NCBI GenBank assembly: GCA_902763865.1
Contig: CACWTR010000024.1
Location: 1 to 38,263, forward strand
Source of the DNA: an uncultured Bacteroidales bacterium
GTDB taxonomy: Bacteria; Bacteroidota; Bacteroidia; Bacteroidales; Bacteroidaceae
Direction of reading: 5' to 3'
DNA length: 38,263 bases
This document shows positions 1 through 38,263 of the stretch, piece after piece. Position numbers and translations under genes: made by a program. The notes beneath the pieces are model-generated. The model was given only the letters and a program-made list of their open reading frames with translations. It had not been told where the DNA came from and searched no databases. Position 1 is the first letter of the stretch. Each line of letters opens with the position of its first letter.

Positions 1-237
1 GGAACAGTGCAACACCTCTCTGCCCGCCAGTCGGAGATTCTCGCCATCTTAGCTCAGCATATCGGTCAGACCGTAGAACGTTCGTATCTGCTGGAACACG
101 TCTGGGGAAACGATAGCTATGCCAACTCCCTCGCCCTCAACGTCCAGATAACCTATATTCGCAAGATGCTCGAACCCGACACCAGCATCTCTATCGTGTC
201 CCTCAAGAAGCGCGGCTATAGGTTAGAAATGATATAA
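1..237 (+). CDS. Response regulator, OmpR/PhoB type, C-terminal fragment (5' end outside window)
   Basis: The reading frame is open from the first base and ends at TAA 235-237, so the GTG at 7 is an internal Val codon and the gene starts upstream of the window. The visible 78 residues form an OmpR-type winged-helix DNA-binding domain. An LSARQSEILAILAQH segment leads into the fold, VERSYLLEHVWG matches the conserved helix ending in VWG, NVQITYIRKML is the recognition helix, and KKRGYRLE is the C-terminal wing hairpin. Proteins of this class bind DNA after phosphorylation of an N-terminal receiver domain by a sensor kinase; the receiver domain is not visible here. The partner kinase is probably upstream too. 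The kinase at 26458 is far away, and nothing links the two. Confidence 0.85.
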   Translation, partial: GTVQHLSARQSEILAILAQHIGQTVERSYLLEHVWGNDSYANSLALNVQITYIRKMLEPDTSISIVSLKKRGYRLEMI

Positions 238-241
238 CGAG

Positions 242-340
242 ATGGGTCTAGACGATTGCGACGTCCGCCGTGTCATAGGCATCACCCAAGAGGCCATCCC
301 CTCCACAAGATACAGGATTCAACAGAAGATGAAGAATTAG
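242..340 (+). pseudogene. Helix-turn-helix C-terminal remnant (32 codons)
   Basis: A short frame starts ATG at 242 and ends TAG 338-340, five bases after the response regulator stop. The product reads like the last two helices of a LuxR-type helix-turn-helix domain: VRRVIGIT, then QEAIPSTRYRIQQKMKN, which resembles the I-x-x-x-L-x-I-S-x-x-x-V-x-x-x-R-Y-R-I-x-x-K sequence at the end of Bacteroidota TPR-HTH regulators. No upstream part of such a protein remains, because an in-frame stop lies at 230-232. I read it as the degraded tail of a lost regulator. A short functional peptide cannot be excluded. Confidence 0.4.
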
Positions 341-418
341 ATATGCGTTGATTGTTGAATCTCCATAGATGTTTTCAACTTGTCAACGTTAGAACCTGAC
401 AACCATCCTCATGTTCTT

Positions 419-452
419 CTTTGCAGAATTTTGAGGCACAGATTCTGCAAAG
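419..452. repeat. Perfect 11-bp inverted repeat, 12-base loop
   Basis: CTTTGCAGAAT at 419-429 is matched by its exact reverse complement at 442-452. No T-tract follows on either strand, so it is not an obvious intrinsic terminator. It lies in the gene-free stretch 341-590, which otherwise holds only the short repeats and the tRNA terminator listed separately. Confidence 0.7.
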
Positions 453-455
453 GAG

Positions 456-505
456 TGGCTACAACTCAAAACAAGATGAAATAATTGGCTACAAATTGGC
501 TACAA
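456..505. repeat. Three direct copies of TGGCTACAA
   Basis: TGGCTACAA occurs at 456-464, 486-494 and 497-505, all in the same orientation. The last two are 11 bp apart, about one helical turn. Short direct repeats beside a tRNA gene can be recombinase arm sites, but no integrase gene is in the window, so this role is only a suggestion. Confidence 0.5.
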
Positions 506-518
506 ATTTGAAATGTAT

Positions 519-556
519 ATAAAAACAACAAGGAGTTAGATTTTTTCTAACTCCTT
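519..556 (-). terminator. Intrinsic terminator of the tRNA-Asn unit
   Basis: Read on the minus strand, AAGGAGTTAGA (556-546) and its perfect reverse complement (540-530) form an 11-bp stem with a five-base loop. It is followed by the T-rich run GTTGTTTTTAT (529-519). It lies about 35 bases past the 3' end of the last tRNA, so it fits as the terminator of the tRNA transcript. Confidence 0.75.
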
Positions 557-590
557 GATTAACAGTGCTATGCAGAGATTTTAACTTTTG

Positions 591-664
591 CGCTTCAGGA
601 TGGGCTTGAACCAACGACCCCATGATTAACAGTCATGTGCTCTAACCAACTGAGCTACTGAAGC
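591..664 (-). tRNA. tRNA-Asn (anticodon GTT), copy 1
   Basis: On the minus strand the sequence folds as a 74-nt tRNA. The acceptor stem is GCTTCAG/CTGAAGC with discriminator G. The D-arm contains AGCTCAGTTGGTTAGAGC. The anticodon stem-loop is CATGA-CTGTTAA-TCATG with anticodon GTT. The T-arm contains GGTTCAAGCC. CCA is not encoded in the DNA. It is identical to the copy at 693-766 and lies downstream of it in the same transcript. Confidence 0.95.
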
Positions 665-692
665 AGGATGCAACGGGAAGCGAGAACGCTTG

Positions 693-766
693 CGCTTCAG
701 GATGGGCTTGAACCAACGACCCCATGATTAACAGTCATGTGCTCTAACCAACTGAGCTACTGAAGC
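693..766 (-). tRNA. tRNA-Asn (anticodon GTT), copy 2
   Basis: This is identical to the copy at 591-664 over the whole 74 nt, and the identity extends slightly into both flanks, so the two are a recent tandem duplication with a 102-bp period. It is the promoter-proximal copy. A TAnnTTTG box on the minus strand at 808-801 lies upstream, and the terminator at 519-556 closes the unit. Confidence 0.95.
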
Positions 767-800
767 AGGGAAAATGCAGTCTTCTTTCCCGATTGCGCCG

Positions 801-808
801 CAAAGGTA
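801..808 (-). promoter_or_regulatory. -7 box TACCTTTG for the tRNA-Asn unit
   Basis: The plus strand reads CAAAGGTA, which is TACCTTTG on the minus strand, a match to the Bacteroidota -7 consensus TAnnTTTG. It is 35 bases upstream of the first tRNA. Confidence 0.7.
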
Positions 809-925
809 CAACAAAAACTTAAAAGTGAAAAGCTAAACGAGAAAAATTTTTGTTAAGAGGCGCATTTTTCTCTCTTTCCCTCTCTTTAATCCCTTTTACA
901 TGTTCTTTAATCCCGATTTTTTTCG

Positions 926-935
926 TATCTTTGCA
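926..935 (+). promoter_or_regulatory. -7 box TATCTTTGCA of the pfkB operon
   Basis: TATCTTTG followed by CA matches the TAnnTTTG consensus. Transcription would start near 939-941, just before the ATG at 951. That rules out the in-frame ATG at 900, which would lie upstream of the transcript. Confidence 0.8.
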
Positions 936-950
936 GAAAAATTCAAGCTA

Positions 951-1937
951 ATGGAGAAAACTATCGGAATAGGCAATGCCCTGGTCGATGTGCTGGTGCG
1001 GCTGGACGGGGATGAACTCTTAGAGCGAATGCAGTTGCCCAAAGGCGGCATGACGCTCATCAGCGAGGGGAGACAGCGTGCCTTGCGTGCCACGATGGAG
1101 CTGCTGCCTGCAGAGCAGGCCACGGGCGGCAGTGCCGGCAATGCGATGCTTGCGCTGGCTGGGCTGGGCGGCAAGGCAGGCTTTGTCGGCAAGGTAGGCC
1201 GCGATGCGCTGGGGCGTTTCTATGCCGACCACTGCCGTGCAGCCGGCATCGATGCATGCCTGTTTGAGTGCGACTTGCCGACGGGCGTAGCCAATACCTT
1301 CATCTCCCCCGACGGGGAACGCACCTTCGGCACCTGCCTGGGTGCTGCGGCAGCCCTTGAGCCGCGCGACATTACGCCTGCGCTCTTCGAGGGTGTCGGC
1401 ATGGCACACATCGAGGGCTATCTGGTGCAGAACCACGACCTCATGGAGGCTATCTGCCAGACGGCTACAGAGATGAGCGTGCAGCTGAGCCTGGACCTTG
1501 CCAGCTACAATGTGGTGGCTGCCGACCTTCCCTTCTTCCGTCATTTAGTGCAGGACTACATCGACATCGTCTTTGCCAACGAAGAAGAGGCTGCGGCATT
1601 CACAGGATGCCACGACCCGCGGGAGGCGTTGCGGGAGATTGCGTCCATGAAGTGCCTGACCGTCGTGAAGCTTGGCGGCAAGGGAGCCATTACCCGCCTC
1701 GGCAACGAGGAGGCGATGGTGGAGGCTCGGTACGTGCCTGTCGTAGATACGACCGGCGCGGGCGACTTCTTTGCCGGTGGTTTCCTCTATGCCCTGAACG
1801 AGGGCGCCTCCTTGCAGGAATGCCTCCGATGCGGGCGGGCGATGGCCGAGCACGTCATCGGCGTGGTAGGTACAAGGTTGCCCGATGAGATGTGGAAGCA
1901 GCTGAAAGTTCAATACTCAAAGTTCGATATCCAATGA
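951..1937 (+). CDS. PfkB-family carbohydrate/nucleoside kinase
   Basis: A 328-residue ribokinase-fold kinase that transfers phosphate from ATP to a hydroxyl of a sugar or nucleoside in the cytoplasm. The first PfkB signature region is GGSAGNAMLALAGLGG followed by GFVGKVGRDALG. The second is DTTGAGDFFAGGFLYAL near the C-terminus, where DTTGAGD holds the catalytic Asp and the anion hole. Length and overall pattern resemble the adenosine kinase-like branch common in Bacteroidales, but the substrate cannot be read from sequence. The start at 951 is chosen because the -7 box at 926-935 lies just upstream. The stop codon overlaps the next start as ATGA (1934-1937), implying translational coupling to the S41 protease. 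Confidence 0.92.
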   Translation: MEKTIGIGNALVDVLVRLDGDELLERMQLPKGGMTLISEGRQRALRATMELLPAEQATGGSAGNAMLALAGLGGKAGFVGKVGRDALGRFYADHCRAAGIDACLFECDLPTGVANTFISPDGERTFGTCLGAAAALEPRDITPALFEGVGMAHIEGYLVQNHDLMEAICQTATEMSVQLSLDLASYNVVAADLPFFRHLVQDYIDIVFANEEEAAAFTGCHDPREALREIASMKCLTVVKLGGKGAITRLGNEEAMVEARYVPVVDTTGAGDFFAGGFLYALNEGASLQECLRCGRAMAEHVIGVVGTRLPDEMWKQLKVQYSKFDIQ

Positions 1938-3574
1938 AACGCGTCTATATATATATAATTATGTGTCTGTTGCCACTCGGAGCGGTGGCGCAGAAGAAGG
2001 AGAACACCAACTCGGCCATCAGCCGCAACCTGGAGCTCTTCAACGACATATACAAGCAACTCGACCTCTTCTACGTCGATTCTCTCAACGCCGACACCGT
2101 GATAGGGTGGGGCATCCGCTCTATGCTCCAACAGGTGGATCCTTTCACCGACTACTATCCTGACGACGACGAGGAACTCCGGCAGATGGCAACCGGCAAG
2201 TATGCCGGCATAGGCAGCATCATCCGTTACAGCAGGAAGGAGCAACGGGCAGTCATCAGCGAGCCCTACGAGGGCACGCCCAGCCAGTTGGCCGGTGTGA
2301 GGGCCGGCGACGTCATCCTCTCGATAGACGGCAAGGACGTGAAGGGGATGGGAACGCCCAAGGTGAGCGGAATGCTTCGCGGCGAGGCCGGCACCACCTT
2401 CGAGCTGAAGGTGCGTCGCGGACGGGAAGAAAAGACCTTCCTCATCACGCGCCAGATGATACAGCTGCCTCAAGTGCCATATTCCGGAATGCTCAGCGAC
2501 GGACAGACCGGCTACATCTTCCTGACCGGCTTCACCGAAGGAGCCTGCCGCGAGGTGCGCGATGCCCTGGAGGAAGTGCGGCGGCAGGGAGCCAAGCGCT
2601 TGGTCCTTGACCTGCGCGGCAATCCCGGCGGAGCGGTCAACGAGGCTGTTGACATAGCCAACCTCTTCCTGCCAAAAGGCAAGAAGGTGGTCTATACCAA
2701 AGGCAAGATGGCCCGCACGAACCGCGAATACTATACAGCCACAGAGCCTGTGGACAGTCTCATGCCCCTTGTTGTGCTCGTTGATGGCGGTTCAGCCTCG
2801 GCCTCGGAGATTGTCTCGGGTGCCTTGCAGGACTTTGACCGTGCCGTCATCATGGGAACCCGCACCTACGGCAAGGGCCTGGTGCAGATGATGCGCGAAC
2901 TGCCCTTCCACGGCACGCTCAAGCTCACGACCAGTCGCTACTACATCCCCAGCGGGCGCTGCATACAAGCCTATGACTACCGCCACCTGAACGCCGACGG
3001 CTCGGCAGGCGTCGTGCCCGACAGCCTTACGAAGGTCTTCCACACGGCAGGAGGCCGCGAGGTCCGCGACGGCGGTGGCATAAAGCCTGACGTGGAGGTC
3101 AAGCCCGACAGCCTCCCCACCATCGTCTCCGAGCTGGTCAGCAGCGACGAGTTCTTCGACTGTGTCACCAACTTCTGCCTTGCGCACCCCACCATCCCGC
3201 CTGTCGGGGAATTCCGGCTCAGCGATGAAGACTATGCAGCCTTTGCCGACAGCATCGGGGCCAGCGGCTTCGAGGCCGGCAAGCCCGCCAAGGAGTTGCT
3301 CAAGGTCCTGCGCGACGTCATCCGGCGCGAAGGCTATCAGGAAGCGACCCGGGCAGAGCTGGATACCCTGGAAGCCAAGCTCACTTATGACGTGCGGGCC
3401 GACCTGATGCGCTTCCGCAAAGAAGTAGAGCCCTACCTCTACGACGAGATTGTGCATCGCTACTATTACCAGAAGGGAGGCGTCCAGCAGCAGCTTCTCG
3501 ACGACCCCTGCATCGAGCGGGCCCTGCAGGTTCTTTCCGACAAAGACAAATACAAAAAGATACTTGGCAGATGA
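1934..3574 (+). CDS. S41-family C-terminal processing peptidase, secreted
   Basis: A 546-residue serine protease with an N-terminal signal peptide (hydrophobic YIYIIMCLLPLGAVAQ), so it acts in the periplasm or on the outer envelope. A PDZ domain follows around residues 90-170 (GIGSIIRYS... GVRAGDVILSIDGKDV). Then comes the S41 core with DLRGNPGG and SASASEIVSG. Ser289 and Lys314 (in TYGKGLVQ) are 25 residues apart, as in the Ser-Lys dyad of Tsp/CtpA. Family members cut proteins near their C-termini. It overlaps the kinase by ATGA and itself ends in an ATGA overlap with the DUF4886 gene. A start at 1892 would sit inside the kinase and place residues ahead of the signal peptide, so 1934 is preferred. 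Confidence 0.93.
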   Translation: MKRVYIYIIMCLLPLGAVAQKKENTNSAISRNLELFNDIYKQLDLFYVDSLNADTVIGWGIRSMLQQVDPFTDYYPDDDEELRQMATGKYAGIGSIIRYSRKEQRAVISEPYEGTPSQLAGVRAGDVILSIDGKDVKGMGTPKVSGMLRGEAGTTFELKVRRGREEKTFLITRQMIQLPQVPYSGMLSDGQTGYIFLTGFTEGACREVRDALEEVRRQGAKRLVLDLRGNPGGAVNEAVDIANLFLPKGKKVVYTKGKMARTNREYYTATEPVDSLMPLVVLVDGGSASASEIVSGALQDFDRAVIMGTRTYGKGLVQMMRELPFHGTLKLTTSRYYIPSGRCIQAYDYRHLNADGSAGVVPDSLTKVFHTAGGREVRDGGGIKPDVEVKPDSLPTIVSELVSSDEFFDCVTNFCLAHPTIPPVGEFRLSDEDYAAFADSIGASGFEAGKPAKELLKVLRDVIRREGYQEATRAELDTLEAKLTYDVRADLMRFRKEVEPYLYDEIVHRYYYQKGGVQQQLLDDPCIERALQVLSDKDKYKKILGR

Positions 3575-5010
3575 AGAATTATCGGTACATAACGGCAATC
3601 ATGGCATTTGCCCTCTGTTTCACCGTAAAGGCGCAAACGGACAGCATTGTCCGCGTGCTTGCCATCGGCAACAGCTTCTCGCAGGACGCGGTGGAGCAGT
3701 ACCTGTGGGAACTGGCAAACGAGGCCGGCGTGAAGATGATTATCGGCAACGCATACCGCGGCGGACAGGGATTCCAGTCGCATTGGATTGATGTCACCGA
3801 AGCCAACAACACCTTCGAGTACCGCAAGGTTGTTGGCGGAAAGCGCTCCAACACGCCCCGCATGGCCCTGGCCGACATCATCACCGACGAGCCCTGGCAG
3901 TACATCACCTTCCAGCAAGTCAGTCAGGAATCGGGTCTCACCTCGACATTCGAGCCTTACCTGACCGAGCTGATAGGATACACCCAGGGGTTGCAGACCA
4001 ATCCCGATGCAGTCTATGGCTACCACCAGACGTGGGCCTACTCCCACGACAGCACGCATGGCGGCTTTGCCAACTACGGCAACCGACAGGACGTGATGTA
4101 CGACAGCATCTGTCAGGCAGTGCAGTACGCCACGGCCATGCACCCCGAACTGAGCTTTGTCGTTCCCAGCGGCACTGCTATCCAGAATGCCCGCACCACC
4201 TGGCTGGGCGACAATATGAACCGCGACGGCTATCACCTCGACCTGAAGATGGGGCGCTACACTGCTGCCTGCGCCTGGCTGGAGACCATTACCGGCATAT
4301 CGCCCGTCGGCTTCAGCTACAGGCCCGACGGCGTCGATTTCCTGACGGCACACACCTGTCAGGTGGCAGCTCACGAGGCTGTGATGCATCCCTTTGAATG
4401 TACCGTGCTCGACCGGGAGGGCTTCCCCGCCGTCAACAGCATCGTGCCGACGGGACTCGTGAAGCTCAACTTCGGAGCCGACCACACTTCCGACCCCGCA
4501 TGGAACGACATTACCCCTGCCCTCAGGACGCATGCCGACATCCACGACAGCAATATGAACCCGACCGGCATCCTTCTGACCGTTACCGACGACTTTGGTG
4601 GCACGAACAGAAACGGAGCCGCCTACACGACCACGAAGATGCTCATGCCAGCCGAGGTGTCGCAGTCGTGCTTCTGGGGATACGCTACGGGCAAGTTCGG
4701 AAACGGAGGCCCCCGGCAGAGCGCCACCCTGCGACTGAGCCACCTCAACCCCGAACTGGAGTATGAATTCACCCTCTTCTCTTCTCGCGACAAATGTCAG
4801 GACCTCCGCCAGACAACCTTCGTCGTGCAAGGCGAGGACACGCAGGCGGATGCACTCCAGTCGGCCAACAATGCCGGAGAGACCGTTGTCCTGAAGGACA
4901 TTCGCCCGACGGCAGACGGGCAGGTGACGCTGACCGTCATGCCCGGCTCGCGCAATACCAGCCCCAATCATTTCTACTACCTCAATGCAATGACAATAAA
5001 AGCAAAATAA
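3571..5010 (+). CDS. DUF4886-domain secreted protein (SGNH-like)
   Basis: A 479-residue secreted protein with signal peptide YITAIMAFALCFTVKAQ. It continues with VLAIGNSFSQDAVEQYL, the start of the DUF4886 fold, in which the Ser of GNSFS resembles the nucleophile of SGNH esterases. Residues from about 295 onward form a beta-rich second domain (FGADHTSDPAWND..., ATLRLSHLNPELEYEFTLF) that looks like a carbohydrate-binding or fibronectin-like module. An esterase or hydrolase acting on glycans is plausible but not shown. It is translationally coupled to the S41 gene through an ATGA overlap and is followed after five bases by the SecB-like gene. Confidence 0.82.
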   Translation: MKNYRYITAIMAFALCFTVKAQTDSIVRVLAIGNSFSQDAVEQYLWELANEAGVKMIIGNAYRGGQGFQSHWIDVTEANNTFEYRKVVGGKRSNTPRMALADIITDEPWQYITFQQVSQESGLTSTFEPYLTELIGYTQGLQTNPDAVYGYHQTWAYSHDSTHGGFANYGNRQDVMYDSICQAVQYATAMHPELSFVVPSGTAIQNARTTWLGDNMNRDGYHLDLKMGRYTAACAWLETITGISPVGFSYRPDGVDFLTAHTCQVAAHEAVMHPFECTVLDREGFPAVNSIVPTGLVKLNFGADHTSDPAWNDITPALRTHADIHDSNMNPTGILLTVTDDFGGTNRNGAAYTTTKMLMPAEVSQSCFWGYATGKFGNGGPRQSATLRLSHLNPELEYEFTLFSSRDKCQDLRQTTFVVQGEDTQADALQSANNAGETVVLKDIRPTADGQVTLTVMPGSRNTSPNHFYYLNAMTIKAK

Positions 5011-5015
5011 AGACA

Positions 5016-5534
5016 ATGGCACAACAACAGAAACAAATCCAGATTCAGTTCCGTCTGATGGACGTCAGACAGTTGCAGTTCGTCAACTTGGCCAGCGAAT
5101 GGCCTCAGGGCGAGATGCAGATCAACAACCAGATTCAGTTCAACTGCGAGACGGACAAGCGCACCGTCCGCTGCAATGCCAACTTCGAGTACAAGAAGAA
5201 CGATATCACGCAGCTCATCCTCGGAGTGCAGACAGTCTTCGAGTTCACGCGCGACAGCTGGAGCTCGCTCTATCAGCTCGACGGCGACCAGTGGGTGCTT
5301 CCCGCAGGACTGGTGCAGCACATGGCCGACATCACCATCGGCAGTGCCCGCGGCATCATGGCCGTGCGCAGCGAAGAGGCCGGCATCCCCAAGCAGATAC
5401 TTCCCTTGGTCAACCCGGGACAGATGCTCCGCAACAACATTGCCTTCAAGCGTGTCCCGCAGCAGAAGCACCAGTCGGACGACGCCAATCCCGTGGGCAA
5501 CATTCCCATGGACGGCACGCTCGGCACGGCATAG
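5016..5534 (+). CDS. SecB-like conserved protein
   Basis: A 172-residue cytoplasmic protein without signal peptide, starting five bases after the DUF4886 stop. No firm family match came to mind. The pattern resembles SecB: alternating beta strands in the first half (IQFRLMDVRQLQFVN, VRCNANFEYK, LILGVQTVFEF), then a helix and the segment IGSARGIMAVRSEEAG, then LPLVNPGQML. SecB-fold proteins share a similar late helix followed by a Leu-Pro-x-x-Asn-x turn. If so, it may be an export chaperone for the two secreted proteins encoded just upstream. The last 20 residues are polar and probably disordered. The chaperone role is an inference. Confidence 0.7.
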   Translation: MAQQQKQIQIQFRLMDVRQLQFVNLASEWPQGEMQINNQIQFNCETDKRTVRCNANFEYKKNDITQLILGVQTVFEFTRDSWSSLYQLDGDQWVLPAGLVQHMADITIGSARGIMAVRSEEAGIPKQILPLVNPGQMLRNNIAFKRVPQQKHQSDDANPVGNIPMDGTLGTA

Positions 5535-5561
5535 CAGCGGCAGCACGACGCGTCGGGTTCG

Positions 5562-5627
5562 TTGCTTCATCGTGAACAAGCAATTGCTTCATCGCGATGA
5601 AGCAATTGCTCCATCGCGATGAAGCAA
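5562..5627. repeat. Array of three 22-bp palindromic units
   Basis: Units begin at 5562, 5584 and 5606, exactly 22 bp apart. Each consists of TTGCTTCATCG followed by its reverse complement. The middle unit is a perfect 22-bp palindrome, unit 1 is degenerate on its right arm, and unit 3 has one T-to-C change. The unit junction makes a 32-bp perfect palindrome at 5579-5610. It lies downstream of the SecB-like gene and before the ADP-ribosylglycohydrolase-family gene. It may act as an mRNA 3' hairpin. Confidence 0.9.
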
Positions 5628-5700
5628 TCAACACGTCCTGTCATCCCTCAATCCGAAACAAGCAAAACTTAAACTAATAACATTCCTCACTCTGTAACCG

Positions 5701-7236
5701 ATGAAGAAGATTGTACTACTCAGACGCAGCCTGTTGCTGTTGGCGCTCTTCTGTCCGCTCGTACTTGCTGCTCAGAAGAAAGGGACTGTCACCCTGACGA
5801 AAAGTGTGTTGCTCGACAAGATAAAGGGTGGCTGGGCCGGCCAGACCATCGGCTGTGCCTATGGCGGCCCCACCGAGTTCTGCTACCGCGGAGTAATGAT
5901 ACCCGACGAGACGGAGATTGTCTATCCCGAACACCACCTGCAGCTTCACTACGACCGCTTCCCCGGCCTCTTCGACGATGTCTATATGGACCTGACGTTT
6001 GTCGAGGTGTTCACCCGTGAAGGTCTCGACGCACCAGCCGAGTCGATGGCAAAAGCCTTTGCCTACGCCTCCTATCCCCTTTGGCACGCCAACCAGCAGG
6101 CCCGCTACAACATCATGCAGGGCATCATGCCGCCCAAGTCGGGCCACTGGAAGAACAACCCCCATGCCGACTGCATCGACTATCAGATAGAAAGCGACTT
6201 CGCCGGCCTCATGTCTCCGGGCATGCCCAATACGGCGAGCAGGATATCCGACAAGGTAGGTCACCTCATGAACTACGGCGACGGCTGGTACGGCGGTGTG
6301 TTCGTCGGGGCAATGTACACCTTGGCCTTCGTGGAGACGGACATCCCCACAATCGTAGAGAAAGCGCTGCTGACGATTCCCCCCAAGAGTAAGTTTCACC
6401 GTTGCATTGCCGACGTAATCAATTGGTACAAAGAAGACCCCAACGACTGGAAACGGACGTGGAAGCTCTACAACGAGAAGTATGGCGAGGACGTTGGCTG
6501 CCCCGAGCTCATCCTTGCTCCCGGCAATATCGATGCCACCATGAACTCAGCCTACGTCGTGATGGGACTCCTCTTTGGCGGCGGCGACTTCGGACGGACA
6601 ATGGAAATCTCCACCCGATGCGGACAGGACTCCGACTGCAACCCATCCACAGCCGCAGGCATCCTCGCCACCATGCTGGGCTATTCCGGCATTCCCGAGA
6701 AATGGATGCCCAACCTCCGCGAAGTGGAGGACCGCGACTTCACATATATAAAGATGTCGCTCCGGGATGTCTATCAGGCAAGCTTCAATCTCGCCCTCCA
6801 GAACATCGCCCGGAATGGCGGCAAGGTGAACGAGGACAACGTCAGCATCAAGCTGCAGAAGCCCAAGGCCGTAAGGCTGGAGCAAGGGTTCAGCGGGATG
6901 AAACCCGTGCCGCTCACGGAAGGCATCGAGCACCTCGGCATGCCCCTCTCCAAGCAGAATGCCTTTGAATTCAACGGCACAGGCATCACCATCTACGGCA
7001 ACATCGAATGCCCGGACAAGACCTATGAGGCAGAACTCGAGGTAACCGTTGACGGCAAGAAGGACCGTGTCATGAAGCTCTGCTCCGACTTCCACAAGCG
7101 TACAGCCGACTGCCTCTACTGGAACTATGACCTCAAGCCCGGAGTCCACCGCGTGGAGTTCCGCCTGCTGAATCCGCGCGAGGATGCCAACATCAAGGCC
7201 TGGCGCGTGATTTACTACGTAGCCGACACCCTCTGA
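5701..7236 (+). CDS. Secreted ADP-ribosylglycohydrolase-family protein
   Basis: A 511-residue protein with a signal peptide (LLLLALFCPLVLAAQ). The all-helical ARH/DraG-like domain spans roughly residues 35-370. GGWAGQTIGCAYGGPTEF is the family's first helix. FDDVYMDLTF (Asp92, Asp93, Asp97) replaces the usual TDDT metal motif. CGQDSDCNPSTAAGIL (Asp310, Asp312) corresponds to the G-G-D-x-D-T metal-binding motif. The C-terminal 110 residues are beta-rich (GITIYGNIECPD...) and may bind a ligand. ARH enzymes remove ADP-ribose from proteins or nucleosides. The export signal and altered motifs suggest a different glycoside substrate outside the cytoplasm. It is transcribed apart from the upstream operon, after the palindromic array. 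Confidence 0.85.
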   Translation: MKKIVLLRRSLLLLALFCPLVLAAQKKGTVTLTKSVLLDKIKGGWAGQTIGCAYGGPTEFCYRGVMIPDETEIVYPEHHLQLHYDRFPGLFDDVYMDLTFVEVFTREGLDAPAESMAKAFAYASYPLWHANQQARYNIMQGIMPPKSGHWKNNPHADCIDYQIESDFAGLMSPGMPNTASRISDKVGHLMNYGDGWYGGVFVGAMYTLAFVETDIPTIVEKALLTIPPKSKFHRCIADVINWYKEDPNDWKRTWKLYNEKYGEDVGCPELILAPGNIDATMNSAYVVMGLLFGGGDFGRTMEISTRCGQDSDCNPSTAAGILATMLGYSGIPEKWMPNLREVEDRDFTYIKMSLRDVYQASFNLALQNIARNGGKVNEDNVSIKLQKPKAVRLEQGFSGMKPVPLTEGIEHLGMPLSKQNAFEFNGTGITIYGNIECPDKTYEAELEVTVDGKKDRVMKLCSDFHKRTADCLYWNYDLKPGVHRVEFRLLNPREDANIKAWRVIYYVADTL

Positions 7237-7275
7237 TTCTTAAATAAAACGAATTTCTCAGCCTCAAGGACTTGT

Positions 7276-7287
7276 AATTCGCGAATT
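7276..7287. promoter_or_regulatory. 12-bp palindrome AATTCGCGAATT before the der promoter
   Basis: A perfect 12-bp palindrome ends five bases before the der -7 box. It could be an operator or chance. Confidence 0.3.
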
Positions 7288-7292
7288 TTAAC

Positions 7293-7300
7293 TATCTTTG
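7293..7300 (+). promoter_or_regulatory. -7 box TATCTTTG of der
   Basis: TATCTTTG followed by CA matches the TAnnTTTG consensus, 20 bases before the ATG at 7320. Confidence 0.75.
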
Positions 7301-7319
7301 CACGCAAAAAGAAGAACGT

Positions 7320-8630
7320 ATGTCAAACATTGTAGCCATAGTAGGACGCCCCAACGTGGGTAAGAGCACCCTGTTCAACCGCTTGACACAAACCAGGCAC
7401 GCCATCGTCAGCGAAGAAGCCGGCACTACGCGCGACCGTCAGTACGGCAAGTGCGAGTGGGGGCAGCGCGAGTTCTCCGTCATCGACACAGGAGGATGGG
7501 TCGTGGGCAGCGACGATATCTTCGAGGAGGAAATCAGGAAGCAGGTCAGCCTCGCCACCGACGAGGCCGACGTCATCCTCTTCCTCGTCGATATCATGAA
7601 CGGCGTCACCGACCTGGACGAGGCTGTTGCAGGCATCCTGCGACGCTCGAAGAAACCCGTGCTGCTCGTCTGCAACAAGATGGACAACAACGAGACCTAT
7701 CTCGCCGCCGAATTCTACTCCCTGGGCCTGGGCGACCCACAGTGCATCTCGGCAGCCACGGGCAGCGGCACCGGAGACCTGCTCGACCTTGTCGTCAGCC
7801 TCTTCCCCAAGGAAGGCAATGCCCTGCCCGACGAGAACATTCCCCGCTTCGCCGTAGTCGGAAGGCCCAATGCCGGCAAGTCGAGCCTCATCAATGCCTT
7901 CATCGGCGAGGAACGCAACATCGTCACCGACATTGCAGGCACTACACGCGACAGCATCTACACCCGCTATGACAAGTTCGGCTTCGACTTCTATCTGGTC
8001 GATACCGCCGGAATCCGCCGGAAGAACAAAGTGAGCGAGGACCTGGAGTTCTACAGCGTCATGCGTTCCATCCGAAGCATCGAGAACAGCGACGTCTGCA
8101 TCCTCATGATAGACGCCACACGCGGCATCGAGACACAGGACCTCAATATCTTCCAGGTCATACAGAAGAACCAGAAGAGCATCGTCGTGGTCGTGAACAA
8201 GTGGGACCTCGTGCCCGACAAGGACACCAAGGTGATGAAGACAATGGAAAATGCTATCCGCGAGCGCATGGCTCCCTTCACCGACTTCCCCATCATCTTT
8301 GGCTCCGCCCTGACGAAGCAACGCATCTTCAAAGTGCTTGAGACGGCAAAGGATGTCTTCCTGAACCGGACACGCAAGGTCACTACGCACAAGCTCAACG
8401 AGGAAATGCTTCCACTCATCGAGGCATACCCCCCGCCATCCATGAAGGGCAAGTACATCAAGATAAAGTACTGCATGCAGATACCCGACACACGCGTGCC
8501 CTCCTTCGTCTTCTACGCAAACCTGCCGCAGTACGTCAAGGAACCTTACAAGCGCTTCCTCGAGAACAAGATACGTGAGCGCTGGGACTTTAGCGGTTGC
8601 CCGATAAATATATTCGTAAGGCAGAAGTGA
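7320..8630 (+). CDS. der: Ribosome biogenesis GTPase Der (EngA)
   Basis: A 436-residue GTPase with two tandem G domains and a C-terminal KH-like domain, the diagnostic Der architecture and length. Domain 1 has GRPNVGKS near the N-terminus, DTGG and NKMD. Domain 2 has [27 protein letters not shown] and NKWD. The C-terminal part ([21 protein letters not shown] ... [18 protein letters not shown]) is the KH-like domain that contacts rRNA. Der is essential for maturation of the 50S subunit. It has its own -7 box, so it is transcribed separately from the upstream gene. Confidence 0.98.
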
Positions 8631-8633
8631 AAA

Positions 8634-8661
8634 GCCTCCCCGTCCCCTCCCAAAGGAGGGG
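8634..8661 (-). repeat. GC-rich palindrome with pyrimidine flank (minus-oriented)
   Basis: CCCCTCC (8644-8650) and GGAGGGG (8655-8661) form a seven-bp stem. The element's purine tail reads out on the minus strand. It is paired with the oppositely oriented copy at 8716-8746. Confidence 0.8.
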
Positions 8662-8676
8662 TGATATATACATGCT

Positions 8677-9093
8677 ATGATAAAAAAGACGATACAAAAG
8701 ATAAAGGCAATTGTTCTCCCCTTCCTGGGAGGGGTAGGGGGAGGCTTGTTGCTTGTTGCCTGCTCTCGTGGCCTCATGTCGCACGAAGCCGTCCGCGAGG
8801 CAGCAGTGCAGTACTACTCGATGCTCGTCAAGGGCGACTACGGTGGCTTCGTCAAGGGATATGCCAGATCGGAGGAACTGCCCGAGGATTTCCGCAGCCA
8901 ACTTGTGGATGCCACGGCGCAGTTCATGGCAAAGGACGACATGCGGAGCCTCTGCAGTGTCACTGCCCTGAACGACAGCCTGTATGCCGACAGCACAGCC
9001 GTCGTAATGCTGCAACTGCAATTCTCAGACAGCACCTCGGAGCAGATAGAACTTCCCCTCGTGCTGACCGAAGAGGGCTGGAAGATGAAATAG
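8677..9093 (+). CDS. Small predicted lipoprotein, unknown function
   Basis: A 138-residue protein with a lipoprotein signal: a basic start (MIKKTIQKIK), a hydrophobic stretch and the lipobox LLVAC followed by S, placing the lipid-bearing Cys near residue 29. The mature part is small and acidic (YYSMLVKGDYGGFVKGY... LVLTEEGWKMK) and looks like a DUF4878/NTF2-type lipoprotein, though I am not sure of the family. The signal peptide hydrophobic core (VLPFLGGVGGGLL) is encoded by a copy of the GC palindrome at 8716-8746, and the start codon sits between two diverging copies. The M16 protease gene starts 31 bases downstream, so the two may be cotranscribed. Confidence 0.8.
   Translation: MIKKTIQKIKAIVLPFLGGVGGGLLLVACSRGLMSHEAVREAAVQYYSMLVKGDYGGFVKGYARSEELPEDFRSQLVDATAQFMAKDDMRSLCSVTALNDSLYADSTAVVMLQLQFSDSTSEQIELPLVLTEEGWKMK
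8716..8746 (+). repeat. GC-rich palindrome with purine tail, inside a signal peptide
   Basis: CTCCC and GGGAG arms are followed by the tail GGTAGGGGGAGGC. It is translated in frame as part of the signal peptide of the 8677-9093 lipoprotein. It is the inverted partner of 8634-8661. Confidence 0.8.
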
Positions 9094-9124
9094 AAACCAT
9101 AACTCCTAAAGATAATAACACAAA

Positions 9125-11725
9125 ATGAAGAAACTGTTTTGTTTATTCCTGCTTTGTCTTTCGATGATTGACGGCGTTCAGGCTCAACAGATGCAGATGC
9201 CGCCCGTACCGCTCGACCCCGCCGTCAGGACCGGCAAGCTCGAGAACGGCCTGACCTACTATATCCGTCACAACGAGTGGCCCGAGAAGCGCTGCGACTT
9301 CTACATCGCACAGCGCGTCGGTTCCATGCAGGAGGAGGATGACCAGCGCGGCCTGGCCCACTTCCTTGAGCACATGTGCTTCAACGGCACCACCCATTTC
9401 CCCGGCGACGCCCTGAAGCAGTATCTGGAGCGCATCGGCGTGAAGTTCGGCGAGAACCTCAACGCCTATACTTCCTTCGACGAGACGGTCTATAATATAA
9501 ATAATGTGAACGTCGAGACCGCCGGTGCCGTTGATTCCTGTCTGCTTATCCTGCACGACTGGAGCCACGACCTCCTGCTCGAGGACAAGGAGATAGACAA
9601 GGAGCGCGGCGTCATCGAAGAGGAGTGGCGCATGCGTCGCAGCGCTCAGATGCGCCTCATCGAGAAGGCTTTGCCCGTCATCTGCAAGGACAGCAAGTAT
9701 GCCGAGCGTATGCCCATCGGCACGATGGAGATAGTCAAGAACTTCCCCTACGAGACCCTCCGCAGCTACTACCGCAAGTGGTATCGCCCCGACCTGCAGG
9801 CACTCGTCATCGTGGGCGATGTTGACCCTGAAGCCGTCGAGAAGAAGCTGCAGCAGATGTTTGCCGACATCGCAGCCCCGGCACCCGACGCTGCAGTCCG
9901 CGAGATGTATCCCGTGCCCGACAACAAGGAACCGCTCGTCTTCATCGGCACGGACAAAGAGTTCCCCGGCATGGAAGCAATGGTGATGTTCAAGAGCGAC
10001 CCGCTGCCCCGCGAAATGAGGGGCACGATGGCTTACGTCGGGATTGACTTCATCAAGGATGCCGTCATGGGTATGCTCAACGAGCGTCTCAACGAGATAA
10101 CGCGCCAGGCAGACGCGCCATTCTCTGGTGCCGGGCTCAGCTACGGCGAATACCTCGTTGCCAAGACGAAGGATGCTTTCACCCTCGATGTCAGCATGAA
10201 GGAAGGATGCTACACGGAGGGCATCAAGGCGGCCTATCGTGAACTGCTTCGCGTAGTCCGCAACGGCTTCACCGAGAGCGAGTATCAGCGCTTCAAGGAC
10301 GAGTACCTCTCGCAGATTGATGCAGCCTACGAAGCACGTGACAAGCGCACGAACACCGCTTTCGTGAATGCCTACGTTCGTCACTTTATCGACAATGAAC
10401 CTGCACCCGGCATCGAGTGGACACGCCAGACGATGCAGACGCTTGTGCCCGCCGTTCCCCTGGAAGCCATCAATGCCGCCCTTGCCGACCTCTCGCAAGA
10501 GAATCGTGCCATCCTCGTCCTGATGCCAGAAAAGGATGGCCTTACCCCTCCCACAGAACAGGAGATACTGTCGGCAATGGCAGAAGTCGATGCCGAGGAC
10601 ATAGCTGCCTTCACCGAGGAAGTCAGTACCGACCCGCTCGTGCCTGAACTGGAAAGCAAGGTGAAGGTCAAGAAGATAACCGACGACATCTATGGCTCGA
10701 AGCTCATCACGCTCTCCAACGGCATGAAGATTCACGTCAAGCAAACCGACTACAGCCCCAACAAAATTAGCTTCCGTGCAACATCTTGGGGCGGCAACAG
10801 CCTTTACAGCAATGATGAATACACCAACGCCAGCAACATCGGTTTGGTTCATCAGGGCGGTTTGGGCAACTTCTCTGCTGTAGAGCTCAACAAGAAGCTT
10901 GCAGGCAAGCAGGCCAGCGTGTCGTCGAGCGTCAATGTACGCAGCGAAGGCATCAGCGCGAACTGTGTGAAGAAGGATTTCGAAACGATGCTCCAACTCG
11001 TTTACCTCAACTTCACATCGCCCCGCAGAGATGATGAGGCCTTCACTTCTGCGATGGAACGCACGCGCAATGCTTTGAAGAACCAAGACCTCAATCCTCA
11101 GACGGCTTTCGCAGACAGCATTGTCAGCGTGGTATATAATAATAATGTACGTGCAAAGCGCCTGAAGGAAGCCGACCTCGACCTCATCAACTACGACCGT
11201 CTGCTTGAGATGTATCGTGAGCGCTTTGCCAATGCCGGCGACTTCGAGTTCTATCTTGTGGGCGACGTCAATGCCGACTCCGTAGCTCCGCTGCTGGCTA
11301 AGTATCTCGGTGCACTGCCCACTAAGGGCAAGAAGGAGAAGTACAAGGTCATCGACCAGCGCATGACGAAAGGCGAACGCGAGTGCTACTTCACGAAGGA
11401 GCAAGACACACCCAACTCGCTGAACGTCTTCCTCTATCATGCCCCCATGAAGGAGACGCTTCGCAACGACATTCTTGTCGATATGTTGCAGCAGGCTATG
11501 ACGATGCTCTACACGGAAACCGTGCGAGAAGATGAAGGTGGAGCCTACGGAGTGCCTGTCAATGCCGGCCTCCAAGACTACCCCGAGGAGATAGCCACGG
11601 TGCAGATAGTGCTGCCCACGGCTCCCGAGAAGCGTGTGGCCATGACGTCTGTCGTGAGCGACGGCATCAAGAAGATGATGGAGCAAGGCCCCTCGGAGGA
11701 AAACCTCGGCAAGATAAAGGAGTAG
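9125..11725 (+). CDS. M16-family zinc metalloprotease, interrupted by amber codon
   Basis: An exported peptidase of the insulinase/pitrilysin family. The signal peptide is LFCLFLLCLSMIDGVQAQ. The zinc motif HFLEH is at residues 79-83 (GLAHFLEHMCFNG), and ERGVIEEEW (160-168) carries the third metal ligand. The protein has two M16 halves; the second starts near residue 530 (ITLSNGMKIHVKQTDYSP). The frame stops at TAG 11723-11725 after KIKE, but the same frame continues with YMLRSHQENLKDNGYW for 70 further residues. Without the TAG the protein would be 936 residues, a normal length for Bacteroidales members. The sequence GA-GTA-GTA-CATG indicates a 3-bp GTA duplication made the stop. The metal site is intact, so a shortened product could fold at least partly. 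Confidence 0.9.
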   Translation: MKKLFCLFLLCLSMIDGVQAQQMQMPPVPLDPAVRTGKLENGLTYYIRHNEWPEKRCDFYIAQRVGSMQEEDDQRGLAHFLEHMCFNGTTHFPGDALKQYLERIGVKFGENLNAYTSFDETVYNINNVNVETAGAVDSCLLILHDWSHDLLLEDKEIDKERGVIEEEWRMRRSAQMRLIEKALPVICKDSKYAERMPIGTMEIVKNFPYETLRSYYRKWYRPDLQALVIVGDVDPEAVEKKLQQMFADIAAPAPDAAVREMYPVPDNKEPLVFIGTDKEFPGMEAMVMFKSDPLPREMRGTMAYVGIDFIKDAVMGMLNERLNEITRQADAPFSGAGLSYGEYLVAKTKDAFTLDVSMKEGCYTEGIKAAYRELLRVVRNGFTESEYQRFKDEYLSQIDAAYEARDKRTNTAFVNAYVRHFIDNEPAPGIEWTRQTMQTLVPAVPLEAINAALADLSQENRAILVLMPEKDGLTPPTEQEILSAMAEVDAEDIAAFTEEVSTDPLVPELESKVKVKKITDDIYGSKLITLSNGMKIHVKQTDYSPNKISFRATSWGGNSLYSNDEYTNASNIGLVHQGGLGNFSAVELNKKLAGKQASVSSSVNVRSEGISANCVKKDFETMLQLVYLNFTSPRRDDEAFTSAMERTRNALKNQDLNPQTAFADSIVSVVYNNNVRAKRLKEADLDLINYDRLLEMYRERFANAGDFEFYLVGDVNADSVAPLLAKYLGALPTKGKKEKYKVIDQRMTKGERECYFTKEQDTPNSLNVFLYHAPMKETLRNDILVDMLQQAMTMLYTETVREDEGGAYGVPVNAGLQDYPEEIATVQIVLPTAPEKRVAMTSVVSDGIKKMMEQGPSEENLGKIKE

Positions 11726-11728
11726 TAC

Positions 11729-11935
11729 ATGCTCCGCTCGCATCAGGAGAACCTCAAGGACAATGGCTACTGGATGAACAGCCTCATCTCGAAAACGCGC
11801 TACAAGCAGGAGTTCGTCGAGGGCTACGAGGACTGCGTGCAGGGCGTGACCGTAGAGGACATCCGGCAGGTGGCAAAGCAAATCTTCGGCTCTGGCAACC
11901 GCCTCGTCGTAGGCATGGAGACTCCGACTAAGTGA
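11729..11935 (+). pseudogene. Severed C-terminal 69 residues of the M16 protease
   Basis: In frame with 9125-11725 and separated from it by TAG and one codon (TAC). The sequence MLRSHQENLKDNGYW followed by EDIRQVAKQIFGSGNRLVVGM is the usual last helix and strand of an M16 domain, so it is the tail of the same protein and not a separate gene. Restart at the ATG at 11729 is possible but would give a fragment unable to fold alone. Confidence 0.85.
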
Positions 11936-11973
11936 AACGGGAAGAATTTGCTTCTGCCCGAAAATGGCAGAAT

Positions 11974-12002
11974 CGTAAATAGTAAATCGTCAAATAGTAA
12001 AT
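11974..12002 (+). repeat. Heptameric spacer, xGTAAAT class (7-7-8-7)
   Basis: CGTAAAT, AGTAAAT, CGTCAAAT and AGTAAAT in succession, ending 16 bases before the mlaE start. It shares its unit pattern with 12789-12817 and 25888-25920. Confidence 0.75.
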
Positions 12003-12018
12003 ATCAGAGGTGTTCATC

Positions 12019-12753
12019 ATGAAGTGGCTGGCCGCTTTCGGCCAATATCTGCAGCTCATGGGAAGGGTGCTGAGCCTGCCCGAGCGATGGCGCATGTTCA
12101 TGCGGCAGTACGTACGCGAGATGGGCTCGCTCGGTGTGGATTCCATCGGCATCGTGCTGCTCATCAGCTTCTTTATCGGTGCGGTCATTTGCATACAGAT
12201 AAAGCTCAATATCCAGAGTTCCTGGATGCCTACTTTCACTACGGGCTACGTCACGCGAGAAATTATGCTGCTGGAGTTCTCGTCGAGCATCATGTGTCTC
12301 ATCCTGGCAGGCAAGGTGGGTTCCAACATCGCCTCGGAGATAGGCACCATGCGTGTGACACAACAGATTGATGCCCTGGAAATCATGGGTGTCAATTCTG
12401 CGTCGTTCCTTATCCTGCCCAAGGTTGCAGGCATGATGACGATGATGCCCTTCCTTGTCGTATTCAGCATCGTTTCCGGCTTCGTCGGAGCATACGCCAC
12501 ATCCCTTGCCGGCATCATCACGCCCGACGACCTCACCGTCGGTCTGCTCCACGACTTTACGCCCTGGTTCATCTACGCCAGCATCATCAAGAGCGTTGTC
12601 TTCGCTTTCATCATCAGCAGTGTAGCATCCTATCACGGGTACTTCGTAGAGGGCGGCAGCTTCGACGTAGGCAAAGCCAGCACGAATGCCGTCGTCTCGA
12701 GCAGTATGCTCATCCTCTTCTCCGACATCTTCCTGACGCACCTGCTGGCATAA
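12019..12753 (+). CDS. mlaE: MlaE-family lipid ABC transporter permease
   Basis: A 244-residue inner-membrane permease of the MlaE/YrbE family, part of the MlaFEDB-type phospholipid transporter that maintains outer-membrane lipid asymmetry. It has a short amphipathic N-terminus and about five or six hydrophobic segments (GIVLLISFFIGAVICIQI, MTMMPFLVVFSIVSGFVGAY, YASIIKSVVFAFIISSVA, VVSSSMLILFSDIFLTHLL). The conserved EIGTMRVTQQIDALEIMGV motif contacts the ATPase. ATG 12019 gives the family-like start MKWLAAFGQYL. A GTG at 12010 would add three residues. The ATPase gene follows after 69 bases; no MCE-domain (MlaD) gene is in the window. Confidence 0.93.
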   Translation: MKWLAAFGQYLQLMGRVLSLPERWRMFMRQYVREMGSLGVDSIGIVLLISFFIGAVICIQIKLNIQSSWMPTFTTGYVTREIMLLEFSSSIMCLILAGKVGSNIASEIGTMRVTQQIDALEIMGVNSASFLILPKVAGMMTMMPFLVVFSIVSGFVGAYATSLAGIITPDDLTVGLLHDFTPWFIYASIIKSVVFAFIISSVASYHGYFVEGGSFDVGKASTNAVVSSSMLILFSDIFLTHLLA

Positions 12754-12754
12754 A

Positions 12755-12778
12755 GACCCCCTCCCTCTATGGGGGAGA
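12755..12778 (-). repeat. GC-rich palindrome (minus-oriented), part of compound element
   Basis: CTCCC (12761-12765) pairs with GGGAG, preceded by CCCC and followed by GAGAAC. It leads directly into the heptamers at 12789-12817. The same palindrome-GAGAAC-heptamer order recurs at 32793-32851. Confidence 0.75.
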
Positions 12779-12788
12779 ACTATTAAAT

Positions 12789-12817
12789 GGTAAATGGTAA
12801 ATGAATAAAAGGTAAAT
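12789..12817 (+). repeat. Heptameric spacer GGTAAAT (7-7-8-7)
   Basis: GGTAAAT, GGTAAAT, GAATAAAA, GGTAAAT. It ends five bases before the GTG start of mlaF. Confidence 0.8.
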
Positions 12818-12822
12818 GCAAG

Positions 12823-13593
12823 GTGATAGAAGTTCAGCATCTATACAAAAGCTTCGATGACAAGGACGTCCTCATGGACATCAACATGACCTTCAGCGAC
12901 GGACAGACGAACCTCATCATAGGTCAGTCGGGTTCGGGCAAGACTGTGTTGATGAAGAACATCGTGGGACTTTTTACGCCTACGCGGGGCAAGATACTCT
13001 ACGACGGACGTGACTTCGTGACGATGACAAAGCGCGAGCGTGTGATGCTCCGCCGCGAAATGGGCATGATATTCCAGAGTGCCGCGCTCTTTGACTCGAT
13101 GACCGTGCTGGAGAACGTCATGTTTCCCCTTGACATGTTCTCCGACATGAATCTCTCCGACAGGGTGAAGCGAGCACGCTTCTGTCTGGAACGCGTCAAC
13201 CTGAAGGGAGCGGAGGAGAAGATGCCGGGCGAGATAAGCGGCGGCATGCAGAAGCGTGTGGCCATAGCCCGGGCCATAGCCTTGAACCCCAAGTACCTCT
13301 TCTGCGATGAACCCAACTCGGGCCTCGACCCCAAGACGAGCCTCGTCATTGACGATCTTATCAGCAGCATCACGCACGAGTATGGCATGACCACCATCAT
13401 CAATACCCACGACATGAACTCCGTGCTGGGCATCGGCGAGAGCATCCTTTTCATCTGCGACGGCCACAAGGAGTGGGAGGGGTCGAAGGACGAGATAATG
13501 GCTTCGACCAACGAAAAGCTCAATTCCTTCATCTTTGCCAGCGACCTGCTCAGAAAGGTAAAGGAGGAGCAAATAGCGTCACAGACTTCATAA
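12823..13593 (+). CDS. mlaF: MlaF-type ABC transporter ATP-binding protein
   Basis: A 256-residue ATPase partner of the adjacent MlaE permease. Walker A is GQSGSGKT, the Q-loop region is MGMIFQSAALFDSMTV, the ABC signature is ISGGMQKR, Walker B is YLFCDEPNSGLDP and the switch His is in NTHDM. SGGMQKR and the sequence around FQSAALFDS are typical of the Mla subfamily. The start is GTG 12823 giving V/M-IEVQHLYKSF; an upstream in-frame stop at 12802-12804 leaves no ATG alternative. It powers movement of phospholipids between inner membrane and periplasm. Confidence 0.94.
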   Translation: MIEVQHLYKSFDDKDVLMDINMTFSDGQTNLIIGQSGSGKTVLMKNIVGLFTPTRGKILYDGRDFVTMTKRERVMLRREMGMIFQSAALFDSMTVLENVMFPLDMFSDMNLSDRVKRARFCLERVNLKGAEEKMPGEISGGMQKRVAIARAIALNPKYLFCDEPNSGLDPKTSLVIDDLISSITHEYGMTTIINTHDMNSVLGIGESILFICDGHKEWEGSKDEIMASTNEKLNSFIFASDLLRKVKEEQIASQTS

Positions 13594-13628
13594 CCCCCCT
13601 TGATGTTACATATAGAAGATAAGACACT

Positions 13629-14495
13629 ATGGACGAGAAACCAATACAGGCAACAACAGACACATCTCAGCCCCAGAAGGGGGACGGTGGGGCTCTTCAT
13701 CTCCGCAGTGAGGGCCTTGTCAAGATATATGGCAAGCGAACCGTTGTGAACAACGTCTCCTTCGATGTCCGGCAGGGTGAGATAGTGGGCTTGCTCGGAC
13801 CTAACGGTGCCGGCAAGACAACATCGTTCTACATGACGACGGGCCTCGTCCTGCCCAATGCGGGACATATCTTCCTGGGCGACGAAGAGATAACCAACCT
13901 GCCTGTCTATCAGCGGGCGCGTCGCGGCATAGGCTACCTGGCACAGGAGGCCAGCGTCTTCCGCAAGATGAGCGTGGAAGACAACATTGCCAGTGTGCTG
14001 GAGATGACGGGCAAGCCCCGCGACTATCAGCGCGAGAAGCTGGAAAGCCTCATCAGCGAGTTCCACCTTGAGAAGGTGCGCAAGAACCTGGGCGACCGCC
14101 TCAGTGGTGGCGAGCGTCGCCGCACGGAGATAGCCCGTTGCCTTGCCATCGACCCGAAGTTCATCATGCTCGACGAGCCTTTTGCCGGTGTCGATCCCAT
14201 TGCTGTGGAAGACATTCAGTACATCGTCTGGAAACTGAAACAGCGGAACATAGGCGTGCTCATTACTGACCACAACGTTGAGGAGACGCTCTGCATCACC
14301 GACCGTGCCTACCTGCTCTTCGAGGGGCAGATACTCTTCCACGGCACGCCGCAGGAGCTCAGCGTCAACCCTGTCGTGCTCGACAAGTACCTGACGCGAA
14401 GCTTCGTCCTGCGCCTGAAGGATTTCCAGCGCATGGAACAGGAGCGCACGACCACCCCAGCCGGCGGGCATGGTGCTTCCGCCCCGTCCGTGTAA
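13629..14495 (+). CDS. lptB: LPS export ABC transporter ATP-binding protein LptB
   Basis: A 288-residue ATPase that drives lipopolysaccharide extraction by LptFG. Walker A is GPNGAGKTT, the signature is [16 protein letters not shown], and Walker B is [19 protein letters not shown], where FAGVDPIAV is characteristic of LptB. The switch His is in [10 protein letters not shown]. It is longer than the usual 240-255 residues. About 28 extra N-terminal residues (with [15 protein letters not shown]) are partly encoded by a copy of the GC palindrome at 13672-13695. A C-terminal tail beyond TRSFVL is also extended. Gene order behind mlaE-mlaF with 35 bases spacing suggests one envelope-lipid transcription unit. 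Confidence 0.95.
13672..13695 (+). repeat. GC-rich palindrome with purine tail, in the lptB N-terminus
   Basis: CCCC-AGAA-GGGG with tail ACGGTGGGGCTC. It is read in frame as PQKGDGGAL within the non-conserved N-terminal extension of LptB. Confidence 0.65.
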
Positions 14496-14537
14496 TTATA
14501 AGGAAGAGAGTATCCACCTTCACACACAGATAAGAGA

Positions 14538-15965
14538 ATGAAAAAAGCAGTCACCCTTACGATGCTTCTTGCCGTCTGCCGTCTCAGCCTCTGCGCACAG
14601 CAGGACCACAGGATGCCAATGCCTGACCTGAACAAGGTCAACATGCCCCTTTTCCAGACCAAGTACACTGCCGACCCATCGCCGCTGGTCGTGGGCGACA
14701 CGTTGTTCCTCTACACTTCACACGATGCGTCGCCCGAGGACATTCCCGACGAGAAGGAAAAGAACTCAGCCGGTTTCTTTATGTACGACTGGCTGCTGTG
14801 GTCCACTACGGACATGGTCAACTGGACCGAACACGGTGCTGTGGCTTCGCTGAAGGACTTCAAGTGGCGCAGCCGTGAGAATGGTGCCTGGGCCATCCAG
14901 ACCGTCTGCAGGGATGGGAAATACTACCTCTATGCCCCGCTGCACGGGCACGGCATCGGCGTGCTTGTGGCCGATTCTCCCTACGGTCCTTTCCGCGACC
15001 CCCTTGGCGAGCCCCTCGTGTGGCAAAGGGAACACTGGAACGACATCGACCCCAGCGTTTTCGTAGATGACGACGGACAGGCCTATATGTACTGGGGCAA
15101 CCCTCACACCTATTGGTGCAAGCTGAACAGAGATATGATTTCCACGGATGGGCCCATTACCCAACTGCCGCACATCCCTAACTACCAGGAAGGCCCGTGG
15201 TTCTACAAACGAGGCGGTCACTACTACCTCAGCTTTGCCACAACCTGTTGTCCCGAAGCCTTGGGGTATGCCATGAGCGAAAACCCCACCGGTCCGTGGG
15301 AGTGGAAAGGCTACATCATGCGTCCTACGGAGCGCGACCGCGGCAATCATCCCGGCATCTGCGACTTCAAGGGTCGTTCCTACGTCTTCGGGCAGAACTA
15401 CGACCTGATGCACCTCGACACATATATCCATCACGAGCGTCGAAGCGTCAGTGCCAACGAGATTGTCTATCTCGAAGACGGCACCATTCCCGAGATTCCC
15501 TACTGGCTCGACCAGAAACCTATGCAGCAGCTCCACTGGCTGAATCCCTATCGGCGTGTCGAAGCCGAGACAATGGCATGGGGCAAGGGACTGAAGAGTG
15601 CAAAGATGGGCATTCCCAACACTGGCGTGGTGAAGGATATGCCCGAGTCAGTCGGCAAGCGGAACATGTATATCTGCGACATTGACGACGGTGAATACAT
15701 TCGCCTGCGTGGTGTTGATTTCGGCGCAGGAGCCAGACAGTTTCGCATCAGTGCCGCTGCCACGGGCTCGTGTACTGTCACCCTTTGCCTCGATTCTGAG
15801 GAGGGCACGGTCATTGGCTCTGCCAAGATAGGCACCACTGGCTCGCTTGATGCCTACAAGATGTTCTCGGCTAAGGTCAAGGATGCTTGCAGTGTGCACG
15901 ACCTCTACCTCTGTTTCGGTGACGTCAAGGGCGAGGTCCGCCTTGACTGGTGGCAGATGAAATAG
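14538..15965 (+). CDS. GH43-family glycoside hydrolase with C-terminal CBM6-like domain
   Basis: A 475-residue secreted enzyme (signal peptide LTMLLAVCRLSLCAQ). The five-bladed propeller domain spans about residues 40-330 and carries the GH43 triad: Asp46 in TADPSPL (general base), Asp169 or Asp171 in NDIDPSVF (pKa modulator), and Glu218 in YQEGPW (general acid). Residues from about 340 (RVEAETMAWGKGLKS... YIRLRGVDFGAGARQF... LDWWQM) form a beta-sandwich of CBM6 type. GH43 enzymes release arabinose or xylose from arabinoxylan or arabinan. The neighbouring GH3 genes point to plant hemicellulose oligosaccharides. Exact specificity is not readable. It ends two bases from the convergent TonB receptor gene. 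Confidence 0.92.
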   Translation: MKKAVTLTMLLAVCRLSLCAQQDHRMPMPDLNKVNMPLFQTKYTADPSPLVVGDTLFLYTSHDASPEDIPDEKEKNSAGFFMYDWLLWSTTDMVNWTEHGAVASLKDFKWRSRENGAWAIQTVCRDGKYYLYAPLHGHGIGVLVADSPYGPFRDPLGEPLVWQREHWNDIDPSVFVDDDGQAYMYWGNPHTYWCKLNRDMISTDGPITQLPHIPNYQEGPWFYKRGGHYYLSFATTCCPEALGYAMSENPTGPWEWKGYIMRPTERDRGNHPGICDFKGRSYVFGQNYDLMHLDTYIHHERRSVSANEIVYLEDGTIPEIPYWLDQKPMQQLHWLNPYRRVEAETMAWGKGLKSAKMGIPNTGVVKDMPESVGKRNMYICDIDDGEYIRLRGVDFGAGARQFRISAAATGSCTVTLCLDSEEGTVIGSAKIGTTGSLDAYKMFSAKVKDACSVHDLYLCFGDVKGEVRLDWWQMK

Positions 15966-15967
15966 AC

Positions 15968-18127
15968 CTAAAAGTCTTTGCCGACGAACTCGGCACCGTT
16001 GCTCAGGGCACCCTCCTTGGCTTTGGCCGAAGGCTGGCGGAAGCGGTAGGAGACACTCAGGACGATGTTGGGAAAAGTGGGGCGCACCCATGTCTCGCTG
16101 CTTAGGAGCTTGGCAGTGCGCAGGCTGTGGTAGCGGGCCGTGTGAAAGGCATCGTGCCAGACGAGCCCCAGCTGTAGTTTCCCGCCGAGCAGCGACTGGC
16201 GGGCCGCAAGGTCGAAATAGAAGTGGGCCGACTCGCGTCCCTGTGTGAGGTATTGCGGTCCGACGAAGTGTCCGTCGAACTGCAGGGAAGTGTTGCGGGC
16301 CAGGCGGAACGTGTTGATGCATCCAGCCGTGCCTGTCGTGCCGTGGGCATTGGTACAGCCTTCATAGGTGGCGCGGTAGTTGTAGAGAGAGACGGTTCCG
16401 CTCGCCGTGAGCTGCCACCAGCGAGTGGGTTTCGTGGTCAGCTGCAGCTCGAGTCCTTCGCGCCATTCGTTGCCGGCATTGATGATGCTGTCGAGCGTCA
16501 CGCCGGGCGAGTAGGCGCGTCGTATGTAATCGACCACCCCTGTCCGTCTCCTTGCGTAGGCAGTCGCGTTCAGCTGTGTCTTGCCAATCGTCTTGCGCCA
16601 GGATAGTTCCATCGAGTGGATGTACTCCGACTCGAGGTCTGGGTTGCCGATGATGCGCGTGTGGTAGTCTTCGTAGGTGATATATGGTTCCAGCTTCCAG
16701 ATGCCCGGACGGTTGGTGCGGCGAGAGTAGCCAAGCGTGAAGGTTCCTGCCGCAGAACTCGTGTAGGCAAGGTGGGCGGAGGGATAGAATTCCGTGTAGC
16801 GGCGGTGACGACTGGTGATGGTGGGCAGGTCCATGTCGTCGCGGAGATGGTCGATGCGCAGTCCTGCGTCGAATTGCCATGGGCCGAAGCGGTCGTTCAG
16901 TTGCACGTAGGGACTGTGCGTCTGCCGCCGGTAGTAGAAAGGCGCATAGAGGTCGTCCTGCCAGACGAACTGCTGCTGCGGCAGGTCCCAATAGCAGATG
17001 CGGTAGTCGCCGTTCTCGCTGTAGGTGGTGTACTGGTAGCCGGCCTCGAGCATGCCTCCTGGCCGGTAGTGGAGCTTGTAGGCGAAGGCACCGTCGCAGT
17101 CCCAGTGGTGCTCAGTCTCGTAGCCGCGTGTGCCTTCCTGTCGTGCTCCGGCGGGGTCGAACATGTTGCTCTCGGTGTATTCCTCCGAGAAGTTGTCGTA
17201 GCGCAGACGGTTGGAGATGCTGATTTCGTCGCCTCGCTCGTTGAGCTTCCATGTATAGTCGATAGCAGCCTGCATGAGGTGTTTTGTCAGCTTGTAGCGG
17301 TCGTGGCTGTCGAGGATGTCAGCCCCTCCCGTGTCGTAGGTCATGTCGCCGCCTCGCGGATTGATGGTCTTGCCGCCCATCAGGTCGATGCCGATGCGGT
17401 GCCAGCCGTTGTCGAACTCATAGCCGCCTTGTCCGGTGAAGGTGCGGAAGTTGCGGAAGCGTGTGCCGTCGGCATAGGATGTTACCGTCTCGCCGCTTCC
17501 TTCTCCCCGGGCGGGGGATGCTGTCTGTTTCTCCTGCTCGAAGCGGCTCTTGTTGTGGATGTCGGAGGCCTGTCCGCCTACATATATATTATGTTGTCCT
17601 GTGCGGTAGTTGATTTTCGCATCGAGGGAGAGGGTGCCCCATGTCGAGGCTGTGCCGTTGGCAGCCACGTCCCAGCCGTCCGTCTCATTGCGGCGGGTGA
17701 CGATGTTGATGATGCCCACGTCGCCTTCTGTCTTGTACTTGGCGGAGGGAGTGGTCAGTATTTCGATGTCGCGGATGCTGGCAGCGCCGACCATCTGCAG
17801 GGCCTCTGTGCCCGAGAGGGGCGAAGGCTTGCCATCGACATAGACCAGGAATGCCTGGCTGCCGCGGTAGGAAAGGTTGCCGTCGGCATCCACCGTGACG
17901 CTCGGCACGGCTCTCAGCACGTCGAGTGCTGTGCCGCCCTGGGCAGTGAGTACCTGCGAGGCATCCAGGCGCTGGCGGTCCAGGCGGTAGCTGATGCGTT
18001 GTCGCTGCCCGTCGATGCTCACTTCGCGCATCAAGGTCGTATCGGAACGTTCTTGTGCAAAGGATGGCTGACAGGCTATGAGAGTGAACAGGAAAAGCAG
18101 ACTGCGGGGCAGGAAGTGGAACATCAT
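15968..18127 (-). CDS. TonB-dependent receptor, outer-membrane beta-barrel family
   Basis: A 719-residue outer-membrane protein with signal peptide (SLLFLFTLIACQPSFAQ). A plug domain follows (DVLRAVPSVTVDADG, YVDGKPSPLSG, IEILTTPSAKYKTEGDVGIINI), then a long region of amphipathic strands ending in Phe, as expected for barrel insertion. It lacks the N-terminal carboxypeptidase-like domain and the roughly 1000-residue length of SusC, and no SusD partner is nearby, so it belongs to the shorter OMP_b-brl type. The substrate is unknown; divergence from the GH3 gene suggests a glycan link, but a metal or peptide ligand is possible. The start could equally be 18124. An in-frame GC palindrome copy encodes SPARGEGSGE near residue 205. 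Confidence 0.88.
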   Translation of the reverse strand: MMFHFLPRSLLFLFTLIACQPSFAQERSDTTLMREVSIDGQRQRISYRLDRQRLDASQVLTAQGGTALDVLRAVPSVTVDADGNLSYRGSQAFLVYVDGKPSPLSGTEALQMVGAASIRDIEILTTPSAKYKTEGDVGIINIVTRRNETDGWDVAANGTASTWGTLSLDAKINYRTGQHNIYVGGQASDIHNKSRFEQEKQTASPARGEGSGETVTSYADGTRFRNFRTFTGQGGYEFDNGWHRIGIDLMGGKTINPRGGDMTYDTGGADILDSHDRYKLTKHLMQAAIDYTWKLNERGDEISISNRLRYDNFSEEYTESNMFDPAGARQEGTRGYETEHHWDCDGAFAYKLHYRPGGMLEAGYQYTTYSENGDYRICYWDLPQQQFVWQDDLYAPFYYRRQTHSPYVQLNDRFGPWQFDAGLRIDHLRDDMDLPTITSRHRRYTEFYPSAHLAYTSSAAGTFTLGYSRRTNRPGIWKLEPYITYEDYHTRIIGNPDLESEYIHSMELSWRKTIGKTQLNATAYARRRTGVVDYIRRAYSPGVTLDSIINAGNEWREGLELQLTTKPTRWWQLTASGTVSLYNYRATYEGCTNAHGTTGTAGCINTFRLARNTSLQFDGHFVGPQYLTQGRESAHFYFDLAARQSLLGGKLQLGLVWHDAFHTARYHSLRTAKLLSSETWVRPTFPNIVLSVSYRFRQPSAKAKEGALSNGAEFVGKDF
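17497..17520 (-). repeat. Possible GC palindrome copy inside the TonB receptor
   Basis: On the minus strand, TCCCC-n5-GGGGA is followed by the tail GAAGGAAGC, translated as SPARGEGSGE. It is weaker than the other copies and could be chance. Confidence 0.4.
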
Positions 18128-18154
18128 ATTAGCGGTTTTTCTCTATTGCTGTTA

Positions 18155-18162
18155 CAAAAGTA
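18155..18162 (-). promoter_or_regulatory. -7 box TACTTTTG of the TonB receptor gene
   Basis: The plus strand is CAAAAGTA, which reads TACTTTTG on the minus strand, 27 bases upstream of the start at 18127. It is divergent from the box at 18206-18213. Confidence 0.65.
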
Positions 18163-18205
18163 CACATTTCCCGACAGAAAAGAAAGTAATTCGGGCAAAT
18201 AGTCG

Positions 18206-18213
18206 TATATTTG
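18206..18213 (+). promoter_or_regulatory. -7 box TATATTTG of the GH3 pair
   Basis: TATATTTG followed by CA lies 11 bases before the first start codon at 18225. Confidence 0.7.
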
Positions 18214-18224
18214 CATAAAATAAT

Positions 18225-20327
18225 ATGCTTATGATGACTAAACGCTTATTTGCCCTTTCCGTTTTTCACCTTTTCGTGTTTTCGTTTTTGCTGGCACAGC
18301 AATATCCTTATCAGAATCCCGAGCTTACTCCCCACGAGCGTGCCGTTGACCTCTGCGGACGCTTGACTCTGGAGGAGAAGACGGGGCTGATGATGAACCA
18401 GTCGAGGGCCGTGGAGCGACTCGACGTGCCGGTCTTCCAGTGGTGGAGCGAGGCGCTGCACGGCGTGGGGCGCAATGGTCATGCCACCGTCTTTCCCATC
18501 ACGATGGGCTTGGCCGCCACATTCGACACGTTGCTCGTGGAGCGTATCTTCACGGCAGTCAGCGACGAGGCCCGCATCAAACATAACCAGGCGCATCGCC
18601 TCGGCACTCAGGGCGAGCTCTACCACGGCCTTTCCTTCTGGACACCAAACATCAACATCTTCCGCGACCCGCGGTGGGGCAGGGGACAGGAGACCTACGG
18701 CGAGGACCCTTACCTGACAGCTGTCATGGGCAAGAGCGTCGTGCGCGGCTTGCAGGGACCGGCTGATGCGCGTTACCAGAAATTGCTGGCCTGCGCCAAG
18801 CACTATGCTGTCCACAGCGGACCGGAGTGGAGCCGACATCGCTTCAATGCCGAGAATATCAAGCCCCGCGACCTGCACGAGACGTACCTCTACGCTTTTC
18901 GTGCCTTGGTCAGGGAAGCGAAGGTGGCCGAGGTGATGTGTGCCTACAACCGCTTCGAGGGCAAGCCCTGCTGTGGCAGTGACCGCCTCCTGCAGCAGAT
19001 ACTGCGCCAGGAGTGGGGCTTCGAAGGACTGGTGACGAGCGACTGCGGAGCCGTAGATGACTTCTGGATGAACCACGGACACCACTACAGCAGCAGCAAG
19101 ACGGAGGCAACGAGCCAGGCCGTCAGCAGCGGAACGGACGTGGAGTGCGGCAACAGCTATGGCAGTCTGGTCGATGGGGTGCGCGAAGGCCGCATCTCGG
19201 AGGAAACCATAGACCGCAGCCTCATCCGCCTGCTCGAGGCCCGTTTCCGCTTGGGCGACTTCGATGACCCTCACCTCAATCCGTGGAACCGTATTCCTGC
19301 CAGCCGCCTCTGCTGCCGCGAGCACAGCGACCTGGCCCTCGAAGCGGCCCGCAAGAGCATCGTCCTGCTGAGGAACAACGGCACGCTGCCACTCACTAAG
19401 GGAGAGGGCGTCTTTGTCATGGGCCCGAATGCTGCAGACAGCACCATGATGTGGGGCAACTACAACGGATTCCCACTCCATACCGTCACCATCGCCGAAG
19501 GCATCCGGACGCTTTGCCCCTCGGCAGTGCTTATCCCTTGGAAGCGGGATGCCGGGCAGCAGGTCCAGGCGGCTGCGGATGCCGGGACGGTCATCTTCTG
19601 CGGCGGTATCTCGCCGAGCCTGGAAGGTGAGGAAATGGATGTGAAGGAAGATGGCTTCAAGGGCGGAGACCGCACCATGATAGAGCTGCCACAGTCGCAG
19701 CGTGACGTCCTCGCCGCACTGCACAAGGCTGGCAAAAGGGTCATCCTTGTCCTCTGTTCGGGCAGTGCCATCGGGCTGGAGCCTGAACAGCAGACGACGG
19801 ATGCCATCCTGCAAGTCTGGTATGGCGGACAGGCTGGCGGACAGGCTGTGGCCGAGGTGCTCTTTGGACACGTCAACCCCAGCGGACGGCTGCCGGTGAC
19901 GTTCTACAAGAACGTGGAGCAGCTTCCCGACTTCGAGGACTACAACATGGAGGGCCACACCTACCGATACTTCCGTGGCGAGCCGCTCTATCCCTTCGGC
20001 TACGGACTGAGCTACAGCAAGTTCGTCTATGGCAAGCCGCGCTTCGACGACGGCAATGTGAGGCTCACGGTTACGAACAAGAGCAAGCGCGACGGCACGG
20101 AAACGGTGCTTATATATATAAGTAAGGTGGGCGATGCCGATGGTCCCATCCGCACCCTGCGTGCCTTCCAGCGCGTGGAGGTGTCAGCCGGCAGCACAGC
20201 TCAGGTCAGCATCCCCCTGCCCGACTCTGCCTTCGAGTGGTGGGACGCGAAGTCCAACGCCATGCGCATCCTGCCCGGACAGTACGTCATCCATGTGGGC
20301 AACCACAGCCTCAAGATAGAAAGATAG
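18225..20327 (+). CDS. GH3 glycoside hydrolase (beta-xylosidase/glucosidase type)
   Basis: A 700-residue secreted enzyme with signal peptide (LSVFHLFVFSFLLAQQ). The N-terminal TIM-barrel contains WWSEALHGVGR, FWTPNINIFRDPRWGRGQETYGEDP and KHYAVHSGPE. The catalytic nucleophile is Asp273 in VTSDCGAVDDF. The second alpha/beta domain carries ILFCGGIS-like and LEGEEMD...DRTMIELP segments, the region holding the acid/base Glu. A fibronectin type III-like domain follows YPFGYGLSYSKF. It lacks the PA14 insertion found in many longer relatives, giving a compact enzyme. The pattern is closest to GH3 xylan beta-xylosidases. Starts at 18231 or 18234 are also possible. The second GH3 gene follows after 20 bases. 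Confidence 0.93.
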   Translation: MLMMTKRLFALSVFHLFVFSFLLAQQYPYQNPELTPHERAVDLCGRLTLEEKTGLMMNQSRAVERLDVPVFQWWSEALHGVGRNGHATVFPITMGLAATFDTLLVERIFTAVSDEARIKHNQAHRLGTQGELYHGLSFWTPNINIFRDPRWGRGQETYGEDPYLTAVMGKSVVRGLQGPADARYQKLLACAKHYAVHSGPEWSRHRFNAENIKPRDLHETYLYAFRALVREAKVAEVMCAYNRFEGKPCCGSDRLLQQILRQEWGFEGLVTSDCGAVDDFWMNHGHHYSSSKTEATSQAVSSGTDVECGNSYGSLVDGVREGRISEETIDRSLIRLLEARFRLGDFDDPHLNPWNRIPASRLCCREHSDLALEAARKSIVLLRNNGTLPLTKGEGVFVMGPNAADSTMMWGNYNGFPLHTVTIAEGIRTLCPSAVLIPWKRDAGQQVQAAADAGTVIFCGGISPSLEGEEMDVKEDGFKGGDRTMIELPQSQRDVLAALHKAGKRVILVLCSGSAIGLEPEQQTTDAILQVWYGGQAGGQAVAEVLFGHVNPSGRLPVTFYKNVEQLPDFEDYNMEGHTYRYFRGEPLYPFGYGLSYSKFVYGKPRFDDGNVRLTVTNKSKRDGTETVLIYISKVGDADGPIRTLRAFQRVEVSAGSTAQVSIPLPDSAFEWWDAKSNAMRILPGQYVIHVGNHSLKIER

Positions 20328-20347
20328 ACAATTCCTAACATAGCATT

Positions 20348-22771
20348 ATGAACTATAAAATGATTTCCGCAGCCTTCTTGGGGGCTGCTGTAGCACTGCC
20401 CGCAAGGTCGCAGTGCATTCCCCGCGACGAGAACGTGGAGGCTCAGGTGGAGGCTCTGCTGTCGAAGATGACCCTCCGCGACAAGGTTGGGCAGATGTGT
20501 GAACTGGCCATCGACAAGGTGACGCAAGGCCCTGATGCCGGCAGCGCTTCGCTGGCTGGAGGCATGCTCTCGGCAGACGCCGTCGGCGAGGTCTTCGGCA
20601 AGTACAGGGTAGGTTCCATTCTGAATGTCCCCTTCGGTGTGGCACAGACGCCCGACAAGTGGGCCGACATCATCCGTGCCCTCAACACTGCCTCTTCGGA
20701 GCAGTGCGGCGTGCCTCAGATATATGGTGTTGACCAGATACACGGGGCAAGCTACACGTGGGGTGCTACGCTCTTCCCGCAGGAGGTGGGGCAGGGTGCC
20801 AGCTTCAATCCGTCCATCCCGCACCGCATCGGGCAGATAACGGCCTACGAGAGCCGTGCCTGCCTCATCCCCTGGGTCTATTCGCCCGTCATGGACGTGG
20901 CGCGTTCCCCGCTATGGCCCCGTGTATGGGAGAGCTTCGGCGAGGACGTGCTGCTGAATGGCATCATGGCCTCGGAGCTGACGCGCGGGCTCCAAGGCGA
21001 CGACCCCAACCACGTGGGCTCCAATAACGTGGCTGCCTGCCTGAAGCACTACATGGCCTACGGCGCTGCCGTCAGCGGCAAGGACCGCACCCCGTCGAGC
21101 GTCACCTATCGCGACATGATGGAGAAGTACTTCCAGCCCTTCCGCATGTGCTGCGAGGCAGGCGCACTGAGCCTGATGGTCAACTCGGCCAACAACAATG
21201 GCGTGCCCTTCCATGCCAACCGCCGCCTCCTGACCGAATGGCTGAAGGAGGGACTCAACTGGGACGGTATGATAGTGACCGACTGGGCCGACATCGACAA
21301 TATCTGGCGTCGCGACCATGTGGCTGCCAACAAGAAGGATGCCATCGCCCTTGCCATCAATGCCGGTATCGACATGACGATGGACCCCTATTCCACGGAC
21401 TTCTGCTCTCTGCTGGAGGAACTGGTCGGCGAAGGGCGCGTCCCCCTTTCCCGCATCGACGATGCCGTGCGCCGCATACTGCGACTGAAGATACGCGTCG
21501 GCCTGATGGACCGCACGACGTGGGACATTCCCTACAAGTCTCCTTCCGCTAAGAAGAAAAAGAAGTCCTCCCCTAAGGGAGACTTAGAAAGCCTCTATCC
21601 TGACTTCGGGAGCGACAAGTTCGCAGCCGAGGCAGTCAGCATGGCCGAGGAATGCATGGTGCTGCTGAAGAACGACCAGTCGGTGCTCCCCCTGAAGCGC
21701 GGCACGAAGCTCTTCGTCTGCGGACCCAACGCCAACAGCTTCCGCACGATGAACGGCGGCTGGACCTACACCTGGCAGGGAAACATGACCGACGAGATAG
21801 CCGGCAAGATAGGCCGCTACCGCACCTTCCTCGGTGCACTGCGGCAGAAGTTCGGGGAGGAGAACGTGGCCTACAGCGAATTGGTACGCTATGACGACAA
21901 AAACTTCAACCTCGACCACAAGGTGGGCGATGCGGCAGACGTGGCCGACAAGATAGCCGGTGCCGACGTCCTGCTGGCCTTCGTCGGCGAGAACTCCTAT
22001 ACGGAGACGCCGGGCAACATCGACGACCTCACCCTCTCGCCCCGCCAGCAGGAGATGGTACGCTCGCTGGCCGCCTACGGCAAGCCCATCGTGCTCGTCC
22101 TCAACGAAGGCCGTCCCCGCATCCTCAGCGAGATAGAACCCTTGGCAAAGGCCGTGGTCCAGACCTTCCTGCCCGGCAACCACGGAGGCGATGCACTGGC
22201 TAACCTCCTTGCTGGCGATGCCAACTTCTCAGCACGCATGCCCTACACCTATCCCAAGTACCACGGCTCGTTCATCACCTACGACTGCAAGCCCTGCGAG
22301 TATGTGGAGACCATGTCGGGTGCCTACAACTACGATGCCAACACCACCGTTCAGTGGACCTTCGGCTCCGGCCTCTCCTATTCCGAAGTGAAGTACAGCA
22401 ACCTGCGAGTGGAGGCCCCGACACTCTCCGGCACCCCCTTAAAGTGGGAGAAAGGAGAGTCTCCCTTTAAGGGAGATTCAGAGGGCCCGTCTATCCTGTT
22501 CACCGTCGATGTGACCAACCAGTCGGACCGTAGCGTCCGGGAGCCGGTCCTCCTTTTCGTGTCCGACCTCGTTGCTTCGCTCACGCCCGACGTGAAGCGC
22601 CTGCGTGCCTTCACCAAAGTGGAACTCTCCGCCCACGAGACGCGTACCGTCACCCTCCGCGTCCGTCCCTCCGACCTCGCCTTCGTGAACGAAGACCTGC
22701 AGTGGACCCTTGAGCCCGGCCAGTTCCGCGCCACCATCGGCAACCAGCGCGCGGAGTTCACCCTTCGTTAG
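20348..22771 (+). CDS. GH3 glycoside hydrolase (beta-glucosidase type)
   Basis: An 807-residue exported GH3 enzyme (signal peptide ISAAFLGAAVALPARSQ). The barrel carries GVDQIHGASYTWGATLFPQ, YSPVMDVARSPLWPRVWESFGED and KHYMAYG. The nucleophile is Asp312 in VTDWADIDN. The second domain starts near residue 418 (FAAEAVSMAEECMVLLKN) and the fibronectin-like domain follows WTFGSGLSYSEV. Family relatives remove terminal beta-glucosyl units. Two short non-conserved inserts at the domain junctions, around residues 400-417 (KKKKKSSPKGDLES) and 693-714 (EKGESPFKGDSEG), coincide with in-frame copies of the GC palindrome. It forms a two-gene unit with the upstream GH3. Confidence 0.93.
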   Translation: MNYKMISAAFLGAAVALPARSQCIPRDENVEAQVEALLSKMTLRDKVGQMCELAIDKVTQGPDAGSASLAGGMLSADAVGEVFGKYRVGSILNVPFGVAQTPDKWADIIRALNTASSEQCGVPQIYGVDQIHGASYTWGATLFPQEVGQGASFNPSIPHRIGQITAYESRACLIPWVYSPVMDVARSPLWPRVWESFGEDVLLNGIMASELTRGLQGDDPNHVGSNNVAACLKHYMAYGAAVSGKDRTPSSVTYRDMMEKYFQPFRMCCEAGALSLMVNSANNNGVPFHANRRLLTEWLKEGLNWDGMIVTDWADIDNIWRRDHVAANKKDAIALAINAGIDMTMDPYSTDFCSLLEELVGEGRVPLSRIDDAVRRILRLKIRVGLMDRTTWDIPYKSPSAKKKKKSSPKGDLESLYPDFGSDKFAAEAVSMAEECMVLLKNDQSVLPLKRGTKLFVCGPNANSFRTMNGGWTYTWQGNMTDEIAGKIGRYRTFLGALRQKFGEENVAYSELVRYDDKNFNLDHKVGDAADVADKIAGADVLLAFVGENSYTETPGNIDDLTLSPRQQEMVRSLAAYGKPIVLVLNEGRPRILSEIEPLAKAVVQTFLPGNHGGDALANLLAGDANFSARMPYTYPKYHGSFITYDCKPCEYVETMSGAYNYDANTTVQWTFGSGLSYSEVKYSNLRVEAPTLSGTPLKWEKGESPFKGDSEGPSILFTVDVTNQSDRSVREPVLLFVSDLVASLTPDVKRLRAFTKVELSAHETRTVTLRVRPSDLAFVNEDLQWTLEPGQFRATIGNQRAEFTLR
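21566..21593 (+). repeat. GC palindrome copy in frame, GH3 domain linker 1
   Basis: CTCCC (21568-21572) and GGGAG (21577-21581) with tail ACTTAGAAAGCC encode SSPKGDLES. It lies between the barrel and the second domain. Confidence 0.8.
22433..22487 (+). repeat. Two adjacent GC palindrome copies in frame, GH3 domain linker 2
   Basis: A degenerate copy (CCCCCTTAAAGTGGGAG) is followed directly by a clean one. The clean copy has CTCCCTT and AAGGGAG arms around a single T, with tail ATTCAGAGGGCC. Together they encode PLKWEKGESPFKGDSEGP just after the YSEV strand of the fibronectin-like domain. Confidence 0.8.
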
Positions 22772-22779
22772 GCTACATA

Positions 22780-22823
22780 CAAAACCTCGGCCAGCGCGTT
22801 GCAAAACCTCAGTCAACGCGTCC
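22780..22823. repeat. Two 22-bp GC-rich direct repeats
   Basis: Units beginning CAAAACCTC at 22780 and 22802 match at 17 of 22 positions, with a third partial CAAAAAC at 22824. They lead straight into the palindromic array. Confidence 0.7.
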
Positions 22824-22832
22824 CAAAAACTA

Positions 22833-22916
22833 TTTTCATGACGTGAAAATTAATTTTCACGTCATGAAAATTAATTTTCAAAGTTTGAAAATTGATTTTC
22901 ACGCTTTGAAAATAAC
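22833..22916. repeat. Array of four 21-bp palindromic units TTTTCA-n5-TGAAAA
   Basis: Units start at 22833, 22854, 22875 and 22896, exactly 21 bp apart. Arms are TTTTCA and TGAAAA, the 5-bp centres differ (TGACG, CGTCA, AAGTT, CGCTT) and the spacers are TTAA, TTAA, TTGA and TAAC. Units 1 and 2 have reverse-complementary centres, so 22832-22871 is a perfect 40-bp palindrome. The stretch 22772-23042 lies between convergent genes (GH3 and purN) and holds no credible gene; it also contains a hairpin at 22930-22952. Confidence 0.92.
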
Positions 22917-22929
22917 TTTTATATCGTGT

Positions 22930-22952
22930 GGCAAGAGGTTTTGCCTCTCGCC
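22930..22952. terminator. Hairpin between convergent genes
   Basis: AGAGG-TTTTG-CCTCT extended by GGC/GCC across one mismatch. There is no T-tract, so its role as terminator for GH3 or purN is uncertain. Confidence 0.35.
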
Positions 22953-23042
22953 GCCACAGCTTATAGATACGACGATGCCGGACCTCGGGAAGTACTCTCA
23001 AGGCCGCTTTGGGGGAAATAAGTAGGGGGGTGACTCGTGAAC

Positions 23043-23612
23043 TTACAGGAGTTTCATCACTTCCTGTTCCACGACGGCGGGGAAGTGTTCCATCTCAAGG
23101 AGGTGTTCCTTGTGGGCGATGTCATCTGCCGTGTCCTCCGGAGAGATGGGGGTGCGGAACTGGGCGATAATCTCGCCGCCGTCGCAGACGGGCGAGACGT
23201 AGTGGACCGTCATGCCTGTCTCGGTCTCGCCGGCTGCCTTCACGGCCTCGTGGACGTGGTGGCCCCACATGCCTTTGCCGCCGAACTTGGGCAGCAGGGC
23301 AGGGTGGAGGTTGATGATGCGGCGCGGGAAAGCCTCGATAAGATAAGTGGGAATAAGTGGCAGGAAGCCTGCCAGCACAATGAAGTCGATGCCGTACTCC
23401 CGGAGCAGGGGCAGCATCTCGTCGGGATTGTTGAGCTTGGGCTTGCCGGCGATGGCCGTAGGAACTCCCAGCCGTTCTGCCCGCACCAGGGCGTATGCAT
23501 CGGGTTTGTTGCTGACGACCAATGCGCACTTGACGGCATCGGAATGTTCGAAGTGCCGGATCAGATTCTCGCAGTTCGTACCGCTGCCGGAAACAAAGAT
23601 GGCGATGTTCAT
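23043..23612 (-). CDS. purN: Phosphoribosylglycinamide formyltransferase PurN
   Basis: A 189-residue cytoplasmic enzyme that transfers a formyl group from 10-formyl-tetrahydrofolate to GAR, the third step of purine synthesis. The start MNIAIFVSGSGTNCENLI is the GAR-binding P-loop-like motif. Asn101, His103 (NLHPALLP) and Asp144 (PVCDGGEII) are the conserved catalytic triad. The folate-binding region includes VLAGFLPLIP. Length is normal. It is the last gene of the minus-strand operon, 19 bases after era. Confidence 0.96.
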   Translation of the reverse strand: MNIAIFVSGSGTNCENLIRHFEHSDAVKCALVVSNKPDAYALVRAERLGVPTAIAGKPKLNNPDEMLPLLREYGIDFIVLAGFLPLIPTYLIEAFPRRIINLHPALLPKFGGKGMWGHHVHEAVKAAGETETGMTVHYVSPVCDGGEIIAQFRTPISPEDTADDIAHKEHLLEMEHFPAVVEQEVMKLL

Positions 23613-23631
23613 TTAATTCAGGAGTTACGAA

Positions 23632-24519
23632 TTATGCATTATCCAAGTTATATCCGTAAGCCTTCATGGCACGGTCGCTCTGGCGCCAGTCCTTATCTAC
23701 CTTGACGAATACCTCAAGGTAGATGCTCTTGCCGAAGAACTTCTCCAGGCTCTTGCGGGCTTCGGTCGAGACACGCTTGAGGGCCACGCCCTGATGCCCG
23801 ATAATGATGCCTTTCTGCGAGTCGCGCTCCACGTAGATAACGGCATTGATGTGGATGTTCTTGTCCGTCTCCTTGAACTGCTCCACCACGACCTCCACCG
23901 AGTACGGAATCTCCTTGTCGTAGTAGAGAAGTATCTTCTCGCGGATGATTTCGGTGACGAAGAAACGGGCTGGTTTGTCGGTCCACTGGTCCTTGTCAAA
24001 GTAGGCAGGCGACTCGGGCAGGAGCTCCTTGATGCGGCGCAGGACGCTATCGACGTTGAACTTGTGCAATGCGCTGATGGGCACAATCTCTGCCCTGGGC
24101 AATGCCTCGTGCCAGAGCTCCACCTTCTGGGTCAGGGCCTGTTGGTCGCTGAGGTCAATCTTGTTGATGAGGACAAGGACGGGCACCGTCATGCGCTTCA
24201 CCTTCTCGAGGAAGTCGCTGTTCTTGTCGGGCGTCTCCACCATGTCCGTCACGTAGAGCAGCACGTCGGCATCCTGCAGTGCGCTCTCCGAGAAATGCAG
24301 CATCTGCTCCTGAAGCTTGTAGTTGGGCTTCAGCACCCCTGGGGTGTCGCTGAAGCAAATCTGCATGTCGGGCGTATTGAGGATGCCCATGATGCGGTGG
24401 CGCGTCGTCTGTGCCTTGAAGGTGGCAATAGAGATGCGCTCCCCAACGAGGAGATTCATGAGCGTGGACTTCCCGACATTCGGATTGCCCACGATGTTGA
24501 CGAAACCGGACTTGAACAT
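23632..24519 (-). CDS. era: GTPase Era
   Basis: A 295-residue GTPase that binds the 3' end of 16S rRNA and assists 30S assembly. Its GTPase domain has GNPNVGKS, the G2 region TTRHRIMGI, DTPG and NKID. The C-terminal KH domain contains the family GIIIGHQGVALKRVSTEARKS sequence. The start codon (ATG at 24519) is immediately preceded by a heptameric array of AATTCAT/AATTATT units. The gene lies between fabH and purN on the same strand. Confidence 0.97.
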   Translation of the reverse strand: MFKSGFVNIVGNPNVGKSTLMNLLVGERISIATFKAQTTRHRIMGILNTPDMQICFSDTPGVLKPNYKLQEQMLHFSESALQDADVLLYVTDMVETPDKNSDFLEKVKRMTVPVLVLINKIDLSDQQALTQKVELWHEALPRAEIVPISALHKFNVDSVLRRIKELLPESPAYFDKDQWTDKPARFFVTEIIREKILLYYDKEIPYSVEVVVEQFKETDKNIHINAVIYVERDSQKGIIIGHQGVALKRVSTEARKSLEKFFGKSIYLEVFVKVDKDWRQSDRAMKAYGYNLDNA

Positions 24520-24520
24520 T

Positions 24521-24555
24521 AATTCATAATTATTAATTCATAATTCATAATTATT
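24521..24555. repeat. Five heptamers AATTCAT/AATTATT at the era start
   Basis: AATTCAT, AATTATT, AATTCAT, AATTCAT, AATTATT in perfect 7-bp register, beginning one base from the era ATG. It is largely the inverted complement of the array at 24599-24626. Confidence 0.9.
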
Positions 24556-24598
24556 TTCCGTGCATGTCTGCGGGGTGCAGAACTTGATGCGCTGTCTT

Positions 24599-24626
24599 AA
24601 TTATGAATTATGAATTGTGAATTATG
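24599..24626. repeat. Four heptamers AATTATG containing the fabH stop codon
   Basis: AATTATG, AATTATG, AATTGTG, AATTATG. The minus-strand fabH stop codon (24624-24622) is within the last unit. With 24521-24555 it can form a long stem across a 43-base loop. Confidence 0.9.
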
Positions 24627-25701
24627 CATTAGGACGCAGTTTTTTCCATTCTTCCCTGGTCATCAGCCCTTCCTTGTAGAACTGGGCCGGCTCCTTGGCA
24701 GCCTCCGTTGCTCCGTCGTAGCCCCATATCATGTAGCTTGCGCCCCACGTGAAGCCGGCACCGAAAGCGGTGAAGACCAGCTTGTCGCCCTTCCGCAGCT
24801 GCGGTTCGTACTCCCACAGGCAGAGGGGCAGCGTGCCGCCGGAGGTGTTGGCCATGTGGTCGATGTTGACCATGATGTGGTCACGGTCAATGCCGATGCG
24901 GTTGGCTACGGATACCTCAATGTTGATGTTGGCCTGATGGGGCACGACCCATGCGATGTTGTCCTTCGACAGACCGTTGCGCTTGACGATGGTCTTGACG
25001 GCAGACGTCATGTCCAGCACCGCGTGCTTATAGACGGTACGGCCTTCCTGATAGACGAAATGCTCGCGCGCGTCAACACTCTCATGGCTGGGCATCTTGG
25101 CTGAGCCGCCGGCTGCCATGTGGAGGTTCTGATAGCCCTTGCCATCTACGCGGTAGTAACCGTCGATGAGGCCCACTGCTTCCTCCGTAGCCTCCATCAT
25201 GACGCAGGCTGCGCCGTCGCCGAAGATGGGGCAGGTGTTGCGATCCTCGTAGTTCGTCATTGAGCTCATGTGGTCGCCGCCGCAGACGATGATGCGCTTG
25301 TAGTGGCCCGAGCGGATGTAGCTGGCACCAGCCTCCATCGCATAGAGGAAACCGGCACAGGCAGCTTCCATGTCGAAGCCGAAAGCGGAGGTAAGGCCGC
25401 ACTCACCAATGATGAGCGAGGCGGTCGAGGGGAAGTGATAGTCGGGTGTCGTGGTGGCACAGATAACCAGCTCCACGCTGTCAGGGTCTGCCCCCGTCTT
25501 GCGCAGCAGCTGGCTTACGGCCCGCGTCATCATGTACGACGTGCCGCTGCCCTGTTCGGGCTTGAGGATATGACGCGTCTTGACACCAATACGCTCCATA
25601 ATCCACTCGTCGCTGGTATCCACGATCCTCGACATCTCTTCGTTGTCCAGGATGTAGTCGGGCACATATCCGCCCACGCCGGTTATGACGGCATTTATCA
25701 T
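24622..25701 (-). CDS. fabH: Beta-ketoacyl-ACP synthase III (FabH)
   Basis: A 359-residue condensing enzyme that starts fatty-acid synthesis by joining acetyl-CoA with malonyl-ACP. The catalytic triad is Cys115 (EAACAGFLYAM), His255 (VPHQANIN) and Asn285 (NTSGGTLP). The DEWIMERIGVKTRHI motif near residue 31 is typical of FabH. It is about 25 residues longer than E. coli FabH, mainly in the C-terminal tail (YKEGLMTREEWKKLRPNA). It follows yceD and rpmF with a three-base gap, the conserved yceD-rpmF-fabH order that links ribosome and lipid synthesis; plsX, often in between, is absent. Confidence 0.96.
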   Translation of the reverse strand: MINAVITGVGGYVPDYILDNEEMSRIVDTSDEWIMERIGVKTRHILKPEQGSGTSYMMTRAVSQLLRKTGADPDSVELVICATTTPDYHFPSTASLIIGECGLTSAFGFDMEAACAGFLYAMEAGASYIRSGHYKRIIVCGGDHMSSMTNYEDRNTCPIFGDGAACVMMEATEEAVGLIDGYYRVDGKGYQNLHMAAGGSAKMPSHESVDAREHFVYQEGRTVYKHAVLDMTSAVKTIVKRNGLSKDNIAWVVPHQANINIEVSVANRIGIDRDHIMVNIDHMANTSGGTLPLCLWEYEPQLRKGDKLVFTAFGAGFTWGASYMIWGYDGATEAAKEPAQFYKEGLMTREEWKKLRPNA

Positions 25702-25704
25702 CTC

Positions 25705-25884
25705 TTACGCTTCCTTCTCGATTGCAACCTTTCCGCGATAGTAACCGCAAGCGGGACAAACGGTGTGATAGATGTGGAACTCGCCGCAGTTGGGGCATAC
25801 TGCCAGTGCAGGAGCTACAGCCTTGTCGTGAGTTCTTCTCTTGAGAGTCCTGGTCTTGGACTGTCTTCTTTTTGGATGTGCCAT
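25705..25884 (-). CDS. rpmF: 50S ribosomal protein L32
   Basis: A 59-residue basic protein starting MAHPKRRQSKTRTLKRRTHD. It ends with a zinc ribbon of two CxxC pairs: Cys30/Cys33 (VCPNC) and Cys43/Cys46 (VCPACGYYRG). This is the zinc-binding form of L32. It is located between yceD and fabH, the usual place. The start (25884) follows a heptameric spacer and the stop lies three bases before the fabH start. Confidence 0.96.
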   Translation of the reverse strand: MAHPKRRQSKTRTLKRRTHDKAVAPALAVCPNCGEFHIYHTVCPACGYYRGKVAIEKEA

Positions 25885-25887
25885 TTT

Positions 25888-25920
25888 AATTTACTATTTA
25901 AGGATTTACGATTTACTGTT
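25888..25920 (-). repeat. Heptameric spacer AGTAAAT/CGTAAAT between yceD and rpmF
   Basis: On the minus strand AGTAAAT, CGTAAAT, CCTTAAAT, AGTAAAT, the same 7-7-8-7 pattern as at 11974-12002, ending just before the rpmF start. It overlaps the 3' end of yceD. Confidence 0.75.
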
Positions 25921-26394
25921 TATGAGTTTTCTTAGTTCTGCCCATCGCGGGTCGCTTCCTTCTCCGCTGAGACAGGTTGCGGGCGCGGCTTCGCATTCCT
26001 CGTGCACGTGGCGCATGGGGATCTCCAGAGCGGCAAACTCGTAGATGTTCCAAGCCACGTTGATGATGCCTTCCCGCTCGGGAATGGTGACTACATCGCC
26101 GTCGTCGGCATAGTCGTCGCCCATCACCACCTTCAGCGTGTTCAGGGCATCAATGGGCTGAGACATGGGCTCAAGGCAACGGTCGCACGTCACTTTCACC
26201 TCCCCCTTGAGCCGAAACTCCAGCTTGTAGGCATCGGAGGTCTGTTTCACCCGCAGTGCCACGTCGAGCAGCCCCTGCTTGATCTCAGGTCCCTGAACGG
26301 CGGAGAAGAAGTCGTCTGACACCTGCCAGCGGTACGACACAGTATCGCTCGGCATGCCTTTCAAATCGACTTTATATCCGTCCAGTTTTCCCAT
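25906..26394 (-). CDS. yceD: YceD/DUF177-family protein
   Basis: A 162-residue protein of the DUF177 family, which is linked to 23S rRNA metabolism and is nearly always encoded beside rpmF. Two Cys pairs are visible: VTCDRCLEP in the middle (the conserved CxRCL core) and HEECEAAPATC near the C-terminus. Acidic DDYADDGDVV follows. The first gene of the yceD-rpmF-fabH-era-purN unit. A TAATTTTG box ends seven bases before the ATG, implying a nearly leaderless message. The C-terminal segment LSGEGSDPRW resembles peptides encoded by the GC palindrome elsewhere in the window, but no clear palindrome is present. Confidence 0.92.
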   Translation of the reverse strand: MGKLDGYKVDLKGMPSDTVSYRWQVSDDFFSAVQGPEIKQGLLDVALRVKQTSDAYKLEFRLKGEVKVTCDRCLEPMSQPIDALNTLKVVMGDDYADDGDVVTIPEREGIINVAWNIYEFAALEIPMRHVHEECEAAPATCLSGEGSDPRWAELRKLINSKS

Positions 26395-26401
26395 CGGGCT
26401 G

Positions 26402-26409
26402 CAAAATTA
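26402..26409 (-). promoter_or_regulatory. -7 box TAATTTTG of the yceD operon
   Basis: The plus strand is CAAAATTA. Only seven bases separate it from the ATG at 26394, so the 5' leader would be nearly absent. Confidence 0.7.
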
Positions 26410-26457
26410 CTAAAAAAAGTTGAATTAGTGAAAGTTTGAAAAGAAAAAAATGAGTTA

Positions 26458-27615
26458 TTAGTGCTTTTTGAGCTCTACGCGGAACGTTGTGCCCTTTCCG
26501 AGTTCGGAGCTTTTTACGAAAATGCGCCCGTTGTGATACTCCTCGACAATGCGCTTTGCCAGTGACAGGCCAAGTCCCCAGCCGCGTTCCTTTGTCGTGA
26601 AGCCCGGCGTGAAGACAGAGCTGAACCGGTTTTTGGGGATGCCCTTGCCCGTGTCGCTCACTTCGACACTGAAGCAGTCAGGCTCTTCCCGGGCTGTCAG
26701 GGTGATACTGCCCTTGCCCTCCATAGCGTCGATGGCATTCTTGCACAGGTTCTCGATGACCCATTCGAAGAGGGGTGCACTGACGGGAGCGATGAGCGGC
26801 TCGTCGGGCAGGCGGCATTCCATCGTGATGCGGCCCGGAGTGCGGCGGCTGATGTACTGTACCACGTTTGTCAGCACCTCGTTGAGGCTCTCGGGCTTCG
26901 GCTCCGGCTGCGAGCCTATCTTGCTGAATCGCTCGGCAATGCGCTGCAGGCGCTGGATGTCCTTGCCCATCTCGGGCAGCAGCTCGTCGTCGGGATACGT
27001 CTCGCGCAGCACTTCGTGCCACGCCATCAGACTGCTGATAGGGGTCCCCAGCTGGTGCGCCGTCTCCTTGCTGAGGCCAACCCATACCTTGTTCTGCTCG
27101 GCCTTCTTGCTGCTCAGCAGAGCAAAGATGGCTACCACTACGAAGATGAGTACCACGCCCAGCTGGACGTAGGGCCACCAGGCCAGGCGCTTCAAGATGA
27201 GACTGTCGGCGTAGCATATCTCCATGTAATCGGAGTCGCCCAGGTTGATGCGGATGACCCTTCCGGCCTGCCGCATGGAACGAGCCCGGTGAAGGACCAG
27301 CGTGTCGAGTGCCAGGCTGGAAGATGTCCCGTCCTCAATGTTGCGGTAGTCCTGCACGCGTCCCTCGCTGTCGAGCACGACGACGGGGATGGTGTTGTTC
27401 GAGTTGAGTACCGTCCAGACCAGGGTGAGGTCGGTCGTCTCGTCGGCATTGTTCAGCGAGCGCATGGCCTCGGCCCAAATCTCCATCTTGCGCTGCTCCT
27501 CCACCTTGAGGTCGCGCACCAGGAAGTTTGAGACGACGAGCGATGCCACGCTGAGCACAACGGCTAGCACGACCAGCACAATCTTGACCTGACGTATCCT
27601 ATTTATCCACTGCAT
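26458..27615 (-). CDS. Membrane sensor histidine kinase
   Basis: A 385-residue kinase. One N-terminal transmembrane helix (residues 11-33), a periplasmic sensor loop of about 110 residues (34-146) and a second helix (147-168) lead into the cytoplasmic part. His187 in the H-box KETAHQLGTPISSLMAW is the phosphorylation site; HQLGTP is a variant of the more common HELRTP. The ATPase domain carries NLCKNAIDA (N box), DTGKGIP (G1) and GWGLGLSLAKRIV (G2). There is no HAMP domain and no response regulator gene next to it, so its partner is elsewhere. It is divergent from the C11 peptidase gene. Confidence 0.93.
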   Translation of the reverse strand: MQWINRIRQVKIVLVVLAVVLSVASLVVSNFLVRDLKVEEQRKMEIWAEAMRSLNNADETTDLTLVWTVLNSNNTIPVVVLDSEGRVQDYRNIEDGTSSSLALDTLVLHRARSMRQAGRVIRINLGDSDYMEICYADSLILKRLAWWPYVQLGVVLIFVVVAIFALLSSKKAEQNKVWVGLSKETAHQLGTPISSLMAWHEVLRETYPDDELLPEMGKDIQRLQRIAERFSKIGSQPEPKPESLNEVLTNVVQYISRRTPGRITMECRLPDEPLIAPVSAPLFEWVIENLCKNAIDAMEGKGSITLTAREEPDCFSVEVSDTGKGIPKNRFSSVFTPGFTTKERGWGLGLSLAKRIVEEYHNGRIFVKSSELGKGTTFRVELKKH

Positions 27616-27658
27616 ACATATACAATAACGTAGATTTACGCCCGCTTATTGCCTTATT

Positions 27659-27700
27659 AATTAAGAAATATGAATTAAGAAACATGAATTATGAATTAAA
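27659..27700. repeat. Six heptamers of the AATTATG class
   Basis: AATTAAG, AAATATG, AATTAAG, AAACATG, AATTATG, AATTAAA in exact 7-bp register, ending five bases before the -7 box of the C11 peptidase gene, where its -33 region would lie. Confidence 0.88.
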
Positions 27701-27705
27701 ATGTG

Positions 27706-27713
27706 TATCTTTG
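27706..27713 (+). promoter_or_regulatory. -7 box TATCTTTG of the C11 peptidase gene
   Basis: TATCTTTG followed by CA lies only five bases before the ATG at 27719. Transcription would start at or beside the start codon, suggesting a leaderless mRNA. Confidence 0.75.
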
Positions 27714-27718
27714 CACCC

Positions 27719-28957
27719 ATGAAACGTGTTTGCCTATACATTATTATATTATATAGTGTGCTTCTGGTGGTCGGGTGCTCTGACAATTCGGGTCCCACCA
27801 TCCCCGAGCCTCAGCCCGGACCCGAGCCGCGTGCAGAGGCTGAACGTACCGTCATCGTCTATATGGTGGCCGACAACTCGCCTTACCTTCCGGCCCCGCA
27901 GGACACAACGGAAATGATGAGAGGCAAAGAGCAGATACCCGAGGATGTCAATTTCATCATCTACCTCGACGACAAGAATCTCCGCCCGGCCATCTATGAG
28001 CTGTCTGCCAAGAAGGGCATGCAACTCTGGAAACGCTACGACGAGGAGCAGGGCAGCACGAATGCCAGTGTCATGCTCAGTGTGCTCCGAGAGATAGAGC
28101 ACTATTTCCCCGCCCGTCACTATGGCATTACCTTCTGGTCGCACGCTACCGGATGGGCTCCCGAAAGGAAAAAGGTCAGGCAGAAGACATTCGGGAAGGA
28201 CGAAGACTTTGGCACCACTCCCGCCACAGGTAAGATCGAGATGGAGATACCCGACATGCGAGATGCCTTGGCTTCACTGCCCAGGTTCGACTACATCTTC
28301 TTCGATGCCTGCTTTATGCAATGCATAGAGGTTGCCTACGAACTAAGGGGCGTGACGGACTGGATGATAGGTTCGCCCGCTGAGATTCCGGGCCCTGGAG
28401 CTCCCTACGACAAAATCATCGGGGCTATGTGCAAAGGGGATGCCACGGGGATTGTCCGGGGCTATGCCGACGGATACCCGGGCACTTACAATAGATACAC
28501 CTATCCGGGCGTTCTCCTTTCTTGCATCGACTGTACAAAACTCGAACCGTTGGCAATTGAAACGGGAAAGCTCCTGAGGCCCTTCTATGAGGATCGCACC
28601 GAGCCATCTACCTCCGGCTTCCAGTTCTACAGCACAACCATCAACAAATACACTTATTGTTTCGATATGCGTACCACGATGTGCCGGCTGCTCTCTGAGG
28701 AAGACTATGCTGCATGGCAGGTGCTTTTCGACCAGGCTGTCCCGCTATATACGGTCTCGGACACTCACGTGTGGTTTGCCAATACCATCAGCCCCGCCTA
28801 TGCCAGAAACGGTGTCGCACAACTGGCAGACCCCGAATGCTATGGCGGTGTCTCCATGTTCGTGCCGATGAGTGACTACGACAGCTACGGTTGGAATGAG
28901 GATTTCCAGAAGACTGCCTGGTATGCAGCTACCGGTTGGTCGGCAACGGGATGGTGA
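27719..28957 (+). CDS. Clostripain-family (C11) cysteine peptidase lipoprotein
   Basis: A 412-residue lipoprotein. The signal (YIIILYSVLLVVGC) ends in a lipobox with Cys20, then a Pro-rich spacer. The caspase-like fold includes VIVYMVADNS. The catalytic His is His142 in YGITFWSHATGW and the catalytic Cys is Cys198 in FFDACFMQCIEVAYEL, the standard C11 pair. Relatives cleave after basic residues and some need autoproteolysis. An in-frame ATG at 27701 lies upstream of the -7 box, so 27719 is preferred. The 3' end overlaps the convergent DUF3298-like gene by 29 bp. Confidence 0.92.
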   Translation: MKRVCLYIIILYSVLLVVGCSDNSGPTIPEPQPGPEPRAEAERTVIVYMVADNSPYLPAPQDTTEMMRGKEQIPEDVNFIIYLDDKNLRPAIYELSAKKGMQLWKRYDEEQGSTNASVMLSVLREIEHYFPARHYGITFWSHATGWAPERKKVRQKTFGKDEDFGTTPATGKIEMEIPDMRDALASLPRFDYIFFDACFMQCIEVAYELRGVTDWMIGSPAEIPGPGAPYDKIIGAMCKGDATGIVRGYADGYPGTYNRYTYPGVLLSCIDCTKLEPLAIETGKLLRPFYEDRTEPSTSGFQFYSTTINKYTYCFDMRTTMCRLLSEEDYAAWQVLFDQAVPLYTVSDTHVWFANTISPAYARNGVAQLADPECYGGVSMFVPMSDYDSYGWNEDFQKTAWYAATGWSATGW

Positions 28958-29702
28958 CGCTTATCAAGCCTGCGGCGTAGGGCGCTATCTCGTACTGGTT
29001 GAAGAGGAACATGATGCTGTCTCCTGTGAGCAGGAAATTGTTGGTCAGGTACAGGTCGCCCAGCATCGTTATACCCGTCTTCTCCTGTAGGTCGGCCAGG
29101 TTTTGGGCTTCCCAATCCTTGCAGAGCTGTTCCTCCATCGCCTTCAACACCTCCTGTGTCTTCTCTGTAGGTACGACATCTCCGATGTTGAGAAGCTTCC
29201 CGCTTTCCACGTTGAAGTTATAGTACTGCACGACATGGCTGCCGTGTGCTCCGCCCAGGTAGCAGTCGAGTATAGTCCGGTAGGACAGGATGCTGTCGGC
29301 TGATACTTCGGTACGGCTTCCCTCGAGGGTGTAGTTGTACTGGTACATGTCCTTGTACTCCGATTCGGGCTCGTATCTTTCGGCCAAGTCTGTCTTCCAT
29401 TCTGCTTCGATGCTGTCAGCCAGGTCCGCCATTGCTTCTCCGATTGTGGAGCGGCCCGGAGTGCAGAGCACGCTGTCGCGTATCACAGCAGCAAGCAGGC
29501 TTGACAATTCGCTTTCGCCTGCCAGGGTGTCCAACTTGAAGGAAATCTGGTAGCACAGTGTTTCGCCCGGAGCAATAGGGGTCTCTCTGCAAAGCGAGGC
29601 TGTGCCCCATTCGAGGTCTGCAGGCTTCGTTCCGGTGCCTTGCCAGTCTGTGCAGGCACAGGCAAGCAGAGCCGCAAGGAAAGCAACAAGGAGTTTCTTC
29701 AT
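28929..29702 (-). CDS. DUF3298/RsiV-like lipoprotein
   Basis: A 257-residue predicted lipoprotein (signal LLVAFLAALLAC with lipobox LLAC). The middle region (YQYNYTLEGSRTEVSADSILSYRT) resembles DUF4163, and the C-terminal half (YYNFNVESGKLLNIGDVV ... YLTNNFLLTGDSIMFLFNQYEIAPYAAG) is the DUF3298 pattern found in the extracytoplasmic part of RsiV-type anti-sigma factors. RsiV binds lysozyme, but here there is no transmembrane anti-sigma part, so the ligand is unknown. It sits 36 bases after the nucleotidyltransferase gene on the same strand and overlaps the C11 gene tail-to-tail. Confidence 0.82.
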   Translation of the reverse strand: MKKLLVAFLAALLACACTDWQGTGTKPADLEWGTASLCRETPIAPGETLCYQISFKLDTLAGESELSSLLAAVIRDSVLCTPGRSTIGEAMADLADSIEAEWKTDLAERYEPESEYKDMYQYNYTLEGSRTEVSADSILSYRTILDCYLGGAHGSHVVQYYNFNVESGKLLNIGDVVPTEKTQEVLKAMEEQLCKDWEAQNLADLQEKTGITMLGDLYLTNNFLLTGDSIMFLFNQYEIAPYAAGLISVTIPLPTNR

Positions 29703-29738
29703 TTTTCGTATAGGGATTTTAAGCTTGGTTCGTTATCA

Positions 29739-30530
29739 TCAAAAGAGGTGCGCGGGAATGCGCTGCTTGGCATTCTCAAAGTCCTCCACCGTGTCGAGTT
29801 CGCAGGAGAAGAGGTCGGTGACATCGAGCACGCTGAAAGTGTGTCCCTCGGCAATGAGGCGCTGGAAGGCCAGTTCGTAGAACTTGTTCTCGAGGTGTTC
29901 CTTGTTCATCATGATGTCCAATTCCTTGTAGAGCTCTGCGGTGTAGTTCCCCGACATGCGCTCGATGCCGAGGCTTTCGCCAGCGGCGAGGGCGGGGTCG
30001 CATGTCTTGCTGATCTCGGTGATGCTGCCGTCACTTGCCATTACGACCTTCATCTCCTCTTCGCCCAGCTCGTGACGGATGAGGGTGAGTACGTTGTCGT
30101 GACTGTCAGCAAGGACACGCGCAATGATTTTGGGGTCGTAGAGCAGGTCGCTGTCAAGGAGCAGCACGTCCCGCCCGTCGGCTTCGGGCCTGGCGAGCCA
30201 GAGCGAGTAAATGTTGTTGGTTGTCTCGTAACGCTCGTTGTGGATGAAGCTGACGCTGATGCTGTCAGCGTAGGTCTGTCTGACGAAGTCTTCTATCATC
30301 GTGTGGAGGTAGCCCGTCACGATGACGAACTGACGTATGCCATTCTGGATGAGGGCATCCATTGAGCGCTGCAACAAGGTTCGCTCGCCTACGCGGAGCA
30401 GACATTTCGGTGTGTTTGACGTGAGCGGGCGGAGGCGCGATGCTGTGCCTGCTGCAAGGATGATGGCACGGACTCCCTCTTGCTCCCCCTTAAAGAGGGA
30501 GGAATCAGAAACTTTTGTCCCTTTAGTCAT
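29739..30530 (-). CDS. LicC-like sugar/phosphocholine nucleotidyltransferase
   Basis: A 263-residue nucleotidyltransferase that would join an NTP (probably CTP) to a phosphorylated alcohol or sugar. The nucleotide-binding signature is AIILAAGTASRLRPLT followed by PKCLLRVGERTLL. A metal-binding Asp is in LLLDSDLLYDP. Length and the NNIYSLWLARP pattern match the LicC branch (CTP:phosphocholine cytidylyltransferase) more than RmlA. The first 19 residues (with SDSSLFKGEQEG) are encoded by an in-frame GC palindrome. It is 27 bases after the aminotransferase gene. The aminotransferase and CDP-alcohol transferase neighbours suggest it activates a lipid head group. Confidence 0.87.
   Translation of the reverse strand: MTKGTKVSDSSLFKGEQEGVRAIILAAGTASRLRPLTSNTPKCLLRVGERTLLQRSMDALIQNGIRQFVIVTGYLHTMIEDFVRQTYADSISVSFIHNERYETTNNIYSLWLARPEADGRDVLLLDSDLLYDPKIIARVLADSHDNVLTLIRHELGEEEMKVVMASDGSITEISKTCDPALAAGESLGIERMSGNYTAELYKELDIMMNKEHLENKFYELAFQRLIAEGHTFSVLDVTDLFSCELDTVEDFENAKQRIPAHLF
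30471..30511 (-). repeat. GC palindrome with purine tail (minus), in nucleotidyltransferase N-terminus
   Basis: A TCCC-CTTAAAG-GGGA type stem at 30483-30501 whose tail reads GCAAGAGGGAGT on the minus strand. It encodes SSLFKGEQEG. It diverges from the copy at 30561-30596. Confidence 0.8.
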
Positions 30531-30557
30531 AAGTCAGACTTGTATTGTATGGGAGGA

Positions 30558-31613
30558 TTAGTCCTCTCCCTTTAGGGGAGAGTTAGAGAGGGTCTCTTTG
30601 ATTGTATCGACCACGGTCTGTATCTGCTCGCGTCGGCCAAGGGTGATGCGCAGGCAGTCCTCCAGTCCTTTGTCGGTCATGAACTTGATTTTGAAGTTCT
30701 GCGATGCCAGGGCCTGTTGCAGTTTCTCTTTGATGGCCGTGGGGTACTTGATGAGGATAAAGTTGGCTACGCTCTTATAGACTTTGAAGCCGGGCTTGTT
30801 GCCAAGCTCTTTGTGGAAGAGCTGACGGTCCCATTCCATCTCGTTGGCTACGCGGCGGTAGTGTTCGTCGCTCTCGAGGGCGGCCAGTGCGACAGCCTCG
30901 GAGAAGCGGTTGTAGCCAAGGTACTTGTTCGAGTAGCTGAGGAACTGGTCGTGGCCCTTGCCGATGAAGGCGAAGCCGACGCGCAGGCCGGGCAGTCCGT
31001 AGAACTTCGATAGCGTGCGGGAGATGATGAGGTTGTTGTACTTGTTCACCAGAGGCGCGATGTAATCTACATCGCTGGTGATGAACGAGGCGTATGCCTC
31101 ATCGACGAGCACCATTGTGTCCTGCGGGATGTTCTCCATGATGCGGCCTATCTCTTCGCTGGTGAGGCTGTTGCCCGTCGGGTTGTTGGGCGACGCAAGG
31201 AGCAGCATGCGGGGATGGACGCGATTGGTGTAGGCGATGACTTCGTCAACGTCGTAGGCAAAGGTGTCGCCCGTCTCGTGGAGAGGGTACATCTCGAAGG
31301 AGCCGCCGCACTCGCCGGCTACGCGGTTGTAGTACCACCAGGAGAACTGCGGAATCAGGATGGTCTTGTTGTTGCCTTCCATGAGGAAGTAGTGGATGGC
31401 GTTCTTCAGCATCTCTTCGCCGCCATAGCCCAGCAGCACCTGTTCCTCGGGCACGCCGTAGATTTCGCTTAGGCGGACGCTGATGACGCTCTTCTTGCCC
31501 TGGTCGTAGATGCGGGTGTAGAAGCAGAGCGTGTGGGGGTCAAAGTCTTTTATCGCTTTTACTACCTTCTCGGAAGGCTCGAAGTTGAATTCATTTCTGT
31601 CGAGATAGTTCAT
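30558..31613 (-). CDS. HisC-like PLP-dependent aminotransferase
   Basis: A 351-residue fold-type I aminotransferase. PLP-binding residues: Asn144 in SPNNPTGNS, Asp171 and Tyr174 in VDEAYASF, Lys203 (Schiff base) in SRTLSKFYGLPGLRVGF, and Arg211 for the carboxylate. It is most like histidinol-phosphate aminotransferase and CobD. No other his genes are nearby, and its place next to a LicC-like cytidylyltransferase suggests an amino-alcohol phosphate substrate instead of histidinol phosphate. ATG 31613 is chosen because the -7 box at 31651-31644 lies upstream of it and downstream of the longer frame's start at 31664. The last residues SNSPLKGED come from a GC palindrome. Confidence 0.88.
   Translation of the reverse strand: MNYLDRNEFNFEPSEKVVKAIKDFDPHTLCFYTRIYDQGKKSVISVRLSEIYGVPEEQVLLGYGGEEMLKNAIHYFLMEGNNKTILIPQFSWWYYNRVAGECGGSFEMYPLHETGDTFAYDVDEVIAYTNRVHPRMLLLASPNNPTGNSLTSEEIGRIMENIPQDTMVLVDEAYASFITSDVDYIAPLVNKYNNLIISRTLSKFYGLPGLRVGFAFIGKGHDQFLSYSNKYLGYNRFSEAVALAALESDEHYRRVANEMEWDRQLFHKELGNKPGFKVYKSVANFILIKYPTAIKEKLQQALASQNFKIKFMTDKGLEDCLRITLGRREQIQTVVDTIKETLSNSPLKGED
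30561..30596 (+). repeat. GC palindrome with purine tail, in aminotransferase C-terminus
   Basis: CTCTCCC and GGGAGAG arms (30564-30570, 30576-30582) with tail TTAGAGAGGGTCTC. On the minus strand it encodes the last residues SPLKGED, ending just before the stop codon. Confidence 0.85.
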
Positions 31614-31643
31614 TGTCTTCTTTCTTTTTTTTGTTTTTGCGCA

Positions 31644-31651
31644 CAAAGGTA
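31644..31651 (-). promoter_or_regulatory. -7 box TACCTTTG of the aminotransferase unit
   Basis: The plus strand is CAAAGGTA, 30 bases before the ATG at 31613. The homopolymer at 31670-31697 lies where the -33 region should be. Confidence 0.75.
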
Positions 31652-31669
31652 CGACTTTTCTCACGAACT

Positions 31670-31697
31670 AAAAAAAAAAAAAAAAAAAAAAGGGGGG
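31670..31697. repeat. Homopolymer tract: 22 A then 6 G
   Basis: 22 consecutive A (31670-31691) followed directly by 6 G (31692-31697), midway between two divergent -7 boxes. Its length would be prone to slippage and to sequencing error. Confidence 0.85.
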
Positions 31698-31726
31698 AAG
31701 ATGTGGTATAATTGGAAAAGATGTTG

Positions 31727-31734
31727 TACTTTTG
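31727..31734 (+). promoter_or_regulatory. -7 box TACTTTTG of the CDP-alcohol transferase unit
   Basis: TACTTTTG followed by CA, with TTGG near 31712 as a possible -33 element. The box excludes the upstream in-frame ATG at 31712 as a start codon. Confidence 0.65.
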
Positions 31735-31810
31735 CAATTTCAAATGCAGCACTCTTTGGGCGAAGGGCATCCCGGTTCCCGATATGGTGCAGATTCTTAC
31801 ATTATATATT

Positions 31811-32842
31811 ATGCTACAAGAGCTGAAAAAGAAATACCTGGCAACCTTGAAGTCTCCGGAGACGGAGGATTGGCTTGACTATCGCCTGGTTCGTCCGGTG
31901 TGCTATTTTATGGCGGTGTTCTTTGCCAAGTTGGGCATCCATCCCAATGCCGTCACGATTGCTTCCATGTTCATTGGCGCGTTCAGCAGTATCTTTTTCC
32001 TGCACGGCAGCTTCTACTATGAGGGGTGGCAGGGACTCTGGCTTAATTTCGTCGGCGTCCTGTTGCTTTGTCTTGCCGACTTGCTGGACTGTACGGACGG
32101 ACAGCTGGCCCGACTGACGGGCAAGAAGAGCCGCCTGGGGCGCATCCTCGACGGTATGGCGGGCTTCACATGGTTCATTCCCATCTACGTCCTGCTCGTC
32201 TTCCGCTTCTATCGTTACCACTCGCTGGAGTTCGGCTGGCTCGGCATCCCCGACACGGAGCAGAACGTGCTCATCGCCACTGCCATCGTTGCAGCCTTGG
32301 GGCTCTATTCGGGTTTCGCCTGCATGGGTCCGCAGCAGCGTGTGGCCGACTATTACATCCAGATTCACCTCTTTATGCTCAAGGGCGAGAAGGGCAGCGA
32401 GCTGGACACCTCCGAGCAGCAGCAGAAGGCCTACGATGCAACACCCGACGAGGGGAACCGCCTCTGGAAGTACTTTCTGAAGACATATATAGACTACACG
32501 CGCAAGCAGGAGGCGGCTACGCCGGAGTTCCAGAAGCTCATGAAGACGCTTCGCGAGAAGTACGGCAGTGTCGGCAGTATGCCCGAATCCATCCGTCAGG
32601 AGCTGCTTCGCGAGTCGCGGCAGCTGATGCCCTGGAATGCGATGCTCACCTTCAACTTCCGCACGGGCATGTTCTTCCTCTTCTGCCTTATCGACTTGCC
32701 CGCCGCCAATTTCCTCTTCGAGATTATCTGCCTCGGGCTTCTCACCTACGGCATCATCCGTCACCATGAAGCCTGCTGCAGGAGACTAAGGAACCTCATC
32801 CCCGACCCCTCTCCGAGGAGAGAACAAATGGTAAATGACTAA
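31811..32842 (+). CDS. CDP-alcohol phosphatidyltransferase family protein
   Basis: A 343-residue integral membrane enzyme with the CDP-alcohol transferase motif around residues 93-118: Asp93, Asp96-Gly97, Ala100-Arg101, Gly110 and Asp114 keep the D-x2-D-G-x2-A-R-x8-G-x3-D spacing. The expected fourth Asp at position 118 is Gly (DGMAGFTW). It has about six hydrophobic helices and a polar cytoplasmic loop of some 90 residues (KGSELDTSEQQQKAYD... ESRQLMPWN) not found in small members such as PgsA. It would move a phospho-alcohol from a CDP carrier to a lipid. Start 31811 is chosen because the -7 box is at 31727; 31784 is an alternative. The C-terminus (IPDPSPRREQMVND) is made by a GC palindrome and heptamers. 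Confidence 0.85.
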   Translation: MLQELKKKYLATLKSPETEDWLDYRLVRPVCYFMAVFFAKLGIHPNAVTIASMFIGAFSSIFFLHGSFYYEGWQGLWLNFVGVLLLCLADLLDCTDGQLARLTGKKSRLGRILDGMAGFTWFIPIYVLLVFRFYRYHSLEFGWLGIPDTEQNVLIATAIVAALGLYSGFACMGPQQRVADYYIQIHLFMLKGEKGSELDTSEQQQKAYDATPDEGNRLWKYFLKTYIDYTRKQEAATPEFQKLMKTLREKYGSVGSMPESIRQELLRESRQLMPWNAMLTFNFRTGMFFLFCLIDLPAANFLFEIICLGLLTYGIIRHHEACCRRLRNLIPDPSPRREQMVND

Positions 32843-32851
32843 ATGGTAAAT
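32793..32851. repeat. Compound element: GC palindrome plus 7-8-7 heptamers at a gene junction
   Basis: CTCTCC (32809-32814) and GGAGAG (32817-32822), then GAGAAC, then GGTAAAT (32830), GACTAAAT (32837) and GGTAAAT (32845). It contains the stop of the CDP-alcohol transferase and the start ATG of the next gene. Same order as 12755-12817. Confidence 0.8.
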
Positions 32852-33970
32852 TGGAATAACTTTTTCTTCCTGCTCGGCATTGTGTGTGTCGTGGTAATGC
32901 TCTTCGAGTTCGACGTGAGCTTTGTCGAACTCTGGGGCCACATCTGCCGTGCCGGTTACTGGCTCATCCCCATTGTGGGAGTCTGGATCATAGTCTATGG
33001 CATCAATGCCCTGGCGTGGATGGCGGTCATCAAGGGCAACACGGACCCCGACGAGAAGGTTGGCTTCTGGCGCATCTACAAGCTCACCATTACCGGCTAT
33101 GCCCTCAACTACGCCACTCCGGTAGGAGGCTTGGGCGGAGAGCCCTACCGCATCATGGAGCTGAGCAAGGACATTTCCAAGCAGCACGCCACTTCTTCCG
33201 TCATCCTCTACGCGATGTTCCACGTCTTTGCGCACTTCTGGTTCTGGTTCACGTCAGTATTCCTCTACCTCGCACTCTCGTTGGCGGGCGACCTCCCCAT
33301 CGATGCTACGGTCGGCACCGTGCTCGGCATCATCATTCTTTTCTGCTTGATTGCCTTCTACCTCTTCTACAGGGGCTACAAGTACGGACTTGTCGTGCGG
33401 CTCATCCGTTGGATAGGTCATTTGCCGGGGCTGAGGGGATGGAGTGGAAGGTTCCTCGAGGCGCATGCCGAAGCCTTGCATAACGTCGATGCACAGATAG
33501 CGGCCTTGCACCAGCAGAGCCGCGGGAACTTCTATGCGGCCCTGGGCCTCGAATACCTCTCGCGCATAGTGCAGAGCTCCGAGGTGCTCTTCATGCTCCT
33601 GCTTCTTGGCATCGACGGTGGCGGCGGCTTCAGCGGCATCATGCTCACTTTCCTCCACAGCATCCTCATCGTCTCGCTGACGACGCTGCTGTCGAACCTG
33701 ATTGGCTTCCTGCCCATGCAGCTCGGCGTGCAGGAAGGTGGTTTCGCTGTCTCTACAGCCGCTATGGGCCTCAGCGTGGAGCAGGGCTTCTTCGTCAGCA
33801 TCATCTGCCGCGTCCGCGAGATTATCTGGATTGTCATCGGCATTGCCCTCATGAAGGTGGGGCAAGGGGCAAGGGGCAAGGAGCAAGGAGCAAGGAGCAA
33901 GGGGCAAGGGGCAAGGGGCAAGGAGCAAGGAGCAAGTGGCAAGGGGCAAGAGGCAAGGATGAATACTTAA
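32843..33970 (+). CDS. YbhN/LPG synthase transmembrane-region family protein
   Basis: A 375-residue multi-pass membrane protein of the lysylphosphatidylglycerol synthase TM region family, with about eight hydrophobic helices. Family markers are GYALNYATPVGGLGGEPYRI (helix 3-4 loop) and the C-terminal SNLIGFLPMQLGVQEGGF. Relatives act in lipid or lipid-linked sugar flipping; no catalytic LPG synthase domain is attached. The start is immediately after the CDP-alcohol transferase stop (TAA-ATG), so the two are coupled. The core ends near IGIALMKVG. The remaining 35 residues (GQGARGKEQGARSKGQ...) are encoded by the 14-copy heptamer array and are unlikely to belong to the fold. Confidence 0.88.
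   Translation: MVNWNNFFFLLGIVCVVVMLFEFDVSFVELWGHICRAGYWLIPIVGVWIIVYGINALAWMAVIKGNTDPDEKVGFWRIYKLTITGYALNYATPVGGLGGEPYRIMELSKDISKQHATSSVILYAMFHVFAHFWFWFTSVFLYLALSLAGDLPIDATVGTVLGIIILFCLIAFYLFYRGYKYGLVVRLIRWIGHLPGLRGWSGRFLEAHAEALHNVDAQIAALHQQSRGNFYAALGLEYLSRIVQSSEVLFMLLLLGIDGGGGFSGIMLTFLHSILIVSLTTLLSNLIGFLPMQLGVQEGGFAVSTAAMGLSVEQGFFVSIICRVREIIWIVIGIALMKVGQGARGKEQGARSKGQGARGKEQGASGKGQEARMNT
33859..33956 (+). repeat. 14 tandem heptamers GGGGCAA/GGAGCAA
   Basis: Fourteen units in exact 7-bp register with few variants (GGAGCAA, GTGGCAA, GAGGCAA). Because seven is not a multiple of three, gain or loss of a unit changes the reading frame of the protein end. Confidence 0.95.
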
Positions 33971-33988
33971 TGTCTTTGAACTATCAAT

Positions 33989-34783
33989 ATGGAAATCTCA
34001 AACGGGAAATACAGTCACACTTATACATCTACGGCATCGGACATCACGCCTCGGTACAGGCTGACGCCCAATGCGCTCCTGATGTACTTTCAGGACAGCT
34101 TTGCACGCCTGATGACCATTCACAAGCTGGCAGCCTTCGACATCGTGAAACAGCGAAGGATGTGGGTCATTACGGAGGTGCAGATGAACATCGAGCCTAC
34201 GGTCACGTACTGGTCGGAGGACTTTACGGTGGAACTATGGGTGAGCGAACTGACCTCGCTGCGCATCTACTGCGACTTCCGCATCGTGCGAAAGGAGAGT
34301 GGGCAGTTGATAGCCTCCGGCACCAGCCAGTGGAACATCCTGAACCTCGACACGAAGCGCCTGGAGCCAACCGACTTCCTTGCCGACAAACTGACGGTGG
34401 TGCCCGAGCTGATGACTTCCGGCCACAAGAAGGTCCGCTTCCCTAAGCCGCAGACCATCGATATGCAGATGGAGCATCGCGTCACCTTGCTCGACCTGGA
34501 CTTCAATTACCACGTCAGCAACCGCAGCTATGTCAGCATTGCCCTGCTGACCATGCCCGAAGAGGACCTGGCCTCGCAGTACTTGTCTTCCCTTACCGTG
34601 CACTGGCTCCACGAGACTTATCTTGACGATGTCCTGACGTGCACCTTGTCGCGCCAGGGCGACGGCAGCTGCCTTCACACGCTGACCAATGGGGAGGGCG
34701 CCGTGGTGTGCGAGCTTATGAGCACATGGCAACCGCGGCCCGAGACTCCGGATGTCAGCGAAGTGCTGAACAGGGAGCTGTAA
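33989..34783 (+). CDS. Acyl-ACP thioesterase (FatA/FatB family)
   Basis: A 264-residue double hot-dog thioesterase that releases fatty acids from acyl carrier protein. First hot-dog: TPRYRLTPNALLMYFQDSF and VITEVQMNIEPTVTYW. Second: VTLLDLDFNYHVSNRSYV, where the Asn-x-His motif corresponds to the catalytic Asn and His of this family, followed by IALLTMP. Length matches Bacteroidales members. It starts 18 bases after the YbhN-family gene and is convergent with the hydrolase gene 16 bases away. Its presence beside the CDP-alcohol transferase suggests that the cluster also touches acyl chain supply. Confidence 0.9.
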   Translation: MEISNGKYSHTYTSTASDITPRYRLTPNALLMYFQDSFARLMTIHKLAAFDIVKQRRMWVITEVQMNIEPTVTYWSEDFTVELWVSELTSLRIYCDFRIVRKESGQLIASGTSQWNILNLDTKRLEPTDFLADKLTVVPELMTSGHKKVRFPKPQTIDMQMEHRVTLLDLDFNYHVSNRSYVSIALLTMPEEDLASQYLSSLTVHWLHETYLDDVLTCTLSRQGDGSCLHTLTNGEGAVVCELMSTWQPRPETPDVSEVLNREL

Positions 34784-34799
34784 CCCCCCTCAGCGCCGA

Positions 34800-35966
34800 T
34801 TACTTAAAGGCAGCGCGGAAGAAGTCTGCCAACTTGTCCCAGGGGATGAGGTTCTTCGGTTCGCCCTTGCCCTCCGGTTCGGTATATCCGCCGTCGTAGA
34901 GGTCGCAATGGGAGGCTCCGGGGATGATGAGCAGCTGCTTGTTCCCGGGATTGGGATTCGGCTTGCCCGTGACGTTGTACCCCTCAGCCTTGCCTTCCAC
35001 CATGTACTTATAGGCGGCCTCGCCGAAGTAGCGCGAGTGAGCCTTCTCGCCGTGCATGACGAGGACGGCGGAGCGAATCTCGTTGATGTAGTAGAGGAAG
35101 CGGCTGTTGCTGTAGGCCTGAGTGCCGATGGTGCGCCAGCCGTCGTTGGAGTTGCCGCTGCGCTTGTGGTAGCCGCGCGGGGTGATGTAGTAGTCGTAGT
35201 AGTCCTTCACGAACTGCGGGGCATCGTCGGGCAGCGGGTTCACTACGCCGCCGGCCATCGCCGCCGGGTCGGCAAGGCGCTGCTTGGCCGTAGCTTCGCG
35301 GGCAGCATGGCGGGCCTCCTCGTTGTCCTGCGAGTCGAAGTATCCGTTGCCGCTGACGCGAGTCATGTCGTACATCGTAGAGGCCACCGTAGCCTTGATG
35401 CGTGTGTCGGCTGCGGCAGCATTCAGGGCGATGCCTCCCCATCCGCAGATGCCGATGATGCCAATCCTGTCGGCATCGACGTTCTCCTGACGCGACAGGA
35501 AATCAACGGCGGCCATGAAGTCCTCGGTGTTGATGTCGGGCGAAGCCGTGCGACGTGGCTCGCCGCTGCTCTCGCCGGTATAGGAGGGGTCGAAGGCCAG
35601 GGTGACGAAACCGCGCTCGGCCATCTTCATGGCGTAGAGTCCGCTCGACTGCTCCTTGCAGGCTCCAAAGGGGCCGCTGACGGCGATGGCGGGGAGAGCC
35701 TTCCCCGTCGCCTCCGCAGCCGAGGCTGTCTGGTCAACCGCGGAGTCTTTCGGCCAATAGAGGTCAGCCGCAAGCGTCAGACCGTACTGTGTTTCAAACG
35801 TCACCTTGCGGTGGTTCACCTTATCGCTCAGCGGGAACACCTTGTCCCACTCCTGTGTCAGTGCTGGTGTCTGCATGTCTTCTTCTGTTTGGATTTGTTT
35901 GTCTTTCTGGGTGCAAGCTGCAAACACGCCGGCTGCGAGCGTTGCCACGAATAGTGTTTTCTTCAT
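34800..35966 (-). CDS. Dienelactone-hydrolase-like alpha/beta hydrolase lipoprotein
   Basis: A 388-residue predicted lipoprotein (signal LFVATLAAGVFAAC, lipid Cys18). The alpha/beta hydrolase fold has the oxyanion region VSGPFGACKEQSSGLYA and LAFDPSYTGESSGEPR. The nucleophile elbow is GICGWGG with Cys174, so the nucleophile is Cys as in dienelactone hydrolases instead of Ser. The catalytic His is probably in IPGASHCDLYDG near the C-terminus. Likely an esterase or acyl hydrolase acting outside the cytoplasm; substrate unknown. A TACCTTTG box lies at 36000-35993. Confidence 0.88.
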   Translation of the reverse strand: MKKTLFVATLAAGVFAACTQKDKQIQTEEDMQTPALTQEWDKVFPLSDKVNHRKVTFETQYGLTLAADLYWPKDSAVDQTASAAEATGKALPAIAVSGPFGACKEQSSGLYAMKMAERGFVTLAFDPSYTGESSGEPRRTASPDINTEDFMAAVDFLSRQENVDADRIGIIGICGWGGIALNAAAADTRIKATVASTMYDMTRVSGNGYFDSQDNEEARHAAREATAKQRLADPAAMAGGVVNPLPDDAPQFVKDYYDYYITPRGYHKRSGNSNDGWRTIGTQAYSNSRFLYYINEIRSAVLVMHGEKAHSRYFGEAAYKYMVEGKAEGYNVTGKPNPNPGNKQLLIIPGASHCDLYDGGYTEPEGKGEPKNLIPWDKLADFFRAAFK

Positions 35967-35992
35967 TCTGTTAGTCTTGTCTTTCCTGAGTG

Positions 35993-36000
35993 CAAAGGTA
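35993..36000 (-). promoter_or_regulatory. -7 box TACCTTTG of the hydrolase gene
   Basis: The plus strand is CAAAGGTA, 26 bases upstream of the ATG at 35966. Confidence 0.75.
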
Positions 36001-36133
36001 CGATTTTTTAAGGGAAAAGGGAAGAGTGAAAAGTGAAAAATTTGCTGCCGCCCTTAAAATAACGTGAATTCGTCGAATTCAATCAATGGCAATAATATGA
36101 ACTATTTCGCTGTCTTTTCAATTGTCCTATCGA

Positions 36134-36218
36134 GTTTCCCGTGGGAAACTTTTTGTTTCCACTGGAGAAACAAATTGTTTCTCGCGGGAAACAACACGAT
36201 TCAACGTGTTGAACCATG
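36134..36218. repeat. Array of four palindromic units, 21-22 bp period
   Basis: Units start at 36134, 36155, 36177 and 36198. The first is GTTTCCCGTGGGAAAC, the next two are variants with GTTTC and GAAAC arms, and the fourth contains the perfect 14-bp palindrome TTCAACGTGTTGAA. The gene-free stretch 36001-36278 contains only this array and AT-rich sequence with two GAATTC sites at 36066-36080. Confidence 0.88.
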
Positions 36219-36278
36219 TTGAAGTACGTTTCGGCGGGTTCAGAGAAAAGAGCGGAAACGCCGACACGAAGTGCTGTG

Positions 36279-36881
36279 TCAGTCTTTCGGATAAAGTTTC
36301 TTGAAGACCTCTGTCAGGGCTTCTACTTCGGGCAGCAATGCCTTCAGTTCCTCTTCGTTTTGATTTTTGACAGCAGTCATGGCTTTCTCCAACACATCTG
36401 TCAGCCTTTTGCAATTGCTTCCTCTCCCTGGAGACCATGCTGTGGCTACACGAATCTTATCTCCGAAGAAGTAACGGGTGCCGTCGAGTCCCCTTCGTTC
36501 GTCATTGAACATGCATGTGGCGACGGCATGTTCAATCAGGTTGCAGAACGCCAATGCCGTAGCCTTGTCTGTCTTGATCTCTAAAGAGTCCAACCTCAGT
36601 TTTGGTTCTTCTGGCCCTGCTTCCTTGTTCACTACGCACCATTTTACCTGCAACCTTTCGACTTCCCCATAACCGTAATACACATACAGTGCAGAGGGGA
36701 AGCTGAATGATGGGAATATGAGCATCTGCTGGCTTGCTCTCTCGGACAGCCAAGTCCCGAAATACTTTTCTCCACACAGCTTCTGCTGGGTTTGTGTCAT
36801 GGGTTCTAGCCTGCTCTGAGCCTGCGCGCCAATGGCTGCCGCCATCAGCAACGTCACTAATGTAATAATTCGCTTTTTCAT
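36279..36881 (-). CDS. Secreted hypothetical protein
   Basis: A 200-residue protein that I do not recognise. A clear signal peptide is present (KRIITLVTLLMAAAIGAQAQ). The mature part has a beta-rich middle (FPSALYVYYGYGEVERLQVKWCVV), several Cys residues (LCGEKY, WCVV, AFCNL, TCMF) and a helical C-terminus rich in Glu and Lys (EKAMTAVKNQNEEELKALLPEVEALTEVFKKL). It starts 19 bases after the neighbouring partial gene, so it is probably the second gene of the same unit. Its 3' end is followed by the palindromic array. Confidence 0.75.
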   Translation of the reverse strand: MKKRIITLVTLLMAAAIGAQAQSRLEPMTQTQQKLCGEKYFGTWLSERASQQMLIFPSFSFPSALYVYYGYGEVERLQVKWCVVNKEAGPEEPKLRLDSLEIKTDKATALAFCNLIEHAVATCMFNDERRGLDGTRYFFGDKIRVATAWSPGRGSNCKRLTDVLEKAMTAVKNQNEEELKALLPEVEALTEVFKKLYPKD

Positions 36882-36900
36882 GTTCGTTAATCTTTATTCT

Positions 36901-38263
36901 TTATTTCATGCTCTGCATAACAGAATTAGGCACAAGGCGGACTGTGAGGAACGTATCGGTTGGCTCGACGACAATGGTCTTGTAACCAATATATTTGAAA
37001 TGAAGCTTGACGCCTGTGCGGGGAACCCAAAAGGCAAAGTTGCCCAAAGAGTCCGTTGTCTCGAATCCCCATATCTTCTTTTCAGGTTCAAATTGCAATA
37101 TATGAATAATGGTATGGTCTAAAGGCTCGTCGTTTTCGTCAAGAACGACACCCGAAACACGCCGGCGGCTTGCTTTTAGTTCCTCGTGCTGGTTCATGTA
37201 GTAGTCGCAAAGCGTATCCTCCACGCAGAAATACTCTACGACGCCATGCTTTGCCGCCATGCCAAACCTCTCAATGTAGCGTTGCTTGGCTTCCTCATTC
37301 ATGTTCCTCTTTACGCTGTCAACAAGGAGATGCTGCCTATGGAAGTAGTCGAGGAAAGATCTTTTACTTAACCATTTGTTGTTTTCCTTAGGTTGAGGCA
37401 CTCCATTGACAATGTAGAGAAGGGAGTCGTTGGGCGGAGCGTCGGGCAAGCCGGCGATTACTCCTTGCAACTCTGGCGTTGGCTCGGGCTTGCCGCGTAG
37501 CCGCATGGAGGCGCCTGTCTCGAGATGCATGACAAGGTTCTTGTCGGAGGGTGAGAACTCAAAGGACTTGTAGCCAGTTTGATCGGCACAAAGCGTGATG
37601 TCTATATCTTTGGGAAGCCAGATGACGTAATGTCCTGTGGAGTCAGTTGCAGCACCTACAAAATCCAATTCGGGATGTTCTTTTAGTAAGGCGCGTTCCC
37701 TTTTGACATGCACCCAAGCCTCCGTTAAAGGCTTGTCTTCATTATTCATAACGTAACCTTCAACTCTGGTGTACTTCTTCATCAGTTTCGGATGCTTACG
37801 GACATAAGCATCACAATAGGTGTCGGGCACAACCTTTATTTCTATCATTCCATATTTAGCACGTCCGCCATACTTCTCAGTATAATAACTGTCTTTGTGA
37901 ACATACACGCTGTCAATCATCAGGCCTTGCTGGGAAAAGTACCGAGGCATATAGGTGTCAATGTCGTCCATGTCGTCCCCCATAATCCTTTGCTTCAAGG
38001 AATCGGGCAGTGGCTCGCCATTCACCAGGATAAGCGTCGAGTCAATCCTATCCTTGTCGATTGGCCCGCTGCCTGTTCCCCGAAGTCGCATAGTGGTGCC
38101 TGAACCCAAGTCTGCCGAAGTGGGAACGATAGTAGCATTGGCTATCATGCGTTGACGTTCTTCCCTTTCCTCTGGAGTAGAGGCCATAATTACTATTGCA
38201 CCGTTATTACAAGGTATCTTTATGTCTTGCAAAAGACCTTGCTCTTTGAGGTACTCTTCAATA
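36901..38263 (-). CDS. Protein with tandem plug-like/carboxypeptidase-regulatory repeats (5' end outside window)
   Basis: The frame is open to the window's right edge, so the N-terminus is missing; a TTG at 38232 is not a convincing start. The visible 454 residues contain an internal duplication. Unit A has MRLRGTGSG, STLILVNGEPLP, LMIDSVYVHKD, YGGRAKYGMIEI and DTYCDAYVRKHPKL, then a beta-sandwich (VEGYVMNNEDKPL... DSTGHYVIWLP). Unit B repeats the order with MRLRGKPEP, SLLYIVNGVPQP, LLVDSVKRN, FGMAAKHGVVEY and DTLCDYYMNQHEEL, then VSGVVLDENDEPL... DSLGNFAFWVP. The first half resembles TonB plug fragments; the second is carboxypeptidase-regulatory-like. Similar tails follow M56/BlaR1-type peptidases in Bacteroidota, but that domain is not visible. 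Confidence 0.75.
   Translation of the reverse strand, partial: IEEYLKEQGLLQDIKIPCNNGAIVIMASTPEEREERQRMIANATIVPTSADLGSGTTMRLRGTGSGPIDKDRIDSTLILVNGEPLPDSLKQRIMGDDMDDIDTYMPRYFSQQGLMIDSVYVHKDSYYTEKYGGRAKYGMIEIKVVPDTYCDAYVRKHPKLMKKYTRVEGYVMNNEDKPLTEAWVHVKRERALLKEHPELDFVGAATDSTGHYVIWLPKDIDITLCADQTGYKSFEFSPSDKNLVMHLETGASMRLRGKPEPTPELQGVIAGLPDAPPNDSLLYIVNGVPQPKENNKWLSKRSFLDYFHRQHLLVDSVKRNMNEEAKQRYIERFGMAAKHGVVEYFCVEDTLCDYYMNQHEELKASRRRVSGVVLDENDEPLDHTIIHILQFEPEKKIWGFETTDSLGNFAFWVPRTGVKLHFKYIGYKTIVVEPTDTFLTVRLVPNSVMQSMK

Follow-up and report, generated by a model that had tools for sequence, protein, structure and literature searches.

Tandem palindromes set two helical turns apart (21–22 bp) are scattered through the draft genome of an uncultured Bacteroidales bacterium (G000; 2.91 Mb in 75 contigs), and this spacing recurs across the sampled genomes of the genus while the words that form the palindromes change. 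The new element here is that the flanks of the arrays, otherwise unrelated, carry A-tracts on a 22-bp lattice, both in this genome and in other species. Our analysis suggests that the arrays are docking sites for a putative chromosome-binding protein; our preferred reading, to which we give about an even chance, is that of two-turn lattices for protein docking, with core words that have spread by copying.

Four palindromes at an exact 21-bp step

The window, that is, the whole stretch of 38,263 bp analysed, corresponds to contig C24. Its central array, the type member of family A, spans positions 22833–22912 and consists of four TTTTCA-n5-TGAAAA units at an exact 21-bp step, none of them assigned to a strand; the last four bases of the range first given for it (22833–22916) fall beyond the units. 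Unit 1 (22833–22849) has the centre TGACG and unit 2 (22854–22870) the centre CGTCA, followed by unit 3 (22875–22891; AAGTT) and unit 4 (22896–22912; CGCTT). A preliminary description had reported the four units and their period, both of which are exact in the sequence, and had noted that two centres are reverse complements; indeed, units 1 and 2 form a perfect 40-bp palindrome at 22832–22871, with a 20-pair arm centred on 22851.5. The left flank (22761–22832, no strand) shows A-tracts on a 22-bp lattice, as judged from the 124-flank lattice described below and from a tandem repeat, since its positions 22780–22828 are by themselves a 22-bp direct repeat; the right flank (22913–22984, no strand) is its mirror image, with T-tracts on the lattice.

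The array lies between two convergent genes identified with Pfam, a glycoside hydrolase family 3 gene on the plus strand (20348–22771), ending 61 bp ahead of it, and a PurN-like formyltransferase gene on the minus strand (23043–23612). The best 20 matches of the PurN-like product show 77–91% protein identity and come from genomes of uncultured Bacteroidales, Prevotellaceae and Bacteroidaceae, with titles that in many cases indicate a ruminant gut. A window scan for at least three palindromes with a common period of 15–35 bp returned only this array and one at 36134; a third, at 5562, was missed by the scan tolerances, yet it is the top-scoring 22-bp tandem repeat in the window. Elsewhere, the window contains the 7-mer GGGGCAA repeated about 14 times (33859–33958), close to an ORF start near 33970, and a tandem pair of tRNA genes of equal Rfam score on the minus strand (591–766).

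Three dispersed families of arrays

Family A is present in many copies. Its two-unit pattern gave 208 genome matches at up to three mismatches (reversed control, 0), and four-unit searches at the same threshold located 66–67 places, in 63 of which all eight arms are perfect. Only three or four places are thus faulty, one of them being the outer unit of a five-unit array, although the search reached copies with up to three mismatches and more decayed ones fall outside its range; likewise, the count of 504 perfect arms out of 504 follows from selection, as it was drawn from the 63 arrays listed without arm mismatch. These 63 arrays, of which 55 are distinct in sequence, show nine classes of 5-bp centres and four classes of 4-bp linkers, and the common unsymmetric centres and linkers are found in both orientations. 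CGTCA/TGACG is the centre in 118 of the 252 units. Two AA-type and two CG-type units occur together in 47 of the 55 distinct arrays, against 20.6 ± 3.5 expected, and in 44 of those 47 the mirror-related units are of unlike type; complementarity is above expectation between units 1–2 and 3–4, and below it between 2–3 and 1–4. This rule may result from descent, from inversion between arms or from avoidance of giant palindromes.

The other two arrays in the window have the period and unit form first claimed for them, but all three turned out to belong to dispersed families. The family B array (5562–5627, no strand) contains three TTGC-n14-GCAA units of 22 bp and is immediately flanked at either end by a CACGWCG-like site; its junction has 48 forward genome matches at one mismatch (control, 1), and among 22 arrays inspected 19 contain three units and three contain four. 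The family C array (36134–36192, no strand) is formed by three units GTTTC-n6/7-GAAAC with a 21–22 bp period, and a fourth dyad, TTCAACGTGTTGAA (36200–36213, no strand), sits on its lattice; the family C pattern has 26 forward genome matches (control, 0).

A further type of tandem palindrome was seen in this genome and in one relative, comprising box arrays with a 9-bp step: TCTAGA boxes in L094 (1297–1351) and L097 (11569–11641), and CTATAG in L005 (8158–8212). There is also a 22-bp period without clear palindromes, consisting of 7.8 copies of the direct repeat CGAGTCGTCGGCCATAAGCTCA in L098 (17283–17454; G000 contig C4), just downstream of a gene end and near a RAYT gene.

The lattice extends beyond the palindromes

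The 75-bp flanks of family A arrays have a mean identity of 37%, and identical 80-bp cores at unlinked places (six groups of two or three) have unrelated flanks. Nevertheless, 124 flanks of the 63 family A arrays carry AAA near positions −6, −28, −50 and −72, mirrored on the opposite side, with a weak AACGCGT between the A-tracts and a signal that fades past about 72 bp. The same A-tract lattice is present in 48 flanks of 24 family A arrays from other species. In family B flanks (n = 40, from 20 of the 22 arrays, two pure TACATGTA arrays being left out), a strong CRCGWYG lies some 10 bp beyond the core, at a distance of one lattice step from the first dyad. Families A and B both have a site resembling ACGCGT or CACGWCG at one lattice step from the core, and for family C an outer site was seen by eye in three arrays. 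Thus, the palindrome sequences, described at first as unrelated, do differ in their words but share part of their layout. Because the flanks carry the lattice, the constrained stretch is wider than the palindromes, reaching about 220 bp in family A and 100 bp in family B; a docking lattice should display helix-phased sites that reach past its conserved core, as these arrays do.

The spacing is shared within the genus

For the period test, dyad symmetry was scored everywhere and three dyads were chained at any period of 14–40 bp, with units at least 50% identical; one Markov copy of each set served as control. The preliminary description had proposed that selection acts on spacing, against which 21–22 bp being no commoner than other spacings would speak; the scan found an excess at 21–22 bp. 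In our genome (430,772 bp, a sample that was chosen once the family A positions were known, is enriched for this family and includes the window), 21 of the 30 similar-unit triplets fell at 21–22 bp, with none in the Markov copy. The proportion was 38 of 51, with one in the Markov copy, in 14 other genomes of the genus (800,000 bp, mostly contigs with a purN or era match, and including one array, in G034, seen beforehand). Conversely, 20 other genera of the family (593,845 bp) yielded 17 triplets, two of them at 21 bp and none at 22 bp. When similar units were not demanded, the contrast was weaker but in the same direction: at 21–22 bp we found 24 of 56 in our genome (Markov, 1/13), 30 of 88 in the genus (1/32) and 12 of 74 at purN loci (5/31), and outside the genus 6 of 48 at 21 bp and none at 22 bp (1/25).

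Among these 14 relatives within the genus, 12 had at least one 21–22 bp array at the triplet threshold, and a separate palindrome scan found one array in a thirteenth, G117. The words include AAATCC..GGATTT, GGTTAACC, GGGGATTGCAATCCCC, TACATGTA, CTGCAG and ATAAGTCC..GGACTTAT, among others, and some of them (TACATGTA and a TTnGCnAA form) were found again in several genomes of the genus. Family A itself occurs in 8 of the genus's 101 genomes, counting our own, and is numerous in two of them; it was absent from 142 genomes that belong to other genera of the family and from 118 other genomes of the order. It had been proposed that selection acts on spacing and symmetry and not on sequence. The first part stands, as 21–22 bp spacing and dyads recur with mostly unrelated words; the second does not, because the proportion of family A places with perfect arms indicates that selection or homogenization also acts on sequence within a family.

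These data also bear on the idea that the arrays are functionless by-products of replication, in which slippage or template switching would multiply a palindrome and arm-to-arm inversion would shuffle it. Centres and linkers in both orientations are as expected from loop inversion, and some flanks contain local 22-bp direct repeats. Nevertheless, a single period in many families of one genus, with none at 22 bp outside it, the nearly fixed number of three or four units and the A-tract lattice in unrelated flanks make this origin very unlikely.

Arrays are intergenic, mutually distant and resemble DNA sites

Genes were predicted with a codon-usage script for the position, orthology and spacing tests. 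None of the 63 family A arrays lies within a predicted gene, which counts in favour of docking lattices and led us to reject a coding role, considered because the array frame is open on both strands (by eye; 21 bp equal seven codons). Leaving aside four arrays at contig ends, 16 are located between convergent, 30 between tandem and 13 between divergent genes (n = 59). Hence, the early generalization that arrays lie 3′ of a gene holds for the three in the window, and genome-wide it is only a preference.

This preference is one of the reasons to consider that the arrays could be RNA elements, whose hairpins at the ends of transcripts would protect the mRNA or terminate transcription: convergent gaps hold 16 of the 59 arrays but make up 18 of 153 background gaps (P = 0.011), and of the 30 arrays in tandem context, 25 are closer to the 3′ end of the upstream gene. 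Predicted RNA folds of the arrays are also strong (z = −9.2 and −7.3), as for any palindrome, and their stability counts against the docking reading. In addition, the window array contains two terminator-like matches, against 0.4 in shuffles, as well as two promoter-like matches (0.2 in shuffles). The terminator-like matches sit on the 40-bp palindrome, one per strand, with 5 GC out of 18 pairs; an intrinsic terminator has a G+C-rich stem followed by a T run. Against RNA elements, family A stems are A+T-rich, and the arrays in the window had no match in Rfam.

If the arms paired as RNA hairpins, changes in either arm should be compensated in its partner. Family A from genome G085 allows this comparison, with arms of the forms TTTTCA (228), TTATCA (93) and TTTCCA (39) in 45 arrays; these were taken from the 50 forward arrays listed, out of 61 counted, after discarding three duplicates and the two overlapping frames in which a five-unit array appeared. 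The arms were unlike in 121 of the 180 units, and pairs with the same variant in both arms numbered zero, with about 14 expected. The lack of compensated variants favours half-sites of DNA over RNA stems, and it argues against an RNA stem as the form in which the arrays act. Likewise, centres allowing wobble pairing on the sense strand were not in clear excess over non-wobble centres (48 versus 44, from the 30 arrays between same-direction genes of our genome). With no compensatory arm changes, no strand bias and sites between divergent genes, protection of mRNA 3′ ends, one of the functions first put forward, became less likely, and RNA elements in general seem to us improbable.

The arrays are also evenly distributed. 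Against a null built from real intergenic spacing on 33 contigs of known extent, with each family B place being a junction match counted as one array, 2 of the 64 gaps among A, B and C arrays were shorter than 4 kb, versus 12.3 expected (P = 0.0003), and omitting the window contig altered the spacing result little. The effect was pronounced within families, with one same-family gap below 8 kb (7.6 expected). Between different families, two gaps were below 4 kb (8.3 expected, P = 0.008), but exclusion is weak below 8 kb, with 14 gaps (15.6 expected). In G085, none of 17 gaps between family A arrays was shorter than 11 kb (4.9 expected; contig extents assumed except for two). Mutual distance is expected of anchors that organize a chromosome, and we count this over-dispersion in favour of docking lattices, and the weak exclusion between families against them.

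Copying, conservation and a possible mobile origin

The main rival to docking lattices is that the arrays are selfish short repeats with a fixed spacing: non-autonomous mobile palindromes, REP- or MITE-like, amplified in single lineages. Here, the spacing would reflect recognition by a putative copying enzyme, and target immunity or recombinational loss of close pairs would produce the even spread; this is a possibility that we rate well short of even. Exclusion stronger within than between families fits it, as does the avoidance of the starts of divergent genes, the nearest array being 101 bp away. The identical 80-bp cores at unlinked places can be explained in the same way, and, with their unrelated flanks, they suggest that core words may have been copied or converted between sites. 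The patchy occurrence of family A, strongly amplified in two genomes but with few or no copies in most others of the genus, also fits a selfish repeat and speaks against docking lattices.

The position of the arrays is mostly not conserved between species. For 88 arrays of our genome, 49 flanking-gene queries matched the DNA of relatives that we examined, and clear orthologous gaps were obtained for four arrays, two of them with one relative, one with two and one with four. One such gap, in L189, holds a different 22-bp array, of CTGCAG, and three are without array, all judged by eye; that most comparable gaps are empty counts for the selfish repeat and against docking lattices. A fifth pair, between the window array and L044, is doubtful, as one neighbour is 51% identical, and a sixth was discarded as an artefact within one gene. 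On the purN side, the only one compared, G034 contains a three-unit TACATGTA array beside this gene. In favour of docking lattices we count an orthologous family A pair from two other species (L105 and L114) that is identical over 213 bp, including the core and part of both flanks, with the DNA just upstream differing in about one base out of three; nearby coding stretches are also nearly identical, so recent exchange is a possible source.

Other observations fit a selfish repeat less well: the flanks are not copied with the core and yet bear the same lattice, and faulty four-unit copies are few at up to three mismatches. Nor did a Y1_Tnp search reveal an associated enzyme. The sole strong hit is a RAYT/Y1 transposase gene in L098 (G000 contig C4; Y1_Tnp match at 17736–18074) that adjoins three GC-rich CCCAGGGC..GCCCTGGG palindromes, a separate REP family, gene and palindromes together covering about 17587–18338, and no A, B or C array occurs within the 2.5 kb scanned around it. 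We thus rejected copying of family A by RAYT, and the terminal-repeat-copying enzyme suggested in the preliminary description lost ground accordingly. An origin from phages, plasmids or viruses was also rejected at the sensitivities used, since viral contigs gave no match to two exact array patterns, and plasmids and phages none to a 151-base query (BLAST with the low-complexity filter on). That the arrays are remnants of one known insertion element had been named as an outcome that would refute the preliminary description; our searches linked them to no such element.

Comparison with known systems

Plasmid iterons and centromere arrays likewise consist of protein-binding sites with a step of about one or two turns of the helix, and are usually direct repeats confined to one origin or centromere; the arrays described here are instead palindromic and scattered in dozens of places. 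Neither are they CRISPRs, as family A has 4-bp linkers of four classes and no unique spacers. Full-length likeness, as among MITE copies, is missing too, since family A homology ends at AAA(A/G)(C/T)TA outside the core. REPs, MITEs including BrickBuilt, and PINSR match the arrays only in part.

REPs of the GTAG and CGTC families and BIMEs are, according to the portion of PMC3733652 consulted, small intergenic palindromes whose copies number in the tens to hundreds; a genome contains several families, and pairs of unlike units are frequent, the CGTC type having no known transposase. The same text gives them an unpaired GTAG/CGTC end tag and describes them mostly as singlets or dimers, the CGTC type with a stem of 8–9 bp, a loop of 4–5 bases and a CCA-like tail; no constant 21–22 bp lattice with exchangeable words is described there (PMC3733652). 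The A, B and C arrays do not adjoin a RAYT gene, as GTAG-type REPs do, and no GTAG shows up in the consensus derived from 124 flanks of family A and 40 of family B, family A reading outward as TAGTTTT/TAACTTTT. In contrast to the CGTC type, family A arms measure 6–7 bp and CGTCA/TGACG is a centre, not an end tag.

BrickBuilt is a Porphyromonas gingivalis MITE with 19 elements of 1 to 22.8 direct repeats of 23 nt, long leader and tail segments and small inverted ends, reported only in that species in the sections of PMC4596501 available to us. It resembles our arrays in occurring in Bacteroidales and in being dispersed, intergenic and Rfam-negative, with short tandem units, flanking parts and predicted stem-loops. 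On the basis of its description in those sections (PMC4596501), the arrays are set apart by palindromic units of 21–22 bp nearly fixed at three or four, by their many word families and phased A-tract flanks, and by having no common leader or tail. PINSR, from Prevotella intermedia and P. nigrescens, is an imperfect 188-bp intergenic repeat with 177–184 copies, no terminal inverted repeats and no known function, as far as the part of PMC4755523 consulted tells. It shares with the arrays the Prevotella lineage and an intergenic location, and it may prove a cousin of them, although as described in that part it is one sequence family and a two-turn palindromic lattice is not mentioned (PMC4755523). 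Our literature search, largely outside subscription journals, retrieved no description of this lattice. As for proteins that might bind it, the HU protein of P. gingivalis has been studied regarding a 77-bp inverted repeat (PMC3969353, in the part available), and HU-like proteins would by analogy be one candidate among many.

A proposed docking lattice with changing words

In the docking-lattice reading, dyad sites every two helical turns over a symmetric stretch of about 100–220 bp would let dimers of a putative protein line up next to each other along a single face of the helix. The conserved palindromes, three or four in number, would be strong central sites and the degenerate A-tract/ACGCGT flanks weaker ones, onto which the putative complex may extend. 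As intergenic and mutually distant anchors, the arrays would bend or organize the chromosome; copying or gene conversion would carry core words from site to site with the lattice kept, and each lineage would probably change its words. We also propose, more tentatively, a genus-wide chromosomal docking-lattice system of constant geometry, with several word sets per genome and words turning over by species.

Dispersed palindromes are already known in bacteria; what is conserved here is the spacing, equal to two turns of the helix, and from one species to another it is the sequence that is replaced. Through the phasing of the units, an old question, namely if such repeats are selfish or have a structural role, becomes open to a direct test. 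If the docking reading is true, the arrays would be a bacterial counterpart of the concerted evolution of satellite DNA, with a fast-changing DNA-protein specificity at evenly spread anchors, and it predicts a DNA-binding protein with quickly changing specificity in one genus of gut bacteria.
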